Source of the DNA: Candidatus Barnesiella excrementavium
GTDB lineage: Bacteria > Bacteroidota > Bacteroidia > Bacteroidales > Barnesiellaceae
NCBI GenBank assembly: GCA_019115485.1
Contig: DXDM01000059.1
Span: 124,001 to 188,000, forward strand
Length of the DNA: 64,000 bases
Direction of reading: 5' to 3'
Shown here: positions 1 to 64,000 of the stretch, one piece after another
Numbering within the stretch: position 1 is the first letter of the stretch
Layout of the letters: every line of letters begins with the position of its first letter
Notes under the pieces: model-generated
The model's input: only the letters and a program-made list of their open reading frames with translations
What the model was told of the DNA's origin: nothing
The model's database searches: none
Made by a program: the position numbers and the translations under genes

Positions 1-17
1 GTTGTCCTGGAAACGGC

Positions 18-49
18 GAGACCCGCCGGAAATGTTTCCGGCGGGTCTC
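18..49 (-). terminator. Hairpin downstream of pfkA
   Basis: A perfect 15-bp inverted repeat (left arm 18-32, right arm 35-49) lies about 65 bases past the pfkA stop codon. In the leftward direction it is followed by a C/T-containing stretch but not by a strong T run, so it may terminate the pfkA operon or act as a 3' stabilising hairpin. Confidence 0.45.
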
Positions 50-114
50 GTATGAGTGGAATCGAGCGTGTTGTCCCCGATGGGTATCAACGTTTCTCTC
101 AGTTCTCCCTTTGC

Positions 115-1095
115 TTAGATTGAGAGTTTGCGCAGGGTGTTGAGCAACTCGCGGTCGATGGGCTTGTCGTTCTTGATAGCCTTGTTGAAGGGGACGTATT
201 CGATTTCGTTGTTGCGGATACCGATCATGACGTTGCGTTGGTCTTCGAGCAGGGCGTCGATGGCGGCAGCTCCCATGCGGCTGGCCAGGATACGGTCGTG
301 GGCCGTGGGTGAACCTCCGCGCTGGATATGGCCCAGAATGGTTACGCGCACGTCGTATTGCGGATACTCTTTCTGTACGCGTTCGGCCAGGTGCATGGCT
401 CCACCGGTGATGGGGCTTTCGGCCACGAGTACGATACTACTGTTCTTCGATTTGCGGAATCCGTTTTTAATCAGCTCTTCGAGTTGGTCGACCTCGGTCG
501 AAATCTCGGGAATGATGGCGGCCTCGGCTCCGGTGGCAATGGCTCCGTTGAGGGCGAGGAATCCGGCATCGCGGCCCATGACTTCGATGAAGAAGAGGCG
601 CTCGTGCGAGGTGGCCGTGTCGCGAATCTTGTCGACGGCCTCCATGATGGTGTTGAGCGCGGTGTCGTAGCCGATGGTGGTATCGGTGCCGTAGAGGTCG
701 TTGTCGATGGTGCCGGGCAGACCTACGATGGGGTAGTTGTTTTCGGTCGCGAAGATGCGGGCGCCGGTGAGGGTACCGTCTCCACCGATTACGACAAGAG
801 CGTCGATATTCTCTTTGACCAGCGTGTCGTAGGCAATCTTACGACCTTCGGCAGTTTTGAACTCCTGGCAGCGGGCGGTCTTCAAGATGGTACCGCCTTG
901 CTGTATGATGTTACTTACGTTTTGTGTTTTGAACGGTGCTATTTCGCCGGTGATAAGCCCCTTGTAACCCCGATAAATTCCTTTTACCTCAAATCCGTTG
1001 TAGATGGCTGCACGGGTTACCGCGCGAATGGCCGCATTCATTCCGGGAGCATCGCCTCCGGAAGTCAAAATACCTATACATTTAATTTGCGACAT
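115..1095 (-). CDS. pfkA: ATP-dependent 6-phosphofructokinase
   Basis: Phosphorylates fructose 6-phosphate to fructose 1,6-bisphosphate in cytosolic glycolysis. The 326-residue product has the usual bacterial PFK length. The nucleotide loop [10 protein letters not shown] is at residues 11-20, GGDGT at 104-108 (glycine at the position that marks ATP users), and the catalytic IDND motif near 130-133. The ATG at 1095 was chosen because the protein then starts [10 protein letters not shown] as in the family; the open frame extends 26 codons further upstream without homology. It is the last gene of the leftward porQ-cmk-ispH-pfkA run, but 152 bases separate it from ispH and a TATCTTTG box (1118-1125) suggests its own promoter. 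A second, PPi-type PFK is encoded at 27.9 kb. Confidence 0.95.
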
Positions 1096-1117
1096 ACCTG
1101 TAATGTTTAGTTCTTGG

Positions 1118-1125
1118 CAAAGATA
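1118..1125 (-). promoter_or_regulatory. Bacteroidetes -7 box of pfkA
   Basis: TATCTTFG-type element: the minus strand reads TATCTTTG, a match to the Bacteroidetes -7 consensus TAnnTTTG, 22 bases before the chosen pfkA start. No good TTTG -33 element is visible at 19-21 bases spacing, so this is a partial promoter call. Confidence 0.5.
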
Positions 1126-1247
1126 AAGATAAAAATCGAATAACCGATGCCGAGCGGAAAATGTTAGCCGCAAATCAATGTTTTTGTAACAACGGGTATC
1201 TGTTTACCTCTTGTTTGTCCGTGGGGTGCAGGCGTGTGAGAGGACCG

Positions 1248-2141
1248 TTATTTCCCGACAGAGGAATCGGAATTCTCTTTTTCGAGCAGCTGTTCTACAT
1301 ATTTCTGCACTTCGGTCATGAGCCAGCGGGGGGTCGAGGTAGCTCCGCAGATGCCGATGCTCTCTTTACCTTTGAGCCAGGCCGGGTCGATTTCGGAGAC
1401 GTCGGAGACGAGGTGCGACTGGGGGTTGACTTGCTGGCATTCGCCGAAGAGCACCCGGCCGTTGGAACTCTTCTTGCCGCAGACGAAAAGGACGAGGTCG
1501 TGCCGGCGGGCAAACTCGCGAATGTTGGGAATGCGGTTGGCTACCTGCCGGCAGATGGTGTCGAACGACTCGAAGTGGCCGTCGGGTTTCAGTTGCTTGA
1601 TTTCGTCGACAATGTGGCGGAAGCCTTCGACCGACTTGGTGGTCTGCGAGTAGAGGAGCAGTTTCTTGCGGAGGTCGATTTTGTCGAGGTCGTGACTGTT
1701 CTCGATGACCACGGCTTGCCCGCGGGTCTGACCCACGAGTCCGTTCACTTCGGCATGGCCGGTCTTGCCGTAGATGACAATCTGGGCCTCTTCGGGGGGA
1801 TTGGAGTCGTAGGCGGCTTTGATTTTGCGTTGCAGTTGCAGCACGACGGGGCAGGTGGCGTCGATAATCTCGATGTGGTTCTCGGCGGCGATGCGGTAGG
1901 TTTCGGGGGGCTCGCCGTGGGCCCGCAACAGCACCTTCACGTTGTGCAGCTGTTTAAGTTGCTCGTGGTCGATGGTGATGAGTCCTTTGGCTTTGAGCCG
2001 TTCCACCTCGTTGCTGTTGTGGACGATGTCGCCCAGGCAGTAGAGGTGACCGGTGCGGTCGAGCTCCTCCTCGGCCTTGCGTATGGCGGTGACTACTCCG
2101 AAGCAGAAGCCCGAGTGTTCGTCGATTTCAATGCGTGCCAT
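1248..2141 (-). CDS. ispH: 4-hydroxy-3-methylbut-2-enyl diphosphate reductase
   Basis: Last enzyme of the MEP isoprenoid pathway; reduces HMBPP to IPP and DMAPP with a [4Fe-4S] cluster. The 297-residue product has the three cluster cysteines in their family contexts: C13 (SGFCFG), C97 (DATCPV) and C197 (DTICRQ). The substrate-binding segment GHAEVNG lies near 128-134. It sits 36 bases downstream of cmk in the same direction, the same order as in other Bacteroidales. It feeds the polyprenyl synthetase encoded divergently at 4.35 kb. Confidence 0.95.
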   Translation of the reverse strand: MARIEIDEHSGFCFGVVTAIRKAEEELDRTGHLYCLGDIVHNSNEVERLKAKGLITIDHEQLKQLHNVKVLLRAHGEPPETYRIAAENHIEIIDATCPVVLQLQRKIKAAYDSNPPEEAQIVIYGKTGHAEVNGLVGQTRGQAVVIENSHDLDKIDLRKKLLLYSQTTKSVEGFRHIVDEIKQLKPDGHFESFDTICRQVANRIPNIREFARRHDLVLFVCGKKSSNGRVLFGECQQVNPQSHLVSDVSEIDPAWLKGKESIGICGATSTPRWLMTEVQKYVEQLLEKENSDSSVGK

Positions 2142-2177
2142 CTGTCTGTCTCTCCTTTCTACGGTGTCTTTTCGGGA

Positions 2178-2879
2178 TTATTGCTGGCGGGCGATGGCCT
2201 CGTTGTATCGGGCCAGCAGCCAGGCGTCCTGCTCGTCGATGGTCATGTGCGAGTTGTCGAGCAGAATGGCGTCGTCGGCCCGGCGCAGGGGGCTCTCCTT
2301 ACGGGTCTGGTCTATGTGGTCGCGTTTGTTGATATTGGCTACCACTTCGTCGAAATCGACCGCTACACCCTTGGCTTTCAGCTCGTCGACCCGGCGTTGG
2401 GCGCGGGTCTCGGCCGATGCCGTGACAAAGATTTTCAGTTCGGCCCGGGGGAATACGGTGGTGCCGATGTCGCGGCCGTCCATGACGATACCCTTGCGTT
2501 CGCCCATCTTCTGCTGGGCAGCCACCATGGCGGTGCGCACGAAGGGTATGGCGCTCACGGGGCTCACCTTGTCCGATACCCGCATGGAGCGAATCTCCTG
2601 CTCCACGTCCCGGCCGTTGAGGAAGGTGTGGGTCTTGCCCGTGGCGGGGTCGGGACGGAAGTCGATGTGAATGTCGTCCATCTGCGAGCGCAGCGCCTCG
2701 GTATCGACGGTGTCGCCGTCGATGAGGTTGTGGTCGAGACAATAGAGGGTGACGGCGCGGTACATGGCTCCGCTGTCGATATAGATGTAGCCGATGCGGC
2801 GGGCCAGGGCTTTGGCCATGGTGCTTTTGCCGCAAGACGAGAAACCGTCGATGGCAATGGTAATGCGAGGTTTATCCAT
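2178..2879 (-). CDS. cmk: Cytidylate kinase
   Basis: Phosphorylates CMP and dCMP to the diphosphates. The 233-residue product begins with an NMP-kinase P-loop, GFSSCGKST at residues 12-20, followed by the conserved [12 protein letters not shown] segment (residues 33-44) and the DGRDIGT motif typical of bacterial CMP kinases. It starts 9 bases after the porQ stop codon, so the two are almost surely cotranscribed. Linkage of porQ with cmk is known from Porphyromonas-type genomes. Confidence 0.95.
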
Positions 2880-2888
2880 AGGTTTTGG

Positions 2889-3917
2889 TTATTTTTTGAA
2901 TTCAAAAAGATTGACCGAGAGGTTGACCATAAGGGTGGTGGCTCCCGTGTGTTGCTGGGCGAGGGCTACGCCCAGGCCGAACATGCGCACCTTGATGCCG
3001 CCACCGATGCTGAATCCCGAAAGGAAATTGCGGCTGGCCGTCTTCATGTCGGTACGGGTCTTGTAGTTATATCCCAACCCGAAATAAAGCCGGTCGGTAG
3101 GCAGATACTCCACGCCGAAGATGAGGTGACGGAAGAGGTTGTCGACAAAACCGCTTTTCTCGATGATGGCGTCGCCACTGGTGTAGGCATTGTTCTCAAT
3201 GGAGGGATAGGGCAGTTTCCACCGGGTGAGGTGACGGGCAGTAACCGATATCCGTATGGGGGCGTGTTGGAGGCTTTGGGTGTAGCCTATCTGCAAGTCG
3301 AAGGGCATGCGCTCGAAAGTCTCGTTGTAGCGCTTGATTTGTCCACCCAGATTGCGGGCCACGAGCGAGAGCGACAGGTCGTTGTCGGCATTGTAGTAGT
3401 TGATACCCAAGTCGACGGCAAGAGCCCACGAGGTGTATTGCTCGTAAGAGGAGTAAATGACCTTGGCGTTGATGCCGCCTCGCAGGAAGGAGTTGAAATC
3501 GTGCGAATAGATACCGTTGAACACAATGTCTTTGGGCGAAAACTCACCGGTGATGACCCCTGCTTCGTCGGCGCTTTTCATCTTGCCGTAGCCGTAGTAC
3601 TGGATACCGGCAGCCCAGGCACCCCGTTCGCCGGCCGCCTTGGCAAAGGTAGCTCCGGCCAGGTTGATGCCGCCCACATATTTCATGTAGTTGAGTCCCA
3701 GTTGCAGGTCCGATTCGGGCCCCAGCAGAGCCGGATTCTGGTTAATCAGGTTGACATCCTCGTCGATAACCGATATGTTGGTACCCCCCAGCGCATAGGC
3801 GTGGGTCGAGGTGGGAATGTTGAGAAAGTCGAACGAACTTGTCCCTTCTTGTCCCCTCCCGGCCAGGCAGGTGGCGAGAGCCAGCACTATTGATATGTAT
3901 CGAAGCGAGTATCTCAT
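2889..3917 (-). CDS. porQ: Type IX secretion system protein PorQ
   Basis: PorQ is a predicted outer-membrane beta-barrel protein of the type IX secretion machinery, belonging to the PorV/PorQ/FadL-like superfamily. The start at 3917 gives a 342-residue protein with a signal peptide (residues 1 to about 20, MRYSLRYISIVLALATCL then ARGQ-like end); the frame is open 16 codons further but those residues precede the leader. After it come FDFLNIPTSTHAYALGGTN and INQNPALLG, the N-terminal signature of this family, then alternating strands to a terminal F-K-K. It heads an operon with cmk, ispH and pfkA and is preceded by tandem promoter repeats. No other T9SS gene lies in the window. Confidence 0.88.
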   Translation of the reverse strand: MRYSLRYISIVLALATCLAGRGQEGTSSFDFLNIPTSTHAYALGGTNISVIDEDVNLINQNPALLGPESDLQLGLNYMKYVGGINLAGATFAKAAGERGAWAAGIQYYGYGKMKSADEAGVITGEFSPKDIVFNGIYSHDFNSFLRGGINAKVIYSSYEQYTSWALAVDLGINYYNADNDLSLSLVARNLGGQIKRYNETFERMPFDLQIGYTQSLQHAPIRISVTARHLTRWKLPYPSIENNAYTSGDAIIEKSGFVDNLFRHLIFGVEYLPTDRLYFGLGYNYKTRTDMKTASRNFLSGFSIGGGIKVRMFGLGVALAQQHTGATTLMVNLSVNLFEFKK

Positions 3918-3934
3918 AATTCGTTTTCGAGGGT

Positions 3935-3966
3935 CAAAGATAGTGAAAGGCGAGGGCAGTGGCAAA
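3935..3966 (-). promoter_or_regulatory. porQ promoter, repeat copy 1
   Basis: The minus strand reads TTTG (3966-3963), 20 bases, TATCTTTG (3942-3935), a full match to the Bacteroidetes housekeeping promoter TTTG-N20-TAnnTTTG. It ends 17 bases before the porQ start. Copies of the same element occur 83 and 166 bases upstream in the tandem repeat. Confidence 0.75.
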
Positions 3967-4139
3967 CGAAAACGGAGTTTTCAAGTTTGACAGAGCCGAG
4001 CCGCCTCCTTTCTTCTGGAAAGATAGTGAAAGGCGAGAGCAGAGGCAAACGAAAACGGAGTTTTCGAGTTTGACAGAGCCGAGCCGCCTCCTCTCTTCTT
4101 CAAAGATAGCGAACGGCGAGAGCCGTGGCAAACAAAGAC
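3936..4139. repeat. 83-bp tandem repeat carrying porQ promoters
   Basis: Two full units (3936-4018 and 4019-4101) and a partial third (4102 to about 4139), all with exactly 83-bp period and only scattered mismatches. Each unit carries the leftward promoter pair: TTTG at 3966-3963, 4049-4046 and 4132-4129, each 20 bases from TATCTTTG, TATCTTTC and TATCTTTG (ending at 3935, 4018, 4101). The repeat is therefore a promoter array facing porQ. The rest of the 432-base intergenic region (4140-4270) shows nothing recognisable. Confidence 0.8.
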
Positions 4140-4270
4140 AACGCTTTCGGGACTCTCCTGCCGGGGCCGTTTGCCTGCGGGCAAAACCTCTTTCAATGTT
4201 TAATAACGGGAAAAAGAGAAATAAAGTATATCATCGGCCCGGTTTGTGAATAAACTTATTTGTGCTTCTG

Positions 4271-4302
4271 TTTGTTCGACTCGGCAGAAATGATTAAATT
4301 TG
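4271..4302 (+). promoter_or_regulatory. Promoter of polyprenyl synthetase gene
   Basis: TTTG at 4271-4274, 20-base spacer, TAAATTTG at 4295-4302, a full match to TTTG-N20-TAnnTTTG. The start codon follows at 4350, giving a leader of about 40 bases. It diverges from the porQ promoter repeats. Confidence 0.7.
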
Positions 4303-4349
4303 ACCTCCGTTCTATTCTATGTAACACATCAAAAAACGATAATCTGATT

Positions 4350-5324
4350 ATGGAAGGTTTGCAAAAATATTTCGACACGATAGAGACCGCACTTTCAAAA
4401 ATAGAGTATGCTCCGTCGCCCGACGGGTTGTATGCGCCTGTGCGCTACGAACTTTCGTTGGGGGGCAAACGGGTGCGCCCGCTGTTGACCCTGCTCGCCT
4501 GCGAGTTGTTTGGCGGTGAGGCCGACAAGGCTATCGACGCGGCCGTGGGGCTGGAAGTGTTTCACAACTTCACCCTCCTGCACGACGACGTGATGGACAA
4601 GGCCGATGTGCGTCGGGGCAAGCCTACCGTACACAAGGTGTGGGACGAGAATACGGCCATTCTCTCGGGCGATGCGATGGAGATTATCGCCTTCCGTTAC
4701 ATGGCCCGCACTCCGGCTCCGCACACGGCGGCGGTCGTCGACTGGTTCCTGAAAACGGCCCTCGAAATCTGCGAGGGACAGCAGTTTGATATGGAGTTTG
4801 AGAGCCGCGACGATGTGACCGAAGCCGAATACATCGAGATGATACGCCTCAAAACGGCCGTGCTGCTGGGCGGTGCCTTGAAGATTGGCGCCATCATAGG
4901 CGGTGCCGGAGCCGACGATGCCGACCGCATCTACCGTTTCGGCGAGTCGCTGGGGCTGGCCTTCCAGTTGCAGGACGACTGGCTCGATGTCTATGGCGAC
5001 CCGGCCCGTTTCGGCAAGAAGATTGGCGGCGACATTCTCAACAACAAGAAGACCTATATGCTCATCAACGCCCAGCGTCGTGCCCGGGGTACCGATGCCG
5101 GGGAGCTGTCGCGCTGGTTGTCGGCGACCGACTATGACCCGGCCGAGAAGATTTCGGCCGTGACGGCGCTCTACAACCGGTTGGGCGTGGGCGAATTGTG
5201 CCTGCAACAGGTCGACCTGTACAGTGGCCGGGCCATCGAGGCGTTGCAGCAGATTGCCGTGCCCGAGGAGGCGAAACAGCCGTTGTACGACCTGGCCCGC
5301 CGGCTGATTAAACGAGACCATTGA
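4350..5324 (+). CDS. Polyprenyl synthetase family protein
   Basis: Trans-prenyltransferase that elongates allylic diphosphates with IPP, probably to make the menaquinone side chain or farnesyl/geranylgeranyl precursors. From the ATG at 4350 the protein has 324 residues, normal for the family. The first aspartate-rich motif DDVMD is at 79-83, preceded by FHNFTLLH; the second, DDWLD, at 209-213. GGKRVRP near 38-44 is the IPP-binding segment. Product chain length cannot be read reliably. The longer open frame (30 codons upstream) spans the promoter and is not used. It is first in a three-gene run with the unknown gene at 5353 and tatD. Confidence 0.9.
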   Translation: MEGLQKYFDTIETALSKIEYAPSPDGLYAPVRYELSLGGKRVRPLLTLLACELFGGEADKAIDAAVGLEVFHNFTLLHDDVMDKADVRRGKPTVHKVWDENTAILSGDAMEIIAFRYMARTPAPHTAAVVDWFLKTALEICEGQQFDMEFESRDDVTEAEYIEMIRLKTAVLLGGALKIGAIIGGAGADDADRIYRFGESLGLAFQLQDDWLDVYGDPARFGKKIGGDILNNKKTYMLINAQRRARGTDAGELSRWLSATDYDPAEKISAVTALYNRLGVGELCLQQVDLYSGRAIEALQQIAVPEEAKQPLYDLARRLIKRDH

Positions 5325-5352
5325 TTTCCCCATGAAATAAACGCTTCACGCC

Positions 5353-6057
5353 ATGCCCTACCGCCGATTGCCCAATACCGACAAAGCCCGCATTACCGCC
5401 CTCGAAAAGGGGGTGGCTATGGAGCACGCCTGCGATGTGGAGCATCAGGCCGCTTCGTACAAGACGCTGAACGAGGCCCGAGCCCTGATGCGACGGTTCA
5501 AGAGTGCGGTGGAGCAGTTCCAATATTGCTACACGGCTCAGGCCGAGGCCAACCGGCAGTATCAGAATCACCTGAAAATGGCGCGTCTCTACATCTCGCA
5601 CTTTATCCAGGTGCTCAATCTGGCGGTGGTGCGCAACGAGGTGCGCAAGGAGCACAAACCGTTCTACGGACTCGACCCCGACGATTTTACCGTGCCCGAC
5701 CTCACGAGCGAGAAGCATATCCTCATGTGGGGCGAACGGCTCATCGAGGGGGAGCGTGAGCGGCTTTCGCACGGGGGTGCCCCCATCTACAACCCCACGA
5801 TTGCCAAGGTGAAGGTGCACTACGATATTTTCAAAGATGCCTATTACGAGCAGCAGAACTACAAGCTCAACACCACCCGCTCGCAGTCGGGGCTCGATGC
5901 GCTGCGCGAGGAGGCCGACCGCATCATTCTCGACCTGTGGAACCAGGTGGAAGCCTTCTATGCCGCGCTTCCGCCGGCCGAACGGCTGGCTCGTTGCCGG
6001 GACTACGGTATCGTCTATTATTACCGAAGCGGCGAAAAACGACCCGAAAATGATTGA
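5353..6057 (+). CDS. Conserved hypothetical protein
   Basis: A 234-residue soluble, charged protein of unknown function. No signal peptide or membrane segment is visible. Residues about 40-75 are helix- and coiled-coil-like (QFQYCYTAQAEANRQYQ), the middle has a short aromatic stretch (HKPFYGLDPDDF), and the C-terminus is again helical. It begins 28 bases after the prenyl synthetase stop and overlaps the tatD start by 8 bases, so it is clearly in that operon. I do not recognise a named family; it resembles conserved Bacteroidales proteins of unknown role. Confidence 0.75.
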   Translation: MPYRRLPNTDKARITALEKGVAMEHACDVEHQAASYKTLNEARALMRRFKSAVEQFQYCYTAQAEANRQYQNHLKMARLYISHFIQVLNLAVVRNEVRKEHKPFYGLDPDDFTVPDLTSEKHILMWGERLIEGERERLSHGGAPIYNPTIAKVKVHYDIFKDAYYEQQNYKLNTTRSQSGLDALREEADRIILDLWNQVEAFYAALPPAERLARCRDYGIVYYYRSGEKRPEND

Positions 6058-6817
6058 TACGCATACCCATATTTATCTCGAAGAGTTTGACGACGACCGC
6101 GACGAGGTGGTGCGTCGTGCCCGCGAGGCGGGCGTGGAGCGGGTGATTCTGCCCAATGTTGACCTCACCACGGTGACCTCCATGCAGGCCACCCACGACC
6201 GCTACCCCGGTTATTGCCGCATGGCCATGGGGCTGCACCCCACCTCGGTCGAAGCCGATTACCGCGAACAACTCGACCGCACGCATGCGCTGCTGCTTGC
6301 CGGCGACTATTGCGCCGTGGGCGAGATAGGGCTCGACCTCTACTGGGACAAGAGTTTCGCCCGGGAGCAGGAGGAGGCTTTTGCCGTGCAGACGACTTGG
6401 GCCGTCGAGCTCGACCTGCCCGTGATTATCCACTGCCGCGAGGCCTTTGCCGCGATGGTGGCGCTGTTGCAGTCGGGGCGGGTGCCGTCGTTCCGGGGAG
6501 TGTTCCACAGCTTTACCGGCACGGCCGACGAGGTGTGCACCCTGCGCACGTTGGGCGACTACTACTTCGGGATAAACGGCATCGTCACCTTCAAGAACGC
6601 ACACCTCGAAGAGATGGTGCGCGAGGTGGGCATCGACCGACTTTTGCTCGAGACCGATGCTCCCTATCTGGCCCCCGTACCCTACCGGGGCAAGCGCAAC
6701 GAACCGTCGTATCTGCCCCGCATGGCCCAGCGCATAGCCGATATTCTGGGCGTGACGGTTGCCGAGGTCGAGGCGGCTACCACGGCCAATGCCTTTCGCC
6801 TGTTCGGGGAGTGGTGA
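6050..6817 (+). CDS. TatD family metal-dependent hydrolase
   Basis: Amidohydrolase-superfamily protein of the TatD group, metal-dependent deoxyribonucleases linked to DNA repair or DNA fragmentation. The ATG at 6050 gives 255 residues starting MIDTHTH, where the two histidines are metal ligands. GEIGLDLYW (metal-bridging Glu), IHCREAF, FHSFTG and LLETDAPYL follow in family order, the last with the metal-binding Asp. The frame is open 71 codons upstream, but that part only shadows the preceding gene. The 8-base overlap with the upstream gene implies translational coupling. Confidence 0.9.
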   Translation: MIDTHTHIYLEEFDDDRDEVVRRAREAGVERVILPNVDLTTVTSMQATHDRYPGYCRMAMGLHPTSVEADYREQLDRTHALLLAGDYCAVGEIGLDLYWDKSFAREQEEAFAVQTTWAVELDLPVIIHCREAFAAMVALLQSGRVPSFRGVFHSFTGTADEVCTLRTLGDYYFGINGIVTFKNAHLEEMVREVGIDRLLLETDAPYLAPVPYRGKRNEPSYLPRMAQRIADILGVTVAEVEAATTANAFRLFGEW

Positions 6818-6840
6818 AGTCATATTGCACCGCGCTGCGG

Positions 6841-6910
6841 GGGAATACGATGTAGCATTTTCTTCTCTAATCTATTGGACATGTGATAAAAATCGATAAC
6901 TTTACGACCG
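6841..6910 (+). repeat. Duplicated 5' region, copy A
   Basis: About 70 bases that align with 7621-7690 at roughly three-quarters identity and a fixed offset of 780 bases. It includes a weak promoter-like pair, TTG at 6875-6877 and TAACTTTA at 6897-6904. The start codons that follow in the two copies (6936 and 7716) are also exactly 780 bases apart. Confidence 0.6.
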
Positions 6911-6935
6911 TCTCATAACCCGGCCGTCTACTTGT

Positions 6936-7276
6936 ATGGGAAAAATTCTTTGTCGTATCTCTGGGGCGTGGTGGCTTCTACAAGGCTTGGATTGGCTATT
7001 CGATTTCTCTCCGATTTAACCGCTTTTCTGATGTTAGGAGTATTGGGCCTGTTCCCGATTGTTGGCGTGTTTTTCAGAACCTTTACGAGATATAAAATTG
7101 GAGCGCAGGTGGGGCTAATCGTTTATACGGTACTTATATCGACATTTATCGTTGTCGTGATGGGGGTTCTCTCTCCTGCCGTCGAGTTGGCTCTCCTTTT
7201 CCTGATGGTAGGGTTGGGAAATATTGTGCTTACGGTGATAGAATCATGGCGGACGTTTTTTCATACGGAAATATAG
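6936..7276 (+). pseudogene. Small membrane protein, apparently frameshifted (copy A)
   Basis: From ATG 6936 the frame reads MGKILCRISGAWWLLQGLDW and stops at TAA 7017-7019. The downstream frame (shifted by -1), open from before 6995 to 7276, encodes a strongly hydrophobic protein with about three membrane segments (FLMLGVLGLFPIVGVFF; IVYTVLISTFIVVVMGV; LALLFLMVGLGNIVL). Joined, they would make a membrane protein of about 113 residues. The alternative is that the second frame starts at TTG 6932 or ATG 7030 by itself. I prefer a broken gene or a frameshift because the ATG position is conserved in copy B. Base composition is poorer in GC than the neighbours. Confidence 0.5.
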
Positions 7277-7299
7277 ATATAAAATCGGTCGGATAGAAC

Positions 7300-7625
7300 A
7301 TCTCGGGGAAGAGTTGTTTTTCTCTCTTTATTCTGGTTCCCATCAGGTGATGGGTGATGTTCATTCTTCTCAGCAGCGAGAAGAACGAACCAAGAAGCGC
7401 CGCCGCTGTGATCGGGCTCTGTCGCCGCCCTCGGGGCTGCGGAACTCGCTGCGCTCAGACAATCCTCGCCCTCATGCCCGTGGTCGACTGGCCTCCTCCC
7501 GGCCCGATAAAGGCGGAAGGGGGAACGCTGTACGCTTCCCTGTTTGGCGTGTCATTCTGTGTCGAGCTTTTGGACCCCGCATCGTTGTGCAGGGTGACAA
7601 GACACCCCCATCGAGTGCGAGGTGA
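7300..7625. repeat. GC-rich intergenic element with REP-like palindromes
   Basis: The 439 bases between the two small membrane-protein genes have no convincing gene. Positions about 7370-7520 are GC-rich and have coding-like open frames on one strand rich in Arg, Ser and Pro, typical of spurious ORFs in structured repeats. Around 7575-7600 and 7606-7622 are imperfect copies of a palindromic motif, GACCCCGCATCG...GTGCGGGGTGAC, which recurs at 8071-8095, 18106-18122 and 29728-29742. I interpret it as a dispersed intergenic repeat; no transposase was found. Confidence 0.4.
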
Positions 7626-7690
7626 TACGCTGCTGCATCTTCGTCTCTATTCTCTTGGATATGTGCAGGAAAATACATACCTTGACGATG
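7621..7690 (+). repeat. Duplicated 5' region, copy B
   Basis: Partner of 6841-6910 at an offset of 780 bases. Contains a weak promoter-like pair, TTG at 7655-7657 and TACCTTGA at 7678-7685, in the same register as in copy A. Confidence 0.6.
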
Positions 7691-7715
7691 CTGAATTTCG
7701 GTATGCATTAAACCT

Positions 7716-8032
7716 ATGCTAAAATTTATGAATAATAAGAAATTGAATAAGATATTACAGACGTATTTATACTGTTTTCTTTGATAGTAATTGTTTATAG
7801 TGCTTTATTTATTATCAGCCAGGAAGTTAATATAAAGTATTATTTCGAAAATTCCTTACCCAACGGCAGTAATAACTCGATTCCTATTTGTCAAAAAGAC
7901 TTTTTCTTAGAGTTGATATTATATGCTAAAGTTCTTCTTTTTTATGCTATATACGGGCTGTTTTTATCAATCTCTTGTATAGTAACTAAAATTCCGTACC
8001 GAGATTCGGAATCCAGGAATAAAGGTCGATGA
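7716..8032 (+). pseudogene. Small membrane protein, apparently frameshifted (copy B)
   Basis: From ATG 7716 the frame reads MLKFMNNKKLNKILQTY and on to CFL, stopping at TGA 7782-7784. The -1 frame continues from a TTG at 7781 to 8032 and encodes a hydrophobic segment (IVIVYSALFII), a polar loop with a cysteine, and a second hydrophobic segment (AKVLLFYAIYGLFLSISCIV). A shift in the T-rich run at 7775-7783 would join them into one protein of about 105 residues with an intact first membrane helix. The stop and TTG overlap (TTGA), so reinitiation is also possible. Strikingly AT-rich compared with flanking genes, which suggests recent acquisition. Confidence 0.5.
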
Positions 8033-8070
8033 GTATCCGCAGGTGGCTTTCCTCACCCTCGCACTTTCTG

Positions 8071-8095
8071 GCCCCCGCATCGAGTGCGGGGTGAC
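8071..8095. repeat. REP-like palindrome
   Basis: CCCCGCA (8073-8079), loop TCGAG, TGCGGGG (8085-8091), followed by GTGACGGG. This is the cleanest copy in the window of a small dispersed palindrome; it may also serve as a terminator for the leftward araC-type gene that ends at 8103. Confidence 0.5.
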
Positions 8096-8102
8096 GGGGA
8101 TA

Positions 8103-8918
8103 TTACAGATGGCTGTGTTGCTGGCGGTAGGCGCGGGGCGACAGGCCGGTGACCCGTTTGAAGAATTTGCCGAATACCGATTGTGAGGGGAAGTGCAGTC
8201 GGTCGGCAATCTGCTGGATAGTCAAGTCGGTTGAGAGGAGCAGGGCCTTGCACTCGGTGATGACGTAGGTCTCGATGCAGGCGAGGGCCGTTTGGCCGGT
8301 CTGTTGCTTGACAATGACCGACAGGTATTTGGGGGTGATGCAGAGTTGCGAGGCGTAGAAGGCGACTTCGCGCTCCTGCCGGTAGTGTCGCCGGAGCAGG
8401 GCTTTGAATTGCTGGAACAGGTTTTCCTGCTTGGTGGCAGGGGTTACCTCGCTGATGTGGTGCAGCTGGTAGGAGTAGCTGTAAAACATGGCGAGGGAGA
8501 GGTGCCTGACGGCTTCGAGTTTGAAGGTGTTGAAGGGCGATTGCAACAGCGCTTCGAGCATGGCGAGGTAGCGGGTGAAGGCCTGGCTGTCGCGGGTGAG
8601 GTCGATGACGGGTTGGCGCACGATGGATTGGTGCAGCGCCCCGAAACTGCCGTACTCCTTGAAGAGACTGGCCGAGAAGGCTTCGGACATGATGATGGTG
8701 TAGGGCTCTGCGTCGTCGCTGAGCGCAATCAGCTGGAATATCTGCCCGGGTGTGACGGTGAAGAGGCAGGGGGCCTGGGCCTTGTACTCTACCCAGTCGG
8801 CCATGAAGGTGCAGTGCCCGGTGGCGAGAAAGACCGAGAGGGTCATGTCGAGCCGGAAGGGCTGGTCGACGAGGTCGGTTCCTTGCGGCTGTTTCACGAT
8901 GAGGAAGTCGTTGCCCAC
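8103..8918 (-). CDS. AraC-family transcriptional regulator (N-terminus interrupted)
   Basis: DNA-binding regulator with a C-terminal double helix-turn-helix of the AraC/XylS type: YASQLCITPKYLSVIVK near 184-200, then IQQIADRLHFPSQSVFGKFFKR and GLSPRAYR near the end. The N-terminal half is a cupin-like sensor. The longest unbroken frame starts at GTG 8918 (271 residues). In the same frame an ATG at 8987 begins MREPIPYLQ, then TAG (8960-8958), then 13 more family-like residues into the GTG. The natural start is thus probably 8987 and the gene carries a nonsense codon at position 10; the protein may still be made from GTG. A TATATTTG box lies at 9019-9012. It diverges from the operon at 9085. 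Confidence 0.75.
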   Translation of the reverse strand: MGNDFLIVKQPQGTDLVDQPFRLDMTLSVFLATGHCTFMADWVEYKAQAPCLFTVTPGQIFQLIALSDDAEPYTIIMSEAFSASLFKEYGSFGALHQSIVRQPVIDLTRDSQAFTRYLAMLEALLQSPFNTFKLEAVRHLSLAMFYSYSYQLHHISEVTPATKQENLFQQFKALLRRHYRQEREVAFYASQLCITPKYLSVIVKQQTGQTALACIETYVITECKALLLSTDLTIQQIADRLHFPSQSVFGKFFKRVTGLSPRAYRQQHSHL

Positions 8919-9084
8919 GCGGCAGTCGTCGGGGGTGTGGGTGTCGATTCGCTCTTTCTATTGCAGGTAGGGTATGGGTTCTCGCATGATTTTCACTCTC
9001 TTTTCGTGAGGCAAATATATACCAAAATATTTTATTATTCTGGCCTGTTTGGTAATGCCATATCGAATTTAATTCCAGAACGAT

Positions 9085-9240
9085 ATGGAAGCGTACAAAT
9101 TGAAAACGGGCAAAGTCGAAACAGTAGTAGTCGATGCCTACAAGCGGCTCGAAAGAGTCGTAGTGAGTGTGTATGAACGGATAGAGAAGAGATTTGTCGA
9201 GCGGTTTCTCGAACCGGTCGAGAAGGAGGAGCGGCCATGA
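9085..9240 (+). CDS. 51-aa helical small protein coupled to downstream gene
   Basis: Encodes 51 residues, MEAYKLKTGKV through FLEPVEKEERP, too short for usual gene calls. The sequence is an amphipathic, mostly helical pair of imperfect repeats: VVVDAYKRLER and VVVSVYERIEKRFVERF. Small proteins with repeated YKKIE..VV..YKKIE patterns are known beside oxidoreductase-type genes in other gut bacteria, which supports this as a real gene; the function is unknown. Its stop TGA overlaps the next ATG (ATGA at 9237-9240), the classic sign of translational coupling. It is divergent from the AraC-type gene, which may control it. Confidence 0.65.
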   Translation: MEAYKLKTGKVETVVVDAYKRLERVVVSVYERIEKRFVERFLEPVEKEERP

Positions 9241-10346
9241 AGATAGCGAATCCACAGGTGACTCTTGCCGACGAGGCTCGTGCCGGAGTCGATGAAGCGG
9301 TGCGCAGCGGTTTTCTCGATTGGCTCCATCAGTTTTCGCTGACGGGCGACGATGGCGAGCTCTATTCGGTGGGCGGGGCCATTCTCTCGATGAGTCTCGA
9401 AAAGCTCGATGTAGTTACGTTGACGGTGGCTCGGGGCGAGGGAGATGCCCGCCAGTTGCCCGAGTCGATTTACAAGGTGACCGAATATCCCGGCATGCTG
9501 TATGAACGCATGTGGCGCCAGCCTGCCGGCAGCCTCTCGATCGAGCGGGGCGACGATTGTGTGCGGGTGAGCTGCGGCCCCCAGTACCGGGTGGAGTGTT
9601 TTGCCGACCACTCGTGGCACTTCCTGCTCGACTCGCTCGATGGGGTCTATCGGGCCGATTTGTGGCATCGCCCCTCGGGCTGTCCCCTCTGGTATGGGCG
9701 GGAGACCCCGTCGTATCTCACGCAACACAGTATCACCTACGGGTATAACTGGTCGGGGGTAGTGACGGGCGAGATTGTGCTGAACGGCCGGTCGATACGG
9801 GTCTCGGGCATGGGTATCCGCGAGCGGTATGTGGCTGTCGATTCGTGTGCAGCCGAGATTGGCGGCTGGGAAGACTGGGGGTGGGTCTCGTTCAACGAGA
9901 TGCATGCCTCGATGTATGACATGCGACTGGGCATGAAAGATTTTGCCCTGTATGATTTGGCTGCGCAACGCTATTATCCCGAAGGCAAGTTGACCATAAC
10001 CCACGAGGATTGGGCTTTCCTGCGGGAGTTGGACGGGTTTATCCCCACGACCTATCGCATCGCTATCGAGGTGGCCGACGGCCGTTACGAGGCGGAGGCC
10101 CACGTGTGTAACGCGACGACCTGGGGTGCCACGCATCGGGTGCCCGACAATCCGGTGGCCACGTTGACCTACGGCCGGGTGACGGGTACCTTTACCCAAC
10201 GCGACGGTACGGTGCGGGTGTTGACGGGCGGACGCGGCACGATGTCGATACGCCAGTGGCATGCCTATCCGCATATCCTTCCGCGCGAACTCTATACCGA
10301 CGAGACGAAGGAGGTCGCATGTGAAAACAAATTCGACACTCTGTAA
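9237..10346 (+). CDS. Lipocalin-like (CrtC/AttH-type) protein
   Basis: A 369-residue soluble protein without signal peptide. The pattern of aromatic, Gly-rich beta strands with DLWHRPSGCPLWYGRE, HSITYGYNWSGVV and WEDWGWVSFNEMHAS resembles the AttH/CrtC two-lipocalin fold (carotenoid 1,2-hydratase or hydroxyneurosporene synthase relatives), proteins that act on hydrophobic terpenoid-like or steroid-like ligands. The fold assignment is from memory of the family pattern, and the substrate is unknown. It is translationally coupled to the 51-aa ORF upstream and faces away from an AraC-type regulator. Stop codon TAA at 10344-10346. Confidence 0.55.
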   Translation: MKIANPQVTLADEARAGVDEAVRSGFLDWLHQFSLTGDDGELYSVGGAILSMSLEKLDVVTLTVARGEGDARQLPESIYKVTEYPGMLYERMWRQPAGSLSIERGDDCVRVSCGPQYRVECFADHSWHFLLDSLDGVYRADLWHRPSGCPLWYGRETPSYLTQHSITYGYNWSGVVTGEIVLNGRSIRVSGMGIRERYVAVDSCAAEIGGWEDWGWVSFNEMHASMYDMRLGMKDFALYDLAAQRYYPEGKLTITHEDWAFLRELDGFIPTTYRIAIEVADGRYEAEAHVCNATTWGATHRVPDNPVATLTYGRVTGTFTQRDGTVRVLTGGRGTMSIRQWHAYPHILPRELYTDETKEVACENKFDTL

Positions 10347-10434
10347 GTGTCGGCGGCCGGGTTGTTGCCGGGGCTTTTATCAGGTGTTTGCCCGGGGCGA
10401 GCGAATCGAATGGCGATACTATTTTTGCAAAAAC

Positions 10435-10466
10435 TTTCGTCGAACCCGAAAAATGTATTATATTTG
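10435..10466 (+). promoter_or_regulatory. tRNA-Ser promoter
   Basis: TTTC at 10435-10438, 20-base spacer, TATATTTG at 10459-10466: a near-complete Bacteroidetes promoter ending 27 bases before the tRNA. Confidence 0.6.
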
Positions 10467-10493
10467 CCACCGTTTTTACGGGAACAACCCGAT

Positions 10494-10581
10494 GGAGTGA
10501 TGCTCGAGTGGTTGAAGAGGCACGCCTGGAAAGCGTGTATACGTCAAAAGCGTATCGGGGGTTCGAATCCCCCTTACTCCG
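10494..10581 (+). tRNA. tRNA-Ser (anticodon GGA)
   Basis: Class II tRNA of 88 bases. Acceptor GGAGTGA (10494-10500) pairs with TTACTCC (10574-10580), discriminator G. The anticodon arm CACGC-CTGGAAA-GCGTG carries GGA. A long variable arm (TATACGTCAAAAGCGTA) and the T arm GGGGGTTCGAATCCCCC complete it. CCA is not encoded. Confidence 0.95.
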
Positions 10582-10587
10582 CCTCGA

Positions 10588-10623
10588 AGCCGTTGCAACG
10601 CAGTTGCAGCGGCTTTTTGTTTT
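10588..10623 (+). terminator. Terminator of tRNA-Ser
   Basis: 12-bp stem (10588-10599 with 10603-10614, one wobble) followed by TTTTGTTTTT, directly after the tRNA. Confidence 0.8.
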
Positions 10624-10724
10624 TCCTGGGTCCATGTGATTAGGCTCCCCCTTTCTTCACTCCCGCTTTCCTGCTCTTGGCTTTTTTCCCGGGGTCTTCG
10701 TCGGGGCCAGGGGGTCGGGGGAAA

Positions 10725-10786
10725 ATAAAAAAGGCTGTCTCACGACAGCCAATCTGTAAACCTTAAATCTAATACTATGAAAAAAC
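10725..10786 (-). ncRNA. Candidate ~60-nt small RNA
   Basis: The 315 bases from 10641 to 10955 have no convincing gene, but the minus strand has a complete transcription unit. A full promoter (TTTG-N20-TATATTTG, 10824-10793) would start RNA near 10786. About 40 bases on is a 7-bp hairpin (10750-10744 with 10739-10733) followed by TTTTTTATTTT. The RNA would be about 60 bases, U-rich at the 5' end, with no open frame. The region is bounded upstream by the separate terminator of the uraH-like gene at 10864-10904. Confidence 0.5.
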
Positions 10787-10792
10787 ATGTGA

Positions 10793-10824
10793 CAAATATA
10801 AGGCGGGGAGTTCTGTTTTCCAAA
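10793..10824 (-). promoter_or_regulatory. Promoter of candidate small RNA
   Basis: Minus strand TTTG (10824-10821), 20-base spacer, TATATTTG (10800-10793): full consensus match with no coding sequence downstream in that direction. Confidence 0.6.
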
Positions 10825-10863
10825 CGGAAAAATCTAAAATCAAAGAGTATTTAACGTAATCGA

Positions 10864-10904
10864 ATTAAAAAACCGATGTTTTATTAACAATTTAACATCG
10901 GTTT
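10864..10904 (-). terminator. Terminator of the transthyretin-like gene
   Basis: 11-bp perfect stem (10870-10880 with 10894-10904), 13-base loop, followed leftward by TTTTTTAATTC. Confidence 0.75.
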
Positions 10905-10955
10905 GAAATTTATAAGAGGCTTGTAAATAGCTTTTTGTCCGGTTGGGCACGGGGC

Positions 10956-11372
10956 TCAGTTGCCCCGGTAGGTCGAGTAGCCGTAGGGCGAGAGGGTGAT
11001 GGGCACGTGGTAGTGGCTGTCGTCCTTGATTTCGAACACCACCTCGATAAAGGGGTAGAACGAATCCTGGGCCTGTGCCTTGAAATAGGGCCCCACGAGG
11101 TAGGTGAGTTTGTAGATACCCCGGTTGTCGGTGTCGGGGCTCTTCGCGAGGAACTCCTTCACCCGTCCGTTGGCATCGGTCGACTTCTCGTCGATGGTCT
11201 GCCACGCCCGGTTGTCGTCCAGTCGGGAGAGGAGAATCTTGACACCGGTGGCCGGTTGCCCGGTTTTGATGTCGAGAATGTGGCTGGATAGTTGGTAGAG
11301 GGTTTCCTGGGCAATCGATGCGGTTGCCATCAGCAGAGTCAGCAGGGCTGTAAGAATCAGATTCTTGCTCAT
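10956..11372 (-). CDS. Transthyretin-like / hydroxyisourate hydrolase family protein
   Basis: 138 residues with a signal peptide (MSKNLILTALLTLLMATASIAQ), so the mature protein is periplasmic. The mature part matches the 5-hydroxyisourate hydrolase/transthyretin fold: LSSHILDIKTGQPA near the start, HYHVPITLSPYGYSTYRG at the end. Family enzymes hydrolyse 5-hydroxyisourate in purine breakdown and end in YRGS; here the last residue is N (YRGN), a change at a position linked to activity. No other uricolytic gene is nearby, so the exact role is open. It ends 50 bases before a strong terminator. The esterase gene lies 109 bases upstream in the same direction. Confidence 0.8.
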   Translation of the reverse strand: MSKNLILTALLTLLMATASIAQETLYQLSSHILDIKTGQPATGVKILLSRLDDNRAWQTIDEKSTDANGRVKEFLAKSPDTDNRGIYKLTYLVGPYFKAQAQDSFYPFIEVVFEIKDDSHYHVPITLSPYGYSTYRGN

Positions 11373-11481
11373 AATCTTAATCGGTTTAGGGGTTAGACTT
11401 ATGGGGTAATCCTGTTATTCTGTGTGTTACGGCTCGTTGGCTTTTATGCTTGCGGGAGACGGTGCACCGCCTCCCGGAGAG

Positions 11482-12318
11482 TTATCGGGCAGCCTTTTCC
11501 TTCGTCGGCGGCTGGGAGAAGAACTTGTGGAAGAACAGCAGCTGGTAGTCGATGGAGTTCTCCCAATAGAAACGGTTGTGGGCTCCCGGACGTTCGATGT
11601 AGTCGTGCTTGATGTGGTGGTCGATGAGCGATTGGTGGAACTTGCGGTTGACGTCGAGAAAGAAGTCGTCGAGTCCGCAGTCGATGATGAGGGCCAGGTC
11701 GCCGTCGTTGAGCGAGGGTATCAGGTTGATGACGGTGTGGCTCTCCCAGTTTTCGGGGTGGGTAGCCTGTTCGCCCAGTTGCAGCTTGATATCCCAGTTG
11801 TCGGGGAAGGGACGTATGTCGACCCCGCCGCTGGTGCTGCCGGCCGCCCCGAATACGTCGCGGTGGCGAATGGCATTCCACATGGCTCCGTGTCCGCCCA
11901 TGCTGAGTCCCGTGATGGCGCGGGCGCGACGGTCGGCCACGGTGCGGTAGTGAGAGTCGATGTAGTGAATGAGTTCGTCGGAGATGTAGGTTTCGAATTT
12001 CATCTCCTTCTGGAGCGGGCTGTCCCAGTACCAGCTCTTCTTCCCGTCGGGGCACACGATGATAAGGTCGTATTGCGAGGCGATTTGGGGCAACTCGGGC
12101 TTGATGGTAATCCAGCAGGCGTAGTTGTCGCCGTATCCGTGGAGCAGATAGACCACGGGGTAGCGGGTGTCGCCCTCGGTATAGCTTTGGGGCAGAATCA
12201 CGACATTCTTGATGTCACGGCCCATCTGGCTGTGTATGGTGACGGTGTCGACCTGTTGGGCATGGATACCAGCCAGACCGAGCAAAAGGACGATGGATAG
12301 CAGCAATAAGCGTCTCAT
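11482..12318 (-). CDS. Secreted esterase (CE1/esterase-D type)
   Basis: Alpha/beta hydrolase of the putative esterase family that includes CE1 acetyl-xylan and feruloyl esterases. The ATG at 12318 gives 278 residues with a signal peptide (RRLLLLSIVLLLGLAGIHA). The nucleophile elbow GLSMGG places the serine at about residue 139; the oxyanion-side YLLHGYGDN motif is near 57-65, and the candidate acid and histidine are in DCGLDDFF and PGAHNRFYW. The substrate could be an acylated polysaccharide or a small ester. The DUF3843 gene ends only 17 bases upstream, suggesting cotranscription. Confidence 0.85.
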   Translation of the reverse strand: MRRLLLLSIVLLLGLAGIHAQQVDTVTIHSQMGRDIKNVVILPQSYTEGDTRYPVVYLLHGYGDNYACWITIKPELPQIASQYDLIIVCPDGKKSWYWDSPLQKEMKFETYISDELIHYIDSHYRTVADRRARAITGLSMGGHGAMWNAIRHRDVFGAAGSTSGGVDIRPFPDNWDIKLQLGEQATHPENWESHTVINLIPSLNDGDLALIIDCGLDDFFLDVNRKFHQSLIDHHIKHDYIERPGAHNRFYWENSIDYQLLFFHKFFSQPPTKEKAAR

Positions 12319-12335
12319 GATGAATGGGATTGAGG

Positions 12336-13664
12336 TTATCGTTTGATGTATTCGGTGACGAAGCGGAGGTTGTCGAGCAGCAGGTTGCCCGGGTCGTCGT
12401 AGAAGCAGAGCCCCTTGATTTGCCCGGCCTGTACCTGGGCGATGAAGAAATCTTCGCCTATCTCGTCGCTCAGCAGAGCCTGCCAAGCGGTATCCGATTC
12501 GTCGAGCGGTTGACCCTCTTCGCCCTCGGTAGTGGCGAGAATGTCGGTGAGGATAATCTGTTGTTCGTCTTCGGGCAGATCCTCTTCCGGTTCGAAGAGG
12601 TTGTACTCGTCGTCATCGCCGGTGATTTGGCCGATGAGATCTTCGCTCTCCTCGTAGCTGCTTATCTGTCCCGAGAGCCACCACTGGCCGTTCCACTCGA
12701 CAAAGCCGGTGCGCAGAATGAGCGAGGGGTCCTTCATGTTGCGGGGCAGACCCACGAGCGAGCGGTTGGTCACTTCGAGCACCCGGTCGCTGGCGATGTG
12801 GCGGAAGCGGGTCACCTGGTCGTCGCCCCCTTCGTAGCGGTAGTAGCCGGTGTATTTGTGGCCCATGCTCATGAGCGAGGCGTAGAGGGGCGACTCCTCG
12901 CCCAATACCTCGGCCAGCCAGCGGGGCGGAGTGAGCCGCATGAACTCGGTGACCTGGTTGAAGCCGAAATCGTTGCAGAGCTGGTTGACCATGTCGGGAA
13001 TCTGATCCTCCATGCCGGCCTCCTTGGCCTCGTCGGCCAGCGACTCGGCCTGGTCTTCGAGCAGGAACCCGTTGTTGGAGAAGAGGTAGGACTGCGTGCA
13101 GAGCCACAGGAAGCGCGAGTGCAGGGCGTAGAGATTGTTCTGTTCCTTCTCGTCGAGCTGGAAATAGTGGAGCAGTTTCTCGTTTTCGGGAGCCGTTTCG
13201 TATTCGGCTTCAAACAGCGCCATGACATCGGCGGCTATGGCGGCGAAGGTGTCGAGCGCGGGCGAGTAGGCCACGTCGAGGTTGTTGAGTTGCATGTGGT
13301 AGTGCCAGATGAGGAACTGCACCTCCTCGATGTTGATTTCGCCGGGGGTGTAGTCGCTGTCGAGCGTGTAGAAGGGCAGCGGTTTGCCGAAGCGGCGGTG
13401 ATAGACCCGGGTGAAGGCCTGGAAGATGCCCGTTTGCGAGATGATGTCCTCGAAATAGGCGGTGAGGATACAGGCCAGCTCCTTCTGTTCGCTGTCGTCG
13501 ATTTTGCGGTAGTCGTCATCGGCGAGAGCCTCTTCGATGGGACGAATGGCGGCCAGCACCTTGTTGGCCAACGTGATGTAGTAGAGATCGGTAGGAGCCG
13601 ACCCGGTGTAGGGGTGCAGGGTTTTCCAGTCTCCGCTGTATATGCGCTGTTTGTCGTTGTTCAT
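12336..13664 (-). CDS. DUF3843-like family protein
   Basis: 442-residue soluble acidic protein of unknown function. It opens MNNDKQRIYSGDWKTLHPY, typical of the Bacteroidetes DUF3843 family, and has a long mid-region rich in Asp, Glu and Leu, ending LRFVTEYIKR. There is no signal peptide or membrane segment. The start at 13664 was chosen because it begins with the family pattern; the same frame runs open to 15935 through mutY and part of phoH on the other strand, which is not coding. It leads the leftward pair with the esterase and diverges from mutY with 108 bases between them. Confidence 0.75.
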   Translation of the reverse strand: MNNDKQRIYSGDWKTLHPYTGSAPTDLYYITLANKVLAAIRPIEEALADDDYRKIDDSEQKELACILTAYFEDIISQTGIFQAFTRVYHRRFGKPLPFYTLDSDYTPGEINIEEVQFLIWHYHMQLNNLDVAYSPALDTFAAIAADVMALFEAEYETAPENEKLLHYFQLDEKEQNNLYALHSRFLWLCTQSYLFSNNGFLLEDQAESLADEAKEAGMEDQIPDMVNQLCNDFGFNQVTEFMRLTPPRWLAEVLGEESPLYASLMSMGHKYTGYYRYEGGDDQVTRFRHIASDRVLEVTNRSLVGLPRNMKDPSLILRTGFVEWNGQWWLSGQISSYEESEDLIGQITGDDDEYNLFEPEEDLPEDEQQIILTDILATTEGEEGQPLDESDTAWQALLSDEIGEDFFIAQVQAGQIKGLCFYDDPGNLLLDNLRFVTEYIKR

Positions 13665-13760
13665 AACAGAAAAAATTAGGTACGATTGCAAATGTAAGTA
13701 TAAATCGGAAAAGACGGTTTTGTGCGGCCCCTTTTTTGTGCGGCTTTGTGCGATTTGTCC

Positions 13761-13768
13761 TATCTTTG
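13761..13768 (+). promoter_or_regulatory. -7 box directly before mutY
   Basis: TATCTTTG, full -7 consensus, ends only 4 bases before the mutY ATG (13773). TTTG at 13735-13738 is a possible -33 at 22 bases spacing. Transcription would begin at or next to the start codon. Confidence 0.5.
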
Positions 13769-13772
13769 CATT

Positions 13773-14876
13773 ATGAGAAAAGAGAAAAAAATACCAAGCG
13801 AGCCGGTCGCTCCGCTGGCAGCCGACCTGCACGACTGGTACGCCCGCAACCATCGGGTGTTGCCGTGGCGGGGCATTACCGACGCCTATCGCATCTGGAT
13901 ATCGGAGATTATCCTGCAACAGACGCGGGTGGTACAAGGGTATGCGTATTACAACCGGTTTGTCTCCCGTTTCCCCGATGTGCGTGCGCTGGCTGCTGCC
14001 GACGACGATGAGGTGATGAAACTGTGGCAGGGGCTGGGCTATTACAGTCGGGCCCGCAACCTGCTGGCTGCCGCCCGGCAGGTGGTGAATCGGTTTGGCG
14101 GGGAGTTCCCCACGACCTACGAGGCAATACGTTCGTTGCCCGGGATAGGCGACTATACGGCGGCGGCGATAGCTTCGTTTGCCTACGGGTTGCCCCATGC
14201 CGTGGTCGACGGCAATGTCTATCGGGCGCTCTCGCGCATCTACGGCATCGACACGCCTATCGACACGACCGAGGGGAAAAAACTCTTTGCCGCTCTGGCC
14301 GACGAGTTGCTCGACCGGAAGGACCCGGGGGGATACAACCAGGCCCTGATGGAGTTCGGCGCCTTGTATTGTGTGCCTCGTTCGCCGCAGTGCGGCGGGT
14401 GTATCTTTGCCGACCGCTGTATGGCTCTGGCTACGGGTCGGGTAGAAGAGCTGCCGGTCAAGCAGGGACGCACGGTGGTGAAGCCCCGCTATTTCAACTA
14501 TTTCTATGTGCGACATGGCGGCTATACCTGGGTGCGGCGGCGCGAGGGTCGTGACATCTGGCGCAATCTGTATGAACTGCCGCTTATCGAGACGACCGAG
14601 GAGGCCTCGCTCGACGTGTTGCAGCAGAGCGAGGAGTGGGCCCGGTTGTTTGCCGGTGCCGGGCGGGTGAGCGTGTCGGCGCAGGTGTATGCCTGCAAGC
14701 ATGTGCTCTCGCACCGGGTGATTCACGCCCGCTTTTATGTGGTCGAGACTGAACAGCTCCCCCCGATGGAGGGCTATGTGCGCATCGCCGTCGGAGAGTT
14801 GGGCGACTATGCCGTGTCGCGGCTTACCGAAGGCTTCCTCGAAAAGATGTCGGCGAATTATCCCGCTTTGTTTTGA
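13773..14876 (+). CDS. mutY: A/G-specific adenine DNA glycosylase
   Basis: Removes adenine mispaired with 8-oxoguanine. From ATG 13773 the protein has 367 residues. WISEIILQQT carries the catalytic Glu; GIGDYTAAAI is the helix-hairpin-helix end and VVDGNVYR holds the catalytic Asp. The [4Fe-4S] ligands follow as C-x6-C-x2-C-x5-C (CVPRSPQCGGCIFADRC). The C-terminal NUDIX-like domain that reads 8-oxoG starts near residue 230. Seventeen codons upstream of the ATG are also open but contain the promoter. A -7 box lies so close that the mRNA may be leaderless. Confidence 0.95.
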   Translation: MRKEKKIPSEPVAPLAADLHDWYARNHRVLPWRGITDAYRIWISEIILQQTRVVQGYAYYNRFVSRFPDVRALAAADDDEVMKLWQGLGYYSRARNLLAAARQVVNRFGGEFPTTYEAIRSLPGIGDYTAAAIASFAYGLPHAVVDGNVYRALSRIYGIDTPIDTTEGKKLFAALADELLDRKDPGGYNQALMEFGALYCVPRSPQCGGCIFADRCMALATGRVEELPVKQGRTVVKPRYFNYFYVRHGGYTWVRRREGRDIWRNLYELPLIETTEEASLDVLQQSEEWARLFAGAGRVSVSAQVYACKHVLSHRVIHARFYVVETEQLPPMEGYVRIAVGELGDYAVSRLTEGFLEKMSANYPALF

Positions 14877-14904
14877 TGAATAAGCAGATATTTTTTTATT
14901 TTTG
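14872..14904 (+). promoter_or_regulatory. phoH promoter
   Basis: TTTG at 14872-14875, 21-base spacer, TATTTTTG at 14897-14904. It overlaps the last codons of mutY and gives a 5' leader of about 95 bases that can fold: ACCGCTG (14922-14928) with CAGCGGT (14963-14969) around an inner GGCGGA/TCCGCC hairpin (14940-14954). Confidence 0.65.
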
Positions 14905-15005
14905 CATGAGTTGCCCGGGTGACCGCTGGTCCGCGCCGAGGCGGAGATTCCGCCGGGAGTCGCAGCGGTGAGGGTCGGTCCGGGTGAAGAAGAGGAAACA
15001 ACCGA

Positions 15006-16022
15006 ATGATAGAAAGAGTAATTATATTGGACGCCGTCGATCCGGTGACTTTTTACGGCGTGAACAACGCTAACGTGCAGGTGGTCAAGAATCTTTTCCC
15101 CAAGGTGCGCATCGCCGCCCGGGGAAATGTGATGAAGGTAATCGGCGACGAGAAGGAGACCGAACTTTTTGAACAGAAAATCAAACAGCTCGAAAAGTAT
15201 TGTGCCGAGTATAACCAGCTGAGCGAGGAGGTAATCATCGACATCATCAAAGGCGACGAACCCCAGACGGTCAAGCCGCAGGAGAATCTTATCATCTATG
15301 GCGTGAACGGCAAGCCGATTACGGGTCGCACCCCCAACCAGCAGAAGCTGGTCGAGGCCTTTGCCCACAACGACCTCACGTTCGCTTTGGGTCCGGCCGG
15401 TTCGGGTAAGACCTACGTGGCCATCGCCTTGGCGGTAAAGGCCTTGAAGAACAAGGAGGTGAAGAAGATTATACTGAGCCGTCCGGCCGTTGAGGCCGGC
15501 GAGAAACTGGGATTCCTGCCGGGCGACATGAAAGATAAAATCGACCCCTATCTGCAACCCTTGTACGACGCCTTGGAGGATATGATTCCGGCGGCGAAAC
15601 TGAAAGAGTACATGGAGTCGAACGTGATACAGATAGCCCCGTTGGCCTTCATGCGCGGCCGTACGCTGAGCGATGCGGTGATTATTCTCGACGAGGCGCA
15701 GAACACCACGACGCACCAGATCAAGATGTTCCTGACCCGTCTGGGCATGAACGCCAAGATGATTGTGACGGGCGATATGACCCAGATAGACCTGCCGGCC
15801 TCGCAGACCTCGGGCTTGGTGCAGGCGATAGGCATCTTGAAGAATGTCGAGGGGATAGCCCGTGTGGAGTTCAACAAGAAGGATATCGTGCGGCACAAAC
15901 TGGTACAGCGCATCGTCGAGGCTTACGAAAAACACGACGAGAAGCTTCGCAAGGCTGCCGAGGCCCGCAAGCAGGAGCGCGAGGCGGCCCAGGAAGCCGG
16001 TAAGGAGAAGCCCGAGGCGTGA
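15006..16022 (+). CDS. phoH: PhoH-like ATPase
   Basis: P-loop ATPase of the PhoH family, thought to act in RNA metabolism or stress response, often next to ybeY. 338 residues. An N-terminal KH-like region is followed by GPAGSGKTY (Walker A, about residues 130-138), GFLPGDMKDKI, and ILDEAQNTT (Walker B). The last about 40 residues are a charged Lys/Glu/Ala tail. It has its own promoter and a structured leader. No partner gene ybeY is seen beside it. Confidence 0.92.
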   Translation: MIERVIILDAVDPVTFYGVNNANVQVVKNLFPKVRIAARGNVMKVIGDEKETELFEQKIKQLEKYCAEYNQLSEEVIIDIIKGDEPQTVKPQENLIIYGVNGKPITGRTPNQQKLVEAFAHNDLTFALGPAGSGKTYVAIALAVKALKNKEVKKIILSRPAVEAGEKLGFLPGDMKDKIDPYLQPLYDALEDMIPAAKLKEYMESNVIQIAPLAFMRGRTLSDAVIILDEAQNTTTHQIKMFLTRLGMNAKMIVTGDMTQIDLPASQTSGLVQAIGILKNVEGIARVEFNKKDIVRHKLVQRIVEAYEKHDEKLRKAAEARKQEREAAQEAGKEKPEA

Positions 16023-16206
16023 GGCCTGTGGACGGTCGGCTGGCCCTGACGGAACAGGAAGCCCATGGCGACAGGGCCGGAGTGAATATCACCCTTTTGG
16101 GTGTGTGGCTCGGGGGGAGGGTGACTGTGTGATGAGGGGAGAAAGATTGTCGACGAGGGTAATGCTTAATCTGTTTTAATTGACGTGCTATCTCGTTTTT
16201 ATGTTG

Positions 16207-16214
16207 TATCTTTG
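16207..16214 (+). promoter_or_regulatory. -7 box upstream of purC
   Basis: TATCTTTG 60 bases before the purC ATG; no consensus -33 at the right distance. The rest of the 251 bases between phoH and purC shows nothing recognisable and no purine riboswitch pattern. Confidence 0.45.
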
Positions 16215-16273
16215 TCGTGTCTTTTCACAGGACATACAACGACTATATTATAAACAGAAAAAGTATTACAGAA

Positions 16274-17227
16274 ATGAAAAATGCTTTGGTAAAAACCGAT
16301 TTCAAATTTCCCGGACAAAAGAGTGTGTATCATGGCAAAGTGCGCGACGTGTACAACATCGACGACGAGCTGCTGGTGATGGTGGTGACCGACCGCATCT
16401 CGGCATTCGACGTCATTCTGCCCGAGGGTATTCCCTACAAGGGACAGGTGCTGAACCAGATTGCCGCCAAGTTCCTGGACGCTACGTCGGATATTCTTCC
16501 GAACTGGAAAGTGGCTACTCCCGACCCCATGGTTACGGTGGGTCTGCGTTGCGAACCGTTCAAGGTCGAGATGGTTGTGCGGGGTTATTTGACGGGCCAT
16601 GCCTGGCGTGAATACAAGGCCGGCAACCGCACGTTGTGCGGCGAGACCATGCCCGAGGGTATGAAGGAGAACGAGAAGTTCCCGCACCCCATCATCACGC
16701 CTACGACCAAAGCTGCCGAGGGTCACGACGAGGATATCTCGAAGGCCGAAATCATTGCCCGCGGCATCGTTTCGCGCGAGGACTACGAGCAACTCGAAAA
16801 ATATACCCTGGCTCTCTATCAACGCGGTTGCGAGATGGCTGCCCAAAAGGGTCTTATCCTCGTGGATACGAAATATGAATTCGGTAAAATCGGCGACAAG
16901 ATTATCCTGATCGACGAAATCCACACGCCCGACTCGTCGCGTTATTTCTATGCCGAGGGGTATGAAGAGCGTCTGGCCCGTGGCGAAGAGCAACGCCAGC
17001 TCTCGAAAGAGTTTGTGCGCCAATGGCTGATTCAAAACGGCTTCCAGGGCAAAGAGGGTCAGAAGGTACCCGAGATGACCGAGGCCTATTGCAACAGCGT
17101 GTCGGACCGCTACATCGAACTCTACGAGCACATCGTGGGCGAGAAGTTTGTCAAGGCCGAAGGCGAAGATTTGGCCGCCCGTATCGAGAAGAACGTGACC
17201 GACTTCCTGAACAGCCGCAAGAAATAA
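16274..17227 (+). CDS. purC: Phosphoribosylaminoimidazole-succinocarboxamide synthase
   Basis: SAICAR synthetase of de novo purine synthesis: joins aspartate to CAIR with ATP. The ATG at 16274 gives 317 residues, the long form of the enzyme. GKVRDVYNI near the N-terminus binds [13 protein letters not shown] and [11 protein letters not shown] are family signatures, as is LVDTKYEFG. An upstream in-frame start at 16217 would add 19 unlike residues and lies over the promoter. menG follows after 27 bases and is probably cotranscribed. Confidence 0.95.
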
Positions 17228-17254
17228 ACGAGCGGGGAAAGGACCATATCACGA

Positions 17255-18001
17255 ATGGACTATAAGGCAGAAGAGATAAAACCCTATAACGAGGAGACCG
17301 ACAAGACCACGCAGGTGCGCGAGATGTTCGACTCCATTGCTCCGGCCTACGATGCGATGAACCGCACCATGACCGTGGGCATAGACCGCTGGTGGCGGCG
17401 GGTGGCCGTGAAGATGTTGCGCCGCTATCCTCACCGACGCCTGCTCGATGTGGCTACGGGCACGGGCGACCTGGCCCTGCTGCTCGACGAGCAGCTCAAT
17501 CCCGACCAGATTATCGGCGTGGACCTCTCGGAGGGTATGTTGCGGATTGCCCGCGAGAAGGCGGTCAAGCGCAATGCCCAGCGCCGTATCCTCTTCGAGG
17601 TACAGGATTGTCTGTCGATGGATTTCGACGACAACAGTTTCGATGTGGTGACCGTGGCCTATGGGGTGCGCAACTTCGAGCACCTCGAAGCCGGCTTCCG
17701 CGAGATGTATCGGGTGCTTCGGTCCGGCGGTGCGCTGTGCGTCATCGAGCTGTCGACTCCCGAGCATTTCCCCTTCCGCCAGCTTTATAAGTTCTACACC
17801 TATACCTTTATCCCCTTCGTAGGCCGACTCGTGTCGAAAGACCGCAGCGCATACAGCTACCTGCCCCGTTCGGTCGCCGCCGTGCCGCAGGGCGAGGCGA
17901 TGCTCGACATCTTCCGTCGCGCCGGTTTCGACCACTGCTATTGCCGTCGGCTCACCTTTGGTGCCTGCACCATTTACATCGGGGAGAAGAAGAGAGACTG
18001 A
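17255..18001 (+). CDS. ubiE: Demethylmenaquinone methyltransferase
   Basis: SAM-dependent C-methyltransferase of the UbiE/MenG family; in Bacteroidales it makes menaquinone from demethylmenaquinone. 248 residues. The family start VREMFDSIAPAYDAMN is present, followed by the SAM site LDVATGTGDLAL near residues 65-76, the VTVAYGVRNFE motif, and the C-terminal RRLTFGACTIYIGEK. It follows purC by 27 bases and ends before a strong terminator. It shares the quinone theme with the prenyl synthetase at 4.35 kb. Confidence 0.93.
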   Translation: MDYKAEEIKPYNEETDKTTQVREMFDSIAPAYDAMNRTMTVGIDRWWRRVAVKMLRRYPHRRLLDVATGTGDLALLLDEQLNPDQIIGVDLSEGMLRIAREKAVKRNAQRRILFEVQDCLSMDFDDNSFDVVTVAYGVRNFEHLEAGFREMYRVLRSGGALCVIELSTPEHFPFRQLYKFYTYTFIPFVGRLVSKDRSAYSYLPRSVAAVPQGEAMLDIFRRAGFDHCYCRRLTFGACTIYIGEKKRD

Positions 18002-18058
18002 ATCCACCGGCCGGGGTGGGGCGAATCTCCTGCTCATGAGGCCGTTGCCTGACCATAC

Positions 18059-18100
18059 AGGGCACAGCGAACGATTGCCGTTCGCTGTGCCCTGCCTGTT
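18059..18100 (+). terminator. Terminator of purC-menG
   Basis: Perfect 15-bp stem (18059-18073 with 18079-18093), 5-base loop, followed by GCCTGTTTT. Confidence 0.8.
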
Positions 18101-18266
18101 TTGTGGACCCCGCATCGGGGTGATGGGTTGGGTCTTTCCGCACAACGGCGCGGTATCCAGTAGTACTCGGTTTGCTTTTAATCGGTGTACTCAAAGATGG
18201 AGAGAGGTGGTGCCCGTCGCGGCATTTCTGAAAAAGAAGTGTTCGGCAAAGGTGGTTGAACCAGTC
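18101..18266. other. Intergenic stretch between convergent terminators
   Basis: The region between the menG and fumarase terminators has no convincing gene. It holds a truncated copy of the REP-like palindrome (GGACCCCGCATCGGGGTGA, 18106-18124); I see nothing else in it. Confidence 0.4.
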
Positions 18267-18312
18267 GATAAAAACACATCGGGGCTGCCTCATTAACGAG
18301 GCAGCCCCGATG
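18267..18312 (-). terminator. Terminator of fumarase gene
   Basis: Perfect 15-bp stem (18277-18291 with 18298-18312), 6-base loop, followed leftward by TGTTTTTATC. Confidence 0.85.
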
Positions 18313-18339
18313 GTATGGTAGGGTCTGTGTCCCGCGGGA

Positions 18340-19980
18340 TTATTTGTGGGCGGGGCAGATGGGTTTGATCTGTTTGAAGAAGTCGTTGCCCTTGTTATCG
18401 ACGAGGATAAATGCGGGGAAGTCTTCTACTTCGATTTTCCAGATGGCTTCCATGCCGAGCTCGGGATACTCGACGCACTCGATGCTCTTGATGTTGTTCT
18501 GGGCGAGGATTGCGGCCGGACCTCCGATGCTGCCCAGGTAGAAGCCGCCGTGTTTCTTGCAGGCGTCGGTGACGGCTTGGCTGCGGTTACCCTTGGCCAG
18601 CATGATCATGGAGCCGCCATGGCTTTGGAAGAGGTCGACGTAGGGGTCCATACGACCGGCTGTCGTGGGGCCCATCGAGCCGCAGGCCATGCCTTTCGGG
18701 GTCTTGGCGGGACCGGCGTAGTAGATGGGGTGGTCCTTGATGTACTGGGGCAGGTCTTCGCCGCGGTCGAGGCGCTCTTTGAGTTTGGCGTGTGCGATGT
18801 CGCGGCCTACGATGATGGTGCCGTTGAGCGAGAGGCGGGTGGCTACGGGGTATTTGTCGAGCTCTTTGAGAATCTCGCTCATGGGTTGGTTGAGGTTTAT
18901 CTTTACGGCATTGCCTTCGCCGGCTTGACGCAATTCCTCGGGAATGAGTTCGCCGGGGTGGCTGTCGAGTTTCTCGATCCAGATACCGTCTTTATTGATT
19001 TTGCATTTGATGTTACGGTCGGCCGAGCAGCTTACGCCCAGACCTACGGGGCAGGAGGCGCCGTGACGGGGCAGACGTATGATGCGCACGTCGTGGGCGA
19101 AGTATTTGCCGCCGAACTGTGCTCCGAGGCCGATGCGGTGAGCCTCTTCGAGTACCTGTTTCTCGAGCTCGACGTCGCGGAAGGCGCGGCCGTATTCGTT
19201 GCCCGTGGTGGGCAGGTTGTCGTAGTAGTGGGTCGAGGCGAGCTTGACGGTGAGCAGGTTCTTCTCGGCCGAGGTACCGCCGATGACGAAGGCGATGTGG
19301 TAGGGCGGGCAGGCTGCCGTACCGAGGGTCTTCATCTTCTCAACGAGGAAGGGCACGAGGGTGGCGGGGTTGAGAATGGCTTTGGTCTCTTGATAGAGGT
19401 AGGTTTTGTTGGCCGAACCGCCGCCTTTGGTCACGCAGAGGAATCGGTATTCCATGCCTTCGGTGGCTTCGAGGTCGATTTGGGCGGGCAGGTTGCACTT
19501 GGTGTTCACCTCTTCGTACATCGAGAGGGGAGCGTTTTGCGAGTAGCGCAGGTTCTCCTCGGTGTAGGTCTTGTAGACGCCGAGCGAGAGGGCCTCTTCG
19601 TCGCAGTATCCGGTCCATACCTGTTGGCCTTTTTCGCCGTGGATAATGGCCGTACCCGTATCCTGGCAGAAGGGCAGTACGCCTTTGGCGGCTACCTCGG
19701 CATTGCGCAGGAAGGTGAGAGCCACGTACTTGTCGTTTTCGCTGGCTTCGGGGTCGTGCAGGATTTTGGCCACTTGCTCGTTGTGCGAGCGGCGCAGCAT
19801 GAACGATACGTCGCGGAAGGCAGCGTTGGCCATGGCGGTGAGACCCTCTTTGGCGATTTTTAAGATAGGTTTCCCTTCAAACTCGCTTACCGACACATAG
19901 TCTTTCGTAAGCAGATAGTACTCGGTCGTATCTTCGCCCAGCGGGAACATGGGTTGATACTTGAACGGTGTGATAGCCAT
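18340..19980 (-). CDS. fumB: Class I (Fe-S) fumarate hydratase
   Basis: Interconverts fumarate and malate using an oxygen-sensitive [4Fe-4S] cluster. The 546-residue product has the fused alpha-beta layout of FumA/FumB. Cluster cysteines are visible in LPFCQDTGT (about 103-111), [10 protein letters not shown]-like segment near 310-325, and the C-terminal half carries [20 protein letters not shown]-type residues (short [10 protein letters not shown]). It belongs to the reductive branch that leads to succinate and propionate, matching meaB at 33 kb. A TATTTTTG box (20068-20061) lies 80 bases upstream. Single-gene unit with its own terminator. The fumA/fumB symbol choice is nominal. Confidence 0.92.
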
Positions 19981-20206
19981 AGTTATATGTTATTTGGTTT
20001 GTGTTGTCGGTCGATAGTCCGCCGCCGCTGCGGGAGGGGCGATGCGGGGTAATCGTGTTGCAAAAATAAAGAAATTTTTCGGTAATCGTTCATTTGCGGT
20101 GAAATCTTTCGGCGGGAGCCGAGTTTGTATGAAGCTGCCATAAAACGGGGCGTGGGCGGGGCTTACTTTGCGGTACCATATATGGGAAATCTAATCATTA
20201 AGTTTT

Positions 20207-20965
20207 ATGGAAAAGAATTATCAGAAAGAAAATCGCAGCCGACGCAGATCCCGCGATTTGCTGGTGGAGAAAATCTTGCAACGGTTCCCGGCCCGACATC
20301 TGGACAACGACGACGAGCTGTTCGATGCCTTGGAGGAGTATGACTCGTATCGCAACGAGCGCTATGAACGGCTGGCCGACGACCAGAGCAAGCTGTGCAA
20401 GTTGTTTATGGCCAACCCCAAGATGGGGGCTTTCATCTCGGACGTGATAGGGGGCGACGATGCCCTGGTGGCGTGTGTGCGCTACTTCGGGCGCGACATG
20501 CTCGACTGTGCCCAGGACGAAGGCCGCATGGCCGAGGTGCGCCGGGCCAACGACGAGTATCTGTCGCGTGTGGCCCGCTTCAACGAACTGGAATCGCAGA
20601 TGCGCGACAACTTGCAGAAGAGTACCCGCTGCATGCAGCGTTTCAAGGCCGAGAAGGGTATGAGCGAGAGTGAGTTCGAGTCGTTCCTCGACCGGGTGTA
20701 TCACCTGTGCAACCATGTGTTCATGGGCGATCTGAACGACGAGGTGCTCAACCTGCTCTTCAAGGGTCTGCACTACGACAGCGACCTGTCGTGTGCCGAG
20801 CGTGACGGCGAGGTGCGCGGACGCAATGCCCGCATCATCTTCGAGAAGCGTGAACGCTCGGGCGACGCGTTGCCCCCGTTGCGCAACAGCGGCAACTTCG
20901 AATCGGACGACGACCGGTCGCCCATCTTCGGGAACCGCCGTCGCCGCAGTGTGTGGGACTTGTAG
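20207..20965 (+). CDS. Phage scaffold-like protein of capsid cassette
   Basis: 252-residue soluble, highly charged and largely helical protein. It has a basic N-terminus (KENRSRRRSRDLL), the segment MANPKMGAFISDVIGGDDALVACVRYFG, a coiled-coil-like middle (about 105-145), then FLDRVYHLCNHVFMGDLNDEVL, LHYDSDLS and EVRGRNARI. In my recollection this order is seen in proteins directly upstream of DUF5309 capsid genes in Bacteroidetes phage-like loci, where they probably act as scaffolds; sequence alone does not prove that. It is the first gene of the virion-like cassette, and 108 bases separate it from the capsid gene. No standard promoter with both elements was found upstream. Confidence 0.55.
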   Translation: MEKNYQKENRSRRRSRDLLVEKILQRFPARHLDNDDELFDALEEYDSYRNERYERLADDQSKLCKLFMANPKMGAFISDVIGGDDALVACVRYFGRDMLDCAQDEGRMAEVRRANDEYLSRVARFNELESQMRDNLQKSTRCMQRFKAEKGMSESEFESFLDRVYHLCNHVFMGDLNDEVLNLLFKGLHYDSDLSCAERDGEVRGRNARIIFEKRERSGDALPPLRNSGNFESDDDRSPIFGNRRRRSVWDL

Positions 20966-21073
20966 CCGGTCATCGGAGGGAGATATACCTGCCCCCGGAA
21001 ATGAGAAAAACAATTTACAAACCTATTTTTTTGAAATCCTATGTTTTTGTCGAATTTAAATTGGAGAGAAAAG

Positions 21074-22474
21074 ATGAAAAAGTTTTTGATGAAGTGGAAA
21101 ACTCCGCTGCTTTGGCTGGTGGGACTGATTGCTCTGGTGGTGTGCTGGCACATCTGGTCGGGGCTGTTTGACGGAGGTCTGGCCCTGGCGGCCATTATCC
21201 CGGGCATGTCGGGGGGTAAACTCGTGACCAACGAGCCGCTCACGACCGATATCGTGCGCGAGAACAGTCCCTCGCTGTTGCGTAACGAGGTAGATAAACG
21301 CATCGTACGCATTCGCCCCATGTCCACGCCTATCGACCAGTTGTCGCGGTGGAACGGAGCCCGCAAGGCCTCGTCGATGATTGTTGATTATTATTCGGTC
21401 GACGTGAAGCCTACCAAGTCTTATTTGAAGACGGCCTATACGGCTCCCGACTCGGGTTCGGTCAACGACACGCACAAGAAGGCCAAAATCGATGCCGTCG
21501 ACAACAGCATCTTCGAAGTGTCCGAGACGATTCTCGTGCAGGGTGTGAAGGGGTACGAGCCCGACGGTACCCAGTCGAATGCCGATCTGGTGCTCTACAT
21601 CGCCGCCAAGGACGAGGAGACCGGTTCGCTCACGGTCTATCCCATCAACGGAGCCAAGATTGGCACGGTGACCAACTGCGTGCCCTCGATTCCCGAGAAT
21701 ACCCCGCTTATCCGCATGGGACGTGCCGCTACCGAGCTCGACGTACAGACGGCTCAGTTTGCCGCCCTGCCGGTCAAGAGCCAGAACTACTGTCAGATTT
21801 TCAAGATGCAAATCGAGCAGTCGACCTTCCAGAAGATTGCCAACAAGGAGGTCGAGTGGGACTTCTCCGATGCCGAGGAGGCCGCCATCTACGACATGCG
21901 TCTGGGCATGGAAAAGAGCTTCATGTTCGGGGTGAAGAACACCATCTTCGACCCCCGCAAAAAGGAGAACGTGATGCTCACCGGCGGTATCTGGTGGCAG
22001 GCCGGTAACCACTACACCTACAATCCGTCGGTCGAGATGACGCAAAACGACCTCATCGACATGATGCGTCAGGCCTTCACGGGCAACGGCGGCAACAAGC
22101 GCAAGATTCTCATCGGCGGATCGTCGTTCATCGGGCGCATCAACAAGATTGAGTTGACCAAGGTGGTGATGGCTCGTGAGGATAAAGTGATGTGGGGCAT
22201 TGACTTCTCGGAAATCCGCTCGAAGTTCGGTAAACTCTATGTGCTCTACTCCGAGGTCTTCGACGATTGCGGCATGAGCGACTACGGTTTCGTGTTCGAC
22301 CCCGAGTTTATCCAGAAGTGGTCGCATGTACCGTTCGATGCCCAGGAACTCGATCTGAAAAAATCGGGTGTGCGCAATACCGACGCCCTGGTGTTGACCG
22401 AGGCCAGCTGTTTGACACTGCGCTATCCGGCAGCCCACATGCGCATCGAGCCGGTAATCCCCGACGGCGATTGA
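21074..22474 (+). CDS. SU10/DUF5309-like major capsid protein with N-terminal membrane segment
   Basis: From ATG 21074 (behind a GGAG ribosome site) the protein has 466 residues. From about residue 53 it follows the SU10-type HK97-fold major capsid family: PLTTDIVRENSPSLL, DKRIVRIRPMSTPIDQLSR, IFKMQIEQSTFQKIA, and the hallmark helix AIYDMRLGMEKSFMFG, then TGGIWWQAG and a C-terminal domain. Residues 11-31 (PLLWLVGLIALVVCWHIW) form a clear membrane helix, with a second hydrophobic patch at 36-45, which soluble phage capsids do not have. It could be cleaved off during maturation or anchor the shell. A separate start at 21041 would add 11 residues. Flanked by scaffold-like and accessory genes. 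Confidence 0.75.
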   Translation: MKKFLMKWKTPLLWLVGLIALVVCWHIWSGLFDGGLALAAIIPGMSGGKLVTNEPLTTDIVRENSPSLLRNEVDKRIVRIRPMSTPIDQLSRWNGARKASSMIVDYYSVDVKPTKSYLKTAYTAPDSGSVNDTHKKAKIDAVDNSIFEVSETILVQGVKGYEPDGTQSNADLVLYIAAKDEETGSLTVYPINGAKIGTVTNCVPSIPENTPLIRMGRAATELDVQTAQFAALPVKSQNYCQIFKMQIEQSTFQKIANKEVEWDFSDAEEAAIYDMRLGMEKSFMFGVKNTIFDPRKKENVMLTGGIWWQAGNHYTYNPSVEMTQNDLIDMMRQAFTGNGGNKRKILIGGSSFIGRINKIELTKVVMAREDKVMWGIDFSEIRSKFGKLYVLYSEVFDDCGMSDYGFVFDPEFIQKWSHVPFDAQELDLKKSGVRNTDALVLTEASCLTLRYPAAHMRIEPVIPDGD

Positions 22475-22540
22475 GCCGCAACCCGGCCATAAGGTCGGCC
22501 CCGGCCCGGTGATAGCCGATTTTTGAAAGGGGGGACTGGA

Positions 22541-22578
22541 CGGGGCAACCGGAGATTCCAAACCGGCTGCCCCGTTTT
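22541..22578 (+). terminator. Hairpin after the capsid gene, inside the cassette
   Basis: 12-bp stem with one mismatch (22541-22552 with 22563-22574), 10-base loop, followed by TTTTCG. Probably a partial terminator that raises capsid mRNA over the downstream genes. Confidence 0.55.
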
Positions 22579-22616
22579 CGAAACAAAAGTATCGTCCATT
22601 AAAAAGAAAAGAGATT

Positions 22617-23000
22617 ATGATCAAGATTTATCGAACGAGCTTGGGCAATCTGTCCACATCGGTCGTTGTCAACGGGGTTCCCCACCGAGTCCATTTTTAC
22701 GCCCACGACGGGGTGAACGGACTCTTCTCGACCGACGATGAGGCGTTGCAACAAGCCTTGGAACGGAGTCGGGGATATGGCAAACGCTTTGCCCTGCTCG
22801 AAGGGAGCAAGACCCAGGCCGAGCCCCAAACCTATACCCTGGTTCCCGGCATACGCTCGTGGCAGGCAGCCCGAGACTATTTGAGAAAAGAGCCCTACGG
22901 GCTTACCGACGACGAGGTATCCACCCCGGCACTTATCGAGCAGGCGGCCGAGCGGTTTCACCTTGTATTCACACAATTAAAGAAAGGGAAAAAACGATGA
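22617..23000 (+). CDS. Small capsid-accessory-like protein with HeH-like domain
   Basis: 127 residues. The N-terminal half is a beta-rich piece, FRT-like (IYRTSLGNLSTSVVVNGV) with the phrase GLFSTDDEALQQALERS. The C-terminal third (WQAARDYLRKEPYGLTDDEVS..IEQAAERFHLVF) fits a HeH/SAP-like three-helix motif, often seen in small head proteins of phages. A lysine-rich tail ends it. Its stop codon overlaps the next ATG (ATGA, 22997-23000). Function is inferred from position between capsid and fibre-like genes; it may decorate the shell or bind nucleic acid. Confidence 0.5.
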   Translation: MIKIYRTSLGNLSTSVVVNGVPHRVHFYAHDGVNGLFSTDDEALQQALERSRGYGKRFALLEGSKTQAEPQTYTLVPGIRSWQAARDYLRKEPYGLTDDEVSTPALIEQAAERFHLVFTQLKKGKKR

Positions 23001-24097
23001 AAGTGAAAGAACATAGCCATTTGCGCGGGCAAAACGGATGCCTGGGATTTTTCTACGGGCTTGATGCTCTGCTCTCGGCCTATCCCGAGGGGGGCTTGCC
23101 CGGTGAGTTTTTTATCAACGGCAAGACGCAGTCGATTTGGGTGTGGGACGCTACCGGGCGTTCATGGTACGACTCCAATCATGCGGCTCCGGCTCCCTTC
23201 TTCGACGTTATTACCGATCCGGCTACATTCAGCCCGGGCGTTGAGAGTGGGGTGTCAGCTTGCTTTATCTATATTGCCGGCCGTGCCGGTTCCTATCAGT
23301 TTCCGGCGTTGAAAGGGTCGTCGACCTTGACGGTGACTACTACCTCGGCGGCTGTGATTGCGCTGGTATGGAACGGTACTTCCTGGCGCGATTATGTCAC
23401 CCCCCTATCGCTCGAAAACGTGGTGCCCCCGAACTATATGTATCGTGGAGCCTGGTCGGAAACATTGACCTATATCTATGCCGACGGTATTGTCGATGTG
23501 GTCTATTATCAGGGGAGGTACTATCGGGTGAAACAGGAGGGCAGCATTACCGGCGAGGTTCCCGACCAGTCGAGCAATTGGGAAAGACTCACACGCTTTT
23601 ATACCGTTGCCGGAAAGTTGGATATGCCTCAGGGAGAGGTTTTGCGTCTCAACCAGCAACAGGCTATCCGGGTAGAGAGCGGTGACTCTTCATGGGATTT
23701 GTGCGATGGTATCATCAAGCATATGGGTACAGGAACTTTACTGTCTCAGGCTGGTGAGTTGCGCATACCTGTTGAGGGTGGTGAAGTGATTATAGGCCCC
23801 TCTTGTAGAGGTATAAAGTATATGAAGGGTGAGGACACAAGTCTGGTATTCGATTTGGACAGTACCGGAAACGCTAGAATCTTGATGATTCGTAGAGAAG
23901 AATCGGGGAAGATTCAGATGTATGTGATGCCTCATGCGCTGACATTGACTCGGTTTGATAACTATGGCAATATAATTAGGTTCAATAGCATGACTGTCGA
24001 TGGAATAAATTGGCAGCTGAAAAAGTGGAGCGACAATCTGATTGAAGGTGATATTTATGTGGACGAGAATAATTTCCTGAAACAGAAGGGGGGATAG
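22997..24097 (+). CDS. Fibre-like virion protein
   Basis: 366 residues, coupled to the previous gene by ATGA. The N-terminus contains a fibre-type lead (GEFFINGKTQSIWVWDATGRSW), then beta-rich sequence and a chitin-binding-3-like module near 135-185 (YRGAWSETLTYIYADGIVDVVYYQGRYYRV, with W and Y spacing; then SSNWERL). The C-terminal part (from about residue 230) is beta-rich without repeats I recognise. The DNA of that part, about 23690-24090, is visibly poorer in GC than the rest of the cassette, as expected of a swapped or fast-evolving receptor-binding tip. It could equally be an internal shell-surface protein. No tail-tube or baseplate gene accompanies it. Confidence 0.5.
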   Translation: MKVKEHSHLRGQNGCLGFFYGLDALLSAYPEGGLPGEFFINGKTQSIWVWDATGRSWYDSNHAAPAPFFDVITDPATFSPGVESGVSACFIYIAGRAGSYQFPALKGSSTLTVTTTSAAVIALVWNGTSWRDYVTPLSLENVVPPNYMYRGAWSETLTYIYADGIVDVVYYQGRYYRVKQEGSITGEVPDQSSNWERLTRFYTVAGKLDMPQGEVLRLNQQQAIRVESGDSSWDLCDGIIKHMGTGTLLSQAGELRIPVEGGEVIIGPSCRGIKYMKGEDTSLVFDLDSTGNARILMIRREESGKIQMYVMPHALTLTRFDNYGNIIRFNSMTVDGINWQLKKWSDNLIEGDIYVDENNFLKQKGG

Positions 24098-24100
24098 GCC

Positions 24101-24724
24101 ATGGAGATAACTGTCGACGATTTGATCAGGCGGGTAAAGACAAACATGGAAGAACTCATCGACGAGAGCGAGGAGTCGATTGTGTTGTCGGTAGGTATAT
24201 CCGCTGAGCAGTATATACGGGAGAAGCTTCCCGATGCCATTCTGTCGGTGTTTGCCTCGGCTCCTGTCACAGAGTTGCCGCAGACCGATTGCGCTTCGTC
24301 CCTGACCCCCGAGCGACGCTCCGATGGTAGCGGACGGGTGTGGTTGCCTGCCGATGTGTGGCGCATGACCGAGTTCTGTATGGAGGGTTGGCTGCAACCG
24401 GTTACATCGTTTATCGACCACACGTCGCCGGCTTATGAATTGCAGTTCAATCCATATACTCGGGGTGGAATAGCTTTTCCGGTATGTATCCTGTCGAATG
24501 AAGCGGGGCAAAAGAGTCTCGACTACTATTCATTGCCTCCCTGTATTGAGAATCATCGGGTGAAGACGGCTCGCTATGTGGCCTATCCTCGTCCCGATGG
24601 AGACAAGTACGAAATAGCCGAGGCCCTGGTGCCGTTTGTTTGCTACACTTGTGCCGCTCTTGTGTTCGAAATACTGGGGCAGCCCGATAGGGCCGCCTCC
24701 ATGTTGCGCAGCATTGTGCGATAG
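24101..24724 (+). CDS. Head-completion/adaptor-like protein
   Basis: 207 residues, starting 3 bases after the fibre-like gene. The helical N-terminus (ITVDDLIRRVKTNMEELIDES) is followed by RVWLPADVWRMTEFCMEGW and NPYTRGGIAFPVCILSNEAGQKSLDYYSLP, and by an Ala- and Cys-containing helical end. This pattern resembles conserved proteins next to capsid genes in Bacteroidetes phage-like loci, perhaps head-tail adaptors; that rests on recall and context, not on a decisive motif. Last gene of the cassette, followed by a hairpin at 24769-24795. Confidence 0.5.
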   Translation: MEITVDDLIRRVKTNMEELIDESEESIVLSVGISAEQYIREKLPDAILSVFASAPVTELPQTDCASSLTPERRSDGSGRVWLPADVWRMTEFCMEGWLQPVTSFIDHTSPAYELQFNPYTRGGIAFPVCILSNEAGQKSLDYYSLPPCIENHRVKTARYVAYPRPDGDKYEIAEALVPFVCYTCAALVFEILGQPDRAASMLRSIVR

Positions 24725-24768
24725 AGCAGGGAGTATTTGCCGCGTCGCGGCATAGCCTTTATCTGGTC

Positions 24769-24795
24769 GGTCCCGGGGTGATGAGTCCCGGGGCC
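24769..24795. terminator. GC-rich hairpin at end of capsid cassette
   Basis: About 10-bp stem (24769-24778 with 24786-24795, with wobbles) between the convergent ends of the cassette and the glycosyltransferase gene; GGTTTTAT follows 10 bases on. Possible two-way terminator. Confidence 0.45.
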
Positions 24796-24818
24796 GGCCT
24801 GTCGGTTTTATAGGGGAG

Positions 24819-25655
24819 CTATTTTTTCAGCCGTTCATAGGGGATATGGCCTATTTGAGCTGCGGTCTCGGAGTAAGAACTTTGTGCTGAGCCCAGTATC
24901 TGATTGGTGTGTGAGAGCAGATAAAGTTCGATGAGAGCCTCGCGCATTCCTTCGATACTGTTGCGATTGGCCCGGTGAGGCGAGTAGAGAACCCGGTCGC
25001 CGAATCGGGCGGAGATAAGGGCTTTGTCCTCTTCGGAGTCGGTAGCCAGATAGAATTTAGTATCGGCATGGCGGTCAATCTCTTCCTGTATGCGATTGAC
25101 AAAAAGGTAGGTAGGACTTTGCGCAATGGCGATGGTATGGTCGGTGCGTCGGATATGTACTCCTATCGTGTGAGGTCCGAATTGGGCCATGCGAGCCTCG
25201 ATCTCTTGTTGCAGGAGAGGCTGCGGCTTGAAGATGGCAAAGCGCTCATTCTCGTTGTGCAGTTTGTAGAAATAGGAGAAGGAGGCGATATAGACCTTGT
25301 GCCCTCGGGCCCACTCTTCAAAATCGAACTGTTGGCGAAGGCATTGTAATATCTTTTTCTCGTACAGGCGACGATCGAATATCGGCTGTTGAAACAGACG
25401 GGGAATGAATAGATTTTTGCGGCGAGGCCGGTCGTAGAGCAGATAGTCCGGTCCCGACGCTTCGCTTACCGTAACCCCAGGCAGCTCAAATGGAGCAAAA
25501 AGTTGGTCGAACCGGCAATTCAGTCCCTGGTCCTTGAACCACACGATATGCAACGAGCTGTTGCATTGCCGACTCAAAGCAACGGCCGAGTCGATGGCTC
25601 GCATACGATTGGCCAGTCCGCCCACGGGCACAAACCATATTCTGTCTCTTTTCAT
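24819..25655 (-). CDS. Fucosyltransferase-like glycosyltransferase
   Basis: 278 residues, cytosolic. The start WFVPVGGLANRMRAIDSAVALSR and the motif GVHIRRTDH near residue 172 match the GDP-fucose-binding pattern (HxRRxD) of alpha-1,2/alpha-1,6-fucosyltransferase and NodZ-type enzymes; FYLATDSEEDK and LYLLSHTNQILG-type acceptor-side segments follow. It probably transfers a sugar to a surface glycan. The acceptor is unknown. It is a single-gene unit converging on the capsid cassette; a TACTTTTG box lies at 25688-25681. Confidence 0.7.
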   Translation of the reverse strand: MKRDRIWFVPVGGLANRMRAIDSAVALSRQCNSSLHIVWFKDQGLNCRFDQLFAPFELPGVTVSEASGPDYLLYDRPRRKNLFIPRLFQQPIFDRRLYEKKILQCLRQQFDFEEWARGHKVYIASFSYFYKLHNENERFAIFKPQPLLQQEIEARMAQFGPHTIGVHIRRTDHTIAIAQSPTYLFVNRIQEEIDRHADTKFYLATDSEEDKALISARFGDRVLYSPHRANRNSIEGMREALIELYLLSHTNQILGSAQSSYSETAAQIGHIPYERLKK

Positions 25656-25908
25656 AAAGGATAACTGCTGGTGAATGATGCAAAAGTAAAATTAATTTTT
25701 AGAAATCGAGTTGTGTAAGGAGTGATTTGTTTGGGCTGACGGCTATTGAGCCGCTGCCCGGGCGGGTCGCCATCGTTACCCGACGCAGTGCCGGTCGTTT
25801 CTGCCCGGGATTCTTGTTGTTGGCGACAGGTCGTGGGTGGAGGGGGATAAACCCTTTTGAGATGAGATATTCTGCTTCGATTATCATATTAATCAATAAT
25901 TATTTTAC

Positions 25909-25916
25909 TACATTTG
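25909..25916 (+). promoter_or_regulatory. -7 box of LtaS-like gene
   Basis: TACATTTG, full -7 consensus, 16 bases before the start at 25933; no clear -33. The remaining 277-base intergenic region holds nothing else recognisable. Confidence 0.45.
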
Positions 25917-25932
25917 CGTCGCATGTGAATAA

Positions 25933-27756
25933 ATGCAAATGAGGCCGAACAGATTGTTATTACCGTCTTTTTCGTGGGCGAGTGAGGGGCGCTACCTGCT
26001 CTTTCATTTGCTGGTAATCGTGTGTTTTGTCTATCCCATCGAGTATCTTCATATCGCGCTCAAATACTCGACTATCTTCGATTTGCGCATTCTGCTGTTT
26101 CGAGGAGAGCCGGTGGGCGACACGTTGCGGGCTTTTCTGCCCACGGTGGGCGATGCTTTTTTGCTGGCCCTGCCGCTTTTGCTGTTTACCCGCAGGCGGT
26201 GGGTGGTTTTTATTCCGCTTTTTCTTTTCGACCTCTTTTGCCTGATGCAGACCTGTTATGCCCGGGTGTATGAAGATGTGATGCCTTACTCGTCGTTCCT
26301 GCTGGTCGACAATGTGAACGACGTACTGCTCAACAGTGTACGGGGATTGTTGCAGTGGCGCGATGCTACCCTTTTCCTTCCCACACTCCTGCTGTTGGGC
26401 GGTTATCTGTTCTATTTCGGGCGACAGCGGGTGTACCCTTCGCGTCGCACCCGTTGGGTGGCCGCCGCGGTTTCGCTGGTCATGGCACTCGGGGCTTATG
26501 GAGCGAGAGCCTATCAGATTTATCATCGGGAGTTGTCCGACCGGGAATCGCCCTGGGCCGCTTTCATCACTCCTTATAATTATCGTGAGTATGTGGTTTA
26601 TCACGGCGTGCTACCCTACACGGGTTATGTGTTGGTGTCGTCTCTCTTGCAGTCTGACGGATTGTCCGATGCCGAACGTTCCGAAGTCGACAGGTTTCTC
26701 GACGAGTCGCCCCGCTATACCGATAATCGCTATGCCGTGGAGCCCGGGCGGAATCTGATATTGATTGTTGTGGAGTCGATGAACTCGTGGCTGCTCAACC
26801 GCACGGTCAACGGGGTGGAGATTATGCCTCGGCTGAACAATCTGTTGGCCCGGGAGGGGACCTTCGCGGCACTCCACCTGCTGCCTCAGGTGAAGGACGG
26901 TCGGTCGAGCGACGGCCACCTCATGTTCAATACCGGGCTGTTACCGGCACGGGCGGGTGCATCGGCCGTACTTTACGGGACCAATCGTTATCCGGCCTTG
27001 GGAGATGCCTTGAAACAGAAAGGATACCACACCCTTAATATCGTGTGCGACCGGGCACAAGACTGGAACCAGGTGCAGACGTCGCCCGCTTATGGTTTCG
27101 ACCGGCTGTATGACAAGAGTTCGTTCGAATCGAGCCAGATGCTCGACGACTCTACCCTGTTGGCGAAAGGCATCGCGATTCTGCGCGAGACCCCTCAGCC
27201 CTTCTTCGCTCAGTTGGTGACCCTCTCGACCCATGCCCCCAATCGGGCACCGGTTGCCCCCACGGCTTTGTCGCGCTACGGCACATCGTCGCAAGAGCTT
27301 ATCAACACGATGGAGGCCTTTCATCGACTCGACCGTCAGCTGGGTGAGTTTATCGACTCGTTGCAGGCCTGTGGATTGTACGACCGTTCGGTGGTAGCTA
27401 TTGTCTCCGACCACGACGAGGTGGGGCTGAATCTTTTTGAAGGGCGTACCACCCGCACGTTCGCCGACCGCGAGGTAGCTCTCATCATACTCAATACTCC
27501 CTGGACCCTCTCCTACGAAGAGGTAGCGGGACAAATCGACATCTATCCCACGTTGCTCGATGTGATGGGTGCCAACGACTACCCGTGGAAGGGACTTGGA
27601 TACAGTCTGTTGCGCACCCCGGTGCGCAGCGCCGTCTACTGGGATCAAAGTGTGGTGGGCGATACCCTTTCGCCCCTCTGCAAGCGGCAGGAGCGGGCCT
27701 GGAACATCTCCAATCTTATACTCACCGGCGACTATTTTGCCCGAGAGAAACCCTGA
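25933..27756 (+). CDS. LTA synthase family sulfatase-fold transferase
   Basis: 607 residues: about five N-terminal membrane helices (to about residue 200) and a periplasmic alkaline-phosphatase-fold domain, the layout of lipoteichoic-acid synthases and phosphoethanolamine or phosphoglycerol transferases. Metal and catalytic motifs are in order: VVESMNSW (about 280), GRSSDGHL (about 322, nucleophile Ser in place of the usual Thr), STHAPN (about 433) and SDHDEVGLN (about 492). In a Gram-negative it likely modifies glycans or lipids with phosphoglycerol or phosphoethanolamine. Either ATG 25933 or 25939 may be used. Single-gene unit. Confidence 0.82.
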   Translation: MQMRPNRLLLPSFSWASEGRYLLFHLLVIVCFVYPIEYLHIALKYSTIFDLRILLFRGEPVGDTLRAFLPTVGDAFLLALPLLLFTRRRWVVFIPLFLFDLFCLMQTCYARVYEDVMPYSSFLLVDNVNDVLLNSVRGLLQWRDATLFLPTLLLLGGYLFYFGRQRVYPSRRTRWVAAAVSLVMALGAYGARAYQIYHRELSDRESPWAAFITPYNYREYVVYHGVLPYTGYVLVSSLLQSDGLSDAERSEVDRFLDESPRYTDNRYAVEPGRNLILIVVESMNSWLLNRTVNGVEIMPRLNNLLAREGTFAALHLLPQVKDGRSSDGHLMFNTGLLPARAGASAVLYGTNRYPALGDALKQKGYHTLNIVCDRAQDWNQVQTSPAYGFDRLYDKSSFESSQMLDDSTLLAKGIAILRETPQPFFAQLVTLSTHAPNRAPVAPTALSRYGTSSQELINTMEAFHRLDRQLGEFIDSLQACGLYDRSVVAIVSDHDEVGLNLFEGRTTRTFADREVALIILNTPWTLSYEEVAGQIDIYPTLLDVMGANDYPWKGLGYSLLRTPVRSAVYWDQSVVGDTLSPLCKRQERAWNISNLILTGDYFAREKP

Positions 27757-27833
27757 GCCGTTTCCCTCGCTCAACAGGCCTTGCCCCTTCTTCCCGGAGG
27801 ATAGAGGCGAAACGGGAATTTAATACCCCGCCG

Positions 27834-27865
27834 TTTGGCTCTTTGAAAAAAAAATACGAACTTTG
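27834..27865 (+). promoter_or_regulatory. Promoter of PPi-PFK gene
   Basis: TTTG at 27834-27837, 20-base spacer, GAACTTTG at 27858-27865 (one mismatch to TAnnTTTG); 48 bases before the start codon. Confidence 0.6.
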
Positions 27866-27913
27866 CCCCATCGAAAGAGAAATCATTAACATACATAAAC
27901 AAAAGAGTTTACA

Positions 27914-29566
27914 ATGAAGAAAAGTGCACTTCAAACTGCTCGTGCTTCGTATCAGCCCAAGCTGCCCGAAGCCATTAAAAACGGCGTAACCATCGTCGAA
28001 GGCGAAGCTACGCAATCGGTAGCCGACCAGGAGGCTATCGCCAAGTTGTTCCCCAATACCTACGGCATGCCCGTGCTCCGTTTTGAAGCAGCCCCCAAGA
28101 AAGAGTATCCCGCCATCAACGTGGGCGTAATCCTCTCGGGTGGTCAGGCTCCCGGTGGACACAACGTAATTTCGGGTCTCTTCGACGGACTCAAAGCCAT
28201 GAACAAGGATAGCCGCCTCTTCGGTTTCCTGCTGGGCCCGGGCGGACTCATCGACCATAAATACATGGAACTCACCGCCGATATCATCGACGACTACCGC
28301 AACACGGGTGGTTTCGACATCATCGGTTCGGGTCGTACCAAACTCGAAACGAAAGAACAGTTCGACAGTGGTCTCGAAATCATCAAGGAGTTGGGCATCA
28401 AGGCCGTGGTTATCATCGGTGGCGACGACTCCAACACCAACGCCTGCGTGCTGGCCGAATACTACAAACAGATCGGTGCCGGCGTACAGGTAATCGGTTG
28501 CCCCAAGACCATCGACGGCGACTTGAAGAACGAGATGATCGAGTGCTCCTTCGGTTTCGATACCGCCTGCAAGGTGTACTCCGAGGTAATCGGTAATATC
28601 CAACGCGACTGCAACTCGGCCAAGAAATACTGGCACTTCATCAAGCTGATGGGACGTTCGGCTTCGCACATCGCACTCGAATGCGCCTTGCAGACACAAC
28701 CCAACATCTGCCTGATTTCCGAAGAGGTTGAGGCCAAGCAGATGACCCTCGACGACATCGTCAACAACATTGCCAATATCGTAGCCGCTCGTGCCGCCAA
28801 AGGCTTCAACTTCGGTACCGTACTGATTCCCGAAGGCCTCATCGAGTTCATTCCCGCCATGAAGCGACTCATCGCCGAGCTCAACGACTACCTGGCCGAG
28901 AACGGTTCTGAGTTTGCCATGATCAAGAAATCGGAGCAGAGAAACTACATCATCAAACACCTCTCACCCGAAAACTCGGCCATCTACGCCAGCCTGCCCG
29001 AAGGTGTAGCCCGTCAGCTCACGCTCGACCGCGACCCCCACGGAAACGTACAGGTATCGCTCATCGAGACCGAGAAACTGCTGGGCGAGATGGTAGGACG
29101 TCGCCTGGCCGAGATGAAAGCCGAAGGCAAATACGACGGCAAGTTCGCTACCCAGTACCACTTCTTCGGGTACGAAGGCCGTTGCGCCGACCCCTCCAAC
29201 TTCGATGCCGACTACTGCTACTCGCTGGGTTATACCGCATCGTTGCTCGTAGGCGAAGGCCGCACCGGTTACATGTCGTCGGTACGCAACACCACCAAAC
29301 CGGCCAGCGAATGGATTGCCGGCGGTGTGCCCGTGACCATGATGATGAACATGGAGCGTCGTCACGGCGAGATGAAACCCGTGATCCAAAAAGCCCTCGT
29401 TCACCTCGACGGTGCCCCCTTCAAATACTTTGCCGCACACCGCGACGAGTGGGCTATGAACACCTGCTACGTATATCCCGGTCCTATCCAATACTTTGGC
29501 CCCACCGAGGTATGCGACCAGCCCACCAAGACCTTGAAGCTGGAGCAAGACGGCACAATCGACTAA
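27914..29566 (+). CDS. pfp: Pyrophosphate-dependent 6-phosphofructokinase
   Basis: Reversibly phosphorylates fructose 6-phosphate with PPi instead of ATP. The 550-residue length is that of the long (plant-beta/Bacteroidetes) PFP class. [11 protein letters not shown] is near residues 75-85; GGDDSNT at 169-175 has Asp where ATP enzymes have Gly, the marker of PPi use; [10 protein letters not shown] (197-206) carries the catalytic Asp. Codon usage is strongly biased to C-ending codons, pointing to high expression, and it has a near-consensus promoter and strong terminator. Together with pfkA it gives two routes at this step. Confidence 0.95.
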
Positions 29567-29639
29567 TCGGTTGAAAGGAAGGGCCTCAGGCCCGTTATAA
29601 TAAACCAATCAAAAAATCCGCACTTGCGGCTTGCAAAAT

Positions 29640-29680
29640 CCCCCGACCCGGAGCGTTCCGGGCCGGGGGTATTTTTTTTA
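29640..29680 (+). terminator. Terminator of PPi-PFK gene
   Basis: 13-bp stem with one mismatch (29640-29652 with 29657-29669) followed by TATTTTTTTT. The 305-base gap to the next gene also holds a partial REP-like palindrome (29728-29742). Confidence 0.85.
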
Positions 29681-29793
29681 GGTTCCGCAGGCGTGGCTAC
29701 CTCACTCGTTCCGCACTGCGTTGCTGGACCCCGATGCGGAATCCAGGAGAAGAAAATACGCGACGTGGTCTTGAAAATCCAGCAGGCGTGGAG

Positions 29794-29839
29794 GGGTAAA
29801 AAGACACCACCCCGGCGCTCGGGTGAGGCCGGGGTGGTG
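29794..29839 (-). terminator. Terminator of GH2 gene
   Basis: Perfect 12-bp stem (29805-29816 with 29828-29839), followed leftward by TCTTTTTACC. Confidence 0.8.
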
Positions 29840-29871
29840 CAGTGTGCGCGGCGGGTGCCGCGTGTGGGGTG

Positions 29872-32373
29872 TTATTTGCTCTCGATGACGAGGGTGGCTT
29901 TCTTCAACCCTTTGGCGGTAGCTTCGAGGGTGATTTTGCCCGGCTCTTCGGTCGAGGCGACGATGGCGGTCATCATGCCCGAGAATACCTTCATGCGGGG
30001 CTCCTGGAACGATTCGAGCGAGGTGGGGTCGCCGTTGGCTCCGGCGCGGTAGTAGCCTTTGCCTTTCACCTTGAACGAGATTTGGTTCGAGGCGTTGGGG
30101 CAGAGGTTGCCCTCTTTGTCGACCACCTTGACGGTGACGAACGAGAGGTCGCGACCGTCGGCAGCGATGGTTGAGCGGTCGGCCGTGAGTTCGATGCGGT
30201 AGGGTTTGCCGGCCGTCTTCATCTCTTTCTCGGCTACGGCGTTACCCTGCTCGTCGTAGGCCACCACCTTGACGGTGCCCGGCTCGTAGCGGGTATCCAT
30301 CCACATGAGGCGGTAGCGCTGCTGACGCTTGAACTGGGCGGTCGAGAGCGAGTCGCCGCTGTTGTGAACGGTCACCGAGAAGTCTTTGGTGCGTTTGCCC
30401 TGGCTCTTGCCGTTGATGAAGAGTTCGGCCGTGGGGTAGTTGGTGTAGACGAATACGGGGGTTACCTCGCCTTCGCGGCCTTCCCAGTTCCAGTGAGGTA
30501 GGATATGCAGTGTCTCGGCCTCGGGGTTCCAGTGGCTGCGGTAGAGGTAGTAGCGGTCTTTGGGGATACCGGCCAGGTCGATGATACCGAAGAGCGACGA
30601 GTGGCTGGGCCAATCGGAGTAGTAGGGGGTGGGCTCACCCAGGTAGTCGAATCCGGTCCAGACAAACTCGCCCATGCAATAGGCCAGGTCGTCGTGCTGG
30701 ATAAAGTCGTCCTCGGGCAGATTGGACCAGCCGCAGTGTTCCACGTCGTAGGACGAGCTCTGGTGGTCGGGGTATTTGGGCATGGAGCGACGCTCTACGG
30801 GGAATTTGTAGACGCCGCGCGAGCTGATGGTCGAGGCCGTCTCGCTGCCCAGAATGATGCCCTGGGGCAGTTTCTTCTGACTCTCGATATACTTGAAGGG
30901 GCGGTAGTTGAAGCCCGGTACGTCGAGCACGGCCGCCATGTTGTTGTTGACTACGGCATCGGGGGCGTCCATACCCTGGGTAACGGGACGGGTGGGGTCC
31001 TCGCGGTGGCAGATGTTTTGCAGCCACAGGGTGAGTTTGGGCCCCTGGTCGCCCGACCACTGGTCGGGTACCTCGTTGCCGATGCACCACATCACCACGC
31101 TGGGGTTGTTGCGATAGTGGCGCACGAGGTTGACGATGTCCTTCTCGGCCCATTCGTTAAATACGAGGTGGTAGCCGTTCTGTACCTTGGCCGTGGCCCA
31201 CTCGTCGAACGATTCGGCCATCACCATCATACCCATTTCGTCGCAGAGGCGTACCAGCTCGGGAGCCGGCATGTTGTGCGAGGTGCGAATGGCGTTGCAG
31301 CCCATCTCTTTGAGTATGCGTATCTGGCGACGGATACCGGCCTCGTTGGCGATGCCGCCCAACGGACCCAGGTCGTGGTGATTGCACACGCCTCTGAATT
31401 TCAGTGGTTTGCCGTTTAGGAAGAATCCTTCGCCCTGGCGCACTTCGACGGTGCGGATACCGAAGGTGGTGGTATATTCGTCTTTCAGTTCGTTGCCCTC
31501 ATAGACCTTCGACACCGAGGTGTAGAGGTTGGGTGTCTCGGGGGTCCACACGGCGGGTTGCTCCACGACAAACTCCTGATTGAAGGTGTTGTGGTCGAAG
31601 TTGCTGCCCCGCATGCGGTCGGTGGTGATGGTGTTGCCGCTGGGGTCGACGATGGAGGTCTCGATGACATAGTCGCTCATCGATTTCCCTTCGGGCATCT
31701 CCCACGAGGTGCTTTGCGTCACCTTGGCATAGTGGTCGTTGAGGTCGGTGGTGATGATTTGTGTACCCCACACCGGCACGTGAGCCTCGTCGGTCACCAC
31801 CAGGTGGACGTTGCGGTAGAGACCGGCCCCGGGATACCAGCGTGAGCTCTCGGTAAAGTTTTCGAGCCGAACGGCCAGCAGGTTGCTCTCGCCCGGGCGC
31901 AGGTAGGGGGTGGCATCGACAAAGAAGGTGTTGTAGCCGTTGGGCCAGTAGCAGGCCTCCTGCCCGTTGATGTAGACGCGGGCGTGGCTCATGGCTCCGT
32001 CGAAAATCAAGGTGTATTTCTTCCCTTCGATCGATTGGGGCACGTCGAACGAGCGGCGGTACCAGCCGGTACCTACGAAGGGCAGACCGCCTGTGCGGCC
32101 GGCATGCTCCATGGCCTCTTTCTGTCCGTCCTGAACGATGGCCGTGTTATGTTTGTCGTTGTTGATACTGAACGGACCGTAGATGGCCCAGTCGTGCGGA
32201 ATGCGTACCGACTGCCATTGCGAGTCGTCGCATTGCGCATCTTTGAACTGTGTGTTGTCTTCGCGGGTAAATTTCCACCCTTTTTCCAGCAGGGTTTCGG
32301 TGCGTACCTGTGTTTGAGCCGACAGCCCGAGGGGCAGGGCCAACAGCACCAGCAGTGAGAGTTGTTTGATCAT
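29872..32373 (-). CDS. GH2 family beta-galactosidase-like glycoside hydrolase
   Basis: 833 residues with signal peptide (IKQLSLLVLLALPLGLSAQ), so exported. Domains in GH2 order: sugar-binding jelly roll (residues about 35-210, with RIPHDWAIYGPF and YRRSFDVP), immunoglobulin-like domain, TIM barrel from about 310, and C-terminal beta domains. The acid/base Glu is in CIGNEVPD and the nucleophile in ILGSETAST. The start at 32373 is preferred over one 16 codons upstream because it begins the leader. It probably trims beta-galactosides from host or plant glycans. No susC/susD partner lies beside it, so it is not in a visible polysaccharide locus. Confidence 0.9.
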   Translation of the reverse strand: MIKQLSLLVLLALPLGLSAQTQVRTETLLEKGWKFTREDNTQFKDAQCDDSQWQSVRIPHDWAIYGPFSINNDKHNTAIVQDGQKEAMEHAGRTGGLPFVGTGWYRRSFDVPQSIEGKKYTLIFDGAMSHARVYINGQEACYWPNGYNTFFVDATPYLRPGESNLLAVRLENFTESSRWYPGAGLYRNVHLVVTDEAHVPVWGTQIITTDLNDHYAKVTQSTSWEMPEGKSMSDYVIETSIVDPSGNTITTDRMRGSNFDHNTFNQEFVVEQPAVWTPETPNLYTSVSKVYEGNELKDEYTTTFGIRTVEVRQGEGFFLNGKPLKFRGVCNHHDLGPLGGIANEAGIRRQIRILKEMGCNAIRTSHNMPAPELVRLCDEMGMMVMAESFDEWATAKVQNGYHLVFNEWAEKDIVNLVRHYRNNPSVVMWCIGNEVPDQWSGDQGPKLTLWLQNICHREDPTRPVTQGMDAPDAVVNNNMAAVLDVPGFNYRPFKYIESQKKLPQGIILGSETASTISSRGVYKFPVERRSMPKYPDHQSSSYDVEHCGWSNLPEDDFIQHDDLAYCMGEFVWTGFDYLGEPTPYYSDWPSHSSLFGIIDLAGIPKDRYYLYRSHWNPEAETLHILPHWNWEGREGEVTPVFVYTNYPTAELFINGKSQGKRTKDFSVTVHNSGDSLSTAQFKRQQRYRLMWMDTRYEPGTVKVVAYDEQGNAVAEKEMKTAGKPYRIELTADRSTIAADGRDLSFVTVKVVDKEGNLCPNASNQISFKVKGKGYYRAGANGDPTSLESFQEPRMKVFSGMMTAIVASTEEPGKITLEATAKGLKKATLVIESK

Positions 32374-32480
32374 ATGAATGGTTTTAGTGTGTTTCGGGTA
32401 AGGGATTGGGTTGTTTTTCATGAATCGGTGTCGTGTGTTTATGTGTTTGGGCGAGGATTGATACCCACCTCGCTGCGGGG

Positions 32481-33002
32481 TTATTCGAGATAGTCGTCGT
32501 CTTCCTCTTCGCCGGGAATGTGGACGATGAAGGTGGCGGCCCCTATCGACACCACGTCGCCGTCGTGGAGCAGGGCCCGCTCCCGGTCGCCCAGCAGCGT
32601 GTTGCGCAGGAAGGTGCCGGTGAGGCTGGGGTTGTCGCGCAGGGTGAGTTGCGGCCGGCCTCCTTTCTCCCTGACGTGGATAATGCAGTGGCGGCGGTCC
32701 ATACTCATGTCGCTCGTCTCGATGGCGATGTCGACCTCGGTTCCCTTCGAGGCGCGTCCGATGAGGTTGTCGCCCGGGTGCAGGGGAAACTCCTGCCGGT
32801 AGCCGAAGGCATTTTCGAGCACGGTGATGTAGCCGACCGAAGTGTCGACATCACCCCCTTCGCTCGCCTCGATTTCGTCGAGACTCATGACGAAGCGTTT
32901 GCGGCACCCCGGGCAGATGAACGAGATGTGGCACGAGGCGTCGTAGCGCGATTCGTCAAAGGCGAACGCCTTGCCACATTTGGGACATACGACCTGTTTC
33001 AT
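32481..33002 (-). CDS. Zinc-ribbon FHA-domain protein
   Basis: 173 residues. The N-terminus is a zinc ribbon (CPKCG at 6-10 and CPGCR near 30-34), linked by an acidic stretch to a forkhead-associated domain: LIGRASKGTEVDIAI (strand with GR), MSMDRRHCIIH (S..RH phosphothreonine pocket) and SLTGTFLRN. FHA domains bind phosphothreonine, so the protein may read Ser/Thr kinase signals. No kinase gene is nearby. It follows meaB by 12 bases and ends an operon with two DUF1573 genes. The acidic tail ends EEEDDDYLE. Confidence 0.85.
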   Translation of the reverse strand: MKQVVCPKCGKAFAFDESRYDASCHISFICPGCRKRFVMSLDEIEASEGGDVDTSVGYITVLENAFGYRQEFPLHPGDNLIGRASKGTEVDIAIETSDMSMDRRHCIIHVREKGGRPQLTLRDNPSLTGTFLRNTLLGDRERALLHDGDVVSIGAATFIVHIPGEEEDDDYLE

Positions 33003-33014
33003 AGCGGACTGCGG

Positions 33015-34112
33015 TTATTTTATGTGGTTGAAATAGTAGTCGAGCACATCTTTGGCCGCCATGAACGAGCTCTGTTCGTTGTTGAGCACGCGGGCCTGTT
33101 TCTCTTCCAGCATCTTCTCGATTTGCGGGTTGCGGTAGAAGTGGTCGCGCAGCTGCTCGTTGATGGTCTCGAACATCCAGTACTTGGCCTGTTCCTGACG
33201 CTTGTAGTCGAAGTATCCGTTTTTCTTGACAAAGGCCACGTAGTTGTCGATCATCTCCCACACCTCGGCGATACCTATCTCGTAGTAGCCCGAGTAGGTG
33301 AGTACCTGGGGCGTCCAGCCCGACGGCGTAGGGGGGAAGAGGTGCAGGGCGTTGCGGAACTGGGCCTGGGCCAGTTTGGCCTTTTCGATGTTGCTGCCGT
33401 CGGCCTTGTTGATGACGATACCGTCGGCCATCTCCATGATACCCCGTTTGATACCTTGCAGCTCGTCACCGGTACCGGCCAGCTGAATGAGCAGGAAGAA
33501 GTCGACCATCGAGTGGACGGCCGTCTCCGACTGGCCCACACCCACGGTCTCGACAAAGATGTTGTTGTAGCCGGCCGCTTCGCACAGTACAATCGTCTCG
33601 CGGGTCTTGCGGGCCACGCCGCCCAGCGAGCCTGCCGAGGGGGAAGGCCGGATAAAGGCATTGGGGTGAATGGCCAGTTTCTCCATGCGCGTCTTGTCGC
33701 CCAGGATACTCCCTTTGGAGCGTTCGCTGCTGGGGTCGATGGCCAGCACGGCCAGTTTGCCGCCCCGTTTGAGCACGTGGAGGCCAAAGGCGTCGATCGA
33801 GGTACTTTTGCCCGCACCCGGTACACCGGTGATACCCACCCGCACCGAGTCGCATGCGTGGGGCAGACACTTCTCGATTACCTCCTGGGCGATAGCCTGG
33901 TGTTCATACCGGCTGCTCTCGACCAGCGTGACGGCCTGGCTCAGAATGCTCGTGTCGCCTTTGACGATACCTTCGACATATTCGGCGGCCGTGAACGTAC
34001 GGCGATGGGCCGTGCGCATCTTTTTCAGATAGGGGTTGACGGTAGGCGGTTGCTCGATACCTTTGTTGACGGCAAGGCCGGCATATTGTGCGTCGTTTTC
34101 GGGGTGCTCCAT
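33015..34112 (-). CDS. meaB: Methylmalonyl-CoA mutase-associated GTPase MeaB
   Basis: G3E-type GTPase that loads and protects the B12 cofactor of methylmalonyl-CoA mutase, in the succinate-to-propionate route. 365 residues. Walker A is GVPGAGKST at 96-104, followed by IDPSSERSKGSILGD, ETVGVGQSE and NKADG (GTP specificity). A C-terminal dimerisation arm ends the protein. The mutase genes themselves are not in the window. It is the third gene of the run DUF1573-DUF1573-meaB-FHA with gaps of 2, 21 and 12 bases. Confidence 0.93.
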   Translation of the reverse strand: MEHPENDAQYAGLAVNKGIEQPPTVNPYLKKMRTAHRRTFTAAEYVEGIVKGDTSILSQAVTLVESSRYEHQAIAQEVIEKCLPHACDSVRVGITGVPGAGKSTSIDAFGLHVLKRGGKLAVLAIDPSSERSKGSILGDKTRMEKLAIHPNAFIRPSPSAGSLGGVARKTRETIVLCEAAGYNNIFVETVGVGQSETAVHSMVDFFLLIQLAGTGDELQGIKRGIMEMADGIVINKADGSNIEKAKLAQAQFRNALHLFPPTPSGWTPQVLTYSGYYEIGIAEVWEMIDNYVAFVKKNGYFDYKRQEQAKYWMFETINEQLRDHFYRNPQIEKMLEEKQARVLNNEQSSFMAAKDVLDYYFNHIK

Positions 34113-34133
34113 AATGTTGAGTCGGTTAAAAAG

Positions 34134-35204
34134 TTATTCAAAAGAACCTAATACCCGTATGGGTACCGACGGCTGGTTGGGGTCGTCGGAGATAATCATG
34201 ATCCGGCCGTTCAGCAGATTGGTGCGGGCCAGTGAGGGATCCACCTCGATAATCAGCTCGGCCGATTTACCGGGATTGATCGTGTGGCGTTTCAGTTTCG
34301 TTTTCAGGGGACGGTTTTCGTTCGTCACCTTGTGCAGGGTCAGTTTCGATTTGCCGCTGTTGGTAATTGTCACCGTTTGTTTCCGGGGTTTGTTTCCCTT
34401 GATGATACCCAGGTCGACTACATGGGTCGAGAGCGTCAGATGCCCGGCCTGTTGCCGCTGTTCGGGAGTCCAGGTCGAGAAGTCGTCGAGCAGGTTGGCC
34501 GAGACGGTGATGGTGTTGAATTCGTCCCCCTTTTCGTGCTCGAATCCCACTGAGAACTCGTCGCGGCGGAAGCCCCAGTCGTCGATGGCGTCGGGGTCGT
34601 AGTGAATTTTGATGATACCCTCCTCGTTGGGGTGGAGTATCGACGGAATCATCTCGACCTGCATGTGCGACGGCACGTGCTTGAAGATGGGGATAAGTTC
34701 GTTCTTGCCCTCGTTGCGCACGGCCAGTTGTCCGGTGCGCATGTGTCCCTTGGGGGTGTCGAACAACGGTATGTGCAGGCTGCGCAGCGACAGGTCGCCT
34801 ATGTGGTAGGGGTTGGCATGCTGGCGCGATTTCGAGCCGATGACCACTCCTGTGATGCGCAGATTCTCGCGGTCGACCGAGGCGTTGGTGGTGACATAGA
34901 CCGGTTTGGAAAAGCGGCCTGGACGTCCCTTGGGGTTGTAGGTCACCTTGATTACCCCCGAGTCGTTGGGAGCGATGGGCTCCCGGGTATATTGCGAGGC
35001 GGTGCAGCCGCAGGTTGTTCGCACGTTGGTGACCACGAGGGGTTCGTTGCCCTGGTTGACAAACTTGAAAATGTGGGTCACCGGGCCTGTCTCCTCCTCG
35101 AAGGTGCCGAAATCGTGCTCTTTCGTGTCGAATACGATTTTGGGCTGAGCCCAGGCGACGGCCAGCCATGTACCGAAAAGGACAGTTAAAATGGAACGTT
35201 TCAT
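34134..35204 (-). CDS. DUF1573 multi-domain periplasmic protein
   Basis: 356 residues with a signal peptide (KRSILTVLFGTWLAVAWAQ). At least two immunoglobulin-like DUF1573/ASH-type modules: the first (20-130) has FDTKEHDFGTFEEE, TTCGCTASQYTREPI and the GRPGRF turn; a second lies around 240-350 (HVVDLGIIKGNKPRKQTVTITN). The first module is closely similar to the short protein encoded just upstream, pointing to gene duplication. Function is unknown, probably envelope-associated. The gap to the upstream gene is 2 bases. Confidence 0.82.
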   Translation of the reverse strand: MKRSILTVLFGTWLAVAWAQPKIVFDTKEHDFGTFEEETGPVTHIFKFVNQGNEPLVVTNVRTTCGCTASQYTREPIAPNDSGVIKVTYNPKGRPGRFSKPVYVTTNASVDRENLRITGVVIGSKSRQHANPYHIGDLSLRSLHIPLFDTPKGHMRTGQLAVRNEGKNELIPIFKHVPSHMQVEMIPSILHPNEEGIIKIHYDPDAIDDWGFRRDEFSVGFEHEKGDEFNTITVSANLLDDFSTWTPEQRQQAGHLTLSTHVVDLGIIKGNKPRKQTVTITNSGKSKLTLHKVTNENRPLKTKLKRHTINPGKSAELIIEVDPSLARTNLLNGRIMIISDDPNQPSVPIRVLGSFE

Positions 35205-35206
35205 GG

Positions 35207-35593
35207 CTACTGTTTTTTAGGTACAACAACCCCCTCGACAATAAGTTTTACGGGCGACTTGCCGGCACTGGTATAGACCTTGATTTCCTTGCGGAAAGCT
35301 CCCGGACGCCCTTTGGGGTCGAACGTCACGTCGATGCTACCCTTTTTGCCCGGGGCGATGGGCTCCCGGGAATATTTCGAGGCGGTACAGCCGCACATGC
35401 TGCGCGTGTCGATGATAATGAGCGCACCTTTCCCCGTGTTGGTAAATTCAAAGTTGTGGGCTACGACACCCTTCGACTCCTCGATGTAGCCGAAGTCGTA
35501 ACGGGTAGATTCAAATACGATTTTACCCTTACCTCCGGCAAAGAGCGACAGGGAGATCCATAGCATCAGGAGCAGGCTCAACGTTTTTTTCAT
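35207..35593 (-). CDS. DUF1573 single-domain protein
   Basis: 128 residues: signal peptide (KKTLSLLLMLWISLSLFAGG) and one DUF1573 module with FESTRYDFGYIEES, SMCGCTASKYSREPI and PKGRPGAF. The Cys pair in CGCT is the family hallmark. It is the first gene of the leftward four-gene operon. A TACATTTG box (35627-35620) lies 27 bases upstream; no -33 match was found. Confidence 0.85.
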   Translation of the reverse strand: MKKTLSLLLMLWISLSLFAGGKGKIVFESTRYDFGYIEESKGVVAHNFEFTNTGKGALIIIDTRSMCGCTASKYSREPIAPGKKGSIDVTFDPKGRPGAFRKEIKVYTSAGKSPVKLIVEGVVVPKKQ

Positions 35594-35837
35594 CTTCGTA
35601 TGGTTTTATCTACTTCTTGCAAATGTAGGGAATTTACCTGGAATAATCTAATAAAAGGGGCAGATTGAAGAGCCGCATTGGTATCGACAGTCTGTTTTCG
35701 CTGATGGAGAAGCGTTTTGCCAAACGGTTTGCCGGGCTGTCGAATGAAAATAGCAGCGGTTGCAGGGAGACCGTTCGATGATTATTTTTTATCTTCGCGA
35801 GTCGTGTAAATAACACTTTCTCCTTGCTCGAAGACTT

Positions 35838-37652
35838 ATGGAAGAGATACAACGTGATTATCGCTCCCGCCTCGAAACCCATGCGCGGGAAACGGCCCGG
35901 ATCAAGGGGCGCATACGACTCATTGCGCTGCTTCGCCTGGCGGTTTTTGTGGCGGCCGTGGCGGCCGTCTATCTGTTGCGCGGGGCCGGCAGCGGGGCGT
36001 GGGGCTCGGCCGCATTGGCCGGTATCGTCCTTTTTCTGGGGCTGGCCCGGGTGCACGACCGCTGGTTCCGCCGGAAAGAGTTCGTCGATTGCCGCGAGCG
36101 GGTCATTCGACGGGAACTCGCTCTGCTCGATTATCGTTTCGACGGTATCGACGGTGGCGACGAGTTTGTCGACCCCACGCACGATTACAGTTTCGACCTC
36201 GACCTCTTCGGCCCGAAATCACTCTTCGCCTATCTCAATCGTAGCGCCACGGCGGCCGGGCGGCGGGCTTTGGCCCGAGCCATGCAGCACCCGCGTCTCG
36301 ATGCCGATACGATTCGTCGGCAGCAGGAGGCGGTGGAGGAGCTGAGCGGCCGTACCGACCTGCTCATCGATTTTCAAGCCTGGGGAGCCTCTTCGGGCGA
36401 ACAGTCCGGTGATGAACGTTCGTTGGAACAGTTGGCCCAGATGCCCCGCTTCGGGACCTCGCGGCCGGTGCGTATCGCGATAGTAGCCCTGCCTGCTCTA
36501 TACCTCGTGCTGATAGCCCTGTGGCTGGGCGGACTCCTGTCCGGGAGCGTAGTGGTGTGGCTGTTTATCGCCCTGCTTGCGGTAGCCGGTATTCAGTCCA
36601 AGCGGGTGACCCGCATTCAGGAACAGCTCAACGCGGCCCTGGCCTCCCTCTCGCACTACGCTTGTCTGTTCGAGGCGGTGGAGCAGAATCGGTTCGAGAG
36701 CGAGCGGCTGGTCCGTTTGCAGCGTGAGTGTGTCGACGGGCACGGCTCAGTTTCGCAACGGGTGGCTCGGTTGCGACGCCTGCTCGGCAACCTCGACCAA
36801 CGCTGTAATTTTGTGGGCTTTACCCTCCTCAACGGATTCCTGTTGTGGGACCTGCGCCAACTCAATGCGCTGGACCGCTGGCTCGACGAGAACCGGGAGC
36901 GGTTGCCCCGCTGGCTCGACGTGTTGGCCCAGTTCGACGTGTGTTGTTCGCTGGCCGCCTTCCGGCACAACCACCCCCGTTATGTATTCCCCCGCATCGT
37001 CCTCGACCGCCGGCCCGTCATGCAGGCCGAGGCTTTGGGGCACCCCCTCATTCCCCGTGACCGCTGCGTGTGCAACGATGTGGCTCCCCTGAGCGAAGGG
37101 ACCTTCCAGGTCATCACCGGGGCCAACATGGCCGGCAAGAGCACCTACCTGCGCACGATAGGGGTCAACTACCTGCTTGCCTGCATGGGGGCTCCCGTCT
37201 GTGCTCGCAGCATGACCTTCACCCCGCTGCCCCTCTTCACCGGCTTGCGGGCCAGCGACTCGCTGGCCGACAACGAGTCCTACTTCTTTGCCGAGCTCAA
37301 ACGGCTGCAACAGATTGTCGAGCGGCTGCGCAGCGGCGAGAAACTCTTTGTCATACTCGATGAAATCTTGCGGGGTACCAACTCGGTCGACAAGCAGACC
37401 GGTTCGCTCGCCCTGGTGCGGCAGCTGGTCGAGGCCGGCGCCGCCGGTATCATCGCCACCCACGACCTGGCGTTGGGGCAGCTGGCCGAGAAGCTGCCCG
37501 GGCAGATAAGCAACTACCGCTTCGAGGCTACCATTGCGGGCGACGAACTCACCTTCACCTACCGCCTGCAACCCGGTGTCGCCCAGAACATGAACGCCTG
37601 TTTTCTGATGAAAAAGATGGGCATCATACCCGCCGACCCCCCTGCACAGTAG
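35838..37652 (+). CDS. Membrane-anchored MutS-like ATPase
   Basis: 604 residues. The C-terminal 220 residues are a MutS-family ATPase domain: GANMAGKSTYLR Walker A near 428-439, DSLADNESYFFAELKR, VILDEILRGTN (Walker B and signature) and ATHDLAL. The N-terminal half has hydrophobic segments near 30-50, 53-70 and two near 220-255, in place of the mismatch-recognition domains. Such MutS-like membrane proteins are common in Bacteroidetes; the role is unknown and need not be mismatch repair. The lever-like helices near 260-350 are kept. Single-gene unit with a TATCTTCG box at 35790-35797. Confidence 0.85.
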   Translation: MEEIQRDYRSRLETHARETARIKGRIRLIALLRLAVFVAAVAAVYLLRGAGSGAWGSAALAGIVLFLGLARVHDRWFRRKEFVDCRERVIRRELALLDYRFDGIDGGDEFVDPTHDYSFDLDLFGPKSLFAYLNRSATAAGRRALARAMQHPRLDADTIRRQQEAVEELSGRTDLLIDFQAWGASSGEQSGDERSLEQLAQMPRFGTSRPVRIAIVALPALYLVLIALWLGGLLSGSVVVWLFIALLAVAGIQSKRVTRIQEQLNAALASLSHYACLFEAVEQNRFESERLVRLQRECVDGHGSVSQRVARLRRLLGNLDQRCNFVGFTLLNGFLLWDLRQLNALDRWLDENRERLPRWLDVLAQFDVCCSLAAFRHNHPRYVFPRIVLDRRPVMQAEALGHPLIPRDRCVCNDVAPLSEGTFQVITGANMAGKSTYLRTIGVNYLLACMGAPVCARSMTFTPLPLFTGLRASDSLADNESYFFAELKRLQQIVERLRSGEKLFVILDEILRGTNSVDKQTGSLALVRQLVEAGAAGIIATHDLALGQLAEKLPGQISNYRFEATIAGDELTFTYRLQPGVAQNMNACFLMKKMGIIPADPPAQ

Positions 37653-37727
37653 CTGCGACATAGCTCGCAAGACGGTCGTGGACAGAATGAACTACACGCT
37701 TTTTTACGCATTTGTAACCGGTTAACT

Positions 37728-37759
37728 CTTGCTTGCATAAAGAAAAAAAACTATCTTTG
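37728..37759 (+). promoter_or_regulatory. Promoter of Fe-S scaffold/GGGtGRT operon
   Basis: TTG at 37729-37731, 20-base spacer, TATCTTTG at 37752-37759; 49 bases before the start codon. Confidence 0.7.
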
Positions 37760-37808
37760 CATCGCTGAAAAGAGCATAAAAATACTCATCAAATAAAAAG
37801 AGCGAATT

Positions 37809-38510
37809 ATGGTTTATTCACACGAAGTAGAACACATGTGTGTTGTAAAGAAAGGTCCTAATCACGGACCGGCTCCTATCCCCGAAGAGGGAAAATGGGT
37901 GAAAGCAAAAGAAGTGATTGATATTTCGGGCCTGACCCATGGTATCGGTTGGTGCGCTCCTCAACAAGGTGCCTGCAAACTGACGCTGAATGTAAAGAAC
38001 GGTGTTATCCAAGAAGCTCTGGTAGAGACTATCGGTTGCTCGGGTATGACTCACTCGGCCGCCATGGCATCGGAGATTCTCCCCGGTAAGACCATCTTGG
38101 AAGCCTTGAATACCGACCTTGTTTGCGATGCCATCAACACGGCAATGCGCGAACTCTTCCTGCAAATCGTTTACGGTCGTACGCAGTCGGCCTTCTCGGA
38201 AGGCGGTCTGATGATCGGTGCCGGTCTCGAAGACCTCGGTAAGGGATTGCGCAGCCAGGTAGGTACGCTGTACGGTACGCTGGCCAAAGGTCCCCGTTAC
38301 CTCGAAATGGCCGAAGGTTACATCAAGACGCTGGCTCTCGACGAAAACGATGAAATCTGCGGCTACGAATTTGTTCACATGGGCAAGTTCATGGACGAGG
38401 TGAAGAAAGGAACCGACGCCAACGAGGCTCTCAAAAAGGTAACCGGTACCTATGGTCGTTTCACCAAAGAGGCCGGTGCAGTGAAATATATAGATCCCCG
38501 TAACGAATAA
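37809..38510 (+). CDS. Iron-sulfur cluster assembly scaffold-like protein
   Basis: 233 residues, related to NifU/IscU-type scaffolds. Cysteines sit in GWCAPQQGACKL (about 56-67) and ETIGCSGMTHSAAM (about 81-94), the latter a NifU-like pattern. A C-terminal region (about 150-233) is special to the version paired with GGGtGRT. The gene is followed after 18 bases by the GGGtGRT protein, a fixed pair in Bacteroidales and clostridia, and the codons are biased as in highly expressed genes. It probably supplies or stores Fe-S units. The precise client is unknown. Confidence 0.82.
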   Translation: MVYSHEVEHMCVVKKGPNHGPAPIPEEGKWVKAKEVIDISGLTHGIGWCAPQQGACKLTLNVKNGVIQEALVETIGCSGMTHSAAMASEILPGKTILEALNTDLVCDAINTAMRELFLQIVYGRTQSAFSEGGLMIGAGLEDLGKGLRSQVGTLYGTLAKGPRYLEMAEGYIKTLALDENDEICGYEFVHMGKFMDEVKKGTDANEALKKVTGTYGRFTKEAGAVKYIDPRNE

Positions 38511-38528
38511 AATAAGGAGGAAGAGACT

Positions 38529-39539
38529 ATGATTAGAGAAGTGAAATTTGAAAGCCAAGACCGTCGTATCAAGCAAATTCTTGCTGCCTTGAACGCCAAC
38601 GGAATCAAAGATATTGAAGAGGCCAACGCCATCTGCGAATCTTACGGACTCGATCCTTATAAAACTTGCGAGGAGACACAACCCATCTGCTTCGAGAACG
38701 CCAAATGGGCCTATGTAGTAGGTGCTGCCATCGCTTTGAAGAAAGGTTGCAAAAACGCTGCCGACGCTGCCGAAGCCATCGGTGTCGGTCTGCAATCGTT
38801 CTGTATCCCCGGTTCGGTAGCCGACGATCGTAAAGTAGGTCTCGGTCATGGTAACCTCGCTGCCCGTCTGCTCCGCGAAGAGACCAAATGCTTCGCCTTC
38901 CTGGCCGGTCACGAGTCGTTTGCCGCTGCCGAAGGTGCCATCAAAATTGCCGCCAAAGCCGACAAGGTACGTAAAGAGCCTCTGCGCTGTATCCTTAATG
39001 GTCTGGGCAAAGACGCCGCACAGATCATCTCGCGTATCAACGGTTTCACCTACGTACAGACTCAGTTCGACTACTATACGGGCGAATTGAAGGTAGTTCG
39101 TGAAATTCCCTACTCCAAGGGCGAACGCGCCAAAGTAAAATGCTATGGCGCCGACGATGTACGCGAAGGTGTAGCCATCATGTGGCACGAAGGTGTAGAC
39201 GTATCGATCACGGGTAACTCGACGAACCCCACACGTTTCCAACACCCCGTAGCCGGTACGTATAAGAAAGAGTGCGTAGAGAGAGGCAAGAAATACTTCT
39301 CCGTGGCATCGGGTGGTGGTACGGGCCGTACCCTGCACCCCGACAACATGGCTGCCGGTCCCGCCTCGTACGGTATGACCGACACGATGGGTCGTATGCA
39401 CAGCGACGCTCAGTTCGCCGGTTCTTCGTCGGTACCTGCCCACGTAGAGATGATGGGCTTCCTCGGTATCGGTAACAACCCCATGGTAGGTTGCACCGTA
39501 GCTTGCGCCGTAGACGTAGCTACCGCCCTGAACAAGTAA
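38529..39539 (+). CDS. GGGtGRT protein
   Basis: 336 residues; named for the motif SGGGTGRTLHPDNMA near residue 258. It also has conserved cysteines in ANAICESYG and KTCEETQPICFENAKWAY near the N-terminus. The family is always linked to the Fe-S scaffold-like gene just upstream; biochemical function is not established. It begins behind a GGAGGAAGAG ribosome site and is highly codon-biased. A terminator follows at 39567. The ferritin gene 290 bases downstream adds an iron theme. Confidence 0.88.
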   Translation: MIREVKFESQDRRIKQILAALNANGIKDIEEANAICESYGLDPYKTCEETQPICFENAKWAYVVGAAIALKKGCKNAADAAEAIGVGLQSFCIPGSVADDRKVGLGHGNLAARLLREETKCFAFLAGHESFAAAEGAIKIAAKADKVRKEPLRCILNGLGKDAAQIISRINGFTYVQTQFDYYTGELKVVREIPYSKGERAKVKCYGADDVREGVAIMWHEGVDVSITGNSTNPTRFQHPVAGTYKKECVERGKKYFSVASGGGTGRTLHPDNMAAGPASYGMTDTMGRMHSDAQFAGSSSVPAHVEMMGFLGIGNNPMVGCTVACAVDVATALNK

Positions 39540-39566
39540 TCGATAACACACTGTCGATATAACAAG

Positions 39567-39598
39567 CCCCGTGACTCCTGCGAGTCGCGGGGTTTTTT
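39567..39598 (+). terminator. Terminator of GGGtGRT operon
   Basis: 11-bp stem with one wobble (39567-39577 with 39582-39592) and a TTTTTTG tail. In the rest of the gap up to the ferritin gene I see no gene and no full consensus promoter. Confidence 0.85.
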
Positions 39599-39827
39599 GT
39601 TTGTGCCCGGTCGTGAAGAATGTCCAGTTGGGGCTGCCAAAATGTCCATACCGGGAATCGGACAAGATTGCGCCAACGGCGAAAATACGGCATGACAGTG
39701 GCAGGGAAAAGACCGCCACAGTAGTGTTGAACGTGTTGGCAAAGTGTTTTGGCACGAGGTGGTACAATTTTTGTAGTACTTTCTGTGGTTTTGAAAACTG
39801 AATATTAAACTTAAAAAATATAGCATT

Positions 39828-40313
39828 ATGATTTCACAGAAATTACAAGAAGCCATTAACGTACAGATTACGGCCGAGATGTGGTCGTCGAACCTTTATC
39901 TGTCGATGTCGTTCTATTTCAAGAAATTGGGATATGACGGATTTGCCAACTGGATGCGTAAACAATCGCAGGAAGAGTTGCAACACGCTTATGACTTGGC
40001 CGACTATATGGCTAAACGTGGTGGTGTAGCCAAAGTGGACAAAATCGATGTAGTTCCTCAGGAATGGGAGAACGTGCTCGATGCCTTTGAGAATGTATAC
40101 CAACACGAGTGCCATGTTTCGTCGCTGATCGACGAATTGGTTAATGTGGCTTCGGCCGAGAAGGATAAAGCTACTCAGGATTTCCTCTGGGGCTATGTCC
40201 GCGAACAAGTTGAAGAAGAGGCTACTGCCTTGAATATCGTTGAAAAACTGAAACGTTGCAAAGACGAATCGGGTGTGCTCTTCCTGGACGACAAACTGGG
40301 CGAAAGAGAATAA
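39828..40313 (+). CDS. ftnA: Ferritin
   Basis: 161 residues, a bacterial non-heme ferritin that oxidises and stores iron in a 24-subunit shell. Ferroxidase ligands are visible: Glu in ITAEMWSSNLYLSM (about 17), EELQHAYDLADY (Glu 50 and His 53 region) and Glu in FENVYQHECHVSS (about 94), with Gln/Glu in REQVEEEA (about 127-130). Ends ESGVLFLDDKLGERE as in the family. Single gene with own terminator. Its position after the Fe-S scaffold pair suggests an iron-handling neighbourhood. Confidence 0.95.
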   Translation: MISQKLQEAINVQITAEMWSSNLYLSMSFYFKKLGYDGFANWMRKQSQEELQHAYDLADYMAKRGGVAKVDKIDVVPQEWENVLDAFENVYQHECHVSSLIDELVNVASAEKDKATQDFLWGYVREQVEEEATALNIVEKLKRCKDESGVLFLDDKLGERE

Positions 40314-40360
40314 TCGGCAGAGGGGGGCGTTTCCTCCTTCCCTGTTGTGATTGAACTATA

Positions 40361-40401
40361 ATACCCCGATAGAAACATGGTTCCTGTCGGGGTATTTTTT
40401 T
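40361..40401 (+). terminator. Terminator of ferritin gene
   Basis: 12-bp stem with one wobble (40361-40372 with 40384-40395) followed by TTTTTTG. Confidence 0.85.
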
Positions 40402-40424
40402 GTTTCCTCAAAAGATGACGAATC

Positions 40425-40631
40425 ATGAGAAAGTTACTTTGTCCGCAATGCAAGGTGTCGGCCCTGTATGTGAAGAATGCACGGGGCGAACGGCGGTCGG
40501 TCTATGTAACGGACGACTATCGGGTGGTGCCTCGTAACGAGGGGGAGAGCCTCGAAGGGTTCGACCTCGACACGGTCTATTGCATGGGCTGCTCGTGGAG
40601 CGGCTCGCCTCGCCGGTTGGTGCTGCGGTAG
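40425..40631 (+). CDS. Small zinc-ribbon protein
   Basis: 68 residues with two cysteine pairs, CPQC at 6-9 and CMGC near 53-56, spaced as in a zinc ribbon. The middle is strand-rich with RRSVYVTDDYRVV. No named family is recognised; it resembles small CPxC proteins that are conserved in Bacteroidetes. It begins 24 bases after the ferritin terminator and ends before a two-way terminator at 40653. It may bind nucleic acid or act as a metal-binding peptide. Confidence 0.65.
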   Translation: MRKLLCPQCKVSALYVKNARGERRSVYVTDDYRVVPRNEGESLEGFDLDTVYCMGCSWSGSPRRLVLR

Positions 40632-40652
40632 CATCGACAAGGAGTGGGGTGC

Positions 40653-40697
40653 AAAAAAATCCGGTTCTGCCGATGGGTGCAGTGCCGGATTTTTTTT
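40653..40697. terminator. Two-way terminator
   Basis: A stem of AAAAAAATCCGG (40653-40664) with CCGGATTTTTTT (40685-40696) gives T runs in both directions between the convergent zinc-ribbon gene and the M16 gene. Confidence 0.75.
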
Positions 40698-40714
40698 ATG
40701 GGTTGACGGTTGGG

Positions 40715-42037
40715 CTATCGGGGAAATGACAACTCGGGAATCTTCTCACGGTCGCCGGCGACAGCCAGGTAGAAGCGGTCGGGTATGAGGTACTGGCGGG
40801 CGGCGGCGAGCAGGTCGTCGGCCGTGAGCTGGCGCAGCGCCTCGTCCTGTCGGGCAAAGTAGTCGACGGTCAGTCCGTTGGCCGTGAGCGACAGGTAGTA
40901 GTCGGCGATGGAGAAGGGTGAGTCGAGGGTGCGCGCCATCTCGCCGCGCAGGTAGTTCTTGACCACTGTCAGTTCGTCGGCGGGGACAGCTTCGTTTCGC
41001 AGACGTGCTATCTCGGCAAACACCTCGTCGATGAGGGGTCGGGTGAACTCGGTACCCGTTTGGGTCGAGATGACCAGATAGCTCCCGTATCGCATGGCGG
41101 CGATGGTCGAGGCGATGCCGTAGGTATAGCCCTTCTCTTCGCGAATGTTCGACATGAGGCGGCTGCCGAAGTATCCGCCCAGTGTCGCGCAGAGCAGTTT
41201 GAGGGCAAAGAAGTCGGGGTGGTCGCGGTTGATGACCGGCAACCCGATGCGTATGCCCGATTGCAGGGCGTGCTCCTTGTGGGTGACGACGATGTGCTGC
41301 TCGGCCGGTTGCACCGGGTAGAGTGGGGTGGCTTGCGGCTCCCTGGCCGGTACTTGCCACGACGGGCCGAAGTGGCGTTCGAGGTTGTCGAGCAGGCGGT
41401 CGGTTATCTTGCCGGCGATGAAGATGCGGCAGTCGTCGGGGCGTATGTGCCGGCGGTGATAGGCTGCCAGGTCGGCCGGGGTAAGGACGGCGAGATGCGC
41501 CGGGGTAATGGTGCGGCCGTAGGGGTGATTCTCGCCAAACAGCATCGAGAGGAAGGTGTTGCCCGCCAGCACGTCGACCTTCTCGTTCTGCACGAGCAGT
41601 TGCTGTATGCGGCGTTCTTTCACCCGGTCGAATTCGGGCTGCGGGAATTCGGGCCGGGCGACGATGTCGGCCAGCAGCGACACGCAGGTGTCGAGGTGCC
41701 GGTTGAGGGTGTAGAGGGTCACATAAAGGTAGTGGCTCGATGCCGAGGTTTGCAGCCAGGCGCCGTGATAATCGAGTGCCTCGGCTATTGTCTCGGAACT
41801 CTTCCCGGCAGCCCCCTCTTTGAGCATGAGCAGGGTGAGTGCCGCCGTTCCCGGCAGCGTCTCGGCATAGTAGCCGCCGTCGAACATGAGGTCGATGCGG
41901 CACACCTCTTCGTCGCCCTGGTTGCAGGCAATCACTTCGATTCCGTTGGTGAGGCGATAGCGGTCGGGCCGGGGCAGTGACAGTGGGGGGAATGCTCCCA
42001 CGGGTGGTGGCGTGATGCGGTCGAGCGTTTGGGTCAT
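40715..42037 (-). CDS. M16-family peptidase homologue lacking the zinc motif
   Basis: 440 residues with the two tandem M16 half-domains. At the place of the inverted zinc motif HxxEH the sequence reads [17 protein letters not shown], with no His/Glu ligands, so it is probably a non-catalytic partner subunit, as in two-subunit M16 peptidases. The C-half keeps the R..Y substrate-binding motif in REEKGYTYG. No signal peptide is seen. The start at 42037 was chosen because it overlaps the kdsB stop (ATGA) and begins the M16 domain; the frame is open far upstream only as a shadow of kdsB. A catalytic partner is not in the window. Confidence 0.82.
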
Positions 42038-42777
42038 GGCAGTAACGAGATGGCTTTTTGCAAATCGGCAGGGGTATCGATACCGATGGTCTCCTGCGTG
42101 GTGATGCCCACCTTGACGGTGTAGCCGTTTTGCAGCCAGCGCAGCTGTTCGAGCGACTCGGCCAGTTCGAGCGACGATTGGGGCAGTCGGGTAATCTCGC
42201 CCAGCACGTCGGCCCGGTATCCATACATGCCGATGTGTTTGTAGTAAACGTGTTGCGAGAGCCATTGTTCGGGCTCCACGCCGCGCAGATAGGGAATAAT
42301 CGAGCGACTGAAATAGAGTGCTTCGTGCCGTTCGTTCATCACCACTTTGGGCGAGTTGGGATTGGCCAGCGCCTCGTAACCCTCGGTAGCCTCGAAGGGG
42401 CGCACGAGGGTGGCAATCTGGGTCTGAGGCGAGTCGAAGCAGGCGATGAGGCTCTCGATTTGTTCGGGTTTGATGAAGGGTTCGTCGCCCTGAATATTGA
42501 TGACTACCTCTTCGCCGCCTCCCAGGTTGGTGTAGGCCTCGAAGCAGCGGTCGGTCCCGCTGCGGTGACGGTCGGAGGTCATCACCACCTGTCCGCCGAA
42601 CGACTGCACGGCGTTGAAGATACGCTCGTCGTCGGTGGCGACACACACGCGGTCGAGCACCTTGCAGGCCTGTTCGTAGACCCGCTGGATCATGTACTTC
42701 CCTTTCATGTCGGCCAGCGGTTTCCCGGGGAATCGGGTCGAAGCGTAACGGGCTGGAATGATACCGATGAATTTCAT
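42034..42777 (-). CDS. kdsB: 3-deoxy-manno-octulosonate cytidylyltransferase
   Basis: Activates KDO as CMP-KDO for lipopolysaccharide inner core. 247 residues, with the family start [21 protein letters not shown] (nucleotide-binding loop with R and K), [19 protein letters not shown] and [10 protein letters not shown] (metal-binding Asp). [11 protein letters not shown] is also conserved. It starts 13 bases after nfeD and its stop overlaps the next ATG, so the three genes form one operon. Confidence 0.95.
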
Positions 42778-42790
42778 ATCGACAGTTGTT

Positions 42791-44176
42791 TTATAGCGTT
42801 TTTGTTTGTTCCTGTTTCACCTCAATCACATAGAGTTGGGCGTTCTCATATTTGACCACTCGCACCGCGGCCCCCCGCTCGATGTAGCCGTGCAGGGCTA
42901 CGGCGTCGAACTGAGTACCGTCGATGACCACTTTGCCTGCGGGGCGCAGAATGGTGGCAGCCTGCCCCGTGGCACCGATGAGTTGTTGCAACTCGGGCGG
43001 TACGCCGATGTAGCCCGCCTCCTTATCCTGGGCCGAGTGTAGGGCCAGTCGGCCGATGGGGCCTTTGCTGGTGAGCTTCTTGAAAAAGACGAGCAGCAAT
43101 ATTGCATAGATGATGATGCCCGAAACGACGGTAATCAGACCCTTGCCAATCTCGGCCGAGGGGACGAAATCGAAATTGAAGTTGACATTTCCCAGCAGTG
43201 CCAGCACGAGGGCGGCGAGTATGAGTATGAATCCCGAGATGCCGGCGATGCCGAAGCCCGGAATAACGAATATCTCGAAAATGAGCAGAATGACTCCCAC
43301 GACAAAGATGAGAATCTCCCAGTTGGCCGCCAGCCCGTCGATGTAGAGCGGGGCGAAGTAGAGCACGGCGGCCGTGCAGGCGACAGCTGCGGGCAGCCCG
43401 ATACCCGGGGTTTTCAACTCCATGAATATGCCGCCGAAGATGAGGGTGACCAAAAGGGCCTGCAAGGCGGGGTTGGTGAGGAATCCGGCAATCTCGTCGA
43501 AGAGCGAGGGCTCGAACTGTTGCAGCGTGTAGTGGTCGTAGTGCAGTTGCCGGGTTACGATTTCGTCGGCACTCTCGACCACCGCTTCGCAATAGCGATG
43601 GGCCACGGCCTCGCTGGCCGTGAGGGTGAGCACCTTGCCCGAGTCGCACAGGTGGGGTACCACGATGCGCTCGTCGACCATGGCCTCGGCAATGAGCGGG
43701 TCGCGGCGCCAGCGGCCGGTCGAGTCCTTGCCGTGGGCCTCGGCCGTGGCCCGCATGGTGGCCCGCATGTAGGACTGGTATTTGTCGGGCATGGCCGCCC
43801 CCGTCTCGTTGACCACCGTGGCGGCACCCATGCTGGCGCTGTTGCGCATGTAGATGCTGTCGCAGGCGATGGCGATGAGGGCTCCCGCCGAGGCGGCGTT
43901 GTTGTCGACAAAGGCGTAGACCGGCAGCGGGGCGTTGAGTATGGCCGTGCGCATGGAGTCGGCGTGAACCACTGTGCCCCCGTAGGTATTGAGCCTGAGA
44001 ATGACGGCTTTGGCCCCCTGCTGCTGCGCCCGGTGGAGCCCGGTGCGCAGGTACCGCCAGGTAGTGCTTCCTATCTCCTTGTCTATATCTATCTGATAGA
44101 TAGTGTCTTGTGCGTTTGCGGCACAGAGGCAGAAAAATAAAAGGATAAAAAAGAGCGGTTTACGAAACTTTTTCAT
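42791..44176 (-). CDS. NfeD-family membrane serine protease-like protein
   Basis: 461 residues, long form of NfeD. Signal peptide ([14 protein letters not shown]), then a ClpP-type protease domain: [34 protein letters not shown] (catalytic Ser in ASAGA) and the SMGAATVV segment with a Lys later. Four to five membrane helices span about 235-370, and a C-terminal OB-fold NfeD domain ends it ([20 protein letters not shown]). Such proteins usually pair with stomatins; none is next door. It leads the operon nfeD-kdsB-M16 homologue. The 286 bases upstream are AT-rich and hold no gene I can support. Confidence 0.88.
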
Positions 44177-44462
44177 GTACCCAAGTGTTTATTGTCAGGA
44201 AACAAAAATTAAAAGAGATAAGAAACATGTTACAAAGTAAATAAAAAATAACAATACCCGATATTATTGTGTTGTATTTTGCGAAAAGAGAATCTTTTTG
44301 AGCCTTCCGGAAAGCAGGTGTCGGTTCTGGGGACTTTGGGGAATATGGGAATTTCAGATAGTAGTAGTTTGATAGTAGATTTTCGATGAATTTTCGTAAT
44401 ACAAAGTAGTAGTATAACGAGTAAACAGGAATTACAAAAATCATCAGACGAATTATCAGAAT

Positions 44463-44966
44463 ATGAGCTCTCTAAAATTTCAAGACAGGTTGCTCGACTT
44501 GCAGGACAACCTGTTGAACTTTGCCTATATGCTCACTGCCAATCGGGAGGAGGCGAAAGACCTACTTCAAGATACGACTCTGAAAGCACTCGATAACGAA
44601 GATAAATACATCGACAACGTCAATTTCAAGGGCTGGGTCTTTACCATCATGCGCAATATCTTTATCAACAACTACCGCCGCGTGGTGCGCAACCAGACCA
44701 TCATCGACCAGACCGAGGACCTGTATCACCTGAATCTGCCGCAGGACTCGGGCTTCACCTCGCCCGAGGGGTCGTATACCGTGAAGGAGATTACCAAGGC
44801 CATCAACAGTTTCGGCGAGGAGTATCGCGTCCCTTTTGCCATGCACGTGGCGGGGTACAAGTATCACGAGATTGCCGAGAAGATGGATTTGCCGCTGGGC
44901 ACGGTCAAGAGCCGCATCTTTTTTGCCCGTCAGCGGTTGCAGGAGATTCTGAAAGACTATAAATAA
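44463..44966 (+). CDS. ECF-type RNA polymerase sigma factor
   Basis: 167 residues with sigma-70 region 2 (FAYMLTANREEAKDLLQDTTLKAL and FKGWVFTIMRNIFINNYRR) and region 4 (VPFAMHVAGYKYHEIAEKMDLPLGTVKSRIFFARQRL). No anti-sigma gene follows, unlike many Bacteroidetes ECF units. The type is close to the lone EcfO/SigH-like sigma factors conserved across Bacteroidales. The regulon cannot be read from here. An upstream AT-rich stretch (44300-44460) may hold its promoter but no standard match is present. Confidence 0.9.
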   Translation: MSSLKFQDRLLDLQDNLLNFAYMLTANREEAKDLLQDTTLKALDNEDKYIDNVNFKGWVFTIMRNIFINNYRRVVRNQTIIDQTEDLYHLNLPQDSGFTSPEGSYTVKEITKAINSFGEEYRVPFAMHVAGYKYHEIAEKMDLPLGTVKSRIFFARQRLQEILKDYK

Positions 44967-45014
44967 TCTGCCGGACGCATTTGTTATGGGTCAACCGCGG
45001 ACCGACCGCGATGC

Positions 45015-45056
45015 AACGCTCCGACTCCCTTCCACCGGGTGGTCAGAGCGTTTTTT
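45015..45056 (+). terminator. Terminator of sigma-factor gene
   Basis: AACGCTC (45015-45021) pairs with GAGCGTT (45046-45052) with extra pairs inside, followed by TTTTTT. The right arm overlaps the stop of the convergent glycosyltransferase gene. Confidence 0.65.
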
Positions 45057-46188
45057 CTGTGAGGTAACGTGTAATCAGTTCGATGTTCCGTTGGGGGGCA
45101 TATCGTTCGAGCAGTTTGACCCGTCGAGTCCGTTCGGCTGAGTCGAAGGGGGTGTTGAGGACTGTCTCGACCGCATGACTCAGGGCTTGCGGGGTGTCGG
45201 CCACGATGCAGGCCCGTTCGAGCTCCGTACCCACGAGCATCTTGCTGTTGACAATGCAGTGGCCGCCCGTGTAGAGGGCATGAAGCAGTTTCAGTTTCAG
45301 CCCGGTGGGCTGGAAGGTGACCAGCAGGTTGGCTGCCGCTTGTCGTATGAGCCGTTCCATCTCTTCGTCCGAGGGGTTGGCCACGAGTCGGGCACCGGGT
45401 GTGGCGGCGATGCGCTGGGCCAGCCGCGGGGCGGGATTCTTCCCGGCAAATATCCACGGCACTCCGGGTGTATTCGGTACCACTTGTTGCAGCAGGTAGT
45501 CGGCCGCCTCGATATTTTCCTCGACCGACAGGTTGCCGTGGTAGAGGATATACCCCTCGTGTCTGGTGAGGGGGGCTACCGTGTCGTGTGCCTGGAAGGC
45601 GGGGAGCCACAGCGTGGCGACCTGCGGATATTTCGAGGCGAAGTAGCAGCGGTCGCTTTCGGTAATGGCCAAGATGGCATCGGCATGCGTCAATATGCGT
45701 TCGTACCGTTTCAGCCGGGCCGCTTCGAGTCGGTAGTAGAGTCGTCGCCACCCCGTTGCCTGGCGGGCCAGTTGGGCGTAATATTCATGCTCGATATTGT
45801 GCATGCGCACCAGTTTGCAGCGTCCTGCCAGCCGGGGGTCGGCCAGGAAGGCACAGCAGTGTATTCCCTCGAAAAGGATAGGCGCGTCGTCGTCCAGCAG
45901 GTCGGTGAGCAGCTGTGAGGCATGCCGGCTGGCCACGATGTAGGGCTCGACCGAGAGTTGGCGCGTGAACGAGCGGTTGCGCGGGTAGTAATAGACCCGG
46001 TCGGCCACGGCGTCGAGTTGCGGTGCCCGTTGGCGGTCGTACCGGTAGGTGTGCAGATAGATTTCGTAACCGGCTGCCCGGAAGGCTTTGAGCTTGTAGT
46101 AAATATCGATTACGCCCCCGTAGTCGGGCGGGAAGGGTACTTGCAGCGATACCACATGAATGCGCAGGCGGGGAGCAGACTGAGGCAT
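45043..46188 (-). CDS. Glycosyltransferase (GT4-like)
   Basis: 381 residues with a GT-B fold. The N-terminal domain starts IHVVSLQVPFPPDYGGVIDIYYKLKAF (acceptor-side G-G loop); the C-terminal domain begins near LYHGNLSVEENIEAADYLL and has the nucleotide-sugar site around VANPSDEEMERLIRQA and LKLLHALYTGGHCIVNS. It likely adds a sugar to lipopolysaccharide or a surface glycan; donor and acceptor cannot be told. It starts 7 bases after the beta-barrel gene and is cotranscribed with it. Confidence 0.82.
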   Translation of the reverse strand: MPQSAPRLRIHVVSLQVPFPPDYGGVIDIYYKLKAFRAAGYEIYLHTYRYDRQRAPQLDAVADRVYYYPRNRSFTRQLSVEPYIVASRHASQLLTDLLDDDAPILFEGIHCCAFLADPRLAGRCKLVRMHNIEHEYYAQLARQATGWRRLYYRLEAARLKRYERILTHADAILAITESDRCYFASKYPQVATLWLPAFQAHDTVAPLTRHEGYILYHGNLSVEENIEAADYLLQQVVPNTPGVPWIFAGKNPAPRLAQRIAATPGARLVANPSDEEMERLIRQAAANLLVTFQPTGLKLKLLHALYTGGHCIVNSKMLVGTELERACIVADTPQALSHAVETVLNTPFDSAERTRRVKLLERYAPQRNIELITRYLTEKTL

Positions 46189-46195
46189 GGGGTGG

Positions 46196-46690
46196 TCAGA
46201 ATTTGTATCCCAGTCCGATGGAGAGGTTGGCCTGGTGAAATTTGTCGATAAAGATATATTTGCCTTCGATGTGAAGGTCGAGCCGTCGCGAGAGATTCAT
46301 CTCGAACCCGGCTCCGGCATTGATACCGAATTTGTTGACGGTGTTGGAGAGTTCTTTGTCGCTGGGCAAGACATTCCCCCGCCAGCTTTGAAAGGTAAGG
46401 CCGGCCAGCGGATAGAACGAGAAGCGGCCGGCAAAGGGGACGAGGTAGTGCACGTCGCCATTGATGTCAAGTTCGTAGCGGCCGTGGTTTGAAAAGGCAT
46501 AATTGATCGAGGGGGCTACCCGCCAATGTTTGGATACGGGCAGATGTATGAAGATGCCGGCATGGACATTCTCGCTATCGAACAGGTAGCCCGTCGATAC
46601 ACCCAGACTTTTGGTGTTGTAGGATTGGGCTTGGGTCCCGTTGATGCAGAGGCATGCGGCTAATACGATGAGTCCTATTATTCGTTTCAT
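46196..46690 (-). CDS. Outer-membrane beta-barrel protein
   Basis: 164 residues: signal peptide (KRIIGLIVLAACLCINGTQAQ) then alternating short strands with aromatic ends and a terminal F (LSIGLGYKF), as in small OmpA/OmpW-like 8-stranded barrels. No catalytic motif. The start at 46690 is preferred over one 7 codons upstream because it begins the leader. A TATATTTG box (46716-46709) lies 19 bases upstream. It precedes the glycosyltransferase in an operon. Confidence 0.78.
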   Translation of the reverse strand: MKRIIGLIVLAACLCINGTQAQSYNTKSLGVSTGYLFDSENVHAGIFIHLPVSKHWRVAPSINYAFSNHGRYELDINGDVHYLVPFAGRFSFYPLAGLTFQSWRGNVLPSDKELSNTVNKFGINAGAGFEMNLSRRLDLHIEGKYIFIDKFHQANLSIGLGYKF

Positions 46691-46899
46691 TTTCCAAAGT
46701 TTGTGAGACAAATATACGGTATCTTTCTGGGAATGTGAAGGTCATAAAATCTTTTTTATATAGAATAGGGTTAAATAAAAAAAATTTTTCCAACGGTCCC
46801 GGTTGGCAGATTTCGGCCGGGGCAGCCTGGAAGAGGAGGCTTTGAAAAAAAAAGGTTAATAACTTGTTGGCAATAGGCGACATGTAGCCACATTCTTGG

Positions 46900-46907
46900 T
46901 AATTTTG
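46900..46907 (+). promoter_or_regulatory. -7 box of Bcr/CflA gene
   Basis: TAATTTTG, full -7 consensus, 23 bases before the start at 46931; no -33 match at standard spacing. Confidence 0.45.
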
Positions 46908-46930
46908 TCACGGTTTTTAAGCGAAAGGTT

Positions 46931-48163
46931 ATGAAAGGTAAAAATTCAGGTTTGTTTTTATTTATCCTGTTAGGCGCATTGACGGCCTTTGGACCGTTTG
47001 TCACCGACATGTATCTGCCCAGTCTGCCGTCGATGGTCGACTATTTCGGCACGCAGGCGTCAATGGTCCAACTGGGGCTTACTTCGAGCATGATTGGGCT
47101 GGCTCTGGGGCAACTCTTTTTCGGCCCGCTGAGCGACCGGTACGGACGTCGGTCACCGTTGCTGGCCGCTATGTTGCTCTTCATCGTTTCGACCGTCTGC
47201 TGTATATTTTCCAGCACAATCGAGAGTTTCATATTCTTCCGACTGATACAAGGGGTGGCCGGTGCCGGTGGAATCGTCGTGTCGCGTTCCATTGCTACCG
47301 ACCTGTTTACCGGCCGTGAGTTGGCCAAGGCCATGGCCATCATCGGGGCTATCAATGGAGTAGCCCCCGTGGCCTCGCCCGTCCTGGGCGGATTCCTCAC
47401 CGACTCGATTGGCTGGAAGGGGATCTTTGTCGTGCTGCTGGTTATCGGTATATTGCTTCTGTTGGCCAATCTGCGATTCAGAGAGTCGTTGCCGGTTGAG
47501 CGTCGCAAACGCGGTAGCCTGAAAAGTATGCTGGTCGGATTCGGTGTCGTGCTGCACAATCGCCGGTACGTCTGCTACGTCTTGCAGATGGGGTTTGCCA
47601 TGGGTGTACTCTTCACCAATATCTCGTCGTCGCCCTTCATCATGCAACAGCACTACGGCTTCTCAGCTTTCGGGTTCAGCCTCTTCTTCGGAATCAACGC
47701 CCTGGCCATCGGGTTGGCTGCCGGGCTGTCGGTCAAGTTCAGCAATCCCGAGCACGCCATGTTTGCGGGCAGTGCCGGTATGACTCTCTTGTCGTTCATC
47801 GAGTTTGTAGCGTTGAGTTTGGGTTGTTCGTTTGTCATATATGAAGCCCTTCTCTTCCTGTTGCTCTTTGCTTTGGGGCTCACTTTTACGGCCAGTACGA
47901 CTTTGGCCATGGATTGCGAGCGAGCTAATTCGGGCACGGCTTCGGCCTTGTTCGGTGCTGCCGGATTCGCCTTCGGTGGCGTTGTATCCCCCTTGGTCGG
48001 GTTGGGAAATATTCTCACCTCCACCGGCCTGCTCTTCCTGGTATGTTCGCTTTGTTCGTTAGGATTTGCCTTGCTGGCCCTGTCGCAAACTCATGCCAGT
48101 TTGTGGCACAGCTTCAAGGGTAGATTGCTCCCGATGGTGCGGATTGTACGCCGCACAAAATAA
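46931..48163 (+). CDS. Bcr/CflA-type multidrug MFS transporter
   Basis: 410 residues, 12 membrane helices, major facilitator family of the drug:H+ antiporter (Bcr/CflA) group, which exports bicyclomycin, chloramphenicol-like drugs or sulfathiazole in other bacteria. The N-terminus has FGPFVTDMYLPSLPSM, the family signature; the cytoplasmic loop motif is FFGPLSDRYGRRSPLL and a GxxxGPxxGG-like motif is seen as VAPVASPVLGGFL. The substrate is not known. Single gene. A hairpin (48192-48226) follows it. Confidence 0.9.
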   Translation: MKGKNSGLFLFILLGALTAFGPFVTDMYLPSLPSMVDYFGTQASMVQLGLTSSMIGLALGQLFFGPLSDRYGRRSPLLAAMLLFIVSTVCCIFSSTIESFIFFRLIQGVAGAGGIVVSRSIATDLFTGRELAKAMAIIGAINGVAPVASPVLGGFLTDSIGWKGIFVVLLVIGILLLLANLRFRESLPVERRKRGSLKSMLVGFGVVLHNRRYVCYVLQMGFAMGVLFTNISSSPFIMQQHYGFSAFGFSLFFGINALAIGLAAGLSVKFSNPEHAMFAGSAGMTLLSFIEFVALSLGCSFVIYEALLFLLLFALGLTFTASTTLAMDCERANSGTASALFGAAGFAFGGVVSPLVGLGNILTSTGLLFLVCSLCSLGFALLALSQTHASLWHSFKGRLLPMVRIVRRTK

Positions 48164-48191
48164 ATACGGTTTGAACCATCATTGATAGATG

Positions 48192-48226
48192 CGATGCCAC
48201 AGGAGTCTCCTGCTCTTGTGGCATCG
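48192..48226 (+). terminator. Hairpin downstream of MFS gene
   Basis: 10-bp stem (48192-48201 with 48217-48226) with an inner GGAG/CTCC pair; the T tail is weak, so termination is uncertain. Confidence 0.45.
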
Positions 48227-48259
48227 TCCGTTTATGAGCGGTGAAAAAAGAGAGGGATA

Positions 48260-48298
48260 AAAAAGAAAAAGCTCGATAATCATTGATTATCGAGCTTT
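48260..48298 (-). terminator. Terminator of tRNA-Pro
   Basis: Perfect 15-bp inverted repeat (48268-48282 with 48284-48298) followed leftward by TTCTTTTTT, just past the tRNA. Confidence 0.75.
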
Positions 48299-48305
48299 GT
48301 TTCAG

Positions 48306-48381
48306 TCGGGGTGACAAGATTCGAACTTGCGACCACACGCCCCCCAGACGCGTACTCTAAACCGGGCTGAGCTACACCCCG
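48306..48381 (-). tRNA. tRNA-Pro (anticodon GGG)
   Basis: 76 bases. Acceptor CGGGGTG pairs with CACCCCG, discriminator A. The anticodon loop CTGGGGG gives GGG; T arm GCAAGTTCGAATCTTGT. CCA not encoded. Confidence 0.93.
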
Positions 48382-48395
48382 CTGATTTGGTGATG

Positions 48396-48426
48396 CAAAA
48401 GTAGGTCTATTTTTTAGAATGACAAA
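48396..48426 (-). promoter_or_regulatory. tRNA-Pro promoter
   Basis: Minus strand TTTG (48426-48423), 19-base spacer, TACTTTTG (48403-48396), 14 bases before the tRNA 5' end. Confidence 0.65.
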
Positions 48427-48496
48427 ATTTTTAGGGATTTTTTTTGCGAGTTTTTTTATGCTTCGGGTTAAGTCCTTGCTGTTGAGTTGGTAAATT

Positions 48497-49552
48497 TTAC
48501 AATTTGAACAGGTCGCGATAGAGGTCGAAGGCTATGAATATCTGCTCTTTGTCGGCATGCTGGTCGATGACGGGGTGACCGATTGCCTGCAAGAGGGTGA
48601 AATTGATGTGTCCGCCTTCGTTTTTCTTGTCGTGGGTCATCAGTTCATACAGGGTTTCGTAGTCTTTGCAGGTGATGGGATAGGCCCCGTAGTGAAGGTA
48701 GATGTAGTCGGCCAGGCGAGTGATGATGTCGCTGGGGAATTGCAGGTAGTGGTGCGCGAGCAGCAGTTCGCACACGAGTCCCCAGGCCACGGCATAGCCG
48801 TGAGGTATGGGTTTTCCCCGACGGTGCGACAGGCTTTCGAAGGCGTGGCCTACGGTATGCCCCAGATTGAGGGCTTTGCGTATACCCTTTTCGCAAGGGT
48901 CTTGGGTCACGATGCGTTGCTTGACTTGTACCGACTCTTCGAGCAGTTGGAGCAGACGTTCCCAGTCGGGTGCCGAGAGGTCGAAGTCGAGCAGGGCCCG
49001 GTAGCTGTCGGCACTGTCGATGAGGGCATGTTTCAGCATCTCGGCATAACCCGAGAGCAGCTCTTCGTGAGGCAGGGTGTGGAAGAAACGGGTGGAGATG
49101 ATGACGGCATCGGCCGGGCGGAACGCCCCGATTTCGTTTTTCAACCCGTTGAAGTTGATTCCGGTTTTTCCGCCCACGGCGGCGTCGACGGCCCCGAGCA
49201 GCGTGGTAGGCAGGTTGACGAACCGAATGCCCCGTTTGAAGCAGGCGGCGGCAAATCCGCCCAGGTCGGTCACCATGCCTCCGCCCAGGTTCACGAGCAG
49301 CGACTTGCGGCTGGCCCCGTGGCGACTCAACTCGTCCCACACGTGGGCAAGTGCCTCCAACGTTTTGTGGGTGTCGCCGGCTTCGATGGTGATGACGCGG
49401 GCTGTGGGGATTTCGCCCGAAAGCAATGGCAGTGACATCGCTTGTGTATGGGTGTCGCAGAGGATAAACAGGTTGTCGGGGGCGAGGTTATTGATAACTT
49501 CGCCAAGGGCTTTGCCGGGCGTGGGGGTAAAAAGGACTTTTTGTAGCTCCAT
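48497..49552 (-). CDS. aroB: 3-dehydroquinate synthase
   Basis: Second step of the shikimate pathway: cyclises DAHP to 3-dehydroquinate with NAD and a metal. 351 residues. GGGMVTDLGGFAAACFKRG (NAD and phosphate site) is near residues 90-110, FVNLPTTLLGAVDAAVGGKTGIN follows, and LNLGHTVGHAFE carries metal-binding His. KHALIDS is also in place. It begins 20 bases after the HAD phosphatase gene and shares its promoter. Confidence 0.95.
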   Translation of the reverse strand: MELQKVLFTPTPGKALGEVINNLAPDNLFILCDTHTQAMSLPLLSGEIPTARVITIEAGDTHKTLEALAHVWDELSRHGASRKSLLVNLGGGMVTDLGGFAAACFKRGIRFVNLPTTLLGAVDAAVGGKTGINFNGLKNEIGAFRPADAVIISTRFFHTLPHEELLSGYAEMLKHALIDSADSYRALLDFDLSAPDWERLLQLLEESVQVKQRIVTQDPCEKGIRKALNLGHTVGHAFESLSHRRGKPIPHGYAVAWGLVCELLLAHHYLQFPSDIITRLADYIYLHYGAYPITCKDYETLYELMTHDKKNEGGHINFTLLQAIGHPVIDQHADKEQIFIAFDLYRDLFKL

Positions 49553-49572
49553 GCGGGTGAAAGGTTGATGGG

Positions 49573-50313
49573 TTATCGGGTTTGTTTGAACGATTCGATG
49601 AGGTGGTCGATATGCTCGGCAAAGTCGGGCATGGTGGGGTAGACCAGATTGGCTCCGGCATCGAGCAGGGCTTGGGCCGGAATGGGGCCGGTGTCGACGG
49701 CTACGGTGAATACCTGGGCGGCAGCTCCCGCGGTTACACCCAGCGGGGCGTTCTCGATAACGAAGGCTTCATGAGCTTTGACCCCGGCTTTGGTGAGCCC
49801 CATGAGGTAGGGCTCGGGGTTTGGCTTGCCTATTTTTACGTCGTAGGCCGTTACCCGATAGGCCGGCTCGAACACACCGGGATAGTCGTGGTCGAGGCGG
49901 TCAATCAGCGAGCTCTGTCCCGACCCGGTGACCAGCACGGGCCGTATGCCGTTGGCCACGAGCCGTTTCAGCATGCGGTCGGCTCCGGGCATGGGCGCGA
50001 TGGGCGGCAGCTGATGAAAGTGCTCGACCTTGGTCTTATAGATTTCGGCACACTCTTCGTCGGTGAGGTGCCGGCCGAATTGTTTTTCAAACAGGTATCT
50101 GATGGTGCTGCTGCCGGTGCGTCCTTCGTACAGGTAGAACTCATCGCGCGAGCAGTGTATGCCCAGCGGGGTGAGCGTGCGGTACCAGGCTTCGACATGG
50201 TTTTTCATCGAGTCGTAAAGGACTCCGTCCATATCGATAAGGGCCGCTTTGGGGGTAATGCAAGTGACGTGATGGGCAGTCAGGTAATTTTTGATAGCTT
50301 CCTTTTCTTGCAT
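49573..50313 (-). CDS. HAD-family phosphatase (beta-phosphoglucomutase-like)
   Basis: 246 residues of the haloacid dehalogenase superfamily. The nucleophile motif DMDGVLYDS is near residue 28, the cap domain has YEGRTGSSTIRYL, motif II is LVTGSGQSS, and motif III/IV contains GKPNPEPYL and VIENAPLGV. The cap resembles that of beta-phosphoglucomutase and sugar phosphatases; the substrate is probably a small phosphosugar. It starts the two-gene operon with aroB from a consensus promoter and diverges from the lipoprotein gene. Confidence 0.88.
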   Translation of the reverse strand: MQEKEAIKNYLTAHHVTCITPKAALIDMDGVLYDSMKNHVEAWYRTLTPLGIHCSRDEFYLYEGRTGSSTIRYLFEKQFGRHLTDEECAEIYKTKVEHFHQLPPIAPMPGADRMLKRLVANGIRPVLVTGSGQSSLIDRLDHDYPGVFEPAYRVTAYDVKIGKPNPEPYLMGLTKAGVKAHEAFVIENAPLGVTAGAAAQVFTVAVDTGPIPAQALLDAGANLVYPTMPDFAEHIDHLIESFKQTR

Positions 50314-50344
50314 GTTTATATATTGTATGACTCGTTTTTCCTTA

Positions 50345-50375
50345 CAAAAGTAGAGTTTTTATATAATTTGTCAAA
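50345..50375 (-). promoter_or_regulatory. Promoter of HAD-aroB operon
   Basis: Minus strand TTTG (50375-50372), 19-base spacer, TACTTTTG (50352-50345), 31 bases before the start at 50313. Confidence 0.65.
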
Positions 50376-50404
50376 TAGGTTTTTATCGAAAGCCGCGATT
50401 TACT

Positions 50405-50435
50405 TTTGATTATCAAAGAGCATTTACTATTTTTG
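50405..50435 (+). promoter_or_regulatory. Promoter of lipoprotein gene
   Basis: TTTG at 50405-50408, 19-base spacer, TATTTTTG at 50428-50435, 19 bases before the ATG at 50455. Confidence 0.65.
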
Positions 50436-50454
50436 TGAAAAATTAGTGTCGAAT

Positions 50455-51246
50455 ATGAAGAAAGTATTGAGGAACTGGATTCCGGCCTGTGCGCTTCTGG
50501 TGATGTTGAGCGGTTGTGGGGGCGGAGTTGCCGATGGCGATTATGCCGGTGCATTTAAGGAATATGTGAAATCGGAGTTAAAGGCTGGGACATGGGTCCT
50601 CTCGGCCGACGAAGGGTTGACCGCCGACCAGGTCGACTCGATTCAGGCCGAAGTGCTTCACGAAGTGACCATCGCCGACAGCATGCGGGCCGGCCGTCAG
50701 GAGGCCATCGACTCGTATGTCTCTACCGAGCAGCAGTTGAAGTATGACATGGAGGTGGCCGAGCACAATTACAAGCTCGACGAGAACAGTCAGTTTGCCC
50801 GTCGGGCCGATTATGCCCGCAAGTTGAACGAGGCCGTCCGTGCTCATGGCAACGACCGCAACTATGCTTCGCAAATCGAGGGGTACAGGCAGGCCATGGA
50901 GCGGCTGCCCAAGGACCATGATGCCTATGTGAAATTTGACAAGGAGCGCGACTTCTCCTATATCCGCAAGTATGAAGAGGCCAAAACGGCTTATGACCAG
51001 TTTGTGGCTGTCGGTATAGATGATTATATACAGTCGTATGCCACGTTGGCGCAATATGCCGGACGCGACACGACCGAGGTGCTGGGCATGGTAGCCCAAG
51101 TTGAGTTCATTACTCCCGACGGGCATCAGTCGGCCATTGTGCTGTTCAACGAGAAACCTACCTATGTGAAGGCTATCCTTACCGATTCGCAGGCTCTCGA
51201 AGACGACGATACGATGGGCGATGCTTCGGAGTATGAGGCCGAGTAA
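50455..51246 (+). CDS. Predicted lipoprotein, helical
   Basis: 263 residues with a lipoprotein signal peptide and lipobox (MLSGC, Cys near residue 22), so probably anchored to an envelope membrane. The mature part is almost wholly charged helix (about 25-200), likely coiled coil, with a short strand-rich end (VAQVEFITPDGHQSAIVLF). An acidic tail ends EYEAE. No family recognised. The ATG at 50455 begins the leader; a GTG three codons upstream is less likely. Own promoter and terminator make it monocistronic. Confidence 0.75.
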   Translation: MKKVLRNWIPACALLVMLSGCGGGVADGDYAGAFKEYVKSELKAGTWVLSADEGLTADQVDSIQAEVLHEVTIADSMRAGRQEAIDSYVSTEQQLKYDMEVAEHNYKLDENSQFARRADYARKLNEAVRAHGNDRNYASQIEGYRQAMERLPKDHDAYVKFDKERDFSYIRKYEEAKTAYDQFVAVGIDDYIQSYATLAQYAGRDTTEVLGMVAQVEFITPDGHQSAIVLFNEKPTYVKAILTDSQALEDDDTMGDASEYEAE

Positions 51247-51320
51247 CCGGGTTTTCGTCCGTGCTTTTCGGTGAAGCCATTATCGGGGTGCCGTTGAAAT
51301 ATTGATTTTATCTGATATGT

Positions 51321-51356
51321 AAAAGGGGAAAGGAGGTATCTTCTGTCCCCTTTTTT
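51321..51356 (+). terminator. Terminator of lipoprotein gene
   Basis: 9-bp stem (51321-51329 with 51346-51354) ending in TTTTTT. Confidence 0.7.
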
Positions 51357-51412
51357 GAATTGCATTCATGCAGAAGCTGGATATGTGAACATAACCTTAA
51401 TTTTATAGATTT

Positions 51413-53722
51413 ATGAATTACAAAAGGAATCTGTCGCTTCTCTTGGGAGCGCTGTTGTCCACTTGTATTGCGTGGGCACAATACAATCCGGTGGCCAATG
51501 AGAAGGCCGTTGTCCGGTCGGGTAACATGCGTTTTACGGTACTGACCCCCGAGATGATACGAATCGAGTACAGTAGTAAACAACTTTTTGAGGACCGGGC
51601 TTCGTTTGTGGTTGTCAATCGCGATTTGCCGGTGCCGCATTTTACCCGCCAGGAGCGTGACGGCTATCTCTACATCACGACCGACAAGTTGCGGCTGCGT
51701 TATCGGTTGGGCTCCTATCCGCTGGACAACGACCCCTCCAATCCCAATTTGCAGATTGCACTCGATGTAAACGGGGTTGAAGAGGTGTGGTATCCCGGCA
51801 AGCCCGACCCCTGGAATCTAAAAGGTACCACCCGTACCCTCGACCAGGCCGACGGTGATGTGCGCGACTGGCTCGAAAACGGATTGCTCTCACGGTCGGG
51901 CTGGGCGGTTATCGACGAGCGGGAACCGCGAAAGGACGGCAGTTTGAGCCTGATGTTTGAGAAAGACCCCGAAGGGGGTATGGATTGGGTGGCCCAGCGT
52001 CGGGACCCTGACGGGGTAGATATCTATTTCCTGGGCTACGGGCATGACTATAAAAAGGCATTGGGCGATTTTACCCGGGTGGCCGGGAAGATGCCTTTGC
52101 CGCCGCTTGATGTATTTGGATACTGGTATTCCAAGTATCAACGTTATACCGAGCAGGACATGCGCGATATTGTGCATGAGATACGCTCGCGCGACATTCC
52201 TATGGATATTCTGGTCATCGATATGGATTGGCATCGCAACGGAAAGACCGGTGGCACGAACAATACCGAGTGGACCGGCTGGAGCTGGAACCGGGAGCTT
52301 TTCCCCGATCCCGCGGGCTTTATCGCCTGGTTGCACGCACAGCACCTGACCACAACGCTCAATCTGCACCCGGCCGACGGGGTATATCCCAAGGAGGATC
52401 ATTACGGGGAGTTGTATGCCGACTTGTCCAAACGATACTCCGACATTACGGCCGACAGCCTCTCGAATGCCGACGGAACTATCCGTTGGAATATTGAGAA
52501 CCGGGATTTTTATGAAGCCTTCTTCCAACACATTCTGAGGCCCCACGAAGAGATGGGGATAGATTTTTGGTGGCTCGACTGGCAGCAGTGGAAAATTGCA
52601 CGCAATGAACCCAATCTGGGCAACACTTTTTGGCTGAACCACGTCTTTTTCAATGACAAGAAACAACAGGGGAAAAGCCGCCCCTTCATCTTCCACCGTT
52701 GGGGCGGGCTGGGTAATCACCGTTATCCCATCGGCTTTTCGGGCGATGCCTATGCCAATTTTGCTTCGCTGGCTTTCCAACCCTACTTTACGGCTACCGC
52801 TTCGAATGTGGGGTATGGTTATTGGAGCCACGACATCGGCGGGCATATGCAGAATGGAGCCAACGATGCCGAACTGTATTTGCGCTGGATTCAGTATGGG
52901 GTGTTCTCGCCCGTTTTGCGCACGCATGCAACCTCGTCGAGTCATATCGAACGACGCATCTGGAAATATGAGAATTTCGAGTTGATGCGCGATGCCATCG
53001 CTTTGCGGTATGCTCTTGTGCCCTACATCTACACGATGGCCCGTTGGGCCTACGATACGGGTATAAGTATATGCCGTCCCATGTACTACGACTATCCCGA
53101 GGCCGACGAGGCCTATCGTTATGAGGGGCAATACATGTTTGGCAACGATATTCTGGCGGCACCCATTACCGCATCGGACAAGGGCACGAACGTGAGTGAA
53201 AAAACGATATGGCTGCCCGAAGGTACGTGGTATGAGGTGATGACCGGCAAGCTGCTTGACGGCAACCGGGTGGTGACCCGCTCCTTTACCCGCGAACAGA
53301 TTCCCTACTATTATCGCGAGGGGGCTATCGTGTCGCTCTATCCCCGCATCATGCACTTGAAGGAGCGTCCCGACACCCTTATCCTGCAATTTGCTCCGGG
53401 GAAATCGGGCGAATTTAACTTCTACGAAGATGCCGGCAACAGTGTCGATTATGAGACAGCTTGTACGTTTACCCGGATTACCCAGAAGAGCGAGAAGGGG
53501 AAAACGGTTTGTACCGTCTATCCGCGTACCGGGTCGTTCGAGGGTATGCCTCAGGCTCGGGCCTATCGGCTGGAACTGTTGGCCCGGGAGAAGGTTCCCT
53601 CAAAGGTGACGCTTGGCGACGGTACCGCTGTCGATTATGAATATGATGCCGCAGGTAGGAAGGTGGTCGTTTCGATACCGAGAACCGCATGCGACAAGAA
53701 ACTGGTCGTTACCGTGCAGTGA
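51413..53722 (+). CDS. GH31 family alpha-glucosidase/xylosidase
   Basis: 769 residues, exported (leader NYKRNLSLLLGALLSTCIAWAQ). N-terminal beta-sandwich to about 215, TIM barrel about 220-600, C-terminal beta domains. The nucleophile is Asp 389 in WWLDWQQW and the acid/base Asp 445 in FSGDAYANF; VIDMDWHRNG near 265 lines the substrate pocket. The sequence is of the type active on alpha-glucosides or alpha-xylosides; the sugar cannot be fixed. It stands alone without a polysaccharide-uptake partner. Confidence 0.9.
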   Translation: MNYKRNLSLLLGALLSTCIAWAQYNPVANEKAVVRSGNMRFTVLTPEMIRIEYSSKQLFEDRASFVVVNRDLPVPHFTRQERDGYLYITTDKLRLRYRLGSYPLDNDPSNPNLQIALDVNGVEEVWYPGKPDPWNLKGTTRTLDQADGDVRDWLENGLLSRSGWAVIDEREPRKDGSLSLMFEKDPEGGMDWVAQRRDPDGVDIYFLGYGHDYKKALGDFTRVAGKMPLPPLDVFGYWYSKYQRYTEQDMRDIVHEIRSRDIPMDILVIDMDWHRNGKTGGTNNTEWTGWSWNRELFPDPAGFIAWLHAQHLTTTLNLHPADGVYPKEDHYGELYADLSKRYSDITADSLSNADGTIRWNIENRDFYEAFFQHILRPHEEMGIDFWWLDWQQWKIARNEPNLGNTFWLNHVFFNDKKQQGKSRPFIFHRWGGLGNHRYPIGFSGDAYANFASLAFQPYFTATASNVGYGYWSHDIGGHMQNGANDAELYLRWIQYGVFSPVLRTHATSSSHIERRIWKYENFELMRDAIALRYALVPYIYTMARWAYDTGISICRPMYYDYPEADEAYRYEGQYMFGNDILAAPITASDKGTNVSEKTIWLPEGTWYEVMTGKLLDGNRVVTRSFTREQIPYYYREGAIVSLYPRIMHLKERPDTLILQFAPGKSGEFNFYEDAGNSVDYETACTFTRITQKSEKGKTVCTVYPRTGSFEGMPQARAYRLELLAREKVPSKVTLGDGTAVDYEYDAAGRKVVVSIPRTACDKKLVVTVQ

Positions 53723-53740
53723 CGGAGTGACAATAGAATA

Positions 53741-53775
53741 AAAAGAGCCCGCCGGTTTCCCGGCGGGCTCTTTTT
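53741..53775. terminator. Two-way terminator between GH31 and pgi
   Basis: 11-bp perfect core stem (53745-53755 with 53760-53770) flanked by A run and T run, serving both convergent genes. Confidence 0.85.
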
Positions 53776-53815
53776 ATTTGAGGTATGTAACTTACAAGAA
53801 CTTACGATACAGGTA

Positions 53816-55159
53816 TCAGAGACGGGCTTGGATAGCCTTGCTCTCCTCTTCGTATCCGGGTTTGTTGAGCAGGGCAAACATGTTGCGCTTGTAAGCCTCT
53901 ACGCCCGGTTGGTTGAAGGGGTTCACGCCCAAGATGTAGCCGCTGATACCGCAGGCCTTCTCGAAGAAGTAGATGAGTTGACCCAGATAGGTCTCGTTGA
54001 GCTCGGGAACCACGATTTTGAGGTTGGGCACACCGCCGTCGACGTGGGCGATTTGCGTACCGAGTTCGGCCATCTTGTTCACCTCGTCCACACGTTTGCC
54101 GGCCAGGTAGTTGAGTCCGTCGAGGTTCTCCTGGTCCGAAGGAATCGTGACGGTGTGTTGCATCTGGGCTACCGAGAGCACGGTCTCGAAGATGATGCGC
54201 TCGCCCTCTTGAATCCATTGTCCCATCGAGTGGAGGTCGGTGGTGAAATCGACCGATGCGGGGAAGATACCCAGATGGTCTTTGCCTTCGCTCTCGCCGT
54301 AGAGTTGTTTCCACCACTCGGCAAAGTAGTGCAGCTTGGGGTTGAAGTTAACGAGAATCTCGATTTTCTTGCCGCTCTGGTAGAGGGCGTTGCGGGTAGC
54401 TGCATAGATGGCGGCAGGGTTCTGCTCGAAGGGAACCTCTTCGCCACAAGCCTTCTCCATGGCTACGGCACCGGCTACGAGGGCGCGGATATCGAACCCG
54501 GCGATGGCGATGGGCAGCAGACCTACGGGGGTGAGCACCGAGAAGCGGCCGCCTACGTTGTCGGCAATGACAAAGGTCTTGTAGCCCTCGGTGTCGGCCA
54601 GCTTGCGCAGGGCACCCTTGTGGGCGTCGGTTACGGCAACGATGCGGTGTTTGGCCTCCTCTTTGCCCACTTGGGCTTCGAGTTGCTCTTTGAGCAGACG
54701 GAAGGCGATGGCGGGCTCGGTGGTCGTTCCCGACTTGGAGATGACGACGATACCGAACGATTTGCCTTTCAGGAGGGTTTGCAATTCAAACAGGTAATCC
54801 TCGCCGATGTTTTGTCCGGCAAAGAGAACCACGGGGTTCTTATGTTCGTGGCGAAGGAACTCGAAGGAGTCGGAAAGGGCTTCGATTACGGCTTTGGCTC
54901 CCAGATAGCTACCGCCGATACCGATTACCACCACGATTTCGCAGCGGTCTCTCAGTTGTTTGGCAGCGGCTTCGAGGTCGGCCAGATGAGCTTCGCTGAT
55001 TTCGGAGGGCAGATGCAGCCACCCCAAAAAGTCATTACCCTTGCCGGTACCTTTGTGCAGCATTTCGATACCGTTGTTGGCTTTGCCTTCGAGAGCGAAA
55101 ACATCGCTCTTCGATACGGTGCCTAAGGCTTTTTCGATGTTCAATTCGATTGATTTCAT
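53816..55159 (-). CDS. pgi: Glucose-6-phosphate isomerase
   Basis: Interconverts glucose 6-phosphate and fructose 6-phosphate. 447 residues, the shorter bacterial form. [16 protein letters not shown] near 80-95 is the first phosphate site; [15 protein letters not shown] follows, then [12 protein letters not shown] and the C-terminal [14 protein letters not shown]-like [14 protein letters not shown]. Last gene of lysS-gpsA-pgi, 21 bases after gpsA. Confidence 0.95.
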
Positions 55160-55180
55160 TGTTTCGATTCTATTAGTTGT

Positions 55181-56176
55181 TTATAGAAATGTATCATATA
55201 TTCGTTCGATGGCGTGACGGGGCAACACCTTTCTGTACAGTATATCATAAACGCATTGCAGGATAGGCATGTTCACGTGATAGCGCTCGTTTATTTCATA
55301 CATGCATTTGGTGCCGAAATAGCCCTCGGCAATCATCTCCATCTCCATTTTGGCGGCGTTGACCGAGTAGCCTCGCCCAATCATGGAGCCGAAGTTGTGG
55401 TTGCGGCTGAACCGGGAGTAGGCGGTGACCAGCAGGTCGCCCAGATAGACCGAGTCGCTGATGTTGCGCTCGCAGGGCGCTGCCACCCGCAGGAAGCGGT
55501 CCATTTCGTTGAGGGCGTTGGAGACGAGCATGGCCTGGAAGTTGTCGCCGCTTTTCATGCCGTGGCAGATGCCGGCGGCAATGGCGTAGACGTTTTTGAG
55601 TACGGCCGAGTATTCGATGCCTCGCACGTCGGTCGACACGATGGTTTTCAACTTGGTGCTGTTGAGCGTGTTGGCCAGAGCGTGAGCCCGTTCCACCTCG
55701 GTGCAACCTACGGTCAGGTAGGAGAGGCGTTCGAGCGCCACCTCCTCGGCGTGGCAGGGGCCGCCAATGACGGCCAACTGCGACTCGGGCACGTGGTAAA
55801 ACTCGTGCAGATACTCGGTGACCAGCATGTTTTCGTCGGGGACGATACCCTTGATGGCCGTCACCACGAATTTGCCGCTGATGTCGGTGGTGAGTTTTTT
55901 AAGGTGCTCCTTCATGTAGGGCGAGGGGGTCACCAGTACCAGCGTGTCGGCCGCCTCGGCAATCTCGTTGATGTCGGAGCTGAAATGAATGCGCGACGTG
56001 TCGAAGGCAATATCCGACAGGTACACGGGGTTGTGGCCGGTTTGCTTGAAATCGGCTATACGGTCGTCGCGCCGCATGTACCACAGGATATTGTCGGCGT
56101 TGTTCAGCACCAGTTTGGCCAATGCGGTGGCCCAACTGCCGCCCCCCATAATCGCTATTTTACCGGGAATGGTCAT
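55181..56176 (-). CDS. gpsA: NAD(P)-dependent glycerol-3-phosphate dehydrogenase
   Basis: Makes sn-glycerol 3-phosphate from DHAP for phospholipid synthesis. 331 residues. The dinucleotide fold starts IMGGGSWATALAKLV (residues 9-23); ATKGI-like VTAIKGIV and the catalytic Lys region in KNVYAIAAGICHGMKSGDN are present, as is GDLLVTAYSRFSRNHNFG. Middle gene of lysS-gpsA-pgi, 22 bases after lysS. Confidence 0.95.
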   Translation of the reverse strand: MTIPGKIAIMGGGSWATALAKLVLNNADNILWYMRRDDRIADFKQTGHNPVYLSDIAFDTSRIHFSSDINEIAEAADTLVLVTPSPYMKEHLKKLTTDISGKFVVTAIKGIVPDENMLVTEYLHEFYHVPESQLAVIGGPCHAEEVALERLSYLTVGCTEVERAHALANTLNSTKLKTIVSTDVRGIEYSAVLKNVYAIAAGICHGMKSGDNFQAMLVSNALNEMDRFLRVAAPCERNISDSVYLGDLLVTAYSRFSRNHNFGSMIGRGYSVNAAKMEMEMIAEGYFGTKCMYEINERYHVNMPILQCVYDILYRKVLPRHAIERIYDTFL

Positions 56177-56198
56177 TACAGGATAGCGGGTTTGTGGG

Positions 56199-57932
56199 TT
56201 ATTGTTTCGCGTTTTCTACCCAACCTTTTACCTCGTCGACCGTGGGGTTGGCCAGGTCGAGTTTGTATTTCTTGTTGATGCCGCAAATCTCCTGGTGCAT
56301 CTTGTTGGGATTGGCCTCGGCCATATCGGCCACGGTCAGGTAACCGGCCTTTTGTATGGGGGCAACCCACGCTGCGGGTACACCCACGGCGGTATAGGCG
56401 GCCTCTTTGTCACGTTTTTGTACCTTCTCGGGACGCATCTGCGGGAAGAAGAGCACCTCCTGTATGGTGGTCTGTCCGGTCATGAGCATGACGAGACGGT
56501 CCATGCCGATACCCATTCCCGACGTGGGAGGCATGCCGTATTCGAGGGCGCGGATAAAGTCGTTGTCGATGAACATGGCTTCGTCGTCACCTTTCTCCGA
56601 CAGGCGCAACTGCTCCTCGAAACGCAACCGCTGGTCGATGGGGTCGTTCAGCTCGGAGTAGGCGTTGCACAGCTCCTTGCCGTTGACCATAAGCTCGAAG
56701 CGCTCGGTCAGTTCGGGGTTGTTGCGGTGACGCTTGGTCAGCGGCGACATCTCGATGGGATAGTCGGTGATAAAGGTGGGTTGTATGTAGTGGCCTTCGC
56801 ATTTCTCGCCGAAGATTTCGTCGATGATTTTGCCTTTGCCCATCGTCTCGTCGATTTCCACACCGATTTTTTTGCACACCTCTCTCAACTGCTCCTCGTT
56901 CATGCCGCTGATATCGATGCCGGTGTGCTCCTTGATGGAGTCGAGCATGGTGATGCGCTTGAATGGCGGCTTGAAGCTGATGACGTTGTCGCCTATCTTG
57001 ATTTCGTCGGTGCCGTTCACGTCGATACAAATCTTCTCGAGCATCTTCTCGGTGAAGTCCATCATCCAGTTATAGTCCTTGTACGACACGTAAATCTCCA
57101 TGCAGGTGAACTCGGGGTTGTGGGTGCGGTCCATACCTTCGTTGCGGAAGTTCTTGGAGAACTCGTATACCCCCTCGAAGCCGCCCACGATGAGGCGTTT
57201 GAGGTACAACTCGTCGGCAATACGCAGGTAGAGCGGAATGTCGAGGGCGTTGTGGTGGGTGATGAAGGGGCGGGCAGCGGCGCCACCGGGAATAGATTGC
57301 AGGATAGGGGTCTCCACTTCGAGGTAGCCGCGGGCGTTGAAGTACTCGCGCATCGAGTTGTAGACCTTGGTGCGTTTGATGAAGATATCTTTGACTCCCT
57401 CGTTAACTACCAGGTCGACGTAGCGTTGGCGGTAACGCAGTTCGGGGTCTTCAAACGAGTCGTAGGCCACGCCGTCCTTCATCTTGACGATGGGCAACGG
57501 ACGCAGCGATTTGGAGAGAACCGTCAGCTCCTGGGCATGTACGGTGATTTCGCCCGTCTGGGTGCGGAACACGAAGCCGCGGATACCCACGAAGTCGCCG
57601 ATGTCGAGCAACTTCTTGAATACCGTGTTGTACAACTCCTTGTCCTCGCCGGGGCAGAGGTCGTCGCGCGAGATGTATATCTGAATGCGGCCCACCGAGT
57701 CCTTCAACTCGATAAACGAGGCCTTGCCCATGATGCGTCGGCTCATGATACGGCCGGCGATACATACCTGACGAGGCTCTGCGGCATCGTCGACAAAATT
57801 ATCTTTAATTTCCTGAGAATAAGCATTTACCGGATATTCGGCTGCGGGATAGGGCTCGATGCCCATTTTGCGCAACTCTTCAAGACTGTTGCGGCGAATG
57901 ATCTCCTGTTCGCTCAGATCGAGAATATTCAT
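56199..57932 (-). CDS. lysS: Lysine--tRNA ligase (class II)
   Basis: 577 residues, class II lysyl-tRNA synthetase. An N-terminal OB-fold for anticodon binding (about 60-190; [15 protein letters not shown]) precedes the catalytic core with motif 1 ([19 protein letters not shown]), motif 2 ([18 protein letters not shown]) and motif 3 ([14 protein letters not shown]). The tail of about 75 residues after motif 3 is longer than in E. coli and is typical of Bacteroidetes, with a predicted helix-hairpin-helix-like segment ([20 protein letters not shown]). The frame is open 80 codons further upstream but that overlaps the holin gene. A TATTTTTG box (57963-57956) lies 23 bases upstream. Confidence 0.95.
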
Positions 57933-58021
57933 AGACGTAAGTTTGTAAATTTTCGCAAAAATACAAAACTTTGGACGAAAACGGCTACGTTTGGCGTAAA
58001 TTATTGTTATCGAACGATAAA

Positions 58022-58495
58022 TCAGTGCGTTGTGTCGGTCGGAGGCTCTTCGTCGCTCTGCTGTTTGCCGGTCGGCTCGTCGGGGACGATGATGTCGTTC
58101 TTGCTCTTGAACCACTTGAAGATATTGATGCGCACGCGGCTTCCGTGCGCCTCGAAGTAGTTGTTGAAGCATGAGTTGATTTCGCAGCCGTAGACCACCA
58201 GCAGCACGATGGCCGGCAGTACCGGTATGCCGAAGGGGGTGCCGAACGCCTGCCCGAAACTGGTCGCCACCAGTATCCAGCAGATGTAGTCGATTACCTT
58301 GTTGATGCTGCGCCGCACGGCGCGGCTCTTGCGAATGACCTCGCCCCGGTAACGGGCTGCGTCGATACCGAATTTCAAATCGGCCAATACCAGGGCCAAC
58401 GCGGCCAGCAGAAACCAGCGGATTGGGGAGACCATGTCGGCTGCCCAGGCCAGATAGGAGGCCAGCGTGCCGTTGATTACATTACGTTCGTTCAT
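58022..58495 (-). CDS. Phage holin-family-like membrane protein
   Basis: 157 residues with about three or four membrane helices ([58 protein letters not shown]) and a hydrophilic charged tail ([16 protein letters not shown]). The short basic linker [16 protein letters not shown] and the cysteine-bearing helix after it are typical of holins of Bacteroidetes phages. Holins open the inner membrane for endolysins; no endolysin or other phage gene is adjacent, so this is an orphan or a domesticated copy. It lies 89 bases upstream of lysS in the same direction. Confidence 0.7.
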
Positions 58496-58672
58496 GTCGA
58501 AATTTGCATTTAGTGGTTTTGCTGCAAATTTCGCCTGTCACCCTCGCCCGGTTGTGGCGTGGTGATAAAAAGAGGAGGGGCTATGTGTCGTTCCGTATCG
58601 TCATGGCTACCGTGTTGTAATGCGGTATAACGGGTTTTCACCGCACCGGGTGCAGATTGGGGAGGGGTGCGG

Positions 58673-58720
58673 AAAAAGAAAAATCCTGCAAGGCTCTTCG
58701 GAGGGGACGCTTGCAGGATT
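58673..58720 (-). terminator. Terminator of DUF1349 gene
   Basis: Perfect 11-bp stem (58682-58692 with 58710-58720), followed leftward by TTTTTCTTTTT (58681-58671 region). The 248-base gap to the holin gene holds nothing else recognised. Confidence 0.8.
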
Positions 58721-58743
58721 GAATATAGGTGGTTGGTATGAGG

Positions 58744-59400
58744 CTACTGGGCACTGTTCTTTTTCAGCCATTCGAGGCGTCGCAGGTCGGGCAGGTGCTT
58801 TACCTTGAAGTGCTCGAAGGTAGCCCGGAATCCGTCGCCGTCGGGGCTGGCTCCCATGAGGCCCACTTGCACGGGAGTGTTGTCTTGCAGCCAGGCGTTG
58901 CGCATGAGGGTGTATTCCTCGTCGTCGAACGAGTAGAACACCTCGACGGCATCGAGGCGACGCACGACCTTAATCCAGATATAGGGCACGGCGCGGTCGA
59001 GCTTGATGACGCTCCAATCGGAGGTGTGGTGCGTGACGACGGTGCTGAGGTTGAATTTCCCGTCGACAAACTCGATACCGGCCTTGATGTAGTTTTCGTG
59101 GTCGATGCGCAGCATGATGCCGGCCTGGTCGAACCGGGCCTTGTAGTCGCCCGAGACTTTGACCTTCACCTCGAACTCACCGCCATAGGTGGCGTAGTAG
59201 AAGGGGGCGTCGTCGACGGTGAAGCCGTAGTGCGAGATGCGCCAGTAGTCGGTCTTGGGGGTTACAAACATGGAGAGGGTGTTGTCTTTGATTTCCCATT
59301 GTTCGGGCTCGTTGAACCATTGCATTTTTTCTAACGATTGAGCCATGCCCGGCACAACGGCCAGCAGCAGGGCGAGGGTTAACAAAATCGTGTGTTTCAT
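58744..59400 (-). CDS. DUF1349 family exported protein
   Basis: 218 residues with signal peptide (KHTILLTLALLLAVVPGMAQ). The mature part matches the DUF1349 concanavalin-like beta-sandwich: GEFEVKVKVSGDYKARFDQAGIMLR, KAGIEFVDGKFNLSTVVT, YIWIKVVRRLDAVEVFYS and VGLMGASPDGDGFRATF. Proteins of this type are often mislabelled as enolase regulators; they probably bind or act on carbohydrates outside the cell. The ATG at 59400 begins the leader. It shares a palindromic promoter region with the divergent LuxR-type gene. Confidence 0.85.
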   Translation of the reverse strand: MKHTILLTLALLLAVVPGMAQSLEKMQWFNEPEQWEIKDNTLSMFVTPKTDYWRISHYGFTVDDAPFYYATYGGEFEVKVKVSGDYKARFDQAGIMLRIDHENYIKAGIEFVDGKFNLSTVVTHHTSDWSVIKLDRAVPYIWIKVVRRLDAVEVFYSFDDEEYTLMRNAWLQDNTPVQVGLMGASPDGDGFRATFEHFKVKHLPDLRRLEWLKKNSAQ

Positions 59401-59416
59401 TTGTGTATCGTCGATG

Positions 59417-59478
59417 TTGATGAATAACCATTCTTTTTTTACATTTGCAAATGTAGAGCGCTGAGGTTGAATATACAA
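59417..59478. promoter_or_regulatory. Overlapping divergent promoters with one palindromic -7 box
   Basis: The palindrome TACATTTGCAAATGTA (59440-59455) holds a TACATTTG box on each strand. Rightward: TTG at 59417-59419, 20-base spacer, box 59440-59447. Leftward: TTG at 59478-59476, 20-base spacer, box 59455-59448. The two promoters (LuxR-type gene and DUF1349 gene) therefore occupy the same DNA back to back. Confidence 0.7.
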
Positions 59479-59502
59479 TAATTATAAATAACCATTTTAC
59501 AG

Positions 59503-60258
59503 GTGGACATAGTCAATAAGCTGAATCGGATACTTTTGTCGCAGGACCGTGAGAAGGGTCGGTGCTATCTCGATGAGTTGGAGCGGTATAAGTCGGCCGC
59601 CCGCAGTTACAGTCTGGTGGAGGGGACGGTGTCGGTGCTGAGCGACATGCACGCCAACGAGAGTTATATCTATTATGGCCGTTTTGCCCGGGTACTGGGG
59701 CTGAAACCCCACGCGGGCGAGGGGGCGATAGAGTCGATTTGGGAGAAGAACATTCTGGATTTGATACCGCGTGAAGACCTGTATGGAAAATATTTGGAGG
59801 AGCTGCGCTTCTATAACTTCGTCAAACGTCTGCCCAGGAAGCAGCGCTCCGATTATTGCTGGGTGAGCAAGTTGCGCATGCGGACGGCCTCGGGCGACAC
59901 GGTGTGGGCGTGCCACCGCCTGTTTTACGAGCCCGACCCCTTCAACAATACGCTGTGGCTGGCTCTGTGCTTGTATAGTCCGCTCTCTTTCGACTGGCCG
60001 GGCGGTGGTCGGGCTGTGGAGTTGGCCACGGGACAGGTGGTCGAACTGGGTTCGCGCAGCAACGGCAAAATATTGACCGACAGGGAGATTCAGGTACTTC
60101 GCTTTATTGATAAGGGGCTGATGAGCAAACAGATAGCCGACTCACTCTCGATAAGCGTGAACACGGTGAGCCGTCATCGTCAGGAGATATTGGCCAAGTT
60201 GCAGGTGAAAAACTCCATCGAGGCCTGTCGGGTAGCCCAGGATTTGGGACTGATTTGA
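59503..60258 (+). CDS. LuxR-type transcriptional regulator
   Basis: 251 residues from a GTG start at 59503; no ATG is available upstream in frame. The N-terminal 170 residues look like a PAS-type sensor (MHANESYIYYGRFARVLG, then WVSKLRMRTASGDTVWACHRLF). The C-terminal LuxR/GerE helix-turn-helix spans about 190-250: LTDREIQVLRFIDKGLMSKQIADSL, SVNTVSRHRQEILAKL. Such PAS-LuxR regulators are common in Bacteroidetes. It diverges from the DUF1349 gene over one shared promoter palindrome. Confidence 0.85.
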   Translation: MDIVNKLNRILLSQDREKGRCYLDELERYKSAARSYSLVEGTVSVLSDMHANESYIYYGRFARVLGLKPHAGEGAIESIWEKNILDLIPREDLYGKYLEELRFYNFVKRLPRKQRSDYCWVSKLRMRTASGDTVWACHRLFYEPDPFNNTLWLALCLYSPLSFDWPGGGRAVELATGQVVELGSRSNGKILTDREIQVLRFIDKGLMSKQIADSLSISVNTVSRHRQEILAKLQVKNSIEACRVAQDLGLI

Positions 60259-60333
60259 GACCCTCCGTCCGGTTCTTTCGGCCTCTTTCCCCGTCTGTTT
60301 TTTGAATTTGTCCTCCCCCTCGGGAAACTACGG

Positions 60334-61263
60334 TTATGCCTGTTTCTCTTTGGGCAGGTAAGGCTCGATGTGCACGTTGATCTGCGTACGTTTGCCGAAG
60401 GCCGTTTTGAGGTTGTTCTCCACGTGGGTGGCGATGTCGTGCGCCTCGACAATCGACGAGTGCGGGTCGACCTTGATGTGCATGTCGATGATAAAGGTGT
60501 TGCCGTTTTTGCGGGTGCGCAGGTGGTGGAAGGTGATGACCCCGGGCGTGGCCTGTATCTTCTGTTCGATGTTGCGTTCAATCTCTTCGGGGAGCGACAT
60601 TTCGAGCAGCTCCTGTATGCTGGGGCGGGCCAGCTTGTAGGCTACGCCGATGATGAAGATGCCCACGATGACCGAGGTGATGGGGTCGAGTATGCGCCAG
60701 CGTTCGCCCAGGAACATGGCTCCCGAGATACCGATGAGGGTACCTATCGACGAGAAGGCGTCCGAGCGGTGGTGCCAGCCATTGGCAATGACGGCGGGAC
60801 TCTCGATTTTGCGCCCCACGATGATGGTGTACCAGTAGAGAATCTCCTTCACGACAATCGAGACGGCGGCCATGATGAGGGCCAGGTAGGTGGGCCGTTC
60901 GATTACCCGGCCGTTGAGCACCTCGTAGATTTTCACGCTACCCGAGTAGAAGATGCCGATGGCCACGATAAAGAGGGCAAAGCTGATGAGCATGGTGGCA
61001 AAGGTCTCGAACTTGCCGTGGCCGTAGGGGTGGTCGCTGTCTTCGTGCTTGGCCGATATCTTGATGAAAATGATGACGATAAAGTCGGTAATGAAATCTG
61101 ACAGTGAGTGAATGCCGTCGGCAATCATGGCGCTGCTTCGGCCCACGACGCCGGCTATGATTTTGGCCGTCGAGAGCAGCAGGTTGGTGAAGAATCCCAC
61201 CCAGGTAACCCGGGCCGCCTTTTTCTCCCGGGCCATGTCGGTGATTTGTTCCGTTTCGTTCAT
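60334..61263 (-). CDS. Cation diffusion facilitator (Zn/Fe/Mn efflux)
   Basis: 309 residues, CDF family, exporting divalent metals from the cytosol by proton exchange. Six membrane helices; metal sites HSLSDFITD near residues 53-61 (D-x3-D with the preceding H) and HHRSDAFSS near 160 are the paired transport-site motifs. The cytoplasmic C-terminal domain (about 210-309) has the usual H and D ligands (GVITFHHLRTRKNG, DMHIKVDPHSS). The metal cannot be told apart from sequence. Start chosen at 61263; 8 codons further upstream are open. A TATATTTG box lies at 61292-61285. Confidence 0.9.
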   Translation of the reverse strand: MNETEQITDMAREKKAARVTWVGFFTNLLLSTAKIIAGVVGRSSAMIADGIHSLSDFITDFIVIIFIKISAKHEDSDHPYGHGKFETFATMLISFALFIVAIGIFYSGSVKIYEVLNGRVIERPTYLALIMAAVSIVVKEILYWYTIIVGRKIESPAVIANGWHHRSDAFSSIGTLIGISGAMFLGERWRILDPITSVIVGIFIIGVAYKLARPSIQELLEMSLPEEIERNIEQKIQATPGVITFHHLRTRKNGNTFIIDMHIKVDPHSSIVEAHDIATHVENNLKTAFGKRTQINVHIEPYLPKEKQA

Positions 61264-61399
61264 TGCAGTATGATAAAAACAATGCAAATATAGAGTCTTT
61301 TGTGTTAGGTTATATCGCTTTATGGTTTCGTGAACGTTAATTTATACCTGTTCTACATAGCGATTTGTCGGGCGATTGCAAGAAAAAGTGACGGCAACG

Positions 61400-61431
61400 T
61401 TTCATGGTTTGTCATATTTTGCTTATCTTTG
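61400..61431 (+). promoter_or_regulatory. Promoter of yqgE
   Basis: TTTC at 61400-61403, 20-base spacer, TATCTTTG at 61424-61431; leader of about 110 bases to the start at 61550. Confidence 0.6.
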
Positions 61432-61549
61432 GGTAAGATAGAGGGGGCGGCACGGTCAACCCCGGGCTGGTCAAATCTGGAAACGCTGTCTGTCCCGGTT
61501 GTCCCGGCCTTTGCCTCTCCTGTCTTGGATAAATCGAAGAGGAGCAAAC

Positions 61550-62137
61550 ATGCACATCGAATCGTTACATATACGCCGACAGTTAATCGAGCCCCATCGG
61601 GGAGCGCTGCTCGTGGCCGAGCCTTTCCTCGACGAGGGGTGCTTCCGCCGGGCGGTCATCTGTCTGGCCGAATATTCCGAGAAGGGAGCGGTGGGTTTTG
61701 TCCTCAACAGCCCCACACACTATCATCTGAATGAATTGCTCGAAGGGGTGGGCTCCATTCCTTCGATACCGGTCTATTGCGGCGGCCCGGTGGGTACCGA
61801 CCATCTGTTTTTCCTGCACGACATCGCTTCGCTGCCCGGGGCGGTCGAGGTGGCTTCGGGCCTTTTTGCCAACGGTGATTTCGACATGCTGCTCGATTTC
61901 CTGCGCAGCGACGAGGGGGTGTGTCGTCATGTGAAATTCCTGATCGGGTATAGCGGCTGGTCGCCCGGGCAGCTCGACGGGGAGCTGCGGCAAGAGTCGT
62001 GGGCCGTCACCACCATGCAGTCGCCGGCCAGTTGCCTGGCCGCTACCGACGACCGCTTCTGGCGTGAGACGGTACGCAGCATGGGCGAGGGGTATCGGTT
62101 GTGGCTCAACTCGCCTCAGGAGCCGTCGCTCAATTAG
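61550..62137 (+). CDS. YqgE/AlgH family protein
   Basis: 195 residues of the YqgE/AlgH (DUF179) family, a widespread protein without a settled function. Signatures: RGALLVAEPFLDEGCFRRAVI, EKGAVGFVLNSPT, YCGGPVGTDHLFFLHD, and FLIGYSGWSPGQLDGEL. The ATG at 61550 sits behind GAGGAGC. The frame is open 17 codons upstream without homology. Its stop overlaps the convergent acetyltransferase gene stop by 4 bases. Confidence 0.92.
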   Translation: MHIESLHIRRQLIEPHRGALLVAEPFLDEGCFRRAVICLAEYSEKGAVGFVLNSPTHYHLNELLEGVGSIPSIPVYCGGPVGTDHLFFLHDIASLPGAVEVASGLFANGDFDMLLDFLRSDEGVCRHVKFLIGYSGWSPGQLDGELRQESWAVTTMQSPASCLAATDDRFWRETVRSMGEGYRLWLNSPQEPSLN

Positions 62138-62670
62138 TATTTTTCGTCGGGGTTTATTTTCTGGAATACGAGTGCATCGGTGTATCCCTGCGGCAGTTGT
62201 ATCCAGTCGGTCAGATGTCCGCACTCGCAGAATCCACAGGAGAGGAAGAGGGCCAGGCTGGCCGTATTGCACGCCGCGATGTGCACATAGAGTTGGTGCA
62301 GGTGCAGGAAGTGGAAGGCATACTCCATGAAGGTTTCGAGGGTATCGCGTCCGAATCCCTGGCGGGTGTGGCTCGGGTCGACGAGCAGTCCGACGGCGGC
62401 CCGCCGGTTCACGGCATCGTAGTCGAAACAGTCGAGAATTCCGATGCTTTTCTTGGTCTCACGTTCCACAATCATCAGCCGCAGTTGCCCGTCGCGAGCA
62501 ATGTCGGCACTGTAACTCTCGATGTAGCGTTTCATCAGATAGCGCGAGAAGGGAGCTATGGTGCAGCCAAACTCCCACAGCGACGAGTCGTTTTCCCAGC
62601 GGTAGAGGTCGTCCAGGTCTTCGGGTTCGATGGCCCGCAAAGCGATTTTTTTACCCGTGAGGTAGGTCAT
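62134..62670 (-). CDS. GNAT-family N-acetyltransferase
   Basis: 178 residues of the RimJ/RimL-like acetyltransferase group. GKKIALRAIEPEDLDDLYRWEND is the standard opening; the acetyl-CoA site is LVDPSHTRQGFGRDTLETF, followed by HLHQLYVHIAACNTASLALFLSCGF. It probably acetylates a protein N-terminus, a small molecule or a polyamine. The start at 62670 overlaps the glycosyltransferase stop (ATGA); the open frame upstream of it is a shadow. Coupled to the gene at 62667-63839. Confidence 0.9.
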   Translation of the reverse strand: MTYLTGKKIALRAIEPEDLDDLYRWENDSSLWEFGCTIAPFSRYLMKRYIESYSADIARDGQLRLMIVERETKKSIGILDCFDYDAVNRRAAVGLLVDPSHTRQGFGRDTLETFMEYAFHFLHLHQLYVHIAACNTASLALFLSCGFCECGHLTDWIQLPQGYTDALVFQKINPDEKY

Positions 62671-63839
62671 GAGCGTGTATAGATTTGTTGGGGTGAGATA
62701 ATCACGTGGGCCCCCGGGTTGTAGATGAGGAACCGGTTGCGCTCGTGACATTGCTGTTGCAGGGTGGCGATGATGTCGCGGTAGGAGAGCCACCCCGAGT
62801 CGAGTACGATATAGCGCAGGGGCGAGTGCTTGTCGGGAGAGGGCAGCTCCCGAATCGATTGGAGGGCCGTGATGTGGGGTCGGCCGGGAATGAGTTCGGC
62901 CACCCGGTCAATCCGGTTGGTGAGGGCATACCATTCGCCCCGTTCCCGTTTCTCTCCGCTCTTCTTCCGCTTGAACGGATAGAGCAAGATGCGGTGGGCG
63001 GCCGCCAGCATGGCCCGGAAGAAGATGGAGAACTTCACCGCCAGGTAGTAGCCCTTGCTGTAATGGGGATAGTGTTTCTTGAAGAAGATGAGCATCGCCT
63101 CGTAGAATACCCGCACGTAGCGCAGGCTCCCCTTTTTGGTACTCTCGCCCTTGTAGTGAATGATGGGGGTGGGCAGGTAGTAGTTGTGGTATCCCGCCAG
63201 CACCAGCCGGTAGGAGAGGTCGATGTCCTCGCCATACATGAAGAAGGCCTCGTCGAGCAGTCCGCTCTTGTCGAGTGTTTCGCGCCGCATGCACATGAAG
63301 GCCCCCGACAGAATGTCGACGCGGTGGCACTCGTCGGGCGAGAGGTATTTCAGGTGGTAGCGTCCGAAGAGGGGCGAACGGGGAAAGAGCGAGGCCAGCC
63401 CGAATATCTTGCAGAACGACACCCAGGGCGAGGGGAACCCCCGTTTCGACTCGGGCAGGAAGCGGCCGTTGCCGTCGAGCATCTTCACCCCCACACCACC
63501 CGCGTCGGGGTGCGTGTCCAGGAAGAGGCACACCTCGTGCAACGTATCCTCAGCAATGACCGTGTCGGGGTTAAGCAGCAAGATGTATTGCCCCGTAGCC
63601 AGTTCCATCGCCTGGTTGTTGGCGCGGGCAAATCCCACATTCTCGGTGTTGGCGATAAACCGCACCTCAGGAAACCGGGGGGTGAGATAGTCGAGCGAAT
63701 CGTCCTGCGAACAGTTGTCGACCACGAAAATCTCGGCCTCCATGGGGTAGAGCGTCAGCGCAGCCCGCACCGACCGGAGCGCCTGCTCCAAAAAGTGTTT
63801 CACCCGGTAGTTGACAATGATGATGCTGATTTTTAACAC
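62667..63839 (-). CDS. Family 2 glycosyltransferase
   Basis: 390 residues. GT-A fold: ISIIIVNYRVKHFLEQAL at the start, DNCSQDDSLDYL, NTENVGFARANNQAM, LLLNPDTVI (DxD-type metal site), LSGAFMCMRRETLDKSG and GEDIDLSYRLVLAG (catalytic ED motif). This is the rhamnosyl/galactosyl-transferase-like subgroup (WbbL type). The C-terminal 100 residues (from about 290) are basic and contain a long unassigned segment ending near IIATLQQQCHERN. It probably acts in cell-surface glycan synthesis at the membrane. The acetyltransferase follows with an ATGA overlap. Confidence 0.88.
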   Translation of the reverse strand: MLKISIIIVNYRVKHFLEQALRSVRAALTLYPMEAEIFVVDNCSQDDSLDYLTPRFPEVRFIANTENVGFARANNQAMELATGQYILLLNPDTVIAEDTLHEVCLFLDTHPDAGGVGVKMLDGNGRFLPESKRGFPSPWVSFCKIFGLASLFPRSPLFGRYHLKYLSPDECHRVDILSGAFMCMRRETLDKSGLLDEAFFMYGEDIDLSYRLVLAGYHNYYLPTPIIHYKGESTKKGSLRYVRVFYEAMLIFFKKHYPHYSKGYYLAVKFSIFFRAMLAAAHRILLYPFKRKKSGEKRERGEWYALTNRIDRVAELIPGRPHITALQSIRELPSPDKHSPLRYIVLDSGWLSYRDIIATLQQQCHERNRFLIYNPGAHVIISPQQIYTRS

Positions 63840-63898
63840 AATCCCGATACTCTTTATATATGTATAACGATATTTCCTTGAAAATAGTGTCTCTTTTA

Positions 63899-64000
63899 TT
63901 ATCCCTTGAAACTTTCGCTGAACAGCGTGCGGTTGAGAATCGAGCGCCCCAGCGTGATTTCGTCGGTATATTCCAGTTCGCCGCCCACCGATACCCCTCG
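63899..64000 (-). CDS. recR: Recombination protein RecR, 3' end only
   Basis: Partial gene cut by the window edge: 33 residues, starting in [14 protein letters not shown] and ending [10 protein letters not shown] then FSESFKG and TAA (63901-63899). This is the C-terminal signature of RecR, the zinc-finger/Toprim protein that helps RecFOR load RecA at gaps. It lies 60 bases upstream of the family 2 glycosyltransferase in the same direction. Confidence 0.9.

Follow-up and report, generated by a model that had tools for sequence, protein, structure and literature searches.

ORF analysis of the 64-kb stretch of DNA studied here (the window, part of the Barnesiella draft genome G000) identified a cassette of five genes, all on one strand between positions 20207 and 24724, with a promoter-like element upstream:

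20136..20171, + strand: bipartite promoter-like element TGCCATAA-N23-TTTGC, preceding the cassette; the pattern has four exact copies in the draft genome, this one included
20207..20965, + strand: g1, scaffold-like protein, 252 aa (phrog_22323, E 1.5e-34)
21074..22474, + strand: g2, SU10-type major capsid protein, 466 aa (PF17236, E 1.4e-50; phrog_26635, E 6.6e-99)
22617..23000, + strand: g3, small accessory virion protein, 127 aa (phrog_23743, E 3.5e-4, weak)
22997..24097, + strand: g4, fibre-like protein, 366 aa (38% identity over ~125 residues to the g4-like gene of contig L014)
24101..24724, + strand: g5, head-to-tail adaptor-like protein, 207 aa (phrog_22135, E 2.4e-20)

The sequence-only reading of this locus had described five co-directional virion-like genes, and both the ORFs and their relatives bear this out: counterparts of all five adjoin each other in the prophage-like contig IMGVR_UViG_2681813420 (L014), confirming the cassette as a real set of scaffold, SU10-type capsid, accessory, fibre-like and adaptor genes, as in a prophage-like relative. 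The assignment of g2 to the SU10-type capsids also holds, with a PF17236 score of 172.9 bits against a curated cut-off of 24.1. The longest ORF in the g2 frame begins at 21041, and the N-terminus of the protein has a hydrophobic segment. The g2 protein is 64% identical to the L014 capsid and 41–42% identical to the capsids of two Bacteroides phages, and a 12-sequence g2 profile matched the capsid in PDB 9in6 (E 1.2e-9); an AlphaFold model based on 12 sequences gave no usable fold (mean pLDDT 33.8). Identity was 26–31% between g1 and the gene preceding the capsid gene in L014 and the two phages, 29% between g3 and the gene at the equivalent position in L014, and 36 and 40% between g5 and its counterparts in phage BF1-TP2 and L014, respectively, each over part of its length. 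The families phrog_22323, phrog_26635 and phrog_22135 are all annotated as ‘unknown function’. The g4 gene, which overlaps g3 via ATGA, had no usable PHROG match; its N-terminal part is common to L014, the gene as a whole evolves fast, and its product is presumed to be a receptor-binding protein. Pfam lent no support to two earlier labels, ‘HeH-like’ for g3 and ‘carbohydrate-binding module’ for g4.

Capsid and scaffold relatives occur in the Bacteroides phages BF1-TP2, BKO1-TP3 and BS-TP4 (PQ571263, PQ571269 and PQ571277), the genomes of which, unlike the cassette, span 64–68 kb. The two phages analysed also encode adaptor, portal and terminase proteins of these families, and share the gene order of the cassette (scaffold, capsid, small gene, adaptor); they are contiguous and carry integrase, repressor and replication genes, and so are presumably temperate. 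In L014, of which 17.8 of 27.5 kb were covered by the analysis, the adaptor and g4-like genes adjoin the capsid gene; unlike in Barnesiella, the terminase lies beside the capsid rather than dispersed, followed by lysozyme- and spanin-like genes (named by eye).

The core-gene flanks previously proposed for the cassette hold on the fumarase side (PF05683/PF05681 matches), whereas the ORF at 24819–25655, which had been called a glycosyltransferase, had no Pfam match at E 0.001. Chosen proteins of the two phages and L014, including terminases, portals and two integrases, were searched against the window at E 0.001 and matched the five cassette genes alone, giving no sign of a contiguous prophage with integration genes. 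By this test, the claim that packaging genes are missing is correct for the window, but it fails for the genome, where a terminase and a portal lie elsewhere. The cassette is found within ~4 kb of fumarase in all nine Barnesiella genomes, with a variable opposite flank, and fumarase adjoins it in 15 of 33 capsid loci from a wider set. A defence-system reading was rejected, as a PADLOC search with eight proteins returned two weak matches (E 2e-4 and 1e-3), neither of them meaningful.

The large terminase and a P22-like portal gave one match each in the nine Barnesiella genomes searched, all of which also encode a 774-aa ejection-type protein (of the ejection-type module, module D). In every one of these genomes, the cassette and the terminase, portal and module D loci are separate from one another. 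The single contig of G001 has the portal at 1,148,861, the ejection-type protein at 1,155,959, the capsid at 1,395,189 and the terminase at 1,427,261, so that ~246 kb separate portal and capsid; the portal–terminase span in G007 is ~430 kb, compared with 64–68 kb for the entire genomes of the phage relatives. Portal and module D lie ~4–10 kb apart in the eight genomes that have both on one contig, and the housekeeping neighbours of terminase and portal are retained in the seven Barnesiella genomes compared. Phage queries against the fetched terminase and portal loci of Barnesiella found terminase, portal and module D alone, with no match to either of two phage integrases and no terminase small subunit. 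Given these loci, and a window that yielded only the cassette genes, an ordinary prophage was rejected for Barnesiella. The name ‘terminase’ derives from matches to PHROG terminase models (best E 2.5e-18) and from notes in phage records, the protein having no Pfam match and no PDB relative by sequence; the motif KARQWGGST, which we take to be Walker A-like, is kept in the terminase of all five non-phage genomes examined.

Capsid and terminase were present in the same 13 of 60 genomes; outside Barnesiella, four of 51 genomes had both and 47 had neither. Terminase and portal homologues were found in 13/13 genomes searched and in 33/33 genomes behind capsid loci, some of which are real prophages, where 33 is a lower bound because the capsid-locus scan used two short peptide patterns, and where some portals were counted from fragments or truncated matches (G072, G076, G085 and G090) or despite a stop (G087, G090 and G091). 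The two sets overlap in eight (the genomes of L084, L085, L086, L087, L088, L090, L092 and L098 are G004, G005, G002, G006, G003, G008, G036 and G029, respectively), giving 38 distinct genomes; many of the genomes are MAGs. The terminase gene is interrupted by a stop in G087 and divided between two contigs in G072, and a second terminase copy occurs in G070, G079, G084, G085 and G086.

An encapsulin shell works without phage packaging genes. Like the cassette, encapsulins are virus-derived shells kept by bacteria (PMC8346489); unlike them, the Barnesiella set retains portal, terminase and adaptor with the capsid. A nanocompartment or protein-delivery shell made of g1–g5 alone, as the sequence-only reading had suggested, would suit a cassette that stands alone in the window and a capsid gene that is the most constrained of the module genes, but terminase and portal occur together with the capsid, diverge in step with it and have the same promoter-like element. 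Their homologues in the 13- and 33-genome sets remove the main reason for proposing a nanocompartment or a pure delivery shell; a nanocompartment without packaging was rejected on these grounds, and a shell of g1–g5 alone appears highly improbable.

The strongest result is regulatory, and concerns the promoter-like element, a putative promoter. The pattern TGCCAYAA-N23-TTTGC has four exact matches in G000 and four in G001, one just upstream of each of modules A–D, and the reversed-pattern control has no match in either genome. Over the nine Barnesiella genomes, the exact pattern has 38 matches compared with two for the reversed control, and an element with at most two mismatches precedes each module, at a fixed spacing, in 36/36 module-by-genome cases (29 exact, six with one mismatch and one with two). 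The element (≤2 mismatches) is also carried by an endolysin (amidase) gene in all seven genomes where that gene was found, G000 and G001 having no amidase homologue, and it accompanies tail-spike-like genes in two species. A whole-genome search of six genomes with one mismatch allowed gave 69 matches against 18 for the reversed control and added amidase sites in four genomes; most of the other extra matches may be due to chance.

The capsid, terminase, portal and ejection-type modules consist of intact genes at separate places, selected to stay functional. Purifying selection on the module genes is evident from the dN/dS check that had been proposed for the set: the medians for ten module genes over nine Barnesiella genomes were 0.035–0.176 (g1 0.063, g2 0.035, g3 0.116, g4 0.17 and g5 0.127), in a data set where many pairs had no finite dS, the G008 portal was carried past its stop at codon 620 of 690, ubiE was sampled in six genomes and thioredoxin and H+-pyrophosphatase in eight, and no values were obtained for two flank genes. 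Mean amino-acid identity within the genus is 56.5% for g4 versus 89.9% for g2, and synonymous differences in the module genes average 0.53–0.75 of sites. Nine module genes have no internal stop in any of the nine genomes, and the sole internal stop of the portal is near the C-terminus, in G008. Two G006 matches were flagged with stops, the ejection-type protein with two TAA and the amidase with one; the aligned ejection-type gene of G006 has no internal stop. These flags, and the recovery by phage queries of virion genes only in the fetched Barnesiella loci, are what might be expected of leftovers of one old prophage, rearranged, decaying and conserved by common descent only. Yet the stop-free frames, the low dN/dS at such synonymous divergence and the element kept before all modules argue against decay, which we regard as a very unlikely explanation.

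Capsid, terminase and portal diverge together across lineages, with pairwise distance correlations of 0.87–0.92 among 22 genomes, three of which (G027, G033 and G092) are on the phage side. The distances of all three also correlate with those of fumarase (r 0.77–0.84, nine genomes, 0/5000 permutations), a pattern of vertical inheritance and co-diversification that is measured against one host gene and is weak inside Barnesiella, where the correlation is 0.33 for portal (540/5000 permutations), 0.46 for terminase (47) and 0.39 for capsid (294). Several of the splits in the module trees, with support >0.9, disagree with the core tree; some splits of two host genes do so too. Between G000 and G001, synonymous divergence is 1.04 for g4, 1.67 for g5, and 0.67, 0.80 and 1.25 for three module D values, as against 0.26 for the capsid, so that pieces may be exchanged or may diversify faster. 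Such exchange would be a feature of a multipartite or satellite-like element, still mobile and moving one module at a time with the aid of a helper phage. The housekeeping neighbours kept by terminase and portal, the position of the cassette by fumarase in all nine genomes and the lack of a match to either phage integrase in the fetched loci leave little room for a mobile element of this type.

Searches with the first patterns did not detect the Barnesiella form of the element ahead of modules in other lineages, and the versions belonging to those lineages were picked by eye and then tested against shuffles. In G065, a genome of another lineage with a 73% identical capsid, the diverged element has exactly three matches in 2.9 Mb, before the capsid cassette, the portal and the terminase. 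Three-way sharing of an element was seen in 10 of 17 non-Barnesiella genomes (the near-duplicates G075/G077 and G080/G082 were part of the test), and was reached by ≤1 of 300 single-base shuffles, which kept TTTG and only partly controlled for AT-rich bias; the other seven showed no clear sharing. Dispersal is often partial outside Barnesiella: ~2.5 kb separates portal from terminase in G073 and in G089, and in G088 the portal lies ~5 kb from the capsid. Contiguous prophages of the same family also exist (G027 in L028, and Odoribacter laneus in L116).

We consider it probable that the cassette serves as the head module of a phage particle that is domesticated by its host and encoded at dispersed loci, most likely a gene transfer agent (GTA). 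Speaking against this reading are the lack of a terminase small subunit in the fetched Barnesiella loci, the lack of an amidase homologue in G000 and G001, the weak fumarase correlation and the tree conflicts within the genus, the two G006 matches flagged with stops, the seven genomes with no clear element sharing and the partial dispersal outside Barnesiella. Among the traits by which PMC9662315 defines GTAs, endogenization at multiple loci is observed here, as is vertical inheritance with co-diversification (measured against fumarase), and the derivation of particle proteins from tailed phages is supported by phage homologues of the capsid, portal, terminase, scaffold, adaptor and ejection-type proteins. 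That definition also names encapsidation of mostly random host DNA, a head too small for the full genome of the agent, on which the ~246-kb and ~430-kb distances in G001 and G007 bear, and delivery of DNA to other cells. The ‘gene-transfer relic’ of the sequence-only reading comes nearest among the possibilities it had raised, but ‘relic’ is probably the wrong word, given an intact set and one element common to the modules. Its view of a domesticated set rather than an active prophage is upheld by the constant place beside fumarase and by purifying selection. The cassette recurs at the same locus in all nine Barnesiella genomes, a point which that reading had proposed to check, with a terminase present elsewhere in the genome. 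The remainder of a phage, which it had named as a refuting observation, does lie elsewhere, though in a form that was not expected: the modules were separated long ago, their arrangement is conserved, and they seem to be regulated together.

We infer DNA packaging, release and delivery along the following lines. A putative regulator reading the element would switch on all modules at once in a subset of cells, g1 would scaffold the assembly of the g2 head, and the lone terminase would pump DNA through the P22-like portal, this being mostly random host DNA because the system's own genes are scattered. The g5, g3 and g4 proteins and the ejection-type module would complete a short-tailed particle, cell lysis would be aided in many species by the amidase carrying the same element, and the particle would inject DNA into relatives.

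The main rival to the GTA reading is a PBSX-like particle, domesticated for killing or signalling, which would package host DNA without useful delivery and kill or lyse non-carrier neighbours. PBSX itself is a single contiguous prophage-type locus, whereas the Barnesiella modules are scattered over the chromosome. This defective phage of Bacillus subtilis packages host DNA and yet acts like a bacteriocin (PMC7667829), and a particle of its kind would be expected to have similar gene content; the fast evolution of g4 and the tail-spike-like genes with the element in two species would also fit. On the other hand, an ejection-type module in all nine Barnesiella genomes, if its role is as its name implies, suits DNA delivery, and the presence of the set in all nine would leave few non-carrier targets inside the genus. 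A killing particle is considered unlikely.

Work on GTAs has covered few groups, mainly Alphaproteobacteria. The RcGTA of Rhodobacter capsulatus (Rhodogtaviriformidae) is, like the set described here, phage-derived, chromosome-fixed, vertically inherited and spread over several loci, but it keeps one main head–tail cluster, whereas the capsid, portal and terminase of Barnesiella are each at their own locus. Compared by description, the Barnesiella set further differs in its P22-like, podovirus-type portal and SU10-type capsid. The RcGTA genes lie at five loci (PMC9662315). The FpGTA of Faecalibacterium, called the first GTA from the human gut (PMC12946183, January 2026), resembles the Barnesiella set in being podovirus-like and belonging to a gut anaerobe; it is described as two operons ~125 kb apart in one strain, the second holding the lysis genes (PMC12946183). 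It differs in its host phylum, Bacillota, and in having scaffold, capsid, portal and terminase in one 10.5-kb operon; FpGTA particles and 8.4–8.9 kb of packaged DNA have been demonstrated (PMC12946183), whereas a Barnesiella particle is predicted from its genes.

In the literature searched (mainly open-access papers and a few preprints), we found no report of a GTA for Barnesiella or of this system in Bacteroidota, and the available text of PMC7947584, PMC12946183, PMC9662315 and PMC7667829 does not describe it. On balance, we favour an undescribed family of GTAs in the Bacteroidota that predates several genera; its capsid, portal and terminase genes, core head genes though they are, would be scattered and tied together by a dedicated promoter element that diverges with lineage, along with its putative regulator. 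If this is true, a vertically inherited GTA would give the Bacteroidales, a major gut order, a dedicated DNA-exchange particle, and its gut members would have a route of their own for exchanging DNA. Because the genes are scattered and have one element in common, prophage finders that seek clusters probably miss the system, and a search for phage genes behind a private shared promoter represents a route to such systems elsewhere. Two of the carriers are Barnesiella sp. An22 and An55, which makes tests in culture seem feasible.

Phage-type head, packaging and ejection-type genes are maintained in Barnesiella as modules that are intact, separate from one another, headed by one common element, under selection and co-inherited. 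The head module is a cassette of five genes (scaffold-like g1, capsid g2, small accessory g3, fibre-like g4 and adaptor-like g5), and its virion-like character, first proposed in the sequence-only reading, proved to be real. In the window, the relevant features are:

20207-24724, five genes on one strand: capsid cassette, flanked by fumarase and a reverse-strand gene
21074-21200: hydrophobic, signal- or anchor-like segment at the N-terminus of the capsid protein
10723-10788, reverse strand: FopS-family Bacteroidetes sRNA (RF04319, 65 bits), near a tRNA-Ser gene

The g2 product is an SU10-type major capsid protein (PF17236, E 1.4e-50; phrog_26635, E 6.6e-99); its AlphaFold model was of poor quality. 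Both g1 (E 1.5e-34) and g5 (E 2.4e-20) match phage families of unknown function, and g3 has a weak phage-family match only; the HeH and carbohydrate-binding labels originally attached to cassette genes were left without support. The window shares with the two Bacteroides phages examined the gene order scaffold, capsid, small gene, adaptor. The prophage-like contig IMGVR_UViG_2681813420 (L014) carries counterparts of all five genes together, as in the window, but there the g4-like gene sits after the adaptor and a terminase adjoins.

A hydrophobic capsid N-terminus similar to that in the window was seen in 10 of 11 relatives and in both of the phages that were scored (L015 17942-19900; L016 18073-20000), and in both phages a rhomboid-annotated gene lies near the scaffold and capsid genes (PF01694, E 1.5e-8 for BS-TP4). 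Taken together, these two features suggest that head assembly may begin at the membrane, followed by release through cleavage.

The cassette had been described as lacking packaging genes, a view that does not extend to the rest of the genome. Searches with the L014 terminase and the portal of phage BS-TP4 recovered both genes in 13/13 capsid-carrying genomes (nine Barnesiella and four from other families). In the draft genome of the window, the cassette, terminase and portal lie on contigs C54, C35 and C30, respectively, and in the single 3.08-Mb contig of the relative G001 the portal, capsid and terminase genes start at 1,148,861, 1,395,189 and 1,427,261. Terminase and portal each stand as a single phage-type gene in a housekeeping neighbourhood: the terminase lies between thioredoxin and a RelA/SpoT-type region, the portal next to ferritin-like and H+-pyrophosphatase genes. 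In the eight genomes where one contig carries both, a fourth set, module D, is separated from the portal by approximately 4-10 kb; it encodes:

Protein 1, 172 aa, related to gp70 of phage BF1-TP2 and to an L014 gene
Protein 2, 166 aa
Protein 3, 774 aa, matching part of the giant protein of the phages and found in 9/9 Barnesiella genomes

We infer that these are ejection or internal virion proteins.

The upstream regions of all four modules share a promoter-like element, TGCCAYAA-N23-TTTGC, with identical spacing. Exact matches number four in the window's genome and four in G001, each directly before one of the modules, and the reversed pattern has none in either. Across nine genomes there were 38 exact matches against two for the reversed control: 30 before modules, two before a tail-spike-like gene, five before a small-protein family of G007 and one unexplained. 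Under a slightly stricter pattern, allowing up to two mismatches, the element was found in 36/36 module-by-genome cases (29 exact, six with one mismatch, one with two). As the pattern was derived from the module sites, their matching is partly by construction; the real result is the near-absence of matches elsewhere in the genome. An Amidase_3 endolysin gene (phrog_435, E 6.9e-38), found in seven of the nine Barnesiella genomes, is preceded by the element at no more than about 200 bases in 7/7 at up to two mismatches, counting the best match per genome; G005, G006 and G007 each have a more remote second match.

The G007 proteins (L227-L230, L232, L233, L235, L239) stand alone among unrelated neighbours, are 150-232 aa long and form one or two related families; the element is exact before five and has one mismatch before three, and the members searched gave no noteworthy Pfam or PHROG match. 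The tail-spike-like gene, encoding about 800 aa, occurs in two species (L231 833-3208; L236 868-3306) near the same 5′-nucleotidase-like gene, and is pectate-lyase-like below the Pfam cut-off.

Capsid genes were present in 13 of 60 genomes, nine of them Barnesiella (including that of the window), and terminase in exactly those 13; outside Barnesiella, 4/51 genomes had both genes and 47/51 neither. A pattern-based scan of GTDB species genomes gave 33 capsid loci, a set that takes in real prophages, such as that of Odoribacter laneus (L116), and eight assemblies already counted; many of the genomes analysed throughout are draft MAGs. All 33 genomes had a terminase homologue and all 33 a portal homologue, the latter in some only as pieces or with a stop. 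Fumarase adjoins the cassette at 15 loci out of 33, nine of these 15 being non-Barnesiella; at some loci the sequence stops short of the flank. Dispersal outside Barnesiella is often partial: in G073 and G089 about 2.5 kb separates the portal from the terminase, and in G088 about 5 kb separates it from the capsid.

In G065, a pattern built from its own three sites had exactly three matches in 2.9 Mb, before the capsid cassette, portal and terminase, and none in five other genomes. Among 17 non-Barnesiella genomes, ten showed a three-way upstream similarity, at constant spacing to TTTG, that was matched by no more than 1 of 300 shuffles; in three more, 12, 34 and 118 of 300 shuffles reached the score, and four had no scorable triple. 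The element thus seems to drift lineage by lineage while remaining common to the modules, as expected if one putative regulator reads it. In the divergent scaffold/terminase region of L014 (5470-5617), the words TATGCGATA / ATCGCATA resemble the G065 element by eye, as if the switch descended from a phage late promoter.

Median pairwise dN/dS, nine genomes unless stated (by simple counting, excluding pairs whose synonymous sites were saturated)
Capsid cassette: g1 0.063; g2 0.035; g3 0.116; g4 0.170; g5 0.127
Terminase 0.100; portal 0.068
Module D genes: 0.105; 0.176; 0.152
Host comparison: fumarase 0.012; H+-pyrophosphatase 0.021 (8 genomes); RelA 0.040; thioredoxin 0.122 (8 genomes)

Nine of the ten module genes had no internal stop in 9/9 genomes; the G008 portal stops at codon 620, with the alignment continuing past that point. 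In the G006 MAG, TAA was flagged in matches of the ejection-type protein (two; L179) and amidase (one; L250), and as the aligned ejection-type gene has no internal stop, the flagged TAAs may lie at match ends. In a set of 22 genomes (a single Barnesiella plus 21 others, of which three are on the phage side), capsid, terminase and portal distances correlated at 0.87-0.92; over nine genomes they correlated with fumarase at 0.77-0.84, and no permutation was as high in either case. Within Barnesiella, the correlation with fumarase was weak and several splits were at odds with the core tree, as would be expected from short branches with some exchange. For the window's genome and G001, which form the closest pair, synonymous distance was 0.67-1.67 for g4, g5 and module D versus 0.26 for g2, so that the outer parts were either swapped or faster to diversify.

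In the most likely model, a putative regulator would activate the modules jointly in a subset of cells, heads would assemble on g1, the terminase would fill them through the portal and the remaining set would build a short tail; lysis would then free particles that inject mainly chromosomal DNA. In G001 about 246 kb separates the portal from the capsid, and in G007 the distance from portal to terminase spans about 430 kb, against 64-68 kb for the genomes of phage relatives; the whole set would thus probably not fit in one particle, so that its maintenance would not be accounted for by selfish spread. The main rival reading is a particle like PBSX, the defective phage of Bacillus subtilis, that would package DNA but kill. 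Of the six features that define a gene transfer agent (GTA) in PMC9662315, three were found here. Literature searches found no GTA from Bacteroidota. PMC12946183 mentions lateral transduction in Bacteroidota, and describes an element from Faecalibacterium as the human gut's first GTA-like element and also the first of podovirus-like morphology. The Barnesiella set is most likely a scattered GTA that was domesticated separately and has a promoter element of its own.

Other genomes show further arrangements. In G036 (L025 3405-8775), from another family, the cassette is extended by genes for a fibre-like protein of 1270 aa, a phrog_38864 protein, an endolysin (phrog_894) and a protein of 147 aa, which places a lysis gene beside the head genes. 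Capsid, adaptor and a P22-like portal lie side by side in G033 (L027 7627-10880) and at L114, possibly another domesticated lineage; the G033 portal is short and its terminase is on another contig. In G080 (L104 9892-15046), the g4-like N-terminal part is apparently repeated on both sides of the adaptor gene.
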